Source of the DNA: Escallonia rubra | Taxonomy: Eukaryota > Streptophyta > Magnoliopsida > Escalloniales > Escalloniaceae | DNA: 64,000 bases | Direction: 5' to 3' | Assembly (NCBI GenBank): GCA_033065855.1 | Contig: JAVXUO010002091.1 | Coordinates: 33,198 to 97,197, forward strand | In this document: positions 1 to 64,000 of the stretch, in pieces | Position numbering within the stretch: position 1 is the first letter of the stretch | Layout of the letters: each line of letters begins with the position of its first letter | Notes under the pieces: generated by a model | The model's database searches: none | The model's input: the letters and a program-made list of their open reading frames with translations, nothing else | Told to the model about the DNA's origin: nothing | Position numbers and translations under genes: made by a program

Positions 1-117
1 TTCTTGTGGACGGCTTGGGGCCAATCAAATTTTGTTTGGTATCGCAAACTGGACCCGTTGTAAAAGAGAAGCAATAAAGGCCGGAACTCTGAAGAAAGCC
101 GAAAGCCGAATATACGA

Positions 118-217
118 CCAGGCCCACGGCTTTACATAATGGATAAATTGGAACCTAGGGTTCTGGGCTCCATTTTGGTCTGCCACCGTATGGCCCATCC
201 CGGCCCATCCCAGCCCA
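118..217. promoter_or_regulatory. Cluster of GGCCCA (site II-type) motifs
   Basis: GGCCCA occurs near 121, 192 and 202, with a related AGCCCAAT just after, in less than 100 bases. Clustered TGGGCY/GGCCCA elements are known from promoters of plant housekeeping genes and bind TCP-type factors. No start codon with supporting coding sequence follows inside the window on the plus strand, so if it is a promoter it may serve a gene beyond the left edge. The motif is short and the call is weak. Confidence 0.25.
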
Positions 218-1806
218 ATAAGAAGTACATGTAAAGTAGGTAGGCAAGCATACCCGTTCATGCTCTGGCCCCTCAAATTAGATTTATTCTATTATAGCCT
301 TGTTAACCTCCTACAATGAGCTCCTAGGTCCAACACTGATCACTTTATTTGGCAAAATACCAGCCCCAGAGCTTGTGATGAATCTACAGTTTTTTTCCTT
401 GTTTTTAGCGCTGAAATTTTGCTCTTATTTTGGACTAGCCATCTCCAAATGACTTTTATTAAGATTTGTAATAAGTACTGCTCAATGTTAAAGTGACAAA
501 GTGGAGCGGTCTAGTTAAAAATTAGAATTGATTACTACTTCTCGCATTACCACTATATACTTTTTGTACATCTTTTTTTATCGCTAATAACGTATTTTAT
601 TAATTGTTGTTGACTTTTCAACCACAAATGAGGAGATTGAATACGATCTTGAGATACAAATAGAGTCTCTCCTTACTTTTATATTCTTTCCCAGCAAAGC
701 AAAAGAGGTTCTCTTAATGAACCAATAAGCGCGACTAATCCCTTTTTATATACAGTATGTCACTTGACATACATCTCGTAAACGATCGTTAAGGAGTTAA
801 TGAAGGTGAAACTTGGCTCCCACATAGGCGTGATGATATACATCGTAAGCCGACGACGGAAGTGCGTCTAAAGTGAAAGTTGAACACAAAAATCGAAGTT
901 TATGATCTATCCGGAGCCTTCTAAGCCACCAACCTTTCACTATTTATTTTCAACGGAATGAATGTCAAGTCAAGAACTATCTGAAAGAAGCATGATCAGG
1001 CTGCTCAAGTGCAGATTCGATTGGGCCACAAACTTTGGTCTACAAGTGTGTCATGGAGGAGACCAAAAAGGCAAAGACAGAGGTAAGCGAGAAAAGATGT
1101 CATGCATGATGGTACACGTTGGGCCGGAGTGGTTCAACACAAGTATTCATAACAATCTTGAACTGTCTTACACTGCTCAAATCACTTGAAACGAATCTTC
1201 TCGAGTGGAGCGCAGTGTGCTCACACGATGTATATGCAGTGTGCACCTTGGTAATGCAACTTCAGCATACAGTTTTATTTGCTCTTTCTTCACTGGGAAA
1301 TAGGTCGATCTTACTATCTATTACTTTTTTTTTTCCGACCCACAAGGAGATATATTACATTAAGCGTTTTTAAGATCACACAGTAAAAAGTTGTCTTCTC
1401 GCAAACGTCTCAAAATAATATGTATTAACTTAAAATAGGAAGGGATCCAATCGTTTTGGCGCGTAAGTTAACAACTTTATTCATTTCACGACAAACATGC
1501 CTTATTCTGATCTCTCAATCGCGCCGTATTAGGGTTCTGCAATCAATAACAAGTGTTAGCAAACGATACCTAGTTTTGAGCCCATCCCATGAGAAGAACA
1601 AAATCCATAATCAACCTACTCCAAAAAAAATTTGTATTTACTAAAGAAAGAATGATTGTGACGCACGTACAGCTAATTCAGAGCAATTGTAAAAGATTAC
1701 TGGGCAAACTAAGCAACAATAAGGGCCAAAATATCCTGCAAAAGTTCACTAGAAAGTAGAGCCACCACTGCTTGTTTTCCATCTTCTCTCCCTCTTAAGG
1801 ATCCAA

Positions 1807-2208
1807 ATGGGACTTACTCCTTTTTTTGTGCTCATTTTTTTTTGGAGCAATCACCTGGAAGCGACTTATCTAACGTTTGTTAGTGCTCTACGTAATAATG
1901 ATGTTAATATGTCATCTAGTGACAATTTAACAGCGGATGCACAGAATTTTGTTACGAGATTCAGATGTCTTAAAGCTGAGATGATTACATGGTTGAATGC
2001 AACGACAATAGAGGGGCTCCCTAGATTCCTAAGAAGGCACCTCAATGTCTTACGTCCTTCATTCCTAAGAAATGCAGCAATCTTTATACCCAAATCAATC
2101 CAATGGGTCAAGAATAGAAAGCAGATAGACATGTCGACTAGATTCAGGAAAGCTTTGCAAGTTGCAACTTGCAACCAAAGAAGAAGGCATTTTTGTAACC
2201 CCAGTTGA
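1807..2208 (+). CDS. Unrecognised open reading frame, 133 aa
   Basis: A single uninterrupted frame of 133 codons, starting ATG and ending TGA. I recognise no family. The first 20 or so residues are hydrophobic and could be a signal peptide or a chance run; the rest is basic and rich in Arg, Asn and Leu. The antisense strand is also open for 102 codons over the same stretch, which weakens the case for either. No splice sites, promoter or neighbour supports it. It may be a chance frame or a decayed fragment. Confidence 0.15.
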   Translation: MGLTPFFVLIFFWSNHLEATYLTFVSALRNNDVNMSSSDNLTADAQNFVTRFRCLKAEMITWLNATTIEGLPRFLRRHLNVLRPSFLRNAAIFIPKSIQWVKNRKQIDMSTRFRKALQVATCNQRRRHFCNPS

Positions 2209-4060
2209 GCCTCCTTGTTACATCATGATGTTGTTTGTTCCAATCCCCACCACTTGGATGGAAAGGCATTTTCGTGGGCATTATGAAAGCGCAGAAGGCC
2301 ATCAATAAGGAGCAAAAACCCTACATACCATCACATCAAGTGTTGCACCAAAAAAAAAAAAAAAACATCACATCAAGAGTTGCTCGACAAGATGGCTCCA
2401 TTCAACTCTCTACTACAACTACTCTTTTCAGCCTCTTCTGCGTCGTGGCAACCAATTTTTCTCAAACTGCAATTATCACGGCCAACTTGTATTTTTCCGA
2501 AGATAAGGCAAGTAAGATATCATTGTAAGAGGCGAAGCTAGCGGCTGGTAGAGGTGGACTGGTGCCCAATTTCTGTTTTTATATCTTTCTCATTCATATA
2601 TACAGTATATTTAGTATACGATGACAAAAGTGTCTACTTAAAAATTTTAAAAAACACTTGAAAGAGATGATTTTTTTTTTTTTTGTCATTTTATATATTA
2701 AAATACCTAAATATTCTAGGGATACTTAAATGTCCTTTTGATCATTTGAAAAGCGAAACTTAAAGAAATATACACAAAAAAATAAAATTGGAACTCCAAA
2801 CGATGAAGTCAAGATTTAACACATTACAGATAGCGGCAGAATCACTATGCGCACACCTCACCTGTTTTCTCCTCTCCCTCCTCCAGTGGCCGACGGCTTC
2901 TTTTGACAATTTCTCCCTTAACTGTTACCTTAAGAATGATCCTTGACTTCGCCACTAGTTCTTGTTACACTCTTATATGCACGATTGTATGAATAAGGTC
3001 TTAATAAGGCACTTTGCTTTTATGTCCCTAACTTACCTACTTTAAGAGACAATTGAATAAGTGATTACCGCTTAACAACTCATATGACTAGTTTTTGAGT
3101 TAAGAGTTTAGCTTCCCTACTGTACAATAAACATCGTATATTCCGCAAATATTTTGCAAGCAACAAAATTATTTTTAGAGTCTTGCTAACAAGTGCCGTA
3201 AGGGCATTGTTTAAGGAATATTTGTTGCTCTACTTTTTATCTTAAATTGTGTAATTCTAATGCGACAGAAGACATGTGTTTCTGGTTAAGTGCGTGATTG
3301 TAAATACATTAATTTGATGTACAAAATTTCTTTTTGATGACAAATCAACCTTATTGCTAATGGTTGAACATGCTAAACAACACCATAACATTATATCCTT
3401 CATTGCAGTGATAATGGCCATATGAAGTTAGATTTCTCACCTTCATGTCATACATCAAGTTCCAATATCAACTGGGTCTCCAATTAGTCTCCGTCCCCTT
3501 ATGTATTTTGTCAGCTTTGTATGATGGACAAACACAAATAATATAAGGCTATAATGGTCATTTTGTAGTTAGCTAGGAAGTCTTATTTGTTATTGACACG
3601 GGAACTGCAGATGTAAAATAGTTGGAGGATAAGTAAAGATTGAAATACTCCTTAATTAATGTCATTAGAATATCAGTTTGCATAAGGATACAATATCTCC
3701 CCCTGACATAAAATATTATTAAACATATTTTAGTAGCATAAATTGAAGTATTGAACGATACCGACAAAATAATTTTTGACATTTTTTTTGTTAATTAAAC
3801 TGGTAGAATAAAGAATCCTTATCCCGTCAAAGGACTATGTTTCGTCATAAAATGTTTCAATCGTATACTTTAGTTTTGACCAATCGTCTCATGTATATCT
3901 GCTTCTCGTGCCCGTATATGGCTTTAGCAAGGTTATAAAAAAAACTTAAGATTAATTAATTCCATGCTTATCTTATCCTTAAAATATTGATTGGTCTTTA
4001 AGCAGCTGCAGTGTTGGTCTAGGTTTTCCTGATGGCGGCTGAAGTTTCCTTACCAAGTAT

Positions 4061-4433
4061 CTGGTAGCACGTTTTCTATTTAAAAATGCATTTATTTAAT
4101 GGAAACGTGTTGCATCCAACAATATATTAATCCACTTCGGAGCTAGCGGGTGACACAAACCTGTTTTAAGCCATTTAAAACCGCTTTGACTACTAGAAAA
4201 TTAATCTCAAACACTCTCTTTCACAATGTCACAGGGTACCTAAAATTCATAGGACCTCTTCTGATTAATTGTAGTGAATAAGTCAATAATCTGGTAGCAC
4301 ATTTTCTATTTGAAAAAGCATTTATTTAATGGAAGCGTGTTGCATCCCACAGTATACTCTCTTTCACAATGTCACAGGGTCCCTAAAATTCATAGGACCT
4401 CTTCTGATTAATTGTAGTGAATAAGTCAATAAT
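4061..4433. repeat. Tandem duplication, about 230 bp and 143 bp copies
   Basis: The block at 4061-4290 recurs at 4291-4433. Both copies begin CTGGTAGCAC and end with the same AATAAGTCAATAAT. The second copy lacks about 88 bp present in the middle of the first (roughly 4133-4220). Remaining identity looks above 90 percent, so the duplication is fairly recent. It is non-coding. Confidence 0.85.
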
Positions 4434-5271
4434 ATTTAACATTATTTTTATTTTCGACCTCTTATACTTAATACTATGGATTTTTTTAATTATTTATAGC
4501 AATTAATATATCTTTGGGAACCAACTTCTTTTCATGGGGTATATATATAACAACCTCTACTAAACATACAATTAATAATTTCTAAAAAAATAAAGAAAAA
4601 ATATCCGTTTTAAGCAATAAATTCTGCTGCACGTCATGGATATGTCGAAGAATAAATGAATATCATGTATACATAAATTACAACCTTTGTGTAGCATGAA
4701 AAAAAAAGGGCTTACAGAACAATAATTTAAGAGAATTATAAGAGATTTTTATGTCAAAAGATACAAATGGTTATCGACGCGTATACGAAAGATATATTCT
4801 CCGGTGACTAAAAGTGCATGCATAAACTTATAGTTAACACCTTAAACAATTAATCTCCATCTTCTTTCTTGTACGATTAATCTTCCACGGTGACTAATTA
4901 TAGATTGTCGAGGGTACCTCTCTTCTTACCTGCTCTTTCCTTTAATTTTAGGTTTTGTTGTTTGACTGAGAGTACAGTTATGAAAAAGTAGAAGTAACAC
5001 CAAAAGAAACCAATCGCAAACTAGCTTGCTGACTAGAAATGGAGAAATACAGATTGACAAAGCAAGTACACCTCTTATACTTAGAAAGCAAACAAATATT
5101 GACCCGTCACCCGCTGAAGGGTTCCTATAATATCTTCACAGATGACTCACATATCAAGAAAAAGGGCCATCATAGGGCCACAAAGAAGCCATGTACAATG
5201 AAACCCGCCAGTACGAGAATAAAATGGACGCTTCCTATGACTCTTGAAACAATAATGTTAAAGCTGCTGAT

Positions 5272-8200
5272 TTATAATCTGAAGCTTCTAATGCCATGAC
5301 TGTCTATGGCCTCCCTTGGCTCCTCTTCCCTCTTCCTCTTGGGCATGGACAAGGACGACATGGCTCTCGCCGACACCACTTTCCTGACCAGTAACTTCCA
5401 CCTAGAGTCGTGCCCCCTTCTCTCTTGGTGCGCTTTCAACTTGAATTGTCTGTGACGCGACACCACAAATATATCAACCACGAATATCCCAGCAAGTACC
5501 AAGAGTAGAAAAATATCAAGATGCGTGCATCAAGGAGGTATACACCATCAAAGCAAAAGAAGTTAAAGGCACGACAGAGATTATGGACCCCTAGTGCACT
5601 CGTACATGACAATGACAATTGCTTGGACGCACAAGCTAAACGTGACTTTGCCATTCACCTAATCAGATGAACAATAAGGTGCCAGTTTTCCGTGCAATTT
5701 TCATGCACATTTATTACTTGGAAACCAAGGCCACCATTAGGCATTGAAGTGTGATTCTTTTGGCAACCACTCAGGCATTCGGGTTATTATCGTGACTTTG
5801 AACAAGAAAGGTACGATGAGAAAGGAATCAAACAAGAGTTAGGCACTACTCTTCTGTCCACTTGATTTAAACTTGAAAAGGCAGAAGTGAAGAAATTTCA
5901 CTCGCCTCACGTTTCGAAGGAAAACCTTAAATGCAGTGGCCATCTTAGGCTGGACAGTCACTTTCAACTCCTACAGGTATGAAGAGATATTATGGCCTTG
6001 ACAACCTCTCCAGAGTCATATGATGTTTCACGACTAGAATCCACATTCTGGTGGTCATAAAGATGCAAAATATCAATTAAAGTCATAGCAATTTGCCAAA
6101 AACCTGGCAACAAACAAAATGGTCACCAAAGGTGAACGGCCGGAGATTGGGCGAATCAAACCAAATAACACGGCCCTACTTTTTGTCTTTATGATTTACT
6201 TTCTTTTGTATAGACTTGCACTGTGCCGACTGATCTAGATTAACCAAGGTAGTACCTTTCATCTATTTTTAGCAATAGTACCAACCATATGGCAAGTATG
6301 AGAGTAAAAGATTTCAAACATTTGCCAAGCAGTAGGCCTACGCTAGATCATACATGGTATGCTGCCACGGCAAAAATGGAAAAGGTTACCTTACAGTACA
6401 TATGCAGTTTCCCTCTAGTCCAATTATAAACGAAAAGGAGAAAATTAGATTATGACATGTATTTGTAGCTACAACAGTTAGATTCTGTATGTACTAACTA
6501 TCCCTGGTATCAAAATAATCACCAGCCTTACATCACGAAATCATTCAGAAGAAATCTAATTACCTGCACAGAGGAACTTTGCAGACATCAGGTTGTTCAC
6601 AAATGGAGGAATGAAGTTTTAGGAGCTGCCACATCCGCTTACATCGCATGCACCCTCCATTGACCCGCTTCTTACAAGTAGCGAAGTGTTGAATCAAGAG
6701 TTGTATGCCTCGGCAAGTCGAGAACTTGTTGCATGGCCCCTTTTGCTTGCCGGCCTCCATGTCATAAGGCCCAACACTAGTACACCCTTCCGTACAAATA
6801 TGCTCCAAACACTCCATAGCTTCGCTAAGCTGTAAATACAAGCTTTGCTCCTCCCTATGCCTTCTTGTTCTCTTTTTCCTCTGAAACAATCACAATTTGA
6901 TTCAAATGAGTATCTTATTAATCACATAAGTGCATTACTGAAAATCAATCATGATGCAAAAACTTGATTAGGGTGCATACGGATTCAGCTTCATCAATGA
7001 ACTGCAAAATCTGGAGCTCAAGCAAAGGGTCGTGCTTTTGCAGGAACTTCCAACCTTCAGTGCTCTCGACAGCTTTAAAATTTTTGTAGGCCAAGTTCAT
7101 GCATTTAAGGTAAAGGTCAGGTGCATCACAGAGCCTGCCCAGTTGAAGCACATCCACCACATTCTCAATGGTCAACCGTTGAGCCAGACCCTTGGTACAC
7201 TTCTGCTTCAGCAGTGGCACCAAGTAGACATGGGACAGTGCCAGTAGATGAATCCCATATTTCTCCATCTCTTCCTCAGTACACCTGAAACAAAGGGCAC
7301 TTTTTGTCATTGAACATGTGACACTGAAGATGACTTGATTAAAAGATCTTATTACTAATGTCACGACAAGATAAAAATCTCTGATATTTGAAAATTCTTA
7401 TTTGGCAGAGTAAGCACGAAACTACAAAGAGTAATGTCACCCACCAAGAATTTTCCTTATTTTCAAGGCCCAATTTGAACCAAGCAATCAGTTTTACTTT
7501 ATTTTTATTTTTATCAAGGAACATTAAAATTCATGTGGGCATAACTCCAATCAATAAGAAAATGGTAACTTCGATAATTAGAATGCTTAAATCACATTTT
7601 AATAGTATTTATTTTTTAAAAAAGTTGGAAATAATTCAATAAATAATAATATACTTGTGAGGTTGAAAATCCGCCATGCGCAACATGACTAGGAATAGGT
7701 CGGCCAGGATCCTGTCTTAGGGTATAATCAAATATTAAAAGTTTCTATTCAAGCCGGAAAACTTCTGGTGTCTCAAGTAACATTTGCCAGGTTGGTATCT
7801 AGTCCGGGTGGCGTGAATATCAAATCAAATATAAATAACTTGCAATAAAGTAATGATAACTAATGTGGTTGGCGTGTGTTTGAGAACTCACCTGGAAGAA
7901 TAGAGGAACCGAACGAACACGGCAACGGCGTCGCACGGAACGCCGAGGATTTGAATCGTTCTCCCGGAGCTCCGGTGCTTTAGTGGCCGGTCTATCACGC
8001 TTTCCAGTACGGGCGACGCGGATGCCTTCGGTACAAAAGAAAAAATAACACAATGTTAGTCCTAAGTGCTATGAACAAAATGCCCGTTGCAATTTCACGG
8101 TTGAAAATGCGTATACGGGTAAGATAATCACCGAGGAAGAATGATCAGAAATGCACTTCAAGTTCAGTGCTCATTGCTCTCAAGTTTTTGTAACGGCTGT

Positions 8201-8758
8201 AACGACACGTGTTATGGCAATCTTAAAAAAAATTTGTACTAATAGACTCGTAAACTTTTGAAACCTCTTATGCAAGATTAAGGAATGTATATTGTCGTTA
8301 TAACCGTTACAAGTAATACTTCTTTCAAGAAGAACAGTCAAAGGGCACTTCAAATTAGTTTCGTCGCACGGAGAGAAAAATTAAGGTTGCAAGACGGTCA
8401 TCAATCTTGTAATAATGGTTGTAACGACACGTGTTACGGTAAACCAAGTATTGTCACGGTCCGTCGTATCGAACGTTGTCATTTGAAGACAGAGTTTCGG
8501 ATAATTTCAAATGACTAGAAATGGAACAGATTGAAAACCAGAAAACCGTGAACTTTTGCGAAAAATCCGGTCGATTTGTGCGATATGGATTTGAGAGCGA
8601 GTTCGATGGAGTACCAGGATGCTAGCGTGCGCCGGGATGCGCAGGCCACCGGAAGTGATGATCTGGACGTCGCCGTCGGGGAATCCACCGGTCGGTTCGC
8701 CAGCCGCCGGCAATGGCGGGTGTCCGTACTCCTCGTCGGAAAGGTTGTTCGGCGACAT
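5272..8758 (-). CDS. BT1: BTB/POZ and TAZ domain protein, BT1/BT2 type
   Basis: Five exons, all joining in frame: 8758-8615, 8025-7892, 7284-6981, 6880-6564 and 5449-5272, giving 358 aa, close to Arabidopsis BT1. The BTB domain starts near residue 27 (FPDGDVQII, then IPAHASIL and ILGVPCDAV) and runs to about 130. A helical stretch follows, then a TAZ zinc finger (about 195-300) with its Cys/His ligands in CTEGC, HFATCKK, CMRCKRM and CKVPLC. The tail has a calmodulin-binding-type basic helix (RWKLLVRKVVSARAMSSL, 316-333) and a PKRKR nuclear signal (336-340). In Arabidopsis, BT proteins bind calmodulin, bromodomain factors and CUL3, and act in gametophyte development and in light, sugar and nitrate responses. 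HVYLVPLLKQKCTKG fits the BT1/BT2 subgroup better than BT4/BT5. Nothing is broken. All introns are GT-AG. The start is the first ATG after the TATA box that opens this frame. Confidence 0.93.
8195..8442. repeat. Repeated ACACGTGT box in BT1 intron 1
   Basis: The first BT1 intron (8614-8026) carries two copies of GTAACGACACGTGTTA, at about 8199-8214 and 8421-8436, embedded in longer, diverged duplicated sequence. The core ACACGTGT is a palindromic ACGT element of the G-box/ABRE class that plant bZIP and bHLH factors bind. Two copies 222 bp apart in a first intron suggest an intronic regulatory element, but function is inference. Confidence 0.5.
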
Positions 8759-8852
8759 TGGTGAGTTTCAGTGATGCTTTCGCGAGTAAACACGTTCGGG
8801 GAATCGAATTGCAAGCGTAGATGGAATTTGTACGCAAATTTTGTGAGAAAAT

Positions 8853-8879
8853 CTAACGAGCTTTGGTGAGAGTTGCCAT
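8853..8879 (-). CDS. Possible 8-codon upstream ORF of BT1
   Basis: ATG at 8879 opens MATLTKAR and a TAG stop, about 95 bp before the BT1 stop-free coding start. The TATA box is only about 30 bp upstream, so the predicted transcript start falls almost on this ATG; whether it is transcribed is uncertain. If it is, it could dampen BT1 translation. Confidence 0.25.
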   Translation of the reverse strand: MATLTKAR

Positions 8880-8903
8880 GGTGATGGGGGGGTTGTATTT
8901 GGC

Positions 8904-8909
8904 TTTATA
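8904..8909 (-). promoter_or_regulatory. TATA box of the BT1 gene
   Basis: TATAAA on the minus strand (context CTATAAAGCC), about 150 bp upstream of the BT1 start codon. A transcription start near 8875-8880 would give a 5' leader of about 120 bases without an intron. Confidence 0.6.
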
Positions 8910-9269
8910 GACGGGAGAGGGAAGACAGCACGAGACCAGCACAAGCGAAGCTTGACTGTTGCTGTATGTTCTTAAAGCTACGCTCTATCAACTCGCGTGT
9001 AATCAACGCTCTTTGCAGTTGGATTGACCGAAAAGGTCATTTGAACTTTGACTTGAAAACGATTATTCATAACAACGTCTATGCCTACGGCTTAGTAATT
9101 TTAGTGACAAAAGTAAAGCTGAATTGGTAAACCATAGAAATCGCGTCCTGCAAATTTCTGTTTATTTATCAATTTTTTTGTTTAGTTTTCAAGGTAAAGT
9201 TATTCAAATGGAACAGTTACTTATAAATACATTATTTTTAGTTTAAGCTTACTCGTTTGATATCAAAAA

Positions 9270-9440
9270 AAATATTTCTTTCGTCCTACAAAAATTGATC
9301 ATATTTTCTTTTTGACATGTTTGTTCACTTTTCAAATTAAAAAAGATTCTATAAGTATTTATTTTATATTTACTATTTTTATATTTTTAACCTATTTCTC
9401 TTTACGCATTAAGTACTCCACCAATTTGTCCAAGTAACAA
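9270..9440 (-). mobile_element. MITE fragment, related to the copy at 11.2-11.5 kb
   Basis: The sequence from GTCCTAC through AATTGATCATATTTTC to a run of AT-rich spacer matches, in reverse complement, the right part of the element at 11170-11540. Both ends are eroded and no target duplication is visible. It is non-coding. Confidence 0.45.
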
Positions 9441-9799
9441 TATATCAATTTTTTTAGACGACATGAGTATAATAATAAGACGCAGTACCCAACTTTTATA
9501 CACTTTTTTATTACACATTACTATCTTTACATTCATAAGATATTATAATCACATAACGTACGCGTCTTCATCTTTTCTAGATGAAAAATCTTATTGTTCT
9601 TTTCAAAATCGTGAAAATAAACAGTATTCAAGAAGAGAAAAATTCTTGGATGGGTGTTGAACTAATAGGTTTGACTATTAAAAATCGTTGACGATATTAT
9701 TTTTACATTAATTAATACTTTATTCACCCTAATTCTATCAGAATAACTGCCTCTTGTATCTCGAGATTTGATATTTAAATCTTCGGGACAGTTGAATAT

Positions 9800-10185
9800 T
9801 CTCGCTCAATGGGGCGCGTGGGAAGACATTGTTTGCTGTGTTTTCCAGGCGCATTTCCATCTCTACCCTCCTGATTATGTGGAAATGCCCCCAAGGAGCT
9901 GACGCGACGACGGATAAAGGCGCCTCGTCAGCGAGGGTAAGGCCGGGTTATATAAAACGGCCTTTAGAGACCAGAAGCGCCTCAAAGCCTTAACTCAATA
10001 ACTCAGCCTGACATGTCCACGTAACTCGTTCCCAGCCGCTCCAGTTGTACAAAAAGCCTCCACTTGTAGTATACAAGAAGAGAAGAAAGCAATGCCACAT
10101 ATGCTGATGGGTCCCACGTGGCAGGATACTATTGCCAAAAGCTGAACACGTCCGCGAGAAATGTCACATCATCACACGTGTCGGT
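9800..10185. promoter_or_regulatory. GC-rich promoter-like island with ACGT boxes
   Basis: A GC-rich patch in AT-rich surroundings. It holds a good TATA box on the plus strand (TATATAAAA, 9949-9957), a perfect CCACGTGGC G-box (10124-10132), an ACACGTGTC box (10174-10182), and looser ACGT cores near 10018 and 10146. No plus-strand gene follows: the next ATGs open only 3- and 17-codon frames. It lies 1.0-1.4 kb upstream of the BT1 start and could be a distal regulatory module for BT1, or the promoter of a non-coding or lost transcript. Confidence 0.4.
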
Positions 10186-11169
10186 AGGATTCTTTGCTTC
10201 AGCAAATGAAATACGTCAATGAGAATTTTTTTTGCCTCAATGCTTCTAGTAATAAAAGCTTGCAACTTTAAGCTGTATCAATAACAACAAAGTATTTTTA
10301 TTAATATTTTTTTGTCACCAGACCTGTTACGATAAGTTCTTATCCGTAAGAAAAAGGTGCAAAAAGAATAAATGTGTATATGTAGCATAATTAGGTAAGA
10401 AAAAAAAACTAGGAACAAGGTGTGATTAGGTAAGGAAAAAAGGTTTTATGGACGAACTTGCAAACATAAAACTAGGGTGTCTTTTTTCGCGATAGAATAT
10501 TCAATAGAGAAGTTGGATGGCAAAACTATTTTTCAAGTGGCAAGACAAGATTTTGTGAATGCGGCGGGCAAAACTATTATTCAACGAAAAAATTCAAAAT
10601 TGAGGTGAGCGAAGCTTTGTAACATTACATTTTTCTAAAATTGTTAGCTTGAAAAATGTCAATGTTCTTACATGTAGGACAGCAAAGTTCAAGACAAACA
10701 GTGGGCAAGTGCCCACACATGCAAAGTGTACCCATCAAGGAAAGTTATGCACAATCCGCTAAGCATTTGAATTTTTCGTTTGCTCATAAGATATTATTGG
10801 TATTTGTCCAAAATAATGGACATGCATGTACCCCAAATTCAGGAATCTGGATTTGATTAACAATGATAAACGCTAAAACGAATGTGTTCGCTCCACATTG
10901 ACTAATACCATTCATCACAGAGAAAATGAAGGGAATTGATTGATTTTTGAAATAGGAGTATCATTTTAGAAAATTCAAGAAGGTGCAGATAGATTTGACA
11001 TGCATTTACCGAGAGTGCATTCACCTTGTCCATTAAAACTGGGGAAGAAAGCTGCCCTCGCCTTTGTTAAGTGCTACAACGGGTGAAGCGCAAGGCTGTA
11101 CGTATGCAAACGATAGCTCTAGAATAAATACGTATTAATATGAAGATAATTATGCTCGATGAAATGATA
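10186..11169. other. Intergenic, nothing recognised
   Basis: AT-rich sequence with no gene, repeat or splice signal that I can support. The one open frame here (10656-10856) has no recognisable domain. Confidence 0.5.
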
Positions 11170-11540
11170 CTCCCTCCGTTCCATATATTTCGATCGCTTG
11201 CTCTTTGCACGCATATTACGAATATTAGTCCTATTTTATTTGTTTTATATTTTTCCCTTTAGAGAGAAGGGAAAGAGAGTGGATCAGGAGAGATTAATAA
11301 ATTAGTGGAGTATTAAATGTGAAGAGAGAAATATAATAAAAAAATGTAAGAAGATGGGTCAGGAGAGAAAATGAGTTGGTAGAGAGTTGAATATGGAGAG
11401 AGAAATAAAATAAAAAAGTATTAAAAGGGTAAATATGTAAAAATACTTATAAAATAATTTATTTTTTTAATTTGAAAAGTGAACAATTCTTGTAGGACGG
11501 CCAAAAGAAAATATGATCAATTTATGTAGGACATATATTT
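11170..11540. mobile_element. Stowaway-like MITE, right end eroded
   Basis: It begins TA-CTCCCTCCGTTCC, the classic Stowaway terminus after a TA target dinucleotide. The body is AG/AT-rich and non-coding, and towards the right it carries TTGTAGGACGG and ATCAATTTATGTAGGAC, the usual inner part of the other terminus. The matching GGAGGGAGTA end is lost near 11530. Confidence 0.6.
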
Positions 11541-12355
11541 AGTTGCAATTATAGTCTTAACGTGGTATAACACCTTTGAACTCGTAAAATTACTGGAATG
11601 CAATATTGTGTAAGCAACAAGAAGAAAGAAATTAAACAATGTTACGAACATAAGTTATGTACTCTATTTTACATTAAGCGTAATGCATAGCAGAGGCGCG
11701 AATGTCTGGTGCCACAAGCCGATCAAAATGGATATAGGTTAGGGATCTGAACATATTCTGATTCTTGCCGGCTCAATGGGCAGGGTTCACATTAAGATTG
11801 GGTCAAAACATGGATAGTTGAGATTTGTTCCACTTTATTATTAGAGAGGGGGCAAAACGTGCATGGTTCCCGACAGACCACGACCAATACATTAGATTAC
11901 GATCGATGCACTAGAATGGTCGTACGACAGAAAGAAGTGAAAAGTAAGCAAAAAATTATGATAAAATATGTGATTGGAACCAATAATCGGAAATTATTAC
12001 CGAAACTATTACATTCTATTTCACATCGGAAAGGACCCCTGGTGTTTCTTTCCAAATTTTACAACGGAAGGTTCTGGCATCCAGAGTATGTGTAGGTAGT
12101 GGGATGCGTATTCAAGGAGTATTAATCAGACTAATCTTAAGTCCGAGAATTAATTAAGGAATGAAAATCATCCTTTGGAGCCGACTTTGCCACCTCTCAG
12201 TAGTTGACGTAATTGCCTACGCGCAAGGTGAGCCACCAGAGGCTTCCGCCAGCCTTCCTGATTTCGTTGCTTTATTATACTTTTCAGTAAGACAAATTCT
12301 TTCATGTTTTCCGTTTCGGTTCTCTACTATGCATATTATATTAAGACTTTTGTTC

Positions 12356-13149
12356 AATAAAAATGGCTAGCATATTTGGTCAACGATCTTTCTTTCGTTA
12401 GTTGGAAAGAGCGCTCAACGCCAAAAAATAAAAAACCCCATGTTTTTTAGTACGGGTTGTAATTGTTAAAGAATTCAAAAGCATGTGAAAGAGAAGGAGA
12501 AATTCAAGAACCGGTTCAATCTCCAAGTACAGACGATGTGAAAATTTTAACACCCCTTCTCACGCATAGGGTGAAATTTAAGGGCGATCACAAGTCTTGA
12601 TACGAGTAAGGCGGAATGTTGATCCGAAAGAAGTGGGCGAGACAACGATCTGAAGACCATGGGACACGAACAAGCCTAACTCTCAATTGATTTTGACATC
12701 TGATATTCAACTCAAAAACATTTTCAAACGAGTTGAACCCATCCACGTGAAACTTTAGCAATAATGTGGTAATAAAAATGGCTAGCCTATTTGGTCGACC
12801 GGTCTTTCGTTAGTTGGAAAGAGCGCTCATCGACAAAAAACAAAGAAACCCATGTTTTTTCTGCACGGGTGATACTTGTTAAAGAATTCAAAAAGCATGT
12901 GAAAGCAAAGAAGAAATTCAAGAACTGGTTCAATCTCCACGGACACAAGTCTTAATATGAAATAAAGCAGACTATTGATCCGAAAGAAGTGGGCGAGACA
13001 GCGACCAGAAGATCATGGGGCACGAACAAGCCTAACTCTCAATTAATTTTGACATCTGATATTCAATTCAAAAACATTTTCAAGCGAATTGAAACCCATC
13101 CACGTGAAACTTTAGCATCCACGTGAAACTTTAGCAATAATGTTGTAAT
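12356..13149. repeat. Tandem duplication of about 415 bp
   Basis: Copy 1 runs 12356-12770 and copy 2 12771-13149, both starting AATAAAAATGGCTAGC and ending GCAATAATG(T/G)(T/G)GTAAT. Copy 2 lacks several tens of bases in its middle. Inside copy 2 an exact 19-bp unit (ATCCACGTGAAACTTTAGC) is itself doubled, at 13098-13116 and 13117-13135. No reading frame spans either copy. Confidence 0.85.
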
Positions 13150-14755
13150 TTTATTTTATACATGATCTTCGAGTTTGATGAGTCAGATGTGTTCTTGCTA
13201 GGCACTAGAAAATACTGCAGTAGTGTAGTTATCAGTTTGTTGTATGCAGAACTGGAGAATATTTGACTGGTGCAGGATCCAACTGTGGGCGGCTTTCTTG
13301 GAAAAGCATTTGGCAAAGCATTTCTCTCAAAGCCTTGTAGCTGTCAAAGGGGACACTCTGCAGGTGTGACTGTTTCTGTAGCACTCAATGATCAATTATG
13401 TTCGATCTCTTTGCATCTGGACACGGGAGCATCATAGTTAAATTCAGTCACACTTTAATCTCTGACCACACTGTTTCTAATGTTGGAAACAGAATGATAT
13501 GGTTTGCCTTTATATTTTAGAGAGACAGACGTATATGCTGTTTTCTACTGTATTAAAAGAGACTTTACAAGAGATAAATTCTGGTTCTAATGTAGCAAGA
13601 GACTATAACTCTTATTGTAATATCAATTAGTTGTCGTTAAATATAACTAGTGGTATTTTATGAGCATCTACAATCGCGAATTCTTGTTACGCAGATCTTG
13701 TATCCAAAAGATTTCTTTTACTAGGTTAACTTTCAAACACCAACCATTTATCGCTTTGATACTCCGCTCTTTGACTTCTCTAAGTATCATTAGTTTTGCA
13801 ACAGCTTTTACGAGATATATTGAACAGTATGTGATCATCACCCCCTAGTTTCACAACTAGAAAATCCTTGAACGGTCGTCATTATGCCATTTGGTTGTTT
13901 GTTTGTTTGATTTCCACTTCAATTTCTTCAATCTTTTGTTGTCCCCGGAGACACGATCTCGTGTCAACGCAATACATCGTTGATAACTTTGAAAGCTTTT
14001 TGATAATACATAGAGTTCATATATGTATTTTTTTCCCTCTAAATTTGTTATGCTAATGGCACCTATTACGAGTTATGCATTTTTAAGGACACGTCAGTAT
14101 GATGGAGTTGCCTACTTAGGCTAGCACTATGGACCACCCGAGTTGTAACTACTTTAATATTCTTGATTTCGCTCTCTCATGTTTGTCCCCTCTTTGGTTG
14201 AATTGAGTAAATTTTTCGTGTTCTTACTTCTAGATACTGTTCGCTTACAATTTAACGACTTAGGCCAAAACGGCTATAACAATCAATACGAAACAGTTCT
14301 ACCGTGATATATGTGACGGACCGGAGAGCGAAAGAATCTAAAGGAGCCAAGGACGCACTAATTTTCGGGTCAGATAAAGTGGTAAAAGGCAACAAACTCC
14401 CGAGGAGTTCTGGAACTTTGGAAGGCGAATATTGTAAAAGGAAACAGCGCAACCGTGCAGGCGACCTTCATTACGCAGAATTATCTCCCTCATAAGGCGT
14501 GCTCGCCTGTATGCGATGTGGCCGGCCATTGTTCATGACTAAAGCCCCATTATAGTACCACGTCAGTCTTCACACTCATTATTACAGCCCATGATAATTT
14601 TTACTTTGCCCACTGAGGTTGTTATCACCACCTTCAACCCTCGTCATCATCTTCAACTTTTACTTTCTTCCGTCGTCATCAGTCAACAAGATCGCCTCAT
14701 GTTGCCACGACAGTGCCAGACGCCTCATTTTGGGTACACATACCGTAAAAAATTA
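13150..14755. other. Intergenic, nothing recognised
   Basis: No coding sequence, RNA gene or clear repeat. Small open frames at 13660-13848, 13868-14056 and 14304-14495 are hydrophobic or basic chance translations without motifs. Confidence 0.45.
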
Positions 14756-14990
14756 GTGATTTTGTAAGTTATTTTTTTGGTTTGACCATTCGCTATCCGG
14801 ACACCATAATGGGAGCCGATTAATCCGGGTTCGAGCTGGGTGGAATCACATGGGTGACAAAGCTTTCCCTACCAAGTTTTTAACGCAGCTGCATTCCCAG
14901 GACTCGGATTCGAACTCGAGACCTCTGGTTAAGTTAGAACAACTTCCTACTAGCTGACATACGAGCTTGGTGGTGATTTTGTAAGTTATT
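14756..14990 (-). mobile_element. tRNA-derived SINE with 18-bp target duplication
   Basis: The body (14774-14972) is flanked by a perfect 18-bp direct repeat, GTGATTTTGTAAGTTATT, at 14756-14773 and 14973-14990. Read on the minus strand, it starts with a tRNA-like head: an A-box-like TCAGCTAGTAGG and a strong B box GAGTTCGAATCC (14918-14907), the internal RNA polymerase III promoter. A unique body follows, then an A-rich tail next to the target duplication. These are the hallmarks of a plant SINE copied by LINE machinery. The perfect duplication argues for a fairly young insertion. Confidence 0.85.
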
Positions 14991-15876
14991 GTCAACATAA
15001 AAAGACGCCTAAAATAAAAGACAAAATATCGTTTCTGTAGTGAAGGAGAAAAAAATTAAGGTTCTAATAATGAAAATATTTTCACCGCAACAAGTGCTAG
15101 TAAAAATAGCCTATAAACCTTACTCATCTAGCGACCATTAAGTGCAGCAAATATTTATAGCGACATTTTTGCAGATGTTTTTTTGCGACAATTTCTATTA
15201 ACACACTTTTTTAGCATCAACGACTAAAATCTACTAAGCATACTCCGGTATTTTGTAAGCTCTTTCTATATAACCCGAGTTGTAGCCAAAGGTTTTTCTT
15301 CCGCAAAGCTCCTGAGTCCGACCAATTAAGTGGCAAAAATCTATGGCTCTAGATGACTACTAGATGGAAAACCCTCTTCTTAATTGATTCTTGTATTGCC
15401 ACAGGCCTACTGGGCCTGCAATTTGCGTTGATTTGAAACTCGTTGTTGCAAATCAACGCAAATTGTAGATCAAAGAGGCCCATTTTCCAACTAAAATTCA
15501 GATCCAAATGAGAAGTCTACCGGCCCGACAGCAGACTTGGGCCAACTCGTTACATTATTGCCCAGCTAAACGTTAATTGGTTTGCCGGATACAAGGCCCT
15601 CCTTCTCTGAAAAGGTTAACAGCCCTGCTTAGCAGTGCTTTTTTTAAGTGTATTTTCAGTACTGTTACTTTATGCACATGATGTGTATAGTGTACGAGCA
15701 TGCCATGCAGTATCGAGAGAACCGATAAAGCTAGAATTTTTTATTTTATTTTTGGAATGTTAAAAAGACTTTAAGGAAGTTGTGTCGGAGTATTTTTAAC
15801 AAAAAATTTCTTTTTAGATGAGAAAGGTTTTGGAGAAAATATTAGAATTTTAAGAAAAAAGTTTTAGATGCTTTTA
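14991..15876. other. Intergenic, nothing recognised
   Basis: AT-rich and non-coding. A short imperfect inverted repeat occurs around 15410-15470 (TTTGCGTTGATTTG and its complement). No gene is visible. Confidence 0.45.
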
Positions 15877-16924
15877 AGTAGCATTTAATACAGCTTTTGT
15901 TTTTAATTTTTTCTTGAGTTTTGAAAATTGGGAAAAAAAAATTTGACGTTTGACAGATAGTTTTATTCTTTTCTCCTTCAGTTTTATGAACCATTTTCCA
16001 AAATGGGGCCGTTATAGAAAGGCCCATTTTGAAGTTCTTAATTTTGGTTTTTTTCTTTTTCTGAGATCCAACTTTTAACTTTTGTCGGAGACATTTTACA
16101 TCTCTTCTTCCGTTCAATCTTCATCATCAACACCTATCACCCAATAACACCAAACCACCAACATTGCCAACCACCTTACCCATTGATCGCCGCCACCACC
16201 ACCAATGACCAACACCCTTGAACTCCAAACTACAAACACTACCAACAACCATAGCCATTGACTGTCGATTTGCCACCACCACTGATCAGCACTCCCGAAT
16301 ACCAAACTTGCCAACACCGCCAACCACCATAGCCACTGACCGTCGCCACCACCACCAGTGACCAACACCCATAAACATCGCCAACCACCATAACCACTGA
16401 TAACCCACAACCACCACCACCACGACCATTGACCAATACTGCCGAACACCAAACCCTCTAAAACATCGGTCACTACCACGGCACCACCACTCCTCTAAAT
16501 CGAAATCACCATCATATCAACCACCATTGTTTCTACAACAGGTTTCATCCATCGATTAACCTTAGTAACTCTGATTTGCAAAGGTAAATTCCTAACAAAT
16601 CAAACCATTCACCCAATCAAACCAATGGAACCCTAATTCGCAAGCTAATATGTTACTACCATAGCATTAGTTAAACGACGGCAGATGAGATGTATTGGTC
16701 GCGGTGGAGCGCTTCTCGTTGTTGAACATAAGAGCTCATAAGAAGCTCTAAAGTAATGAAAAATAAAAGAAAAGAGATGAGATGAGAGGGAAAATAGAAA
16801 AAAAATCAATTATGCAAAACCGTCTCAAACGACCCATCAGTTTTGTGAAGAAAAAAAAATCAACAAAGTTTTGGTTTTCGTTTTTCTGAAGAAAAAAAAA
16901 CTGAAATGTATTTCAAATACACCC
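15877..16924. mobile_element. PIF/Harbinger-like non-autonomous element
   Basis: The 1048-bp segment is bounded by TTA on both sides (15874-15876 and 16925-16927), the target size of PIF/Harbinger elements. Its ends form an imperfect inverted repeat (AGTAGCATTTAATACAG inward; GGGTGTATTTGAAATAC from the other side), each followed by T-rich sequence. No transposase is present; the middle is a CCA-rich minisatellite. About 400 bp of its right half matches 47.65-48.1 kb in inverse orientation, so it is a dispersed family. Superfamily assignment rests on the ends only. Confidence 0.55.
16130..16480. repeat. CCA-rich degenerate minisatellite
   Basis: Imperfect repeats built around CCAACCACCATAGCCACTGA and CCACCACCACC, roughly 70-110 bp per period, fill the centre of the surrounding element. 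The minus strand is open for 121 codons rich in Trp, Gly and Val; this is a by-product of the repeat and not a plausible protein. Confidence 0.65.
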
Positions 16925-19041
16925 TTATTCTCACATATACTACTTATAAAAATGTGGATGAGTCTAAATCATTTTTTGGACAAAACTATCCTCACAAAAT
17001 TGTTTAATGACATCATTATCCTTGGTTGTATAATGAATGGAGTAATGTTAGAATCTTCATCTCCCCGTGTTAACCGTCGGCTCTTCTTTTCAAGTTAATA
17101 ACCAAATGCATTGTTCTTCTTTCCAAATTAATTGAAAATCTTTCAAACTTTTTGTCAATCCTCTAATTTCTTTAACCTTAAAGATATGTCTATACTACTT
17201 ACAAATATTTCCGGATGAGTATATATATCATCAACAAGTTTTTACCCAAAGGTCATGATGAGTTTCGCATCTTTAAAAATAATAAATGATGCCTTATCTC
17301 CAAAATTACTAGGTGTTCAACGAATTCTCTTTATTTGACTTAGATCTTCTTTAAAAATTGACTTGGAATTTCATTATCAGGTCTTCTCTATGAATTACTG
17401 TGAGTTTAGACTTACAAGCAACTTATACTAGACAAGGGTCATACTTGATCAAAATTGTATATTTTTATAAGAAATAAAAAATAAATCAATAGAATTACAA
17501 TCAAACTCTTCAAATATCTCAGTGTTACCCTTTTAGCGAATAGTATATGGAAAAAGGAGAACTTCCTTAAATAATTGGCATCCAAGATATTATTATGCTA
17601 AAAAGAAAGAAGGGTTTCATGATGCTCATTATATTATCAAGCACTTTTTAAATTAAAATTGGGTGAACACTGTCACTTTATTAGTTCATGGCATTATCAA
17701 TCTTAGAAAGCAATACATAATCTTATTACAATAGTTTATGACTCGAAACTTTTGTACCTTCCTTGATCATGAGTTCATGAAGAATACTTATGGCATCAAT
17801 TTTTAATTAAAAAAAATTAAATTCAAGTTCATATTAGTAACCAAAGTAACATTTTAATTACAAGTAAAGGTATCTCATGTAGAAGATACAAAGTTTCTCC
17901 TTTGTAAAATGTAAAGTAGTTAGGCAACTTTGCAGGTTGGTGGATATAAGCTTCTAATTGGTAAGTCTATTTCTTTGTTTCAAGTTGTGACTAGATTGAT
18001 AAATTTAGTTGTTTGCTCATTTCTAGCGTGAAAACGATTCCATAATGCAAGTTGTGCTGCTTTCGATAACCCATTATCTACATAAAATAAGTAGTAAATT
18101 TGTAGATCAAAAAGACTTTGTAGGGAAAGTATATTGAGGAGTCTTAACTTGACGACCAATTTCAAGCAAGTCGTCACATGGGATACTTGGTGCAAAACAA
18201 AAAAAAAAAGAATGCATTAAACAGTCTTTACTATGTTCCTCGCCTTGTACTTCCGACGGATCACCAGATTGCAGCATCCAGCATTAGTGTTTTTGGTTCA
18301 TCATTGTGTTGCATCATTTTATTTCTGCGTTAAGAAGAAATTAATTTGGTATTTCCACTTTAAAGGCTTGTACATGTTAACTGTAAGCATAATTGTTAGT
18401 GGGGATTTTTTGCAAAGTCTTTTCTATAAGAATTTTTCATTTTCACTCAACGCAATTGATTTTACCTGTACGTTGGTATTTTGGTTCAATTGGCTGGACA
18501 ATGCAATAGATTTACATGGTCGATTATGTTTACTGTCTTTTTTTCACCATGTCTGCATTGCTTTTGTTACTGAGACCATGTTTGTTTAAAGGTTGAAATT
18601 GAAAACCGTTTAGATTGAGATTTTTTTGTTTGTCCACTACTTATATATATTATAGGTAAAAAAGTGACATTTTGTACCCAAAACAAACGTACTACAAAGC
18701 TGCGCTATGACAAGATGTCGATCTTTTTTTATTCCATGGGTTATTCTCCTCAGCGGTTGCAATTGTTGGAAATACTAGGCCTACTAAAGGCATTTTTGTA
18801 CTTGCTGTTTTATTTTTTGAAACCACTTTCCTAAACGCTTTTCAGATTTTTCAATATTTTGCCGGGCTATAGCAAATGGTCAACCAAAACTATTATGGTC
18901 AAAGAAATCTGAAAGCCAGACTTTCTGAATACTTATTGCTCTAAATCATCTCCCAGCAAACACGCAAAACCCTCGACCTCTCAACTAGCTCATTTTCAGT
19001 CTAATCTCTATCTCTTAGTTAGCTCATTTTCGGTCTCAACT
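16925..19041. other. Intergenic, nothing recognised
   Basis: AT-rich, non-coding sequence. The hydrophobic open frame at 18233-18589 (118 codons) is rich in Phe and Leu as expected of T-rich DNA and has no motif I recognise. Just before 19042 a short direct repeat, TAGCTCATTTTC(A/G)GTCT, occurs twice (about 18987 and 19019). Confidence 0.4.
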
Positions 19042-19167
19042 ATGGCCAAGTCTATTGTCTTCACTTTAGTGTTGTTCGGGCTAACTGTTGCCACCACCAC
19101 CGTCTCATCAAATTTGCCAAATGTTACTCCCACAATTAGGGGTCAAGCTTATTCAAAACAAAAATGA
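19042..19167 (+). pseudogene. Truncated secreted-protein start, 41 codons
   Basis: ATG opens a typical signal peptide (MAKSIVFTLVLFGLTVATTT) followed by about 20 polar residues and a TGA stop. The stretch before it, CT-rich with a short direct repeat, resembles a plant 5' leader. No continuation of a known family can be read downstream, and about 110 bp later the AT tract and the large palindromic element begin. It may be the surviving first part of a secreted-protein gene, or a chance frame. I do not recognise the family. Confidence 0.25.
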
Positions 19168-19271
19168 CGAGTTCAATAAGTTAGGTCTATCAAAGGTTAT
19201 TAGAAAAGCATTATCCGCGCTCCATTTTTGCAAAACAGACAGGCCTAATATGCATTATCACTTGGTATTTC

Positions 19272-19274
<3 letters not shown>

Positions 19275-19315
<41 letters not shown>
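19275..19315. repeat. (AT)n microsatellite, left flank of the palindromic element
   Basis: About 20 uninterrupted AT units end exactly where the GGGAGCTGATCC terminus begins. With the longer AT tract at 21463 it brackets the element, which suggests insertion into an existing AT microsatellite. Confidence 0.9.
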
Positions 19316-19318
<3 letters not shown>

Positions 19319-19429
19319 AGCTGATCCGTTGAGAGCGTGGGCAAAATAGGAGAAGTTGCAAACGTGATCTGGCCGTCCATACTGAAAGATGGACGGCCCA
19401 GATCGCGCTTTTTTCGAATACTGTCAGTC

Positions 19430-21349
19430 GTCCGCCATACTGTTTAGCGGACGGCATTTTTTACCTTTTTGCCCCTCCTCCGTACCGAAAGCTAAACTAT
19501 ATCGCGGACGGACTTTTTTTTAGTTTTTTTTAAGCCCGTCCGCTACATAATGTAGCGGACAAATTTTTTGACAAACGTCCGCTACATTATGTAGCGGACA
19601 AGTTTTCAGTAGCGGACGGAAGGGATCTTTTTTTTACGTTTTTTTTGCCCGTCCGCTATATTATGTAGCGGACGATTTTTTGACAAAAATACCCTTCGAG
19701 CCCATCCGCTACATAATGTAGCGGACTGAATTTTTTGACATTTTTTTCTCTCTCTCTCATTAATGCTCTGACATTTTTTTCTCTCTCCTTTCATCCGCTA
19801 CATTATGTAGCGGATGAATATTAATTTTTTGAAAAGACCCCATGTCAGATCTGGAAAAGAGGTCTCTTTTCATTTAACTCTTTTTATTTTCTCTCTCTTC
19901 CTCATCTCTCGTCATCTCCATCTTCTCCCTCTCCCTCGTACCCATTCTTTGAAGATGGCAGATCTGCTGTCATGGCGGAGAGAGGCACCGGAGGAGAGGA
20001 AGCTTCGACGAAGATGGCTTCGTCTTTTCCAGATCTGACATGGGTGACTCAGCTGAGCTGACTCGCGACCCCGTTCTCCAACTCGGACAAGCTCCAGGTG
20101 TGGAAGCTCAGCTACCGCCTCTGACATGGATCGACGCTGCTGCTGTCCACTCCTCCTCCTCGGACAGTGGCCACCGTGCTCGGCCACTGCTCCTCCCTGG
20201 AGAAGCTCTCCGTCAAGCGCCTCCGAGGGAGCAACGACGGCGGCGGCGCTGCGGAGCTGATCAGTCCCGGCGCGTCAGTCCCGGCACTTTCTCTTCCCCA
20301 TGCCATCACCATCGCATCTCATTGCCGATGCCACCACCATCGCAATCACATCTGCCCATCTCCCATGTTGCCGCCATCTCCACCAGATCTGCCAGTTTCC
20401 CATATCATCGCTGTCAAATCTAGTGGTAGCCCATGCTACCGCCACCACATCTTTTGCCGCCGCACCACCATCTCCGACCACCTTATCTACCCTTCATCCA
20501 GCCCTAGGAGTTGAGAATACATTTTTTTTTTCATTTTTCTTTTCTTCAGATCTATCTCAATGTTCCAATTTGTATCACTATTCAGTTTTGAATGAGATTT
20601 GTTTAGTTAATTTTGGTGTAATTGACATGTAATTGGGTTTGGTGATGGATGAGAGTGGAGTTTGACTTGGATTGTTTGATTTTGTTTTGAATCGCTTAAC
20701 CGGTTAAGTTTGACATGTAATTGGTTAATTTTATTTGACTTAGATTGGATGAGACTGGAGTTTTAAATTAGATTGTTTGATTTTAAGAGTAATTAAAGAG
20801 AGGGATAGAAAAAGAGGAATAGAAAAAGAGGGATAGATCTGGGAGTTGTGAGGGGAGAGAGAAAGAAAATATCTCTGTGTAAGAGCAAAAAGAAACGAGA
20901 GAGAGAAGGAGAGAGAAACAACTTAGAAAATTGGAGAGAAAGGAAAGAGAAAGAGAAAGAGAGTCAGAAATGTGACAGAAAAATGATGACAAAATGAGAG
21001 AGAAAGAGAAAAGAAGGTAACAATATCTCGTACTTTTTCCATCCGCTACATAATGTAGCGGATGGAAAATAGAGAGAGAGAAATGGAAAAAAGGCACTGC
21101 CTACTCGTCCGCTACATAATGTAGCGGACGAGAGCTGAAGGGTATATTTTCAAAAAATAGTCCGCTACATAATGTAGCGGACGTACTTTAAAAAAACGTA
21201 AAAAAAAGAGACGTCCGCTACACTGTATAGCGGATGCCTTTTTTGCTGTCGCGTGTCAGAACTTGAATGCTGTCCGGGAAACAGTGTAGCGGACGGGGCA
21301 GAGGGGCAAAATGGTAAAAAAACCCGTCCGCCATACTGTATGGCGGACG
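19430..21349. repeat. Family of about twelve short palindromes
   Basis: The unit is TCCGCTACAT, one central base, then its complement ATGTAGCGGA, often flanked by G/C. Copies are at 19538-19560, 19577-19599, 19651-19673, 19705-19725, 19791-19817, 21039-21065, 21104-21132 and 21160-21182. Relatives with a few changes are at 19430-19452, 21214-21234, 21272-21294 and 21325-21349. They sit in both arms of the element, separated by short T- or A-rich spacers. The 21104 copy has perfect 14-bp arms and the 21325 copy perfect 12-bp arms. Transcripts would fold into serial hairpins. Confidence 0.9.
20055..20290 (+). pseudogene. Captured fragment of SKIP2/VFB-like F-box LRR gene
   Basis: In the frame read from 20167 the translation contains VLGHCSSLEKLSVKRLRG, then GGGAAELISPG and ALSL. 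This closely follows the leucine-rich repeat segment of plant SKIP2/VFB F-box proteins, where a similar HCS-LE-LSVKRLRG stretch precedes AAEPIGPG. The upstream bases (20060-20113) may belong to the same LRR region in a shifted frame. The fragment is GC-rich, unlike the AT-rich surroundings, has no start, F-box or full LRR array, and is cut off after about 40 recognisable residues. It cannot make a working F-box protein. Family assignment is from memory and moderately sure. Confidence 0.5.
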
Positions 21350-21460
21350 ACTGACAGCTTTCGAAAAATGCGCGATCTGGCCCGTCCATCTTTCGGGATG
21401 GACGGTCAGATCGCGCTTGCAACTTCTCCTATTTTGCCCACGCTCTCAACGGATCAGCTC

Positions 21461-21462
<2 letters not shown>

Positions 21463-21527
<65 letters not shown>
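21463..21527. repeat. (AT)n microsatellite, right flank
   Basis: About 32 AT units directly abut the right terminus of the palindromic element. This is the counterpart of the tract at 19275-19315. Confidence 0.9.
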
Positions 21528-21528
<1 letters not shown>

Positions 21529-21926
21529 CCTCACTCTTTCGAAAATATATGTGAAAACTATAACAATATTGTTTCTATGCTAAACAATGTTTTCCCCACA
21601 TATATGGCTCTTTCCGCACATTTTAATGATGTGTGTTTATCGACTTAACTAATAACTTTACAAATACTTTTTGTTCATAAGTTAATGACCACGTGCGTTG
21701 CACGTGGACTGCAACTAGTATACTTAAACGTTTGAACAATACTTGTCTTACGTTAGCCTTTTAGAAAAACTTTAAAGAATATATAAGAGAATACTCGTTC
21801 GCCTCCTAATAACATGTGCTTTAGTTTTAAGACTGACTCACTCGGGTTTTTGGGATTCACGCATGCATTTTGGTAGCATTCCGACCTCTTTTGTAATAGA
21901 TTACCAACAGTTATTCTGAATTAAAC

Positions 21927-22800
21927 ATTAGACGACACCCCTTTCTAATTTTCTATACATTGTCTCGTTGGCATTTTGTAAGGTGTTAGGTGAAGCTTCT
22001 ATTTCATACGTTTGTCCAAAAATATAGGCATTTTGATAAGGTGACGGGTGAAACATCTATTTCATTTGTTTGTGTAGAAATACAAGGGAAGCAATAGTTA
22101 GAGTGGGGCTGTTGTATTCCAATAGCATTTAACATTAGACCTCACCTCTTTTTGATTTTCTATATACTGACTTGTGGGCATTTTGGTTAGGGCTGCGACA
22201 TTGGATTGAGCTTTATACTTTTAACCAAGCCAACCCAAAAAAAATTTAATTTTTACGCAACACAACACCACAATATAAAGTGGGTTAGAATGGGCTAAGC
22301 TTATATAATAGTGGGTTATTTGGGTTGGGCTTTGAAAACTCATTTAGTAAAAAGTCACATTTTTGAACAACCACCATTGCCGGCCGGCACCACCATCGCC
22401 GACAGTAGACGTCACCAACGATAACCACTGCCGGCCACCCCTTCTGCCGTTGTCGGCAGCCACCACCCGGTGGTTGCTGCCATCGCCGGTCACCATCATT
22501 CCACTTTTTATTTAAATATAAAACATATTTATTCTATTTTGATTGACCTATTAAAACCCAAAAAAGCCCACAAACCCAAGCCAAGCCAAGCCAACTCAAC
22601 TCAATATATTCAATCTTTCTTTGGTTAAAGCTCGTCGGGCTTTTTACGCATATCAATTTTTTTGGGTTCGGTAAAAAACCAACCCAACTCATTTAAGTAC
22701 ACCCTTAATTTTGGTACAGTGTCTAGTGAAGTTTTTATTTCATTCGTTTGTGCATACAAGGGAAACAACAATTAGAGCGGGGTTGTTGTACTCCAGAGGC
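21927..22800. repeat. Diverged direct repeats split by a hAT-like element
   Basis: A unit with CATTAGAC...ACC(T)CTTT, TTTTCTATA(T/C)A, GGCATTTTG and a following GTGAAG(C/T)TT(C/T)TATTTCAT segment occurs at about 21927-22015. A second copy begins near 22130 and is interrupted at 22187 by the inserted element; it resumes at 22708 and continues to about 22800. A partial third copy lies at 22036-22130. Identity is roughly 75-85 percent. It is non-coding. Confidence 0.6.
22188..22707. mobile_element. hAT-like non-autonomous element, perfect 8-bp TSD
   Basis: The 520-bp element starts TAGGGCTGCGAC and ends GTACACCCTTA, imperfect inverted termini of hAT type. A perfect 8-bp duplication ATTTTGGT flanks it (22180-22187 and 22708-22715). 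The interior has no transposase. It is AT-rich with a GC-rich CCACC/GCCGG patch (22366-22496) and arms of GGGTTGGGCT/AGCCAAGCC type that pair with each other. The exact duplication points to a recent insertion. Confidence 0.85.
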
Positions 22801-23366
22801 AATGTGTCAAGAAACTTGTTGTACCTGTGATAGTCCAAAAGAATGTAAATCATCTTAAGAAAGTGACCTAGTTCATACCTCAGGCAACGAATCTTTCTTT
22901 TATTTTTTAGATCTTTTCTTGCATTTTCCTATAATACATCTAACATTTTGAAAACAATCAATATTATTCGTTAGGTCCTCGATCAGATTTGAAAACAGTC
23001 TTCAGAAATATTTTCAGAAGGACATACTAAAATATTTTCAAAAAACAGTTTTCATACGTTGGTGACATTGATTCTCGTCGAACATTGCAGAACTTTTTTG
23101 TGCATCCCAAAAGTTGAATTATCTACTTGATGTGCCATCAAAAATGAATTTCTGCAGTTGGTTGATGCAATGGAAGCAGTTAGTCATTCATTCACAAAAC
23201 GTTGGGCAGACTGTGATTCATGAACCTACATGCATATCCTTGGATGAAAACGCAGTTGTTCGAGCTGTGTTTAGGGCACTAGCAGCAGTGACGCGAGTTG
23301 TTGGCTAAATTTCTTTTTAGATGAATAACATTTGAAATTTTGTGTATCGCTAAAGAGATACTGTTG

Positions 23367-23368
<2 letters not shown>

Positions 23369-23409
<41 letters not shown>

Positions 23410-23418
23410 CACACACAC
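23369..23418. repeat. Compound (AT)n-(AC)n microsatellite
   Basis: About 15 AT units (23369-23398) followed by G and about ten AC units (23400-23418). Length is likely polymorphic. Confidence 0.95.
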
Positions 23419-26400
23419 AGAGAACGATTTGTTATTACTATATGGGGACAAATTGAATTTTTTGTCATTAACATTTGTCGGACAGCATCTCAGCTCTACC
23501 GGGTTGAAAATCGAAATCAGCCGTACACATTCTTTAAAATTATGAAGGGTGTGAATCATCTAGTTGTTGTTACCAAAGTATCTATACCGTTTTGTGCTTA
23601 TTATTCCCGAGGAAGAATACTGGTATAATGTGGTTCTTTGTGTAAAGTTGTCAACTAATATGGCTCTATGCTTGGTATATTGGACTTATAAGGTTCGTGT
23701 TATGAAGGTAATAGGACACTGGTTAAGAGTATAATTTTAGAATTTCCCGTCTCAACCGCAGTGATTGATGCTCTGGTGGGTCATAGTTATGGTATTAGAC
23801 TCATAAGTCCTCTGCTAAAACTCGCACTTTGTCATGGGAAACTTGGGCAATGAACTTTAACCTAGAAGGATGGACAAACTCACTATAAAGCTCCCTTTTT
23901 TTTTCCCTCCCTAATCGAAATTCATTAAGTAAAAGTACAACTGCAACTTAGAGGAAATACCCGAATGAGTTAGCTAGAGAATGAGACAGTGCATCCAAAC
24001 GGATGGTCCCAAAAATTGGTCAGTATGGTATTGAAGAAAAGCGGAATAATCTAGGAGCTGCAGGTGCAGGTGTTTGGGGTACCAAACTAAGTGGCAACCG
24101 AGAGGAGACAATACAAAAGAGATGCATCAAAACCATGTCTCCTACTATTTGAGTAGCGAGAGCCATGTACCACAACTGATGGCAGCTCGAGGTGATGTAA
24201 CAGTGGCGGCAAGAAGCAAATCTGAAACAAGTCTCTCATGTTGCTCACCAAAGTAAAGGTCACGGATTTTGTCCATTTAGATTTGGGTTGGATAAATTTG
24301 GAGCGCTAGTCATCAATAATACTAAAAGATGACTTAATAAGATTGACGCACTTTACTTGTTTCTTTACTTCCCGATTCTTTTTTCCTTCTTTTTATCCTT
24401 TTCGTTTTACTCAAGTGGATGTGATTCTCTTATCGACAAAATGGTAGTTGGATTTTCTACATAAGGATCTTCTCTCAATGAATTAAATTCCACAACTTAG
24501 ATAATTATATTCATGAGCCGGTACCACCCGTTAGGCATTGACCGATGTACACCGACGGTGGCCAGTCACCCATCATGACTTTAATAATAAGTTGAACTTT
24601 CTTCCTTCTTGGGTTTTCGATCATCACCTGAACCTTGATTTGACCAACTTGCGTATCCATCCCGGGTTCGCCACCGGCACCATCAAATGCGAGGCCACCT
24701 ATGGGGTAATGTGGGCAATTGCCGACCATAAGGATTAAGAAGTTGTGTCATTTCTTTTAGAAAATATAATTAGTATTTACATGATCAAATTTAGTTAGGA
24801 AAAATACTTTAATTGTAACATGCAAAATCATTAAAATAGATTTAAAAAATAAGTCATTTCTTATATGTATATAAAAATTAATTAAAAAAAAAGAACTGCT
24901 GGCCTCTGAGACAAACGAATTATATTTGTTTAGTTTATATTGTTGTTGTCTCTCTTCGTATAGGTTCTAACGAGTAACAACGATCAAGATTTAACTCATA
25001 GGCTCGCAAAGACTTGCAAATGATATAGAAAACATAATTTTGTATCGTATCTTTAGTGTCTTTCTCTCTTATTTCACTAATATTTATCCAACTTTGTCTA
25101 ACATTTCTTTCTCTTTTTTCCCCTACTAGATATCACTTATTTATACTAAGTGAAAGGGATGCAAAGACACACATTAGAGAAAGGTCACAATCTTTAAAAG
25201 AGATACTAAATAAAGGGAAACAACCCATAAAAAAAGATATTTATTTTGGATGAAGTTTTAAAACTTCTAACAATTTTCACCACTAAAAAGTCGAAAAAAT
25301 AGGATAATGGTTCAAAATTGCCCACCTTATGCCGAGTTAAAATATGACATGGATTGCCCACCATGTACGAAAATTCTAAAAATGAAGTACAATCTAAAAG
25401 AAGAATCCTTTTTTAGTGTTCATTTAATACCTTAAAACATAAGTTATCAGCCACTCTTATCTTTCACCCGTCGTCATAAAGAATTCCCGACGCGACCACT
25501 GGTTACCATCCACTTATCACACACAGCTTATCAAAGACCATGAACTGCTTCTGATCACTTGATTTGAGGAACGAAACCATGATATTGGGGGAATGCCAAC
25601 GTAGACCAACTCGGGGTGCTACCTTTGCTAGCAGGAGATAAGGAGGAAACAATCCCATGAATGAAGGGGGATCATGACACTTGACAGCCATAGCCACAAA
25701 AGGATGAAAGTAGCCCCAGTAAACTAATCCCGTCTCTCCGGTAAGCAATTGACATTTGTTGGGTTGGTGCACGTGCTCGAGCGTTCCTTGCGGAGACAAA
25801 GCGAGGAGGGCTATTACTTTAATCATTATCATCACCAATTTTGTGTTGATGGTGAGGCTGCTTGCTGCAATGCACTTTTGATTAGGTCAATTCCCTGTAC
25901 TGGTTGGTGTCTCCCACATGGTTAGATCCTTGCATGTCACTGTCATTAGCTTCTAAACAATCTCATCAACCCTCTAAACCCTTTCTCATTGATGGATCAT
26001 TCGTCCATATTTGAACCGGCTCGCTGGATATCCTGAACTGGAGAAGCCAGTTAGCTTGTTGTTTTATGGCATGTTATGTGGTAAGGAGAGGGATATATTA
26101 GGAAAGATTTGGCTGCGTCAATACTTGTTTTTCTCTTTTCGAAAGGATAATTTCATTAACTAATAGTTAGCCAGCGTAGGAGGAAAAAACACGATGAAAC
26201 GATTAACTCTAGAAATAACAATGGTCGGCACTCGGCATGACATTGCCGGAAAAGAAGAAAGGGATAAAAATTACTATTGTCAAAATCTTGTGTCAAGTCG
26301 GAAACAGTCACTCTGTTGCAACCTCCCTTGTTGTAGTGCCAAAAAAAATTGAATGCGAGGAATTTGAAAATTTTACAAAGCAACTAGTGAAACATGAGAA

Positions 26401-29144
26401 ATTTATTATGAACGTGTTTACAGTTACGCCCCAGTCACTCTGTTGCAACCTCCCTTGTTATAGTACCCAAAAAAATTGAATGCGAGAAATTTGAGAAATT
26501 TATTAACTAGTGAAATATGAGAAATTTATTATAAACGTGTTTAAACAGTTACGCTTGTACTTTGTTTGACCCCTTCATACCGTCCCATTGGAAACATATA
26601 GTCATGGAGAAGCTTTCTCCGTACCCGACATTATAATGTAATTGATGGTAAAAAGTTGTTATTGTGCAAATAATGCAAGGGACTAACCTTAGCCTGTGGT
26701 AACCTCAATTAAATTGGACCAAGTAACTTGCTACTTGGTTTTGATTTTTAGTACTGTCGGTGCATCGATCTACATAGTACGATCAGTAAAAGGACTAATT
26801 ATGGCTATTGCATGTAATGGGTAGCATTACAACAAAATGATACAGTTTTACCTAGAGCCATGTTAATGTCCAAGTGCAAAAGTCAAAGCATTTTCAGACA
26901 GCGACTCCATAACTTATGCAATGGTTCACATAATGCCTAGCCATGATTATCACCATGAGGTGCTCAGCTCATGGTTTTAGGCTATTCAGAATGATTATGT
27001 TCATACGGCGTGCTAACTGCTCGTGCATGTGTCAATGAGCTTTTGCAAACTAGTAAATTGCATAATTTTCATCCCAACTACCATGCCTTGAACCAATTTA
27101 AGGTTTGAAAAACTTTGCCTCCTTCTCCCAACAACACCCCCCCCCCCCCCACCCCCACAACACCCTTTCTGTTCTTTTCCTTCTTTCATTTTGCTTTCTC
27201 CCTTACCATGCCCCGATAGATAAAAGGGTAATTTATATCAAAAACCACGTAGATTGCAGTAGATCATAATTAGCACTGTCTAGAAACCAACTATGCATGC
27301 ACGTTCTATGATGGATACGACATTTTCGCCAAACAATTCCGTAAATAGTTTTTATGATAATTAGATAAGGGAAAACATTTGGCTGTTATTCGAGTTGTAA
27401 AAAGAAAACTACGACCCTCCATATAACGGTTATTGACAGCTGTAATAAATGATTATAATAACTTTAATTCAGTGACAAACAAATCGAGTTTTTAAGAGAA
27501 TTGTCATTCATTCAATGTTTTAACAAAAACGTTGCTGACTATTTTTAATGACTATTAGTTATCGCTAAATGGAAGGGTTCTAGCTGTCTGCTATACTGCA
27601 GCGATTAAAATTTGCACTATAGTGAAGGATGACTAGGTATACGGTTAAGGCTGAACTCCTCACAACCAAGAGATTTGGGAGTCACTCCAGTGTCCTGATA
27701 CTCCTCCAGTCTTAGCAAAAGCTAAGACTGCAATGATGGCGCTCAACCATATAGAAATTTCTGGAAAGGGGGGGGGGGCTCACTTTTGGTCTTCTTCAAT
27801 CTGTTGGAGTGGAAAGTCTTTCCATTTAATGATGGTCACAAGACAAAAATCCATTCTCAGATACATACATACAGCTTTGTGAAAGATAAAACTGTAACAG
27901 TCCACAAATGACAGCTCCATGAAAAGAAGATCAATGTGTGCTTTTTCTAAATCCCTTTTTTGTCAAATCGACACACACCCAAATGGAACCCCAACCTTAA
28001 GCAACACAGGACCCAGTAAAGTTGGAAGCTTCACTCCACAATTTGTTTGAATAATATTCATTTGCATTAGATAGTGCATTGGTTAGTCAAAGAGCACTAC
28101 TATTCAAAGGTTAAACCTGGTTTGGGACTTGCTTTGGTGGTCCATGGAAATGCTGTTAGGGACAAAATGGTATAACCTGTTTGGCTTGATCGATACATGA
28201 GCATCAGATTCTCCTCCTTCTTATTTTTCTGAATAGATATACATAGAGCCCCATGATGACCTCTTGATCTTGTTCCTTGATTTGCACTGCCCTTTGCATT
28301 CGGTTATCTCCAGTTAGCTAGCAGTCAAGCTTCGATCTCCAAACAATCCCTCCTTTTTCAACTTGTTTAGTTGGAACTAGTTTAATAGCTTGATTGACAT
28401 TTGGTGGTTAAGTTTTGGAGCTTCTCATTTGTCCTCGCTTGAATTACCTATCTCATTCGTCAGTAATTGAATCATCTCTGGCTCTTTGTTTCTTTTTCAT
28501 GCAGAATAAATCAATGTTTTTGGACTATTACCACGTCATCCAAAAAAGAAACAATTTGAGCAATTTATATTTTTAATGCATAAAATACTTTTTTTCTGTT
28601 CAAAGAGCGATAATCACAGTTCAACAAGTTTATCCAGTGTACAATTAATCTCGACATTGTTTTTTCTATCTTTTTCTTCAAAAGTGGTGGGTGTTATAAT
28701 TCGTCTTCCTATATATTCTAAACCTTGCGGTAGTAAGAGTCTTGTACACTGAAATCGTTTTATTTTGCTAAGCTGTCACAAAATTATAGAGTGTTTACTT
28801 GATATTCGCTTACAAGCAAGGTGAAAGAGAGAATTCATAAAATTTATAAGTAGGTATATCAACACTTCATGCACTTGCTTTCTCTGGACCACTTACATAA
28901 ATTAAACTCCCAGTGGTTCTCAAAGTAGCATGCCGAGGTTGTATTTTCACGACATTCAAGTAATCATAAAGTCAAAAAGAAAAAAAAAAAAGAAAATTCC
29001 AAGAAAGTAAATTCCTAGCAGTAGAACTTGGACTTCTTGTGCCCTATACTTTTCCACCCTCATATATTCTTCTTCACTTTCCTACTAAATGCTGTAGTTA
29101 AAGTGGAACAAGACTTCAAATGAGTCTCTAGGCTTGTTAATCGA
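23419..29144. other. Long intergenic region
   Basis: No gene model supported. Open frames such as 24538-24738 and 25503-25838 (minus) show no domain I recognise. The region holds the tandem duplication at 26305-26554, a 14-base C run at 27137-27150 and a G run near 27770. The last 1.5 kb before 29145 is the 3' flank of the pectate lyase gene. Confidence 0.45.
26305..26554. repeat. Tandem duplication of about 125 bp
   Basis: CAGTCACTCTGTTGCAACCT begins both copies (26305 and 26432). They run through a shared AAAAAAATTGAATGCGAG and end at CAGTTACGC (26430 and 26554). Small indels separate them. It is non-coding. Confidence 0.85.
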
Positions 29145-31137
29145 TCAGCAACGGGAGCCCTTCTTGCAGTTGAGCGCACCGGAACCCGTGGTGAGCGAGC
29201 CGACGAGCGAAGATGGTCTTGCACCCAAGCTCGAAGCCCTAGCGTAGCTGGACGAAGCCCCCGCGCCGGATGTCGTAAAAAAGGCACCATTCAACATCAA
29301 GTCCCCTTCTGACCTCCAATTCCAATTCTTCCAGTCACTCTGTGGTGCATCCTCGTGCTTGGTCACCTGTTGAAATATAAACTCATGTCATTTTAGTAAA
29401 CATTTCTATCACTCGATCAATCGACCGATCTCCAAAAAGAAGTCGCTCTTCAAAAAGTGCATGTCCATGTTGTCACGAATCATAAAAGGGTTTATTTGGA
29501 CAAAAAGAGTTTAAGTTTTGTACAGAGCGGTGAACAAGGTCTCTTTTATTGGGATGGAAAATATAAGATAGTAACAGTAAAAGGAGAAAGGAGAGCGAGA
29601 AAAATCAAAGTTCGTTGGATGAGGACACGCCCGTCCTTTTCTTGGGAAGTTCCATACGAAATTTCTATTGCTAGCTAATGTGTTATTTTTCTCCAAAATA
29701 GTCATTGCGTTTTCAGAACAAGTATATTTACGTTGGATAGAAATTCCAAGTCACAAGCAGCTTCTTACCTCTTTGCTAAATCTCCTGTCCGGTGCGAGAA
29801 ATCTGTTGCCTTGGCTATTGATGGTAGGTGCTGCACTCCCTCCAATGGCATACATTTCCCAGTGGGTGTAGTCATTGTTCACCACATGGAAGTATCCATG
29901 CCTGCATCTGCATCAGTCAAACAACATCTCAGTAAAAATCAAAAGCCATGGACCACCTTCATGTCGAAAACGGAATCATGTTGACCGCGTTCAAAGATGA
30001 ACGTTGACACAACAAAAACAACCGTGCATCTACGATCGTGCAATGTTCATAGATTAACGTTCTTTTTTATTTAACACATTTCAAAAGCGAGCGCGAGTAA
30101 AAACTATAGCAGATGAATGAGACCGTAGAATTTGCAGAAATAAGTGAATTTTGTTGTGGTTATACCTTGGCATTCTTTGAATAAGACCTTCTCCAAAGTG
30201 ATTGAAGGCAATGGTGACTTGCATGTTCTTGTCTGGACCGTAGGAATCACTATGTCCTAAAAGCATAACCTTATCATGGTGGGTCATGTAATTGTTGGAG
30301 ATGGTGATGGCCGTGGAGGCCATGATGGCATCAATCAAGCCGTCCGCGCAGTTGGACAAGGAGCAGTGGTCCACCCACACATGGCTACCCCCAAAGATGG
30401 ACACACCATCGCCGTCCGATATAGTCCTCCACCCATAATGCCGTGGGGAGCTCCTCACCATGGCGTTCCCTCCTTGCTTGCAGTCGTGAATGTTGATGCC
30501 GTGAATGATGATGTTAGTCACGTACTGTATGGTTATGCATGGACCCCCAGCAATGTGCACGCTAGCTCCCCTGCCATCAATGGTCTTGAAAGAGTTCATA
30601 ATCAGCTCCTCCTTCAGCTTAATCACCATGTCCCGGGCGAAGATGATCCACAGTGGCTCGTCCTGAATCACCGCGTGGCGAAGCGTGCCCGGCCTAGGCG
30701 TCACGGCGTCGTCGTCACCGGAGTCCGTGACCACATAAATCTTCCCATCTCGTCCACCAACGGCATTCTTGCCAAACCCGATCCCACAATCGGCCAACCG
30801 CTGGCGGTTATTAACCCAGTTGGGGTCGCACCGCCAGCAGTCGTCGATCGGGTTTCCGGTCCCGCAAGAGAGGTAGCCTAAGCCCCTCCTCGAGGCATTG
30901 ACACTCCTGCACAAGGAAAAAAAAAGAAAAATGTGTCACATTGTTATGTTACATAACCAAGTAGACAACGTGCTTATATTCTAAGGACATTAATGGTGTG
31001 GAGCCTTTAAAAACAAAAATGTACCTGTGTACTTCTTGCACTACTGACTCGGGGTCTTGCTGTGGGGAGGAGGAAGTTGGGGTTGGAATATTCAGGAGAG
31101 AGAAGAGGAAGAGGAGAGAGAGTAAGGGAGATGCCAT
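29145..31137 (-). CDS. PLY18/PLY22: Secreted pectate lyase, PL1 family (PLY18/PLY22 type)
   Basis: Four exons join in frame: 31137-31025, 30906-30166, 29907-29769 and 29366-29145, giving 404 aa, the usual plant size. Residues 1 to about 23 are a signal peptide, so the enzyme goes to the cell wall, where this family cleaves de-esterified homogalacturonan by calcium-dependent beta-elimination. A plant pectate-lyase N-terminal segment ([20 protein letters not shown]) precedes the parallel beta-helix. Family motifs are present: [16 protein letters not shown] (215-230), [20 protein letters not shown] and [11 protein letters not shown] (282-292), which holds the catalytic arginine. The second intron falls inside RMPR. 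The tail ends with a Ser/Ala-rich stretch and a final Cys. Nothing is broken. Introns are all GT-AG; the 118-, 258- and 402-bp lengths are ordinary. Confidence 0.95.
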
Positions 31138-31217
31138 ATTTTTGGCCCTGTTGTTGGTCTCGAGGGAAGGAGCTGAGGAGGAGAGGTGAGAGCAAAAAGG
31201 AGTGAAGGGGAGGGGGG

Positions 31218-31223
31218 TATATA
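31218..31223 (-). promoter_or_regulatory. TATA box of the pectate lyase gene
   Basis: Minus-strand TTTATATACC in a C-rich context, about 80 bp upstream of the ATG. It predicts transcription starting near 31190 and a leader of about 50 bases. Confidence 0.7.
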
Positions 31224-32871
31224 AAGGGATTAAAGCCGGACGGAATGGCGTGATTAAACTAACATGTGGGGTCTGGTTGCTGCTTCGTGATTACTGGTTT
31301 TAAGGAGGAGATTCCTGCCTCGGTAGTTTTGGCCGTTAAGCAAGCCCAGCTTCCATTGTTGAAAACATCTGCCCTACCCCCGGCCCCTCCCACGATTTGA
31401 TGTTTTTTTTTTGTTATGTGTTACAAAAAAGTCCAAGATTTATTTGGGTTTCTTTAATGGCGCTCCTCCCTTTCGCCTCGAAGTTGGTTGGTATTTAGCT
31501 TTTCTGTCGAGTTACCCGTGTTAGGTTAGAGAAATTTTTAGCTGTCATCGCCGTGTCTTCCATGATAACACAAATTGAGGCGTTTAATTTGGCACAGGCA
31601 GATGGTCGGATTGTGAGGTCGAGTACATGCATATGTGCACACAAAACAAATTTCTTCATGTTTAATTTTTTTCTAAATAACGCGTGAATCTTCATTTTAA
31701 AATTTCTTGTACATAGTTATTGTTCTGGTGACAAAATAAAACAAGACATATATTGGAATTTAGGCGTTATAGGTGCTGCGACTACTGGAACTCAAACTTG
31801 CAATGAAATTTTATACCTGGGATGGCTACGACGAGTGGTGGTAAATAAATTTTGACTATAATTAATTCCAGTCATTTTAGGAAATAGAAGCTACGAACTG
31901 ACATTGTTGCGTAGGCCTAGATGCAATAACTAAATTGTTTGTGCCTTTGTTAATTTCTTGCGACAAGAAAATAAATATTTAACTCGCCAAGCCCCCGAGG
32001 ACTTAAATCAATCAACAAAAGGATCTTCACCTCATTATAACTTTTGGAATTCATCACACTTAAATATTGCCCAGAAATGGCACTTTCCTAATGTAGCCAT
32101 ATGACGGTAATTGTTTATTGAGGTGCAATTTATTATTTTGGAGTATGTAGTGGACTAGTTATCAATACAATATTTTGGCTGATATTTAATGAGGATATGA
32201 CATAAACGCTCATCCGTGCCATGAAAAGCAGCAGTTAAAACAATAAAAATATTTTTTAAACAATAAACAAAATTGGGAATTTTTCCCTCACTCTTTTTAA
32301 GCCGGCGCCCTCCTTAAAATATAAAAAGAACTAAAATTACTAGTGGTTTATTAATTGCTAATTTAATTAACCTGTTACTTACTGTATTATATATAGACTT
32401 TGTATACTTTTTTTTTCATTTTATAGATGCATCGATGTAACGAAAAGAAAATCATTAATTAGATTTGGACCAAAATTGTGCTGATTATGAATGCATAAGC
32501 ACTGAGATTAATACTTTTGCTGCCTGATTAAGAAGCACCGATGTTTTTGGATCTACGTCCTGAAATGGACATCTTTATACTCGTTTCTCACTCTTCTATA
32601 CCAGCGACAGAATTAGTTTTCTGCCTACAAATTCCTAAAATGTAATTGGCTCTTGGTTTTTTTTAAACCCTCTATTCTAATTCTTGAAGAAGACTTATAT
32701 GATTGATTCTTATATGCAATCCCTTAAGCAAGTGGAACGTACCGTGTACGTTAAAGCTTGAACCGGAACACAAATAATGCCACCCTATTATTCTATTGAA
32801 AATCATCATTAGTAGCACAGTAAACATGAAGATTTCATGGGACCCTAGAATTTATCCTAATTTACCTTCAA

Positions 32872-32991
32872 AAATATTTATTTCTTCTGACAAATGATGT
32901 TTCCTTTTATTTCTATCCTCTAACAAATATTAAATTGAGAAATATTTATATTCTTCTGACAAATGATGTTTCCTTTTATTTCTATCCTCTA
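32872..32991. repeat. Direct repeat of about 50 bp, 68 bp apart
   Basis: AAATATTTAT(A)TTCTTCTGAC...CTATCCTCTA occurs at 32872-32922 and again at 32940-32991, nearly identical. It is non-coding. Confidence 0.85.
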
Positions 32992-33211
32992 TATATCAAC
33001 TCGAGAATGATGGATTTGTGAAATGTTAAGAGTGGAGGAATATCCTATGCAAAAAAAAAAATTTGTTTTTTGTCCTACTCTCATAATTGGTCTTTCTTTT
33101 TTGGTTTACGATTGCTCGTAGGTCATTTGCCTCAGGTACATAAACGGAGAAGCCTTGCCTCCCGTTAGCCTACTGGAACGAAATCAATGCGTTTAAGATG
33201 CCTAGATGCCA

Positions 33212-33233
33212 CCCCCCCCCCCCCCCCCCCCCC
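33212..33233. repeat. Poly-C tract, 22 bases
   Basis: An uninterrupted run of 22 C. The reported length may be unreliable, because such runs are prone to sequencing and assembly error. Confidence 0.9.
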
Positions 33234-36200
33234 AAACCAAAACAATTTAACTTGAGTGTAGTGGTCAATTGTATGCGATAATTTGAAGTTCGGTTTTACA
33301 TCTTCTTATCCTTTGAATGAGATATGAAAATGCTTAAGTTTTAGAATAAGGTTCTCTGCCATAACAAAAAAAAAACACTAAATGTATATTAGCAATAGTA
33401 AATTGTCACTATAATTCTAATAACAGCAACAAAATATTTACTGTAGCGTCCGACGATCCTTTTCCTTAAACTTTTATGCTACCACGACCCAATTAATTTT
33501 ATTTAACCAAGAATTAACGATCCATCTTAGCATGCCAGTGGGTAATCTTGTGACGATGACAATCAATCACAAAATATATGGTGATTATGATTTGTTAGAC
33601 CCCGTGACCACAGGCACATGCTTTTGCTCTATAAATCAAACTTTGATTGGTCCATTGGGCCCGACTTTGCGGGCCTCACTATTATTCTCCTTTGTTTAAC
33701 AAGAATAAATATTTTCCTTTTATCCTCTTAGACCGCAAACCTCGCCGCCAATCTTCAATGCTGACATGGCATTGCAGCTAGCTGTTACGCCGACACTTGG
33801 CCGGCAGATGTTGACGTGGCATGTAAAGCCAAGTCTTCACATGGCCAAAATTGGTTGTATCAACGTTTCAATGACCAACGTTGTATCCCCTAAACAAGAT
33901 CAGAGTCGTTAATTATTCTGCTGGTGACAAATTTTCGCTTGTCGATCTGGGCTGGTCCAATTTTCCTCATAATCTCTTCTCTAGTGTTAAAGAAAACATT
34001 GTTGCTAGAATGTCCTTCGACGCGGTTTTACATCCGGAGTTGGCTTGTTTACGTTCTGACAGTATGTTTTTGTACGCGATTTCACACTAGGAGTTGGACT
34101 GAGTAATCGAACATGGCTAAAGAGTAAGAACTTAAAGGTATCTCTCCGAGTATGGAGAATATTCCAGCGTACACTTCAATGCGCCGTCCTATGATTCACA
34201 CAACCATATGTGGTTTTCATGACTATATACGATATTCTTATACAGTGATTATGTAATTAGTCTCCATAGTTAAGCGAAGAAGGACTTCTTCACAATAAGT
34301 CCGAACTGGGTTTTTCATTAATCAATACGTTCGAACAGGGAATGAGCGAATGTACTCGTATGCCACAATTTCATGTCGCTCCTCCGATCAGGATTAGAGC
34401 AAAATTTGCTTTCCTTTTGCAAAAGCTTGGAACAAACAACCAACGTGAACGTCTCTGTTAGGAAGTTAAGGAATGGCTAGGAATCAGATAATCAAAAGGC
34501 ACAGCCATGTTAGTTGATGGGCTTTGTAAAGCTAGCTAGAGCAGTGGGGGACTTGGATAGGGACTTAGTGACTGATTTTTTTTTATTATTTTTTTTTTTA
34601 TTAAATTAGTGACTGATTGCTACTTGGCAACTCCCTCATCCACTTAACATATGGCACCAGTTTGACGAGCCATGTGTTGATTCCCCTTCTCCAATAGTTT
34701 TTAGGGATCACCTGCACATGCAGGTTACTGAAGGTTCACATCAGATCGTCGTTAGCGTTAGCAGATCCTTTTATTGTCGGTTCAATTATCAGAATTCAGC
34801 CAAACCTTTTCATGAAAAACTTCTGCACTAAATATTGGCGAACTAAAAGGACCTTTAGCAGTAGAACTTCTCGGTAATATTTGGGTGTTTGATAGGAGAA
34901 CATGTATACCTTGTGGCCATAATGTGTGTGACCCTCTCCTTCCATTTTTTTCTCTTTTTATCCATGTCACCAGACCTATGGGACGCTCTATGTCGAGCGT
35001 ATCGTTCATGTTAAGTTATGATCTATTCTAAAAACTTAAGTTGTTAGAAACATGACTTAATAATGCATACAATACTTTGTAACACTTCCGTTCACGTGCA
35101 AGCTCTCAATTGCACGTGAAGAGACAAATGAAAGTGCACCACAATCAAATTACACAAATAAACAGAGTACAAATTGTATTATAATAGAGAGGAAGAGTCG
35201 GACTCAAGACTTTATCAAACAAGAGCTCACATACGATGTTAAGTTACACTTCGCTCTAAAAGCTTGAACTGTGAAAATATACGTTCAAGAATGTTAAGTC
35301 GCCATTATTGCCCGATAGAAAGTTTAAAGTCCCCTAATAATAGTCTCGTGTCTTAATTCTTTTCTGCCAAAATTTCAACACCATTTCAACATATAGATAT
35401 TGTACTAACACTTAATTCATTCGCGTGCTATGGTTAACCAAACAATTGAGAACAGAGCGTAAAGGCTTCTAATACTTGTAATCACACAATGGATAGAACG
35501 TAAGGACGGATATTGTTTGTCTACATATCAATATCATCATGAGGAGAAGAAAAAATGTCCCACTTCCATAGCTCCATCAACTATACAACACGTAAACCTT
35601 CAAGTAAGCAACATTGGTTGGCTGAGAAGCTGTATGGCATATTGCCTTGTTCTACATCCTTCTCTTCTTCCCTTGTTTCTCGGGTGGAATGTGTGGGAGG
35701 GGAGGAACGTTATCTTGTAAGCACGTGGTAGACCAGATATAAGAAAGTGGGACTATGGGATCTACCTGACTTAAGCTTTGCTAATATACTTTTAGCGGCA
35801 TTTCATAAGCAAATTAGTCGCCATACTAGTTTGTCACCTTGAACAAACTGCTTGGCTTTTACTCCTTTCCCATATGTTGTGATTTTGCTACTTCCCTAAC
35901 ATGCAATATGATTTTTTGCTTTGGGATAACTGTCTCAAATCACAACCTTCAAGTTTGATTTTGAATGACTTGGGAACATCAATCCAGATTACTGCCAAAG
36001 TGTTACCACTTACCAATACAATTGGTAACAAAAGATGAACTCACTTCCTACCATAATTTTAAAGAAGTTTGGAAAATGTTAACCAAATCGGACCAATCAA
36101 AACCAGTTGCGCTAATAGAAGATTTTTGGGGTAGGGAAGGCCCAAAATGGGTGCGTCTTCAGAAATGGCGAATCCAACAACTAAGAGGGCGATTGGGAGT

Positions 36201-37270
36201 GGTTCTTGTGCGGTTAAACCGGTTATAATCCAGACCAAATTACTTAGATTGGTGCTTGGCAAAAATGCAAAGCGATTCAAATGCCGTTCAAAAGCGAACT
36301 AGAGTCCCTTTGGTCGATCACCAGAGTCTGAGCCGCAGCAAGCAAACTATGCTCACGCGAACAATTCACATCCTTCATCACATTTCCTTTGCGTCTATCC
36401 TTGGTGATATCCTTCTACCTGCATGATGAAAGCATGAACTTGTACATCAGCTAAACTACGGCCAGGGCCGGCCCAGTTTCCACATTCAGTTTAACACCAT
36501 CCCGCTGCACATGAAGTGAAAACTTGCTCTTCTTGCTATCAACAAAGTATCAACCATTTTGCACAAGCCAGAATACTAGATTGGCTGCTTCGATCTTCCC
36601 ATTTTCATTTTGCTTACAGAAAGGCCCTCGTGCAACTCTACCGGACAGGCTATGAACGGACAACCAAAAACAGGATCAGAAGATGTTGGAGAGAATATGC
36701 AGGATGGAAGAAGAAAACGAAAATTCTTTGACTTGAAACACGTCTAAAGACACTGTCTTTAAAGTGATATTTGCCCCCACTCGATCTAAGTTTGCTACCG
36801 GGTTAATGGCAAATCACCTCCAGGATTACTCAAGCCAACAATCTGCAGATAGCAATTTTAAATATTCGTTTCACAATTTCTCTTCGAAATTGTGTATATA
36901 ACTGATAAATGTGAGATTCAGAAGTTGGAGTGCAAAAAGAATTAATTTATTCTAAATTTTGAGAATCTTATATATTGACTAACAGTCATCCTTTCACGAA
37001 GGAACACAACCAATTCTAATGTCTTTCCGGAATAACTTTCAAAGTCACTAAAGTGTCACTAAAAATAAATGACTAAAAAAAACAATTCCGAAAATTGGTA
37101 AATAAATGCTAAGTGCGCCCACTAAAGTGCCACGTGCGTGCGTGTGTGGTGCACCGCACAATAGCATTCTTAATCTTTCCTCCAAAACATCTCAAAATAA
37201 TTCAAACTTATGTGTAGATGTGCTTTTCTTCCAATGTGAGACAAAGAACAAGACTTTTTGAGTCTCGAAT

Positions 37271-37696
37271 TTTATTTACAATACAAACACATTACATAAC
37301 GATCTATCACCAACATCAACGGAAGATGCTTTCACTCAAGTTTGTCTCCTTGTTCTATCGGCTTCTGCTACATAGTTCCCCAATTACCTGGATGAGGCGT
37401 GCAGTACACGCCCGCTTCTTCGCATAGGAAATCAGGAAACTGTTTCCAACCTCCCTGCTGCTGAGACTGAAAGGCCTAGAGCAAGAACTGGGAGGAGGAC
37501 ATAAGAGTACTTAGAGAAGAAAGGCGGATAGAATTAGATAAGCTGATAATTATATATCCTGCTAGCGCAAAGCACTACTGAATGAGTTGATTTAGTCCAC
37601 TTAAAGCAAGAACAGAAATGGGGATCATGTAGAAACCTACCTGACGGTGGCGTCTTGGACAGAAATATAGTTAAGACGAGGTGGGAGCATTTATAT
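37271..37696 (-). other. Candidate small spliced transcript
   Basis: On the minus strand there is a TATA box (about 37696-37690), a GT donor (37640, CGTCAG then GTAGGT), a pyrimidine-rich AG acceptor (37467, CCTTTCAG) and a polyadenylation-type AATAAA (37276-37271). Splicing 37690-37641 to 37466-37355 gives an open 53-codon frame (MLPPRLNYISVQDATV... to ...GELCSRSR). However, its ATG overlaps the TATA box and so may lie upstream of the transcript start. In that case the RNA would carry only a 13-codon frame. I do not recognise the product. It could be a non-coding RNA, a small-peptide gene or a coincidence of signals. Confidence 0.25.
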
Positions 37697-38009
37697 AATC
37701 CCATTGATATATGTAGTTACCTTACTCATGGAACCCTAATAACATTACCCTAATATGAAAGTTGCAGTTTGTTCTCAAAGCCAATGCAATTTACATCTAA
37801 GAATGTATGACTCCTATGAAAAGATATGGTGAAGTTCACCATGTTGTGACAGTAATATCCAGTAATTGTTGAAATCTGGTGTTTCAAACATGTAAATATC
37901 ATACATAATATCTGCATAATCAGCTATGTAATGGCAAGGGGAGCACAAGAGTTCAGATGAAGAACATCACCTGCAACACAAATTTCTGTAAAATACTCTT
38001 ACCCCTAAT

Positions 38010-38560
38010 AAAAGACAGGCCTAGTTAAAAGATAGGCCCAGTCTTTTGGTTATCAGCCATCAGCCTGGAATTGGTTGTTTCCTCAAGGCCCAGATGCATT
38101 GCTATTGGGCCGGTCTAGATCTGAAAGACCGGCCTGAGCATGTTGGTCTAGATGGGCCGGGTGAATCAGTTCAGCAGCTGAGCCCATTTTCTTGACTTTC
38201 CAGCTTGGCCCTTTAGAAGCAGGCCTATTGGATCGGCCTACGGCCCACTTTGTACCTTTCACTCTTAGACCAAATTAGGAAATGGGCTAGACAGGCTACT
38301 CATTTTTTGCATGGCCCATCTTGCACCTTGCTTATGTGGGCTGATTTTCAGATCGGCCCGCTTGCACCTTGCTTCTGTAGGTTGATTTTCAGCCTTTAGA
38401 GGAACATTTACCAAATCGTTATAATGGGCCTGAAAAAACAGTAGAACCCTTTTGTAGCCCAGACCAATTACCGACTTGATTGAATATTTACTTGCTCGTG
38501 TAGGCTATTTTTCAAGCCTTTAGACCGAATCGAACGGTCCAAAACAGGCCTGCCTTCCTC
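38010..38560. repeat. GGCC-rich degenerate repeats
   Basis: Many GGCCCA, GGCC and GGGCC motifs in 550 bp. A 34-bp unit is duplicated: CTTGCACCTTGCTT(A/C)TGT followed by GATTTTCAG, at about 38319 and 38351. It is non-coding; site II-like motifs may be incidental to the repeat. Confidence 0.5.
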
Positions 38561-38612
38561 TTGTTTATAGTTTGCTCATTTTTGGTTAAGCTGTTTGCTC
38601 AGAGTATTATTA

Positions 38613-39238
38613 GGAGACCGTTTTGGATTGATTCTAAAAAGGTAAGTTTCATCATAAGTTTTAATATGTCCTTATAATCAGATTTAATCTACTTTTAGCA
38701 GACAGTTTGTTGTTTGGTAAAATAGTTGTAAACTAACTTGAACTTACAAAATGTGTTTGGATAAGAAAGTGCTTAACTTAAATTAACGCACAAAGTGACC
38801 GTAGAGGATATTTAATAAATAAGTTTTTAATATCCATTTAGAAAGGTAATATTAACGTTACTTTGATTTGTAAATAACTATGAGATACAAATAAATTATC
38901 GAAAAGCTATTTTCACCCACCTATAAAAGTCGTTTATTTCATATTCTAGATTAGAAACACCCACAATCTCACACCGGTGCTTATAGCATAACAATTTTTC
39001 CAAATTAGTTAAAAGGTATTGGATGTCCTTTTATGAGAAATATGAGGATTTTATGGTAAAAGGTCAAACCTGAATTATGAGAAAAGTGATTATTTTATAA
39101 TCCTAACTTTTCAGAATTATAGATTAATTAGTTTTTAACTTTTTGAAGCAGATTAAATCTCGTAACTTTTTTTGTTGAACACCCACATATCTAATTAAAT
39201 CTAGTTTGAACATTTCAAAATCAATCTCAAACACCTTC
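38613..39238. mobile_element. Possible MITE with imperfect inverted ends
   Basis: GGAGACCGTTTTGGATTGATT at the left faces the complement of AATCAATCTCAAACACCTTC at the right, an imperfect inverted repeat of a kind common in plant MITEs. The flanking trinucleotides are TTA on the left but TAA on the right, so no target duplication can be claimed. There is no coding content. Confidence 0.35.
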
Positions 39239-39662
39239 TAAATCTCTTCTTTTTGCTAACCTAACAAGCCGTTTTCATAGTCTTAGACTTTGATGGCCTC
39301 TACATAGCCAACCCAAATTAGTTACTCCAATAGCCAAAAATAAATTTGGCCACTTGACTTTAAAATTTTCTAAGAATTAGACTTCCTTACAAACAATATT
39401 ACACAACTCGCCCTACCTCCTATAGGGCTACAATCCAAATCCTATCCAAGAGGACCTATTAAAAGGACTATACGAGCCTTAATCAAATGTGATCACTACG
39501 GAGGACACGTGTCGTATTTCTAATTGCTAGTGCATTTTATTCTTACCGATCTCTATCTCTACTATAATAATAATAATAATACAAAATGGAACGGACTGCA
39601 TATATAGACACCATAAACGCTCTACGTAATAACTGGTCTTTATTCTAAATGATGATACCTAG

Positions 39663-39923
39663 CTAGGCAAGAAACTGTTGACCTGTGATATTCTCATAGA
39701 CCGCAATGTCCTCAATGACGTTCCTCTCATCAACGGTTGTGGCGTCGACGAGCATCGTGCCATGAAAGGCGTCGTTGTGATCCTTGACATACACCACTGC
39801 GCGCATCTCAGCCACGGTGGTGATGACGATCTCGCCGTGTTTGGAGAGCTTGTTCATGGTTCGCCACCTTCTTCCCAAGGCGGTGGGCCGTGGCAGTGGT
39901 CGTAAAGGCCTCCTTATTTGCAA
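39663..39923 (-). pseudogene. GC3-rich coding fragment of unknown family
   Basis: An 86-codon frame whose last 65 codons (from MNKLSKHGEIVITTV) strongly prefer C or G in the third position, unlike the chance frames elsewhere in this AT-rich window. It continues with AEMRAVVYVKDHNDAFHG and ends ENITGQQFLA then TAG. The composition says it was once, or is, protein coding. No promoter or upstream exon is clear; just upstream another short frame (ending VIKKLTFCK, stop at 39914) could be a frame-shifted continuation. I do not recognise the protein. A truncated gene copy is the likeliest reading. Confidence 0.35.
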
Positions 39924-40160
39924 AAGGTCAGCTTCTTGATGACGCGGTTGGAAGCATGGTTACTGGCAGTCATGGGTGGATAGAGATGTGTATCTGGAAT
40001 ACGCAGGAAAACATGCATGCGAATGGGGTGTTTGGCCATGTAAAAGCCCAAATCTGAGCGGGGACTTGGGAGTTCAAATTTTGAATTCCTCGGAAAATTT
40101 GTGTGAATTTTCAAGCCAAAATTTATATGGAGCATTGGAATTCAAATTTTGAATTCTTAA

Positions 40161-40457
40161 GGCCCCGTACGCTTACCATATTTGTTTTCTGTTTTCATTT
40201 TCTGTTTTCATTTTCACGATTTTCATATTCAGTTTGAAAACATGTTCCTGTACTTTTATCATTTTCAAAAAAAAAAAATTTAGCTATTTTTTCTTATATT
40301 GGGTTAAGTTTGAGTGAAAAACAGCTGAAGTTTTTTGTTACTATTTGAGTAATTTTATCCAAAACGAAAACAGAAAATGGTAAAAGTACGCAAAAAAAGA
40401 ATCTTTTTCATCATCATTACTAAAAACAGAAAACGAATATGGTAAGCGTACGGGGCC
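40161..40457. mobile_element. PIF/Harbinger (Tourist-like) MITE
   Basis: 297 bp with near-perfect inverted ends (GGCCCCGTACGCTTACCATA at the left, its complement at the right) and a TAA duplication on both sides (40158-40160 and 40458-40460). Inner arms of TTTTCTGTTTTC type also pair. It has no coding content. The TIRs are about 35 bp long with only one or two mismatches. Confidence 0.85.
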
Positions 40458-40968
40458 TAAATTGTCTTACAACTTTAATTTTACTAAATTGTAATATGGC
40501 CCCCTCTACGTAAAAAATGTGGCCTAAAACTAGACCTCGCAAACGAGTCGACTCGCCGGGTACGGCTAAAATCCGAACGCGCATGGGTAAAATCGGTTCG
40601 GCTAAAATTTATTCAGTTTTTTTTTCCCGGTAGCCATTTGCTAACCCATACCCTTCCCAGGTGGTCCAAGTAAATCCGTGAGTAAATGGGTCAAAATTTT
40701 GGTTTCTTTTTATTTATATAAATAGTGTTTATTTTGACACTTGGACATATTTTCTTTCTCTTTAACTAGCACATTACTGGTTAGTTATTGCAAATATTTT
40801 TTATTTGACAAAAAACTACAAAATCTAAGTTTTAAGCCATGCATGCAAACGTATAACAATTAACCGAAAACAATGACCATGTCAAATACTAGTACTTTAA
40901 CTTCATACATGGTTATTTACTACTTCAAGTACCATAACAATTCAACATCATATACAATTGAGGACTAA

Positions 40969-41550
40969 GGCTTCGTTTGACAAAACTTTTTTTTTTGTTT
41001 TCAGTTTTTAAAGAGTAGCTTAATTTATTTATTTTTTACAAAAACAAGTGGGTGTTTGATAACCCTTTTTTTTTTGTGGTTTGCAGTGGCAGTGGTGGGG
41101 CATAGCGGTGGACGACGGTGGTGGTGGTCGGAGGTGGCTGCCGGCGGCCGGAGGTGGTTGTCGGCGGTGGGCGGTGGCTGCCAGCCAGCGGTGGTAACCG
41201 GAGTTGGCTGCCGCCCTGTGGTGGTTGTCGACGGCCGGAGGTGGCTGTCGGACGACGGTGGGCGATGGCTGCCGGAGGTGGGCTCCGGCCAGCGATGGTG
41301 GCCACCACCCGCCGCCACTCCCGGTGGTGACTGCCGACGGCCGGAGGTGGCTGTCGGCGGTGGCTGCGTTGTGGTGGAGGTCTCAAAAAAAAAATTAAGT
41401 GAAAAAAAATAGAACTTTTTCCTCTTTTTACCCTACAATTTAAAAAGTGATTTTTTAAATTGAAAAAAAAATTGTTACCAAACGCACTTTTTTTTTTTTT
41501 TTTTCAAAACTGAAAAAAAAGAGGAAAAAAAAAGAGCGTTAAAAATGGAC
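40969..41550. mobile_element. Harbinger-like element with GGT-rich core, copy 1
   Basis: It starts GGCTTCGTTTGACAAAAC after TAA (40966-40968) and ends before TAA (41551-41553). The first 100 bp match the element at 44228 almost base for base. The core (41085-41380) is a GC-rich GGTGG/CCGGAGGTGGCTG repeat that leaves several frames open on both strands; these are repeat artefacts, not genes. The right end is less well conserved. Confidence 0.6.
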
Positions 41551-42259
41551 TAAGTCCTTAATTTCCTTCACTTCAAGTCTTCAAACCAAGTCTTCAACTT
41601 CAGTTCAAGTCTATAGGTCACATAACAAAACGAGTTACCAATGAAAAAACCCAAAGCAGATTCAATCAACAATCAAAGGAGGCGGACTTAATCAAAAGTC
41701 CACCCAAAGCAAATATAATTAAAAAAAACCAGTGCAGGACTTGGTGATTGTTAATTAAAAATAAAAAAGCAGATTCATCAACAATCACAAATCACCAAAA
41801 CTTTGGCGATTGTTAATCAACAAAAGTAGAGTATCGACCTTCTTCCTTGCCGGTATCCTAAGATCGATCTCTTGACCAAGTCATGAACTGGACAAAGGTG
41901 ATCCCCAAATTCAATTTAGTAATCATAAAAAATGAATCAGGATCATTCCTAACAGAAGGCAAGTAAATGGATCCACAAAAAAGTGCAACCAAAGACGAGA
42001 AAAGGAAGATCATATCCCACTTCAAGAAAAGTGAAATCCGTGAAGAGATCGTCGTCCGACGGTCGATTGGTCGAAACTGGCAGCGAAGCTGTAACCATGA
42101 GTGAGAGATTGTCACTGATATATGAGTCAGAGGTAGAGACGGGCGGCAACAAAGAAGATAATGGAGAAGTGACTCACCTTCCTCTATGGAGTGTAGTCAA
42201 CTGGTCTTAACCAGCAGCGGGCAGATCTATGACCGTGGCTGAGAGATTGTCGTCGATCT
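41551..42259. other. Unclassified repeat-like sequence
   Basis: The phrase (G)GCGATTGTTAAT...AA and its partial complement recur around 41670-41830, giving an imperfect inverted and direct repeat. No gene is visible. The sequence appears to resume after the hAT-like element, at 43332. Confidence 0.35.
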
Positions 42260-43323
42260 TAGGGATGGCAATTTGATCCGCAACTGGAGGATATTCGATC
42301 TGCCCCGATCCAATAGGAGCGGATTAATAACTTTGGCCGGGTTATGGGGCGGGTATGGTATTTAAAATTTTAACCCGCAGCGGGTGCGGGTCGGGTTTAG
42401 TATTTAATCTAACCCGACCCGTACTCGCCCCGCATATATTTTATCTAACCTTAATTTAATCACAACCGTTCATCTTAGTACTATATAAATAGAATCACAA
42501 AACCCTATCCTCACTTTTCTTCTCTTCTTCTCTCTCTCTTCCTTTTTCTGCTGCTAGCCACCATCGACAAAACATTCCATTCTATAATAAAGGTCGGAAT
42601 TGTGGCTCTGCTCTTCCACCATGTCGTAACTATGACGCTAAAAATCGCCAGATTTGAAGTACTGGTGTTAAGATCTCGTTGAGTTTGGCATCGAATTGAT
42701 GTACCGGCTGTAAGATCTCATCGAATAGCGATCTCGAAGGTGGCTTGGAGTGTGGTGGAGGGGATTAAGGTTCGAGCGGGGAGACAGAGGTGATGGTACT
42801 GTCGGGATTGGCTTCGTATGGGGTTACTACTCAGTGTTGACTCCGATGTCGATTCCGATGGAGGATGAGGAGCCCTCTGTTGTTGATTCCGATGGAGGAT
42901 GAGGAACGAAATTATGTAATTTGGTTCAAGTTGTTTAAATTAAAGAACATCAAGAAATCTTACAATTGTAGGGCTACTTGTTCCTCACTTAGTTTTCGTT
43001 TTCAGCATAATTTCGTTGATTTCTTTTTTCTTATTTTTGTTTCTAAACAAATAAAAATTAGTATTAATAGTCCATCGGGGCAGATCGGGACAGGGGCGGG
43101 TTTTTCAGTATTGCAACGGATCAGGGATGGTATTCTCATCCCATTGACCCGATGGCAGGGCGGATCGGGGCGGGGACGGGTTTTTCAATAGTGCAACGGA
43201 TCGGGGATGGTATTCCCATCCCTTAACCTGATGGCAGAGCGGGGTGGAGTCGTGTAATAGGACTACCGGGGCGGGTACGAATTTCATAAAATCTGCATCC
43301 GACCCACCCCATTGCCATCCCTA
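42260..43323. mobile_element. hAT-like non-autonomous element with perfect 13-bp TIRs
   Basis: 1064 bp, starting TAGGGATGGCAAT and ending with its exact complement ATTGCCATCCCTA. The flanking 8-bp duplication is GTCGATCT on the left (42252-42259) and CTCGATCT on the right (43324-43331), one mismatch. GC-rich GCGGGT/ACCCGC arms lie inside each end. The interior has no transposase. The AATTTTGG-rich middle shows no gene. Confidence 0.85.
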
Positions 43324-43331
43324 CTCGATCT

Positions 43332-44227
43332 GTGAGAGAGAGAGAGAGGGGAGGCAGAGAAGAGAATGGAAAAGTCTGAGAAAGGTTGAGAAACCCTAAC
43401 TTACATTGTAAAGAGGGAGTTTATATACCATACATATACGAGTAAACCCGGATAATTCGTATCCAATCGGTCCTAGTACAGGTCAAACCATAAAAGAGTC
43501 TTGATTTTTTATGCACGTACCCCATACTTTTAATGGGTTGGGTAGACCCGAGTGTCCGGGTAGTTTTTTGCCAGGTCTACCTAGAACATACGTACCTTCA
43601 TCAACCATAATCATTACTAGGTCTTTGAAAAAGACATAATTGATAGTATTTGTCACGGACTGAGAGTTATGGGCCCTGAACACTAACATAATCCGTGCGG
43701 CACTTAGGCAAGTAAGCTTGTTTCCTGCCTAAGCCAGCCTTTCTCCCCACAAAGTCTTGCGTATCTCTCATCAATCACAAACCCCTTCTGCTCTCACACT
43801 CACACACCAAGGCAAATTTGGCTAAAAAGGAAGTATATTTAAAGAATATAGAACAAGGACTTGGATGAGGACTTAAAAGGGATGAATAACACGAATAAGT
43901 CATACCTATTTATTGGCATTCACCTCCTCAATAAACGGATGTGATTGAATCGATCCTATGGCTAAAGTATATCTTCCAGAGTGTTCTCTAACTATTTCTA
44001 AGTTTTTATACGACTCCACATATCTGTAAAGCATTATAGGATATATTGTACAACTATGTACATTACCAATTATTGCAAAATTCTATAACATACTGGACTC
44101 TTGTACAATTGTATACAATACTGGACTCTTTTAACATGCAAAAACTGCTTGTAGCCGAGTTTCGCGCGGCCATCACATGCATGTCAGTCCAGTTAGCTTC
44201 TACACGGGAAATAACCTCTCAAACTAA
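43332..44227. other. Intergenic, nothing recognised
   Basis: Contains a short GA run near 43333 and otherwise unremarkable AT-rich sequence. No gene or clear repeat. Confidence 0.45.
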
Positions 44228-44581
44228 GGGTTCGTTTGACAAAACTTTTTTTTTGGTTTTCAGTTTTTAAAAGCAGCTTAATTTTTTTTTTTACAAAAAC
44301 ATTGTATAATAGATGGGAGTTTGGTTTGGTAACCCGTGGTTTGCGGTGGTCATAGCGGTGGTCGACGGTGGTGGTGGTGGTGGTGGTGGCTGGAGGTGGC
44401 TCCCACCCACCACCGTGGTCGCCTGAGGTGGCTGCCGGCGGTGGGAGGGTGGTGGTGGTGGTCTAAATTTTCAAAAGTCCAGTTTTTGGAGTTACTCTTT
44501 AGTTTAAAAACTGATTTTTTAAATTGGAGAATGGCTAGCATCCAATTTTCAAAATTGAAAAAAAACTCGTCAAACGTAGAC
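44228..44581. mobile_element. Harbinger-like element with GGT-rich core, copy 2
   Basis: 354 bp between TAA duplications (44225-44227 and 44582-44584). The left end GGGTTCGTTTGACAAAAC faces the complement of CGTCAAACGTAGAC. The core is a GGTGGTGG run. It is a shorter sister of the element at 40969. Confidence 0.7.
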
Positions 44582-44899
44582 TAAATCGGGGTGTCATCCT
44601 TATGTTTTGTTTTATTTGTTTTAAATATTTTAAGGCTTTCACTAAATATTGTAAATAGATGGGACCAAAATGCAATTTCCACCCCGTCAATCTTCAATGC
44701 ACCAATAGTTACCACCATCATGTCCCACCCACCACCGTAGCTCTACATAGTCAACCCACCAGAACATCTGCTAAATTTTCCCCATCCACCACCGCAGCCC
44801 CCTAGTGGTGAATTTCAAAAGTGGCGACAATTACGGGTTTGATATTGGTAAGGTTGGAAAAACTTGTGGTAGTGGGTCTTATGCAATGGTAATACTAGA

Positions 44900-45242
44900 G
44901 GTTATTGGGTGATATTAATGATGGTGATGGTGGTGGTAGTCGTTGTCATGATTTGTTGCGGTTGTGTTGGGTTGGTGGTAACAGTTACGGTGTTGATGGT
45001 GATTCGATGGTAGAGGCAATCCAACGGTGGCTGTTCATTTAGTGGCAGTCGTGATTTGTGGTGGTTGTGTTGTGTTGATGGCAGCAAATACAGTATTGGT
45101 GGTGGTTTGATGGTGGGCAATTCAAGGGTGGTGGTTGATTTGGTAGTGTCCGTGATTTATAATGGCAGTGTTGGGTTAGTAGGACAGTTCTAGTGTTAGT
45201 GATGATTTGGTGGTGGTAACAATTCAATGACGGTGGTGGTTA
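44900..45242. repeat. GGTGGT/TGGTGG minisatellite, about 105-bp period
   Basis: Three degenerate copies of a unit containing GTCGTGATTTGTGGTGGTTG, then GTGTTG(A)TGGTGG and CAATTCAA. The antisense frames rich in His, Thr and Pro are repeat artefacts. Confidence 0.6.
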
Positions 45243-45553
45243 GTAAAGGAAGAGGAGGTGATAGAGATGAGATATAGAGGAATAGGGAAGAAGACTATAG
45301 CTTGATGGCTGCGACAATAGCTTACAGCGCGAAGGTGGTAGCATTTTGACGAGAAATGGGAAAGAAATAAGATATAGGAAAGGAGAAAGAGATAATATAC
45401 TTATTATGGTTTCCTTTTTTCTTTTTTTTTTGTAAAATGACAAAACTGTCTTTTTATGGCACTTAAAAAGGGGCATTGAGGTAAATGAACAGCTAATTTT
45501 GAACTATATAAGGTCAAAAGAGTTAATTTGGTCTTTAAACTATTATTGGCGCC

Positions 45554-46230
45554 AAACCATTTTCTTCCAAAAGCAGGATTATCTTAGAAGGAAACCGTCT
45601 AATGTGAACTCTTTTAGGGAGTGGAGTTAGATTTAGTACACAATTTTTAATTGAAGGGCAGGTGTTAGGTTTTTGTGTACGTCAGCTTGTTGTAGAAGAG
45701 GTTCAGACCAAGTGCGTAGATATAAGTAAAAGTTTAACGTCTTGGAAATGGGAAAGAAACCATTTTCTTCTAAAATCAGGATTAAGTTGGAAGGCAATCG
45801 TCCAATGTGAACTCTTTCTGGGTGTAGCGGTAGTTTTAGTACACAATTTTTAAGTAAAGGGGGCTATATTACAATTTAATAAAAGTACAGGAGCATAAGT
45901 GCAATATTTCCTAAAAATTAACTTCATCCGGCTATCGATCAATTAGTGACAAAATGGCGCTAAGTAAAACTAGTATCATTTTGCTGACACCTTTGGTTTT
46001 TGGTTTTTGGTTTTTTCTTGAATGCCAGCTTATTACATAAGAGTTTTCGGACCAAGTGTGTAGGTATAAGTAAAAAAATTAACATCTTGCGGTTATTCAC
46101 CATTTAGCGAAGTAAAATTGCTAACATGCTAATGTCAACTTGCTGTAATAGAGGTTAGCCATGTCGGACCTAATGCATATGTATAGTAAAGTTGAACATC
46201 TTGCAGCTATTCAACAATTAGCAACAACGG
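45554..46230. repeat. Interleaved direct repeats
   Basis: One unit, AAACCATTTTCTTC...TAGTACACAATTTTTAA, occurs at about 45554-45655 and 45757-45855. A second, CAGCTTGTTGTAGAAGAGG...AAGTTTAACGTCTTG, lies at about 45683-45744 and recurs with drift at 46027-46090 and 46138-46205. The pattern suggests repeated unequal exchange. It is non-coding. Confidence 0.7.
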
Positions 46231-47654
46231 ACGCTAAGTAGAGTTGGCAACATTATGCAGACACCTTTGGTGTCAAGGTGTCAAATTTTACTGAACGCCA
46301 AGTTGAACCAAGTGCGTAGGGAAGCCTGGGAGTGGTCATCCAAAGTCTATGCTAGGCCACTGAAGGACTTGCAACATTTCCAGAGCATGAAGAAGTCATG
46401 GTTGCCATAGTTCTCCAAGGCACTAGTGAAACTCCAGAGGCTTTCATGGGCAGCATCACTTAGTGTGGCATGCAACATTACGAGGCGGCGCCAGACTGGC
46501 TAAACTATTCTATGAATGCTCTCTTCTCCAGCAGAGTCACCATTTATATGTTCGAAAAGTTGATAATGTACAGGTGAAGGTGCCACAAGAGGAAAATAGT
46601 CATGCCAAGTATGATAAAGAGTGACAAAGCAATGTAAAGAAAAGAGCCGAAATAACATGAGCAGAACGTGAGGATTCGTAGTGTTGTAAAAAGACAAAAA
46701 GTTTTAAGTGAGAATGAAGACGGTGTTCAGAATCAAAATCAAATCTCAAAGTGAGTCTGATGCTAAGGTAATGGGCCAAATTACTCTCTAACAACATTAT
46801 TTAATTTCTTTGGAATTCTCTTTTAAGTACCGATATTTCAAATATCTAAAGGAAAGTGATTTGTTAGAATGTTGCATGATTTTTGAACTCCTTTACTTAT
46901 ATGTAGCTAAGGTAGTTTGTCTAATTTGGGATGTGGCGACGCTTGGTATTGGTCCCTCGTCGTTGGTGCACTCTATGGGAGCATTGTCATTCTCACTTGC
47001 CTTGTTTATTATAGCTTTGTTCGAGTTCAATCTTAGACTGGACGAGGCATTCATCACATTTTTGGGAGCATGACACCGCGTGCGTGTCAATTATGGCATG
47101 AACGGGGGCTACAAACAATGGAGCCGAGATGTCCTATAAAATCTACTAAAAGGTTGAATTCACATAAGATGGACATTAATAGCTCATATGATTGAGTAAG
47201 CCCTCGACTCACTCTTCAAGTTGGTACCATTGCAATGTCCTCCATGGGTGTTAGAGAAACGAAGGGAGCCTCACAATGGTGATCAAGCTTGATCCCAATT
47301 GCTAGAGGAACTAGGCGCCCTAAATCGAGATTGAAATAAATTAACCTTGTAATGTCGTCTCAATGTGTTGGGCATCTAAATTGAAATCAATTATGGTGGA
47401 GTCCACCAAAGAGGCATTGATAATTAATGAAACTCATACTCCGTATTATAGATGAATCTCCCACTATCTAAAGTGTTGGCGGATACTTATTGCATTCTAT
47501 GTCATACATAAAAAGGAAAATAAAATTTTGTCCTCTCTTTTGAATGAGGAGGTCTTAGTATATTAAAGTGGTACAGACAACTTACCATTTTCATAAAGCC
47601 CAAACTCGCCACATGTATGCTTCATGAAGTGATTTTTAGTGTATATTTAGGATG
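46231..47654. other. Intergenic, nothing recognised
   Basis: No gene or repeat that I can support. The open frame at 46810-47073 is hydrophobic but has no identifiable domain. Confidence 0.4.
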
Positions 47655-48120
47655 TGTTTAATGCCCATTCCAGTTTTTAGTTTTTTTTTTCTTTCAAAAA
47701 TTCGAAACCAATTTTTTTTTTGTTTTGTTTTTCTACAAAACAGATGGGTTATTTGATAGCAATTTTGTATAATTAGTTTTTACTTTTATTTTTTCTTTTC
47801 CAAATTTTCCTTTCATCTCTTTTCTATTTTTTTATCTTATCTTTTCTTTCATTTTTCAGTACTCGAGAGCTTCTTCAGAATTCCTATATTTAACAACCAG
47901 AACTGCACCCACTAAGACTAACACATCTCATTTGCCACCGTCCAACTACTCTTACGACAATAACACACTAGCTTGCGAATTAGGGTTTCATTAGTTTGAT
48001 TGGGGTTTGATTTGTGAATATATTTGGTTTGATTGGGTTTGCTTGCAAATCGAAAATGTTAGGGCTAATCGAGAGATGTAATCTTTGGTCTAATCGAAAA
48101 TATTATCGCTTCGCCGTCTC
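47655..48120. mobile_element. Inverse partial copy of the 15.9-16.9 kb element
   Basis: From GGATGTGTTTAATGCCCATTCC onward the sequence follows the complement of the right half of the element at 15877-16924. It shares T-rich arms, then ACATCTCAT(T/C)TGCC and AGCTTGCGAATTAGGGTT. Its right end is not identifiable; the CCA-rich core is missing or replaced by a CTCC/GCC-rich stretch at 48120-48250. Confidence 0.55.
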
Positions 48121-48379
48121 CATCGCTTCACCGTCTCCATCTACTACTGGCTTCGTCGCCTTCATCTTTGCCTCCACTATTCAGCCGCCTCCAACTTTCA
48201 CCGCCTTCATCGCTTTGCCGCCTCCATTGCTCTGTTCCCACCACTGTTTCCTCTTTTATCTGTTCTTGAAAGAGGCTGTGCCTCCATCTCCTTTTTCTGG
48301 CGGAGCTACCGTTACAATGTTACTGTTGACTTTTGGATACGTGATAATTTGACAATGTTTGTTTAATTGTGTGACCAAT

Positions 48380-50345
48380 GTGTGTTCCCAACCTATCTTG
48401 GTTCCACCCAAGGACCCACTAGGGGTCCCATTTTACACGAACACGTCGACACAGTCAACAGTTAATTTTTCAATGATTGAACCGGTCAAAGTGCGCACGC
48501 TCAAGTCGCGTACGTTTCGATCCGTATGCCTCATGCGCGACTTTGGCGCCAATTCTTTTACGTCAGCGTGACTCACGGTAGCACGCTCGTCACGCCGCGA
48601 CCACCAAACCATTTTTTACCCAAAATGTCGGCCGACGGCGCACCCGGGGACAAGGGGGTTGGCCTTGGCCTCCTTCATGGGGTCAGCCTTAGGCCTTCCC
48701 CAAGTTGCCTACTCTCATCGCGATGCCCATTTTCGCACGTTTCTCTTTATGTGCGCTTCGTACGCGACTTTGGCGCCTTGTTTATTATGTGGGCACGACT
48801 CACGGTAACACACTCGTCGCACCTCGACTACCCAACTCCTCGTTGTTCATCAAAATACCAAAACACCAACAGTCGGCGTGCCCTAATGCCTACTAAAGGG
48901 GGAGTGGCCTTGGCCAACCCCTAGGGTCAGCCTCGGCCTCTTCAAGGGGGGTCGGCCTCTGCCTTCCCCCAAGGTTTGGCTTTTGGCCTCCCCTTCCACA
49001 CCCACTTTTCTTCACGGGGTCTTGCGTCTCCGCGATGCCCACCACTGCTCGCACACCGACCTCGCGACATTTGTCACCCGCGGCCGCACACCGCCTCCGC
49101 GATGCCCGTCGCCCAAAGTCGTGCACTATCCCCGAGGGACCCTTCACCGACGGCCGCGTACCCTCACTCTCAATTTTGTCAATACTGGAGATCGCATGCA
49201 CACTTGGCTCATGCCCCGTCTCCGGGACACTCAACGGGCGCCCGTGCACCACTTTCATGACATGTGCCCCCGCACCAGGTATTGTCTCGTGACGGTTGTC
49301 GCCGCGCCCGTGCGCCATTTCCATGACATGCGCCACAATCGTGTCTCATGCCGTGGGCATCGCGCCCATGCGCCACAATCATGTTACATGCCTCCGGGCA
49401 CCACATTCATTCACCACACCATGCACCCCCACCATGGACGTGGAACATGCTTCAACCCACTCTCCGGAGTGTGTAGCATTTCGAGAGGCTCCGCTCGTAG
49501 TGCTTTGGCACGAGGACCCTTCGCAGCGGGATATGCTCGCTACCACAGAAGTTATCGCCGCCTGGGGTGACTATCATGACACTAGGCACGTATGAGTTGC
49601 GACCACGTCCACTCATATTATTGGTGATTATCAGCGCCCCCAAGACGATAACCCCTCGGTCACTCTGGGACGGGAGCAGGTTTTTGGCGGGCATCGCGCC
49701 TAGTCTGCCTGACAGTTGGTCACATGGGCCTCCCTCACCGCTGTCAGGTTCTCTACGCGTCTCTTGACGCACCTTTGTGGGATTCAATAAGGGCTTGGAC
49801 CGGTGGCTAGGGCAACAGACTTACTCTGATCATGCCGTCCCGGTGTGGTCAGTCTTCTCAGACATGTAGAACGACGCTGTGTGGAAGCAGGCAACGCGAA
49901 TTTGGGGAACCGGTAGTCCAACGGAGAACCGGCATTTTTGGACCCCCTAGTGACGTGTCACTCCTAGGGGACGACATGTGGCATTTTATGACACATGCAT
50001 GCCTTTGCCTATAAATAGTAGACTTTATGATTTATTCAAGGACTTTTTGTTCATTCTCACAAAAATCATTTTCTAACTCTAGAACTTGAGATCTCTTGGA
50101 TTCTAGAGAGAAACATAATTGGACATAATTGGACCGTAGTATTGGACCCTGAGTCGGACCTTGATTGGACTGTGGACTGCTGGCCCTGTTCGGCTCAGCC
50201 TTGTCTCCATAGCACTGTCATCCCTCGCGGCCTGTCTGGGAAGCCTTGCTCTGTGCCTTACTCCATCCTCACTGTCTCTCACTTTGTACATCTGGAAGCT
50301 AACTTGGACTGTATCATTTGTGGCATCTCCACGTAAGTATGAACC
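48380..50345 (+). mobile_element. GC-rich repeat, probable old LTR
   Basis: About 1.9 kb that is much richer in GC than its surroundings. It contains a tandem repeat of about 237 bp (GCGACTTTGGCGCC at 48537 and 48774). Towards the right end it has a TATA box (TATAAATAG, 50010-50018), then CTCTAGAACTTGAGATCTC, a layout typical of the U3-R-U5 part of a plant LTR. I could not place TG...CA ends or a target duplication, and no gag or pol reading frame follows, so a degraded solo LTR is the best guess. The many open frames on both strands come from the low frequency of stop codons in GC-rich DNA. Confidence 0.4.
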
Positions 50346-52130
50346 CACTTTCCTTGGCATCGATGTGTAAAAAAAAACCTCGTTGTCCTATCAAACACAA
50401 TTTCAGGTTTTGGTTTTCTATTTTTTTGAAAACTGAAATTCTACCAAACGTTCAACAAATTTTAAAACCGGTAAAAAAAAAAAAACCAAAACTCTTTTCA
50501 GTTTTCAAGAAAAAAAACTGACACTGTAAACTCTGTCAAACGCTACTGAAAACTCCAAAATGGAGTTTTCGAAAACTGCCTCATTTTGAAAACTAGTATA
50601 TGAAACTGAAGGGAAAAAAATAATTTAAACTGTCTATCAAATATCGATATTTTTTTTTAATTTTTTAAACTGAAAATAAGAATTGTTTCAAACGCTACCT
50701 TAATTCCCACCAAACCTCTTAATATATAAAAAGAGGTCGTTGGGTTCGATGGCAGCGCCCAGTTGTGGGGCTTAAAGCATAGCATTGAGCCATTGATGGA
50801 TCGACTTGAAAAGGTGTTCGTGGATCGTGGTGGTGGATAGTTGGTTTTTGAGGCTTCATAAGCCGTTTATTTTGTGAATATTTGTGTGTTCATTCCAGCA
50901 TTTATGTTGAAGTGCATGTCTTGGTGCAAAATTTATGTTCATGCAAGCTCTATAACTTGCAAATTAGTGACGTTTCTTGGTTATGTTTAGGTTCTCTTTA
51001 AGCATTTTAGATTAGACTGGCCTCAGGCTTAAAATACTTTGGCTGCTCGGGATTATGAATATAAGGACTTTAGCGTTTTAGACTTTTCTTGGTCTTGTGA
51101 ATATTTGATTTTATATATGTCTTTTTTCTATTTAGGCCTACAATGGAATAATGTTTGTTAAAGGGTAAGGCCTCAATGACCGATCGACTATGTACCCATT
51201 TGAAAGATCAATAAAATCAAGCATCACTTAAAAGAAGAAATATGGACAGGGGCTAAGCTTAAGCCGCCCCACAAAAAAAAAAAAAAAATTAAAGAAAAAA
51301 AGCTGGTTTAGTAAAATTGCAAATGCCTTCTCTAATACATGAGTACGGAACAAATTAAAATGGCTTTTTTTTAGTTAATCTCTCAGCTATGAATTAAAGT
51401 TAAAAGTGTCTATTTTCACATTTCTGTACGGTTCTATTTTAACGCTAAAATATTGTATTAAAATAAATATATTTTATCGATAATAAAGTGTGAAAAAATA
51501 AAATAGAGCGTACCCCAGGAGAAAACTTTTGCTATTAAGAAGATTTCTACAGCTCCTGTATAACGATAATTAATGATCGCTAAATATTTTAGTAATTTTT
51601 ATTCAGTGACGTTAGAAAAGTACTGTTAAAAAATGTCGCTGAAAGTGATATCAGAAAAATTATTGCAAATATTTATCGACCATTAATTGTCGTTATAAAA
51701 GACGTTGAAGAATCTTCTTACAATTTGAACAACATCAAAAAAAATTCTTTACGTGAGAATGCAATTATCACTTCATAAAAAATATTAATTTTTAAAAATG
51801 AACAAATTTTGACTGCTATTCGAATCGTAGAAATCTTCTTTCAACCCGTATATAGTGACAATTAATAATTTTAAATATTTTTAGTAACTTTTCTACTAAC
51901 CCCTTTAACGATAATTATTAACAGTATTTTTTAACGTCATTAAATAAAAAATATTAAAAATATATAACAATTATTAATTGTCGCTGCAGAGAGAGTATGA
52001 AGAATATTCTTTGGAGACTGAGGTAACAATTTTTTTTTTAATCATGGTTAATGGTTATCAAACCAAACAAAATACTGTCAGAGTGAAACCCCCAAAGTAG
52101 CCCTGTAGGCTCTATTCCCAAGGACCACCT
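50346..52130. other. Intergenic, nothing firm
   Basis: 50400-50710 has repeated AAACTGAAA/TCAAACG(C/T)T(A/T)C motifs like those at MITE ends, but no element boundaries. The rest is AT-rich with poly-A runs near 51271 and no gene. Confidence 0.4.
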
Positions 52131-53336
52131 CCCCCCCTCCCTGCTCTGTCTACTCCTGTCTAGTCTTCTGCAAAAACTGCTCTGTTAAAGAAAGAGCAGA
52201 CACAACAAAATCTGAACAACATTTCACATCCAGTGCACACCTCTCGCACAGGTCTATTACTGTGTGTTTGTGTGTGTGTGACACTGTGTGTGAGATGGCG
52301 TGTCAATCACCCCTCAGCATTAATGGCATTTACTTCTTTGCCACTTACCCTCCCGTGTACCAGCTTCACTACACCCTGCTCTTCAAAGCTCAACCACCAA
52401 GACAGTAGTAGACATAGACATAGTACTAGAAGCCTCTGTTTTAGGGTCTTCTTTCTTTAATCTTCCGTTTTCTTCGCTCTGTTTTTGTCGAAACTTTGTG
52501 GGTTTCGAAGACCGTTGTCTTCCTGTTCTTGAATTCTTGCTTTGACGGTACGTTTTGGGTTCAGTTTTTCAAATTTGTCGTTTATCCTTGTTTGGTTTTT
52601 TGTTCTCTGTGTATTCATTTATTTTATGGTTTACTTTGAAACTGAAAGATTCCCTCTGTGGAAAATCTATCTTTTATTCTCTCTCTCTCTCTATACTCTC
52701 TACACAGACACACTCACAGTCTCACCCCATTAGTTTGTACTGAATGTGAAGGCATGTTTGGATAAATGTGCTCATTGTATGTGTCTCTCTGTTTGTGTTT
52801 GTGTGTGTGTGTAAATGATGCTTCGTTTCTGTGTTTTACTATTGTGCTACAGGGTCAAAGAAAGGTGTTTCTAAACTTTTCAACTGTGGGTCTGGTGTTG
52901 AAAGGTATTGCAGTTTGCTCTTTTTGTATGTGTTATGTTCTTGTACCTTGCACATGGTTATCCTATTTTCGTAAGAATCAGTAGTATTCCTGTTAGAACC
53001 GGGGAAAGCTGTGCCATGTAATTTTTTCTTTTATATTTAAAAAATGTTCAAAGGTGATAGTAATGTATTGAAGTTTTATGGGTGTTGGGGTGGGGGAACG
53101 GTATTGATATTTAAGAGTAAAATTTCCTGGAGGGTTTTTTCATAGTTTACGGAAAACCCACCAAAATGAATCTTGGGGGTTTTGGGAGCTCTGACGAGAG
53201 AATTACTCAACATTGGTTTGGCTTTTTGATAGCTGTTTTTGGTGATCTTGTTCACTGTGTGCAGCTTCAGGTTGACACCACATATGGGTTCTAATATGGA
53301 AATTGTTTAGTCCTATAAGTGATCTACCTTGAAGAG
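52131..53336 (+). promoter_or_regulatory. Promoter-proximal region and probable spliced 5' leader of STIL2
   Basis: A CT-rich patch (52131-52175) of the kind found at plant core promoters precedes (GT)n and CT-rich tracts. Two plausible leader introns can be read: donor at 52548 (ACG then GTACGT) to acceptor before 52853 (GCTACAG), and donor at 52905 to acceptor before 53265 (GTGTGCAG). The first ATG in the last leader exon that opens the main frame is at 53337. Leader exons are inferred from splice consensus alone. Confidence 0.45.
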
Positions 53337-56300
53337 ATGGATGAGCGGCGACATTCGGTTGATATTCCCCTCTCGAAAACACTGGTAGCTCTTAGGAGGG
53401 TGAGGTCACTTAGGGATCCATCCACCAACTCTATGAGCAAATTATCTGCTTTTGTTGATAATTGGAATTGGGAAACAAACTCAACTAATGGAATAACGCT
53501 CGGATTTGTAAACGGTTTCAAAGATGGTGGCATTGACGAAAATGATGCTATGAGATCGAAAGATCTAGGCTATTATGAACAAAAGGGGGAACATGTTGAT
53601 GATTCTGAGATGAATTACAATCTTTCAAAGAGACGCAGCTCTATGTTAGTCTCTGGTGATAATTCTGGTTGGGCTGGCTTCGTCCCCGCTAAGACTGTAC
53701 AGGCTGAAGAGGATAATTTAAGTCGACCAGATCAGGATATAGGTTGTGAGAACAAATCCATTTGCGGGAGATATTGTAGTGATTACTGGGCAAAAGGATT
53801 GGACTTGAATTGCACAACACCTAGTGATCATTTAGAGGGGGCGGGTTCATGTAATGAACCAGTTGAAGAATCACTGCAGGCGGAAAGACTAGATCATACT
53901 GCATCAAAGCGGAAGTCGCGATATAAAAAACAGATTAGATCATCTAGAGTTGCAGCAGGTGATGTTATGAGCCGTACAAGCAGTCCATGCTTATCCATAA
54001 GTGATGCTCCACTTGAAGGGTCAAGCTGTGGCACTTCATTCTATGGAAACACAGATGTTGATGTTGTAAATTTGAATCAAAGTGGATGTGGTATAAGCTG
54101 CTGCTGGTCAAAAACACCTAGATTCAGAGAATCATATCTTGCTTCTGATGTAGAAGACCAACGTCTCTTATCAGGGGAAGTAGGTATGATGCATATGTCT
54201 GAACAGAGAAGCATCTGGAAGCACATGGATAATGAAGTTACTCCATATTTAGACAGCCCTCTGAGTCTCAGCCATAAATACAGGCCAAAATCTTTCAGTG
54301 AATTGGTGGGACAAAATGTGGTGGCAAGGTCTCTTTTGAATGCCATCTTAAATGGGAGGATAACTCCCTTTTATTTTTTTCATGGTCCCCGTGGTACTGG
54401 TAAGACATCTGCATCAAGGATTTTTGCTGCTGCATTGAATTGTCTTTCGCACAAGGAAAACAGGCCATGTGGTCTGTGCCAATATTGCATAGCATTTTTC
54501 TCTGGAAGAAGCAAAGATGTAAAGGAAGTGGACTCAGTGGGAATCAATCGGGCGGAAAGGGTTAGACATTTAGTCAAGAATGCTATGGCTCATTCAGTTT
54601 CCTCACGGTTTAAGGTTTTCATCGTTGATGAATGCCACTTATTGCGAGGGGAGACATGGACAACTCTTTTGAAAAACATTGAGGAGCTCCCTCGTCATGT
54701 TGTCTTTATAATGATTACTCCAGATCTGGACAAAGTGCCACGTAGTGCAGTATCAAGGTCCCAAAGATACCATTTTCCAAAGATCAAGGAAGCTGATACA
54801 TCAAATAGATTACGTAAAATTTGCACCGAAGAAAGAATTGACCATGATCAGGTTGCTTTAGATTTCATTGCTACCAAATCAAATGGCTCACTTAGGGATG
54901 CAGAAATGATGCTTGAGCAGCTGAGCTTACTGGGAAAACGAATTACTTTGCCACTGGTCTATGAACTAGTGAGTGTTGCATTAGTTTTATCATTAACCCG
55001 ACTGCATATCCGTGCAAGATTTAATTTTGTTTCCATTTTGCAGATTGGTGTTGTTTCTGATGAAGAATTGCTTGATTTACTTGATCTGGCCTTATCATCT
55101 GACACTTCAAATACAGTTAGAAGGGCTAGGGAGCTGATGAGAACAAGGATTGATCCTATGCAACTTATATCACAACTAGCGAATCTTATAATGGATACTC
55201 TTGCTGGACAATGTCCAGATGGTGCTTCTGGGATTAAGAGAAAGTTTTATGAAAGGCATGCTTGTAAGTAAAATAATAGCAAATTTATATCGTCATTGTA
55301 CTTCAAAAGTTAGACCGTATGATGCCCTTATTTCTCCTTAGAAATATGTGCATGCAACTCTAGTAAGTCGATCATCTTCTAAATGATCTATAACCTACTC
55401 TTTTGTGGTGATGATCTTGAAAATTGTACCTTGCGAGCCTTTGGAAGTTGACAATTGATAGATGATTTTTGGCTCCAGAGCATGTGTACTAAACTCATAA
55501 TGCTATTTGGAAAACTCAGTACTACATTATATTGGCATCCCCAGGCTCATAACAGAGTCACATTTTTGTATTCGATGCTTGATGCTGCCTATCTTACTAA
55601 AAGACTAGCTACTACATTAGGTATTACAGGTGTTCCCTGAGCTCGTAGTTCTAAGGACCTTGTGTTCTTTATATGTTCTATTGGAAAATATCCAGTTGGC
55701 TAATGGTGATCTTTCTCATGGCCAAGTATATACTAATATACTTGTGGATGCTTATGGTCTAGCTCGAGCGGTCAATGTCATATGATGACAATTGCAAATA
55801 TGCTTAAGAAACATCTTTAAGTATGTTAGGCAGAATATGAGCAAACATGATTCATGTCAAAACTTACCAGTTATCTCTGTCAAAATTTCTTTGGCAAGGC
55901 TGTAAAACGAGCTGAACTTCTCATTTCTCATCTTGCTTAGGGATCTTTTGAGATCGACATGTGTACTGAGGCAAACTTGAAAAATATTTTAAAGCTCGAC
56001 AATTTATTGATATGGCATTAACTGGTTTGAAATCTATTTACTCGTTAGCGACTTGAACTTCGTGAACAACGCAAGCTAATTGAGCACTCATACTTGCTCA
56101 AGTTTGGATCTACTTAATTAGCCAAAATTAGACATGATTAGGTTGAGTTTTTTCTTCCCTATTTTTTTAATCACGGTTGCGCTTGGCAGTTAAGGCTAAC
56201 TCCAAAATCCTCCTAGGTTGTGATATCCTACATTTGAAGATGGATAATATCAGATTGGCCTTATAAGACACTGCCAAGGATCTCATAAGTACTTACATGG

Positions 56301-59300
56301 TAGGCCCTTTTGAGGGCTGTGGGGCCATTAGTGGTGAGCACGGTTCGGTTTGGTTCGGTTTAGGGGTCAAACCGTAAATCGAACCATTACCCCTCGGTTT
56401 AGAAAATTGTGAACTGAACCAAACCAAACACCATCGGTTTGGACGGTTCGGGTTGGTCGGTTTAAATGGTCTGGCTTAGTCGGTTTGGATCTGTTTGCGC
56501 CCATTTTAAGACGTTCTTTTGCACACTACTATTGGATCTAACAATAATTAAAAATTGAAGTTATGTTTTTTATAAATTGTATATAATCTTGTTACATTCG
56601 ATTTGTATGTGCTCATTGATGTATGAGAGAGAATGAGTTAATATAGAATAGATATTGGTTATGAAATTTTGGTGTTATAATTGTTCTCATTATTTTTATT
56701 TCTTTTGACTTTCAAGATTTGTTTATATGGATTTCTTTAGTACCATATATGTGAAATTATTAATGAATTTTACTAAAAATGGATTAACATATCATAGGAC
56801 GGTTCGGTTCTGTTTGTAATCGGTTTAAAAAATGTGAACCATGAACAAAACAGAACCAATGTCGGTTTGAAAAATGTGAAACCGAACCGTTAAGATCTTT
56901 AGACGGTTCGGATTGGTTCGGTTCGAAAGTTTCGGGTCGGTTTGAACGGTTTGGTGCTCATTTCTAGGGGCCACGGACTAGGGCCCTTGCACAGTCTGAT
57001 TTGGTTCTTCGAATTTCTAGGTCAGGACAAGGGCAAATATGGTGGAGTGGAGAAGACAAACTCGAGAGGTGCCACTCAGAAGAATGAACTTGTTGCACGG
57101 ACCATATTCATTTTCTTAACCACGTGTCATGGCAGATCCCTACTTTGTATGTCAATGGAGTATATTTTTTTGTTGTACAAGATTATCTATCAAAAAATTG
57201 CAGCAGACAACATGCTGTAGATAAGACCTTAACAAGTAAATAGAAGATGAAAGATGTAAGGAAACTCTGGGACATTAATCATCTGATGTGAGTATTCTTA
57301 TAAGACTTGTCTACCGTACCCATGAACTACTAGTTGACAATATATACATTTGAAGGTTATATTGCATGCCATTATTTGGACTCGTTGGAGTAACTCTTTG
57401 GTGCGGAGGCCCCAACTCTTCATCCTCGGCGACAACTAATGGGGGTTTGCCATCTACGAAGAGTGCATACAAATGAGCCCGGGTGTAGACATTGGTGCAT
57501 AAAATGTCTGGGTGCGGTCCCCCCTTTGCTTAGGTGGCGTGTCCCTCTTTTTGGCCCCAAGGATAACGTGTTGGGGCCTCCTCTCCTAATATTACCTGCT
57601 CAAAAGCCTTGTTTGATTAGCTCAGACACCAAGTCTAAGTCCCCTACGTAGTAGTTGACTTTTTTGTTTTTTATCATTCCTCCTTTACTCCTGTTGGGTG
57701 TGCGTTTGGGTTGGGTGGTGGGTATTGAGGAGGCTGTGGTGTGGTAAAGTAGGAGGTACGTACTGCTAGCTACGGCACGGGTTCATGCTATGAGATACTG
57801 CTGATCCATCAAGGAATGTCAGACATCAAGGTTGAGTGCTATGTCTTGATCTAGAGTTTCAAAAGCTATCCTCAATAATTGGATAAAATATTTGCAAAGT
57901 GCTGCTGCCCATGGGAACATTATGTTAAATTTCGTCCATAAGTTATGTAGTATTGCTTATCAAGAAAAAGTACTGTAGTATTTTCCGTTTGCTCTCTGTT
58001 CCCTTTTACCTAAAGTTTGGTATTTTTGTCGCTTAGCTGAAGGAGACATGCGGCAACTTAGTCATGCACTGAGAATACTTTCCGAAACTGAGAAACAGTT
58101 GCGGACGTCTAAGAATCAGACTACGTGGCTCACTGTAGCTCTTTTGCAGTTGAGCTCTGTGGGTTCTTCTACCTCAGATGCAAATGATTCGAGATTCTGT
58201 CTAAGAGAAGCAACCCCAAGAGGTGAGGGATTTTAAATTCCGCTAGCTCATGAATTGTTTTCTTCATTTGTCTCAGAAGATTTAATCGGTTGATCTTTGT
58301 TCAGAAAGTTCGATATGGGGGCAGCAATTAGTTCTTTGTTTTTTAATACAGGTGGCGACTTTTTAAGTACATCATCAACTGCTGAAAGTTTGAAGCATCT
58401 TGTCAGTTGTGCATGTGGCGACAGTGATCCGTGCAAATTAGGGATAGAGAATGATGAGGGCACATTGGAATCTATATGGAGAGGAGCTATAGAGTTATGT
58501 GGCTCCAACTCACTTAAAAATTTCCTTCGCAAGAAGGGGAGCTTGGCTTCAGTTTGTTTCAGCCAAGGTACACAGGCCTAATGAAAATTGAAATCTTCCC
58601 CCCCCCCTCAAAGCACCATCTCCTCCTCCTCATAAACAAGTACATGAATGCTGTAGCTACTATATATAGTTCAATTGATCACATGGCCATGTCAGCTGAT
58701 ACTTTAGATTACTTATCAGGCATTTGGGTGTTCTTTTTCTTTTTAATTTTGTGATCTTGGTTTTGTTTGTGTGTTTTTTCCCTTCACATATGTGCAATTG
58801 GTTTTCCTCATGTCCAACGGGAATGTGTTGTCCCTTCCAAGGGGCACGCCTCAATGCACAAGGCTCATTCACTTTATGTAGTGTATAAACTCAAAATCAA
58901 CTTTCTTCCTACGTGAGCCATCTGAGAGACTTGCAATCTTCTCAGGAATATGGTTCAAGTTTCTTGAACTTGATCTTTTGAAATAAAGCATCAAACTAGC
59001 CAATCAAAGAGATACTTTGAAGACCCTACGTTGTACTGGATGGCTTTGTTTTATCATAATGGATCCATTAAAATGCAAGAGCAAAAGAATGAGCCCGTCT
59101 TATTTTAGGAGACAGCTTAACTGGCCCTAAGTTCTTCATTAATGAATGGCCATGTCATTTCCTACTAGCCACTGCAATAATATCCACCATCTCATTAATG
59201 GATTTAAATTATCTCAGGTCTCGCAGTAGTTGATTTGGAGTTTTATCACTCTGACTATGTATCAAAGGCTGAGAAGTCACAGGAATCAATAGCTAACGCA

Positions 59301-60889
59301 CTACAGTCGATGTTGGGTTGTAATGTTGAGATAAGGATCAATCTTGTACGTGGTTCTTCCATGACAAAGTATGCCAAATTGAAGAAGCCATCTTTCAGCT
59401 TGTTCAGCTGTTCTCGTTGGATGCGACATGACTCCCCCACTGAACGTGGAAGTAATCCATCAGAAAATCATGTTGCCTCTGAAAAGCCCTTGATAAGGGA
59501 GAAATCCAGTGAAACCCGTTCCTCTGGTTGCGGGTCACCACGTTCACATATTTGTTGTCACACAAAAGAAGCAGCGAGGACGACAAGAAATAGTGATGCA
59601 AATGCAGCAAATGTTGGGATGGCTGCGCCCCACAGGTTAATACCAGGTAGCACACCAAAGCAGCATGGTTTGAATGTTGATTCTTCTAGAGAGAGATGTG
59701 GATGCCGGGCTATATCTGCTCAAGAGCCAGAGGAACAGCCAAGCTGTTTCTCTAGACCCATGAAAATTCACAAGTTGCAATCAGAGACCTCTATGATTAC
59801 CCGTTCAGCCCAGAACAACCTTGAGCTGTCTATCCCGGGCAGAAGATCTTCTGAAAAACTTTTATCTTGCGGTGAAGGTTATACTTTCTGCTGCAGTTGT
59901 AACTATTACCATAGCTGTGCTGGAGGTGAGGACAGGTGAGATCTGTACAATCTCTTCTCATTGGTTTACTTTCTCATTTTGTGAAGTATGTCGTCATGGA
60001 TATTTGCTGTAGTCAATTAAGAAAAATGATCCATGGCTATCAGAAGTATTAAGATTATCAAAAGTTCTTACTGTTTGCTCTTTTTAGATTGTTAACTTTT
60101 CTAATGACGTTCTCAGTGAGACGAAATTGCTCCTTTAGTTGGCTGATGAATCAGGAAATCAGGGTTTTCTTCTACTCTACATCCTGGTTCTTCCATGGAA
60201 TGTATAATTTCTATAACCTTCAGCGCATATCTTACATTTCACCTGGCATGTCAATTGCACAACAAATATGTCATGTGACTGATGTATGGACCTCAGAACA
60301 TACGGCTGTCAGTATAAAGTACTGTTGTGTCATCTCAGATCAATCCGTGTGTTTTACTTTTTCTTTCGGAAGAATAGTTAGTAAGCTTCTAGTTTAGCCT
60401 GTAAACATCTATCATTATCCCAATTGTGATCTCAAATTATAGTTAAAGACAAGTCCATGTCCTTGTTCAAGTGACATTCACCAGTTCATAACGTATAACG
60501 CAAGCACTTTCTTGTAAAACTCCATCTGCTTTAGTTAGTACTTTCAGTTGTGCCTCGTGTTATAAGCATACTTGGGAAGTAGAGATTGATGTACCTGAAA
60601 ACTGCAAATCTTGCTGTTGTTTCTGTTGAGAAAGTAATTTATGAGGAATGACCCTGATCTTGCTTTTGCTAGCATCTGAAGATCTGGTACTTTTTCACTA
60701 CGATATTTCAATATCAATCCTCTAAACTTGGCAAATGCCAGTTATGTTTCAAGAGTGTGTATTGATGTTAATTTTTGCAGAGTATATATTTATTTATTTA
60801 TTTTCCTGTTAAGGAAACAACGGAAGGGCCCGAAAGTGCACTGCTGGAGAACTCCTACGTTCCCCTTCAAGAAGGTAACAATGGGGTAA
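53337..60889 (+). CDS. STIL2: STICHEL-like protein, DnaX-type AAA+ ATPase
   Basis: Six exons join in frame: 53337-54968, 55044-55263, 58037-58222, 58352-58567, 59218-59935 and 60814-60889, giving 1015 aa. The N-terminus MDERRHSVDIPLSKTLVALR is a plant STICHEL-family signature. The DnaX-like clamp-loader module starts near 313 (HKYRPKSFSELVGQ), with Walker A GPRGTGKTS (350-358), a four-cysteine zinc site (C369, C378, C381, C384), Walker B VFIVDECH (427-434) and SRSQ. After it come a helical SETEKQLR...TTWLTVALLQL segment and a basic CWRTPTFPF tail. STICHEL controls trichome branching in Arabidopsis and is not a replication factor; STICHEL-like 2 is less studied. The first intron (75 bp) is stop-free. 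Other family members could fit; the start and neighbour favour STIL2. Confidence 0.9.
55264..58036 (+). other. Large second intron of STIL2
   Basis: 2773 bp between GTAAGTAAAA and CGCTTAG. It contains the hAT-like element at 56329-56966 and a GC-richer stretch near 57370-57650. The open frames at 55455-55640, 56942-57220 and 57439-57651 lie inside it, show no known domain, and are best left uncalled. Confidence 0.75.
56329..56966. mobile_element. hAT-like element inside STIL2 intron 2
   Basis: 638 bp starting TAGTGGTGAGCAC and ending GTGCTCATTTCTA, inverted ends sharing TAG...TGAGCAC. The 8-bp flanks are GGGGCCAT (56321-56328) and GGGGCCAC (56967-56974), one mismatch. Inside both ends lie dense GGTTCGGTTT/AACCGAACC arms that pair. 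It has no transposase. Confidence 0.8.
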
Positions 60890-63800
60890 CTTTTTGAATA
60901 TGACCTGGGCTCTCTTATGCATGTTGCAAATACAAGTCAGTAACAGTAGTGTAGATGACCATAATATGTAACGCCAGGGCTTTTTCCATGATGTCACATA
61001 AGAGGTGCTAAAAGTTGCATGTAAAAACTATAATCGATAGTTATAATATGGATCTAATATGACCACGTTTGGTGCAACAAGTGACATCAAATAAAGTTGA
61101 AACATTTCTAGCTTTCAACTTCAGGGAATGCACAAAGAATCATATGTCTATGTGCATTAGTACTTGTGTCACGTCTATATTGAGGTTATATAATTTGCAT
61201 ACATTTATACATTCTAGTCTTACTGACTTTTATTTGTAGACATGCACAATTGTTTAGAAATAAATCGACTAAATGCTACTCACATGTAGTACTGGTGAGT
61301 ATATCAGTTTCAGTATATGTAAAATGTATATTTGAAATCCAGTATCGAGAAAAATTGTTAGTCAAACTTTGAGTTTGTCTATAAAAACAAAGAGAATCAT
61401 CAAAATATTCTTATGGATTGAAACTAAAACTACAACATATAGGAATTTTGATAAATTCATTTCAAGCTTAACTCTTTCGAACTCCAAATGGTTTTTAGTG
61501 GCACTTTTAATAATGGAATTCTTAACCTTAAAGACAAAAATGAAGTGGAAGAGTTCAAAATTCCATAATATATACTCCTCCCATCCCACATTATTTGATC
61601 AACTTTTTTTTTTAGGTCCGTCTCTCAAAAAATGTTCATTTCCACATTAAGAAAGATTTTGTAGGTACTTTTATATATTTATTATTTTTATATTATTTTT
61701 ATTCTATTTCCCTCCACATTTAAATTTCTATCAACTCATTTTCTCTTTCCTGGTCCACTTTCTTACACTTTTTTATTCATTTTTCTCTCCACATTTAACA
61801 CTGCAATAACTCATTTTCTCTCTCTTGTCCCATTTTCTTTCCTTCTTTCCTCCCTCTTTCTAAAGGGTAGAATGAAAAACACAATATATCACTTAAATCC
61901 TTAATCTGCATGCAAAAAAAAAATAATCAAATTATGTAGGACAGGGAGGGCGTACTAGAATTTTCAACTATCGAACTTTATTGCTTTAATTAACCATACG
62001 TCTCGTAGGTAACCTTAGAAACATGTGACAAATATGGGTGGTGACCATCCCCTCCCCCGCCGGCCCAAATGTAGATCTGCCACTGTAATGTCATGGTCTA
62101 GCCCCCTACTATCGCAATGGATGCTCCCATGAGAGAGTCTTCTTTGCGAAGAAAGAAGGCTTGCATGTACATTGTCAAGTACCGTGTACTATTGCCTAGA
62201 ATGATGTTATTCGTCTGAAGGTTATAATTGCCTATGGAAAGTGACTGGACACCTTATTGATTGAGCAGGCTTGGCAGCTGAGGCACCAACCACAAAGATC
62301 ACATTTGGTGGAGTGGGTTTTACCTTGTGCCACGGCCAAGTAGTTTTACAGTGAAGTCTGGGCAGCAAGACCCCGGTAAGACTGGAAGGCTCTGTGTAGA
62401 GATTTCTGCAGCGTGCTTGTCGCGCCAGTGTAACCAGACATTTTCCTGAAAGTGGATTTACGTCTTCTATCGCTTACAGCGCTGTATTACAGTGTCGTTT
62501 TGATGCTACCTTCCCGAAGCATTTGAAGACATGCCCAGAAAGGATATGATTAAGGTGATTATAGATTTTTGATTGCCCTTTAACTCGATTTGTAGTGCAT
62601 GATTTAGCTTACAGTTAGTTCCAACATCTAAAATGTAAGTCCAGTTAAGGTTTGTGATTTATATGTTTCTTCTTGAGAGATTTTGGAAAAGTTGGTTAAT
62701 TTAGATTAATTGAGACGAACTCAATAATGATCACGAGCCTGAATCGGAACTTGAAGATGAGAGGAGACCACCACGAATATATAAATTAATATTAATGATC
62801 ACGAGCTTGAACCACAATTCGCAACTTGTCACGAATCCCGGTTTGGCACCAAGTAGTGCCAGTTTAACTGTCCGAACGTAAATCTCGCTAAACGATCCCA
62901 AATGAGAGGAGAGCAAAACGAGTCGTATACACAATTCTATGGCTCGTTTATAACCCTAGTTGTCACTGAAAAAGTTTTCAACTCAAAATTAATTGGCAAC
63001 GAAGAGAGATGTTCACAAGATTTACATATTATGGTATTGGTTATCATTTTTTCAATGTGGGATTGATATTTCAACACGCTCTTTCACGTGTTGTCATACT
63101 TTTTTTTTTAGCGGCAAACACGTGTACGAATCAAACTGGGTGACACGTGTCGATCACCTCGGCCGTTTTTCTCACTTTTTTTTTGTGCCGGATGGGAAAG
63201 TCAGCATCAATTGTCCTTGAGTAACTTAATGCCCTTAAAAGAGTCGCCTATTGTTTCAATTCAATGTGACCCAGAGGAACTTTAATGCACAATTGGTCAA
63301 GTAATGAAGGCCATGTACCGTACGAAAGTGCAACTGTGTTAACCAAACCAGCCCCCCATGTTTTTCTGACCGGAGTCACGGGACGCATAGACATATCTGG
63401 AAGCATTAAATGGTGGCTTCGATAATATTGGTAACGTGATAGAATTTAATTACCTATACTGTAATTAATTAAAGAGGAGTATATTTATAGTGTTTTTTTT
63501 ATATTTTAATTTTGTCCATAAATTGCATTTCTGCTTACTTTCTCTATTAATAGTTCTGAAATGGTAACAATGGAATTTTAGATGTTAATAATTTTTCTAT
63601 TATTTTTCATCGCCTCTACAGAAATTGATACTAGCAAGTAATAAGTTGGTTACAGCTTTATATCTGCTACTTTCTCTCACTTTTCAAGTCCTACATCATT
63701 TTCTTCATTTTTTCATTATCAAAGTTACTTCTAACTTCATCTTGTACGTGTTAGATTCCGAATATTTAATGCGTTAAATTCTATTTCAAATATCTTGTAA

Positions 63801-64000
63801 TTTTTGTCATCAGGGATATTTTCGTAACTTTGAGTTGTTGGGTTTGGGCCTAAGAAATAACTTAGGCTTTTCAAGAAGCGGGTTAAACTTTGGGATTAGA
63901 TGGCCCGATTTGAATTTGGACTTTTATTGACCCTTTTAAAAATTGAAGAATTTTGGATGTAATGGTATTCTTACAATCTTCTAACATTAAAGAATATAAA
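60890..64000. other. Region downstream of STIL2
   Basis: The 3' flank includes an AATAAA at 61089-61094 that could end the STIL2 transcript. Beyond the MITE at 61575-61952 there is no gene I can support. Small duplications occur near 62727 and 62796 (TGATCACGAGC(C/T)TGAA). ACACGTGT-type boxes lie at about 63118-63126 and 63143-63150. Confidence 0.45.
61575..61952. mobile_element. Stowaway-like MITE
   Basis: 378 bp between TA dinucleotides (61573-61574 and 61953-61954). The left end CTCCTCCCATCCCACATTA faces the complement of ATTATGTAGGACAGGGAGGG, the Stowaway-type terminus. The body is T/C-rich on the left and A-rich near the right, and non-coding. Confidence 0.75.

Follow-up and report, generated by a model that had tools for sequence, protein, structure and literature searches.

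What might explain why a short stretch of plant DNA repeats one palindrome a dozen times, and in both of its ends? The stretch, labelled W, occupies positions 19316-21462 of the window, the 64,000 nucleotides of Escallonia rubra contig JAVXUO010002091.1 that were analysed; it is 2,147 bp long and is seated in a (TA)n tract. An earlier note on this DNA had described inverted ends of about 190 bp, twelve near-identical palindromes and a GC-rich core bracketed by AT tracts, and had offered two ideas for the palindromes, a transcript that folds into a chain of small hairpins or sites that bind transposase dimers. Most of that outline is borne out. The inverted ends are a left TIR of 194 bp (19316..19509, plus strand) that starts GGGAGCTGATCC and a right TIR of 191 bp (21272..21462, minus strand) that finishes GGATCAGCTCCC; they pair at 86% over 194 columns, and shorter inverted matches extend inward, to ~19816 and ~21040. 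The bracketing tracts are pure, uninterrupted TA, 41 bp on the left (19275..19315) and 65 bp on the right (21463..21527), and the GC content of the core reaches 0.55-0.64 at ~19916-20515. Each TIR contains a long, imperfect stem-loop, H, at 19364..19406 on the plus strand and, as its counterpart, at 21372..21414 on the minus strand; 97% of its cells are paired in the distinct aligned TIRs.

The earlier note had also found no transposase in W, and the three interior open reading frames tested against Pfam indeed gave no match, to a transposase or to anything else. A 41-aa piece of W had no match in PDB by phmmer, Rfam at its gathering threshold gave 0 matches in the window, and searches of plasmids, viral contigs and prokaryote contigs gave none, as expected for plant DNA. 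The core of W also holds a 22-bp exact inverted repeat (19839-19860 and 20023-20044), which is at least partly kept in 7 of the first 20 other elements described below. Elsewhere in the window there is a pectate lyase-like open frame (PF00544) at 30081-30914 on the minus strand, and, at 53319-55271 on the plus strand, a clamp-loader-like gene whose 650-aa frame matches DNA polymerase III delta/AAA (PF13177).

The palindromes were defined by a half-site rule, GTCCGC-N11-GCGGAC with at most one mismatch per half, which finds twelve 23-bp dyad sites in W, six per arm; in seven of these the palindrome is perfect along all 23 bp. In the left arm they lie at 19430..19452 (L1), 19538..19560, 19577..19599, 19651..19673, 19704..19726 and 19793..19815, and in the right arm at 21041..21063, within a 35-bp perfect palindrome, at 21107..21129, 21160..21182 and 21213..21235, at 21272..21294, where the left half is degenerate, and at 21326..21348 (R1). 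L1 and R1 are each centred 126 bp from their end of the element. A further, degenerate site occupies the second position of the left arm (19487..19509, centre 19498), and the equivalent site of L016, a sister copy, satisfies the half-site rule. The pattern TCCGCTACATNATGTAGCGGA occurs 7 times exactly and 9 times within 3 mismatches, always inside W, and 0 times in 100 shuffles. The count of twelve stands, but "near-identical" describes only about nine of the sites, since the outer ones differ mid-site.

Did W insert as a unit, and does it have relatives? A 225-bp TIR query was run against the genome to which the window belongs (566 Mb, 3,222 contigs) and gave 42 matches; because scoring was confined to the best 40 of 2,532 candidates, the TIR copy number is probably larger than 42 and the sample is biased towards close relatives of W. 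Loci were fetched around the TIR matches, 20 and then 12 more, and a partner TIR in inverted orientation was present in all 32, with one end shorter or more diverged (73-77% identity) in L027, L031, L033 and L035. The second copies that the earlier note had suggested seeking thus exist, and beyond W 43 further elements of 1.2-2.2 kb could be delimited at both ends. The resulting 44 elements are W, the 32 loci, two neighbours within those loci and nine found by a core search, from which L041-L044, L046 and L056 were left out as repeats of known elements, L048, L050 and L051 as undelimited, and L047 and L057 as having no family TIR at both ends. The nearest full-length sister of W is L016, with a core identity of ~98%. 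The flanks of W, 500 bp per side, have no match in any other locus of the comparison (L009-L060), so that W is a separate insertion. These results support the view that W is a transposon that inserted as a unit and is non-autonomous. Extra family TIRs lie near the delimited element in L018, L025, L030, L034-L037 and L040; where inspected, a TA tract or a few bases intervene, an arrangement comparable to the modular arrays described in PMC5907723.

To which superfamily does the family belong? Alternating TA of at least 4 bases flanks 39 of the 44 elements on both sides, and in such a tract the same base before and after the element signifies a target duplication of odd length; for W itself, the TA tract permits this parity reading only. 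The duplication is odd in 35 of the 39 TA-flanked elements (28/31 and 7/8; the exceptions are L024, L029, L033 and L060), and a split of 35 against 4 has a one-sided binomial probability of ~2e-7 if the copies are independent. The five elements left out of this test, L026, L030, L034, L039 and L054, do not have TA on both sides, and there the 9-bp flanks can be compared directly: they agree at 9/9 positions in L054 (CATATATAT), at 8/9 in L026, L034 and L039, and at 6/9 in L030. Because the lengths are odd, duplications of 2, 4, 8 and 10 bp are excluded. Tc1/mariner, hAT and TTAA-type elements, with duplications of 2, 8 and 4 bp, respectively, were considered and rejected, as even lengths fit only 4 of the 39 elements. 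Mutator-like elements (MULEs) are described as having long TIRs and a target duplication that is usually 9 bp, within a range of 8-11 bp (PMC3310237, PMC6446971), and the 194- and 191-bp TIRs of W fall within the 100-500 bp given for MULE TIRs. TIR length and the odd or 9-bp duplications, both of which are observed, point to a family of MULEs.

The cores of these elements differ. When the first 35 were clustered on shared interior matches of at least 200 bp, 13 fell into the group of W and the rest into ten other groups. In W, a captured gene fragment of 101 bp (20174..20274, plus strand) matches at 96% a 604-aa open frame in L072 that has F-box and LRR matches in Pfam. The fragment is absent from the earlier note, and its F-box/LRR origin was recognised through the genome search only. 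The same piece is matched in 16 other delimited elements, partly in different surroundings, as well as in two more long frames, one of them on the contig of L072 and the other elsewhere. The L072 gene or a close paralogue is the donor. A second core piece (20277..20837, plus strand) is ~95% identical to L047, the locus without a family TIR pair, which could be another donor or, alternatively, a copy that has decayed. L047 also carries a 578-bp insertion (~1634-2211) whose ends begin AGGGGCGGA and GCAGGGGCGGA, perhaps another small transposon. Because W contains 101 bp at 96% identity from a host F-box/LRR gene, it is a Pack-MULE in the sense in which PMC3310237 describes them and, judged from its sequence, one of the TA-microsatellite-targeting kind.

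What, then, are the palindromes for? The half-site rule finds 398 sites in the 44 elements, counts that related copies inflate, and their number varies between 4 and 13 per element, a variation that the earlier note had proposed examining. The first 35 elements contain 306 sites, compared with 0-4 in Markov controls of the same 35, and in the first 21 elements 199 pairs of half-sites are spaced at 11 bp and 34 at 15 bp, the next commonest spacing. The conserved form is GTCCGC-nAnAn-W-nTnTn-GCGGAC, with the base code W at its centre. Its middle letters lie outside the selection rule and are nearly fixed: A at -4 in 398/398 sites, A at -2 in 398/398, T at +2 in 396/398 and T at +4 in 397/398, while positions ±1, ±3 and ±5 vary and are often unpaired. 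The same four letters are invariant in the first site when 42 TIRs are aligned without the site rule. Taken as wholes, the first two sites are no better kept than the spacers of young TIRs (0.89 and 0.92, versus 0.92-0.95), and the case for constraint on the sites therefore rests on the comparison of site with site. Perfect palindromes make up 168 of the 398 sites and 6 of the 103 distinct 23-mers. Near-perfect palindromes of 53-55 bp with a dyad site embedded occur in L017 (1542-1596 and 1691-1743, element coordinates) and L019 (313-365).

A site of this form could act either as DNA bound by a protein or as RNA, and an RNA role, in which transcripts would be a chain of small hairpins feeding small-RNA pathways, does find support in the pairing. 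Across 199 sites, in which related copies again inflate the counts, pairing at ±1, ±5 and ±11 exceeds all of 1,000 shuffles and pairing at ±3 nearly all, an excess of mid-site pairing beyond the needs of pure protein recognition; the arms of the sites of W itself agree somewhat beyond shuffles (p ~0.01). The left arm folds far beyond shuffles, with z of -13.1 as RNA and -14.1 as DNA, and in the TIR alignment covariation is 0.038 versus 0.030 in shuffles, a value reached by 0/500, and 88.2% of cells are paired versus 87.7%, reached by 11/500. However, pairs changed on both sides number 6 versus 5.2 in shuffles, a figure that 174/500 reach, and the bases at positions 3 and 5 are often unpaired, whereas the letters at 2 and 4 retain their identity. 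In the minimum-energy fold, moreover, just the first and the last of the six left-arm sites fold on themselves as hairpins; the other four are joined to neighbouring sites in two pairs, and the left arm is thus no simple chain of small hairpins; a transcript that crosses both TIRs would in any case be double-stranded. With four of six left-arm sites paired to a neighbour and only 168 of 398 sites perfect, the serial hairpins of the earlier note are weakly supported at best, and we regard an RNA role for the palindromes as improbable. Because the kept letters on both sides of the axis alternate with free letters, a site for a protein dimer is favoured over hairpin RNA. Of the two earlier ideas, dimer binding appears to be the better, the letters being conserved more than the pairing, and a dyad-symmetric protein site fits the 398 sites better than hairpin RNA does.

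The array might instead have arisen neutrally, through tandem duplication and slippage acting on a palindromic unit, as the variable number of sites (4-13), a 5-bp loss inside one site of L016 and a higher-order repeat in a transposase-bearing copy, described below, would allow. Such a process is hard to reconcile with conserved letters that alternate with free positions across 398 sites, or with a symmetry that stops at 11 bases from the centre, no excess being found beyond ±11 in 199 sites of 21 elements. Nor does it sit well with the placement of the sites: of 70 arms, 57 have the first site centred exactly 126 bp from the end and 65 have it at 125-128 bp, and in three transposase-bearing loci it lies at 123-126 bp. 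Intervals between neighbouring sites are 50-60 bp in 163 of 236 cases. No amplified element without sites occurs among the 44, all of which were found via a TIR or a core that holds or adjoins sites. We consider a neutral origin of the array very unlikely, and a site for a dimeric protein remains the preferred reading.

Which protein might read these sites? A genome search with the MULE transposase family gave a list of the best 150 of 3,309 candidates, from which six loci were picked, non-randomly, and opened. In three of the six (L073, L075 and L077, located, taken together, on genome contigs C1112, C17 and C2846) a PF10551 transposase stands beside a family TIR, one TIR end per locus; the TIR identities are 84%, 83% and 76%, and the loci contain 8, 16 and 23 sites, respectively. 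The other three opened loci contain no sites. Counted from the end, the first three TIR sites of L073, L075 and L077 lie at 123-126, 178-181 and 236-239 bp, and the four middle letters are kept in 8/8, 14/16 and 21/23 sites; in L075 and in L077, one of the off-letter sites falls within the transposase frame, where its presence is probably due to chance. In L077, FAR1 DNA-binding, MULE and SWIM domains are all found in one open frame of 765 aa, the FAR1 part was not found in the 659-aa transposase frame of L075, and the frame of L073 is interrupted. The transposase is under constraint, with a dN/dS of 0.19 between L077 and L075 (659 codons) and 0.26 between L077 and L073 (342 codons, the longest open piece of the interrupted frame). 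A left end was sought in all three loci and found in none; 1.2 kb further out, L077 has two more sites and no TIR start, and its right flank is not a TA tract. The autonomous partner for which the earlier note had proposed a search is likely to exist: the TIR and sites shared by three of the six opened loci make autonomous relatives of W in the same genome likely. Among the matches listed there are also many MULE transposases whose open frames are 777-783 aa long, and because L076, which has a 777-aa frame, lacks dyad sites, the abundant MULEs probably belong to more than one lineage.

The transposase is not the only DNA-binding protein of these loci. Downstream of it, on the same strand, is an apparent two-exon gene, its splicing deduced from the frames, with a B3 domain in exon 2 in L073 and L077; in L075 the exon has stops. 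At least 150 copies of the B3 exon are present (best 150 of 1,394 candidates), at 98-100% amino-acid identity, and of those listed 103 are identical in protein and 149 are without stops. Because these copies are near-identical, at least one branch of the lineage seems to have multiplied recently. For at least 13 transposase matches, of which L077 is the one opened, a B3 exon follows on the same strand at a distance of no more than 3 kb (compared by eye, best 150 of each). In L077, one group of sites lies in the TIR that precedes the transposase, another separates the two genes, and a third follows the B3 gene, where it forms a higher-order tandem repeat of ~287 bp with four dyad sites per unit (46-1027 of the locus).

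It is therefore conceivable, with a clearly lower probability than a transposase site, that it is the B3 protein of the element itself that targets the palindromes, as a sequence-specific regulator or an anti-silencing factor like VANC, and that the transposase reads other letters of the TIR. The site arrays that surround both genes of L077, the 149 of 150 listed exon copies free of stops and the recurrence of the B3 exon behind at least 13 listed transposase matches would all suit such a role. So would the fast divergence of exon 2, which has a dN/dS of 1.09 (L077-L073, one pair, 89 codons), and the precedent that VANC targets, as described in PMC5735166, are tandem repeats that expand and co-evolve. 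Against it, the high identity of the copies perhaps reflects only a recent burst and a dN/dS near 1 perhaps relaxed constraint, the exon of L075 has stops, and the VANC motifs described are in one orientation, whereas the sites here are palindromic. As a tentative proposal, this could be a two-gene MULE lineage whose B3 protein reads its own 23-bp arrays and activates or un-silences all carriers, including passengers with gene fragments such as W. If true, VANC-like, sequence-specific self-activation would have been invented a second time, independently, with a B3 gene and a site array amplified in concert to at least 150 near-identical copies.

The reading that we prefer, and consider reasonably probable, is that W is a non-autonomous, TA-targeting Pack-MULE moved in trans by FAR1-MULE-SWIM relatives, and that its palindromes are docking sites for a dimer, most likely of the transposase. 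Relatives that encode the FAR1-MULE-SWIM transposase would supply the protein, and short copies such as W would be mobilised in trans. The dyad sites at ~126, 180 and 230-239 bp from each end would be docking points for a dimeric product of the autonomous element, most likely the transposase, with several dimers loaded per end and the B3-domain protein as second candidate, and the transposase-bound short copies would then be inserted into TA tracts with a 9-bp stagger. The family, its copies, the duplication length, gene capture, site conservation and the TIR and sites of three transposase loci are directly supported here, and because the distances are the same in transposase-bearing and short elements, a role of the sites in recognition is supported; the identity of the binder is uncertain, as the relatives encode two DNA-binding proteins. 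For recognition, PMC3310237 cites the example of maize MURA, which binds one motif of ~32 bp. The family offers 103 distinct 23-mers of one symmetric site, in fixed places and with two candidate binders, so that the question of a transposase site versus a self-regulation site becomes directly testable. Plant MULEs move gene fragments around genomes, and the B3 gene is a candidate for the means by which a plant transposon controls its own silencing.

How does this family compare with known systems? It is reminiscent of the SaTar elements of guayule and rice, which are described as non-autonomous MULEs in (TA)n microsatellites (PMC5907723); both are non-autonomous, (TA)n-seated, TIR-defined and arranged in arrays. 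Rice has rSaTar1-5, including Micron, and rSaTar4 is given as ~1,500 bp with 176 copies, 153 of them microsatellite-flanked (PMC5907723). The TIR of the W family may be that of rSaTar4. Unlike SaTar as described in PMC5907723, whose main text does not contain the string "palindrom", the family here has a palindromic site array and a B3 gene. The MuTAnT and AutoMuTAnT elements of Medicago, in the account of PMC4486113, are likewise MULEs in (TA)n with a 9-bp duplication, modular foldback TIRs and small non-autonomous copies, for which the partner encodes a Jittery-like transposase. As the modules of MuTAnT TIRs form a foldback, the remark in the earlier note that inverted modules are unusual in plant TIRs was overstated. 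Unlike the W family, 90% of MuTAnT copies are 200-300 bp, with four TIR modules and no 23-bp site array, and AutoMuTAnT is presented with one open reading frame and no B3 gene, against two genes here (PMC4486113).

Pack-MULEs and tandem-TIR MULEs share with this family captured gene fragments and repeated units in the ends (PMC3310237); tandem-TIR MULEs as portrayed there repeat whole TIRs, which the authors link to better transposase recognition, whereas the repeat unit here is a 23-bp palindrome. With VANDAL and VANC of Arabidopsis, as characterised in PMC5735166 and PMC10398659, the family has in common a second encoded protein and non-coding arrays of short motifs, which in VANDAL change fast. 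VANDAL elements are described with degenerate TIRs and motifs in one orientation, whereas the W family has long conserved TIRs and palindromes, and the second protein is VANC in the former and contains a B3 domain in the latter (PMC5735166, PMC10398659). Membership of VANDAL, which is defined by degenerate or no TIRs, was considered and rejected, the TIRs here being long and conserved. Neither a 23-bp palindromic site array nor a B3 gene in a MULE is described in the main-text literature searched: no paper was found under the words B3 domain together with MULE, transposon and Mutator, "B3 domain" did not appear among the matches listed for related term combinations, and no plant-transposon title was among the matches listed for papers containing six 10-mers. 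TA-targeting MULEs, Pack-MULEs and modular TIRs are already known; what this family adds to them is the array of dyad sites and the B3 gene.
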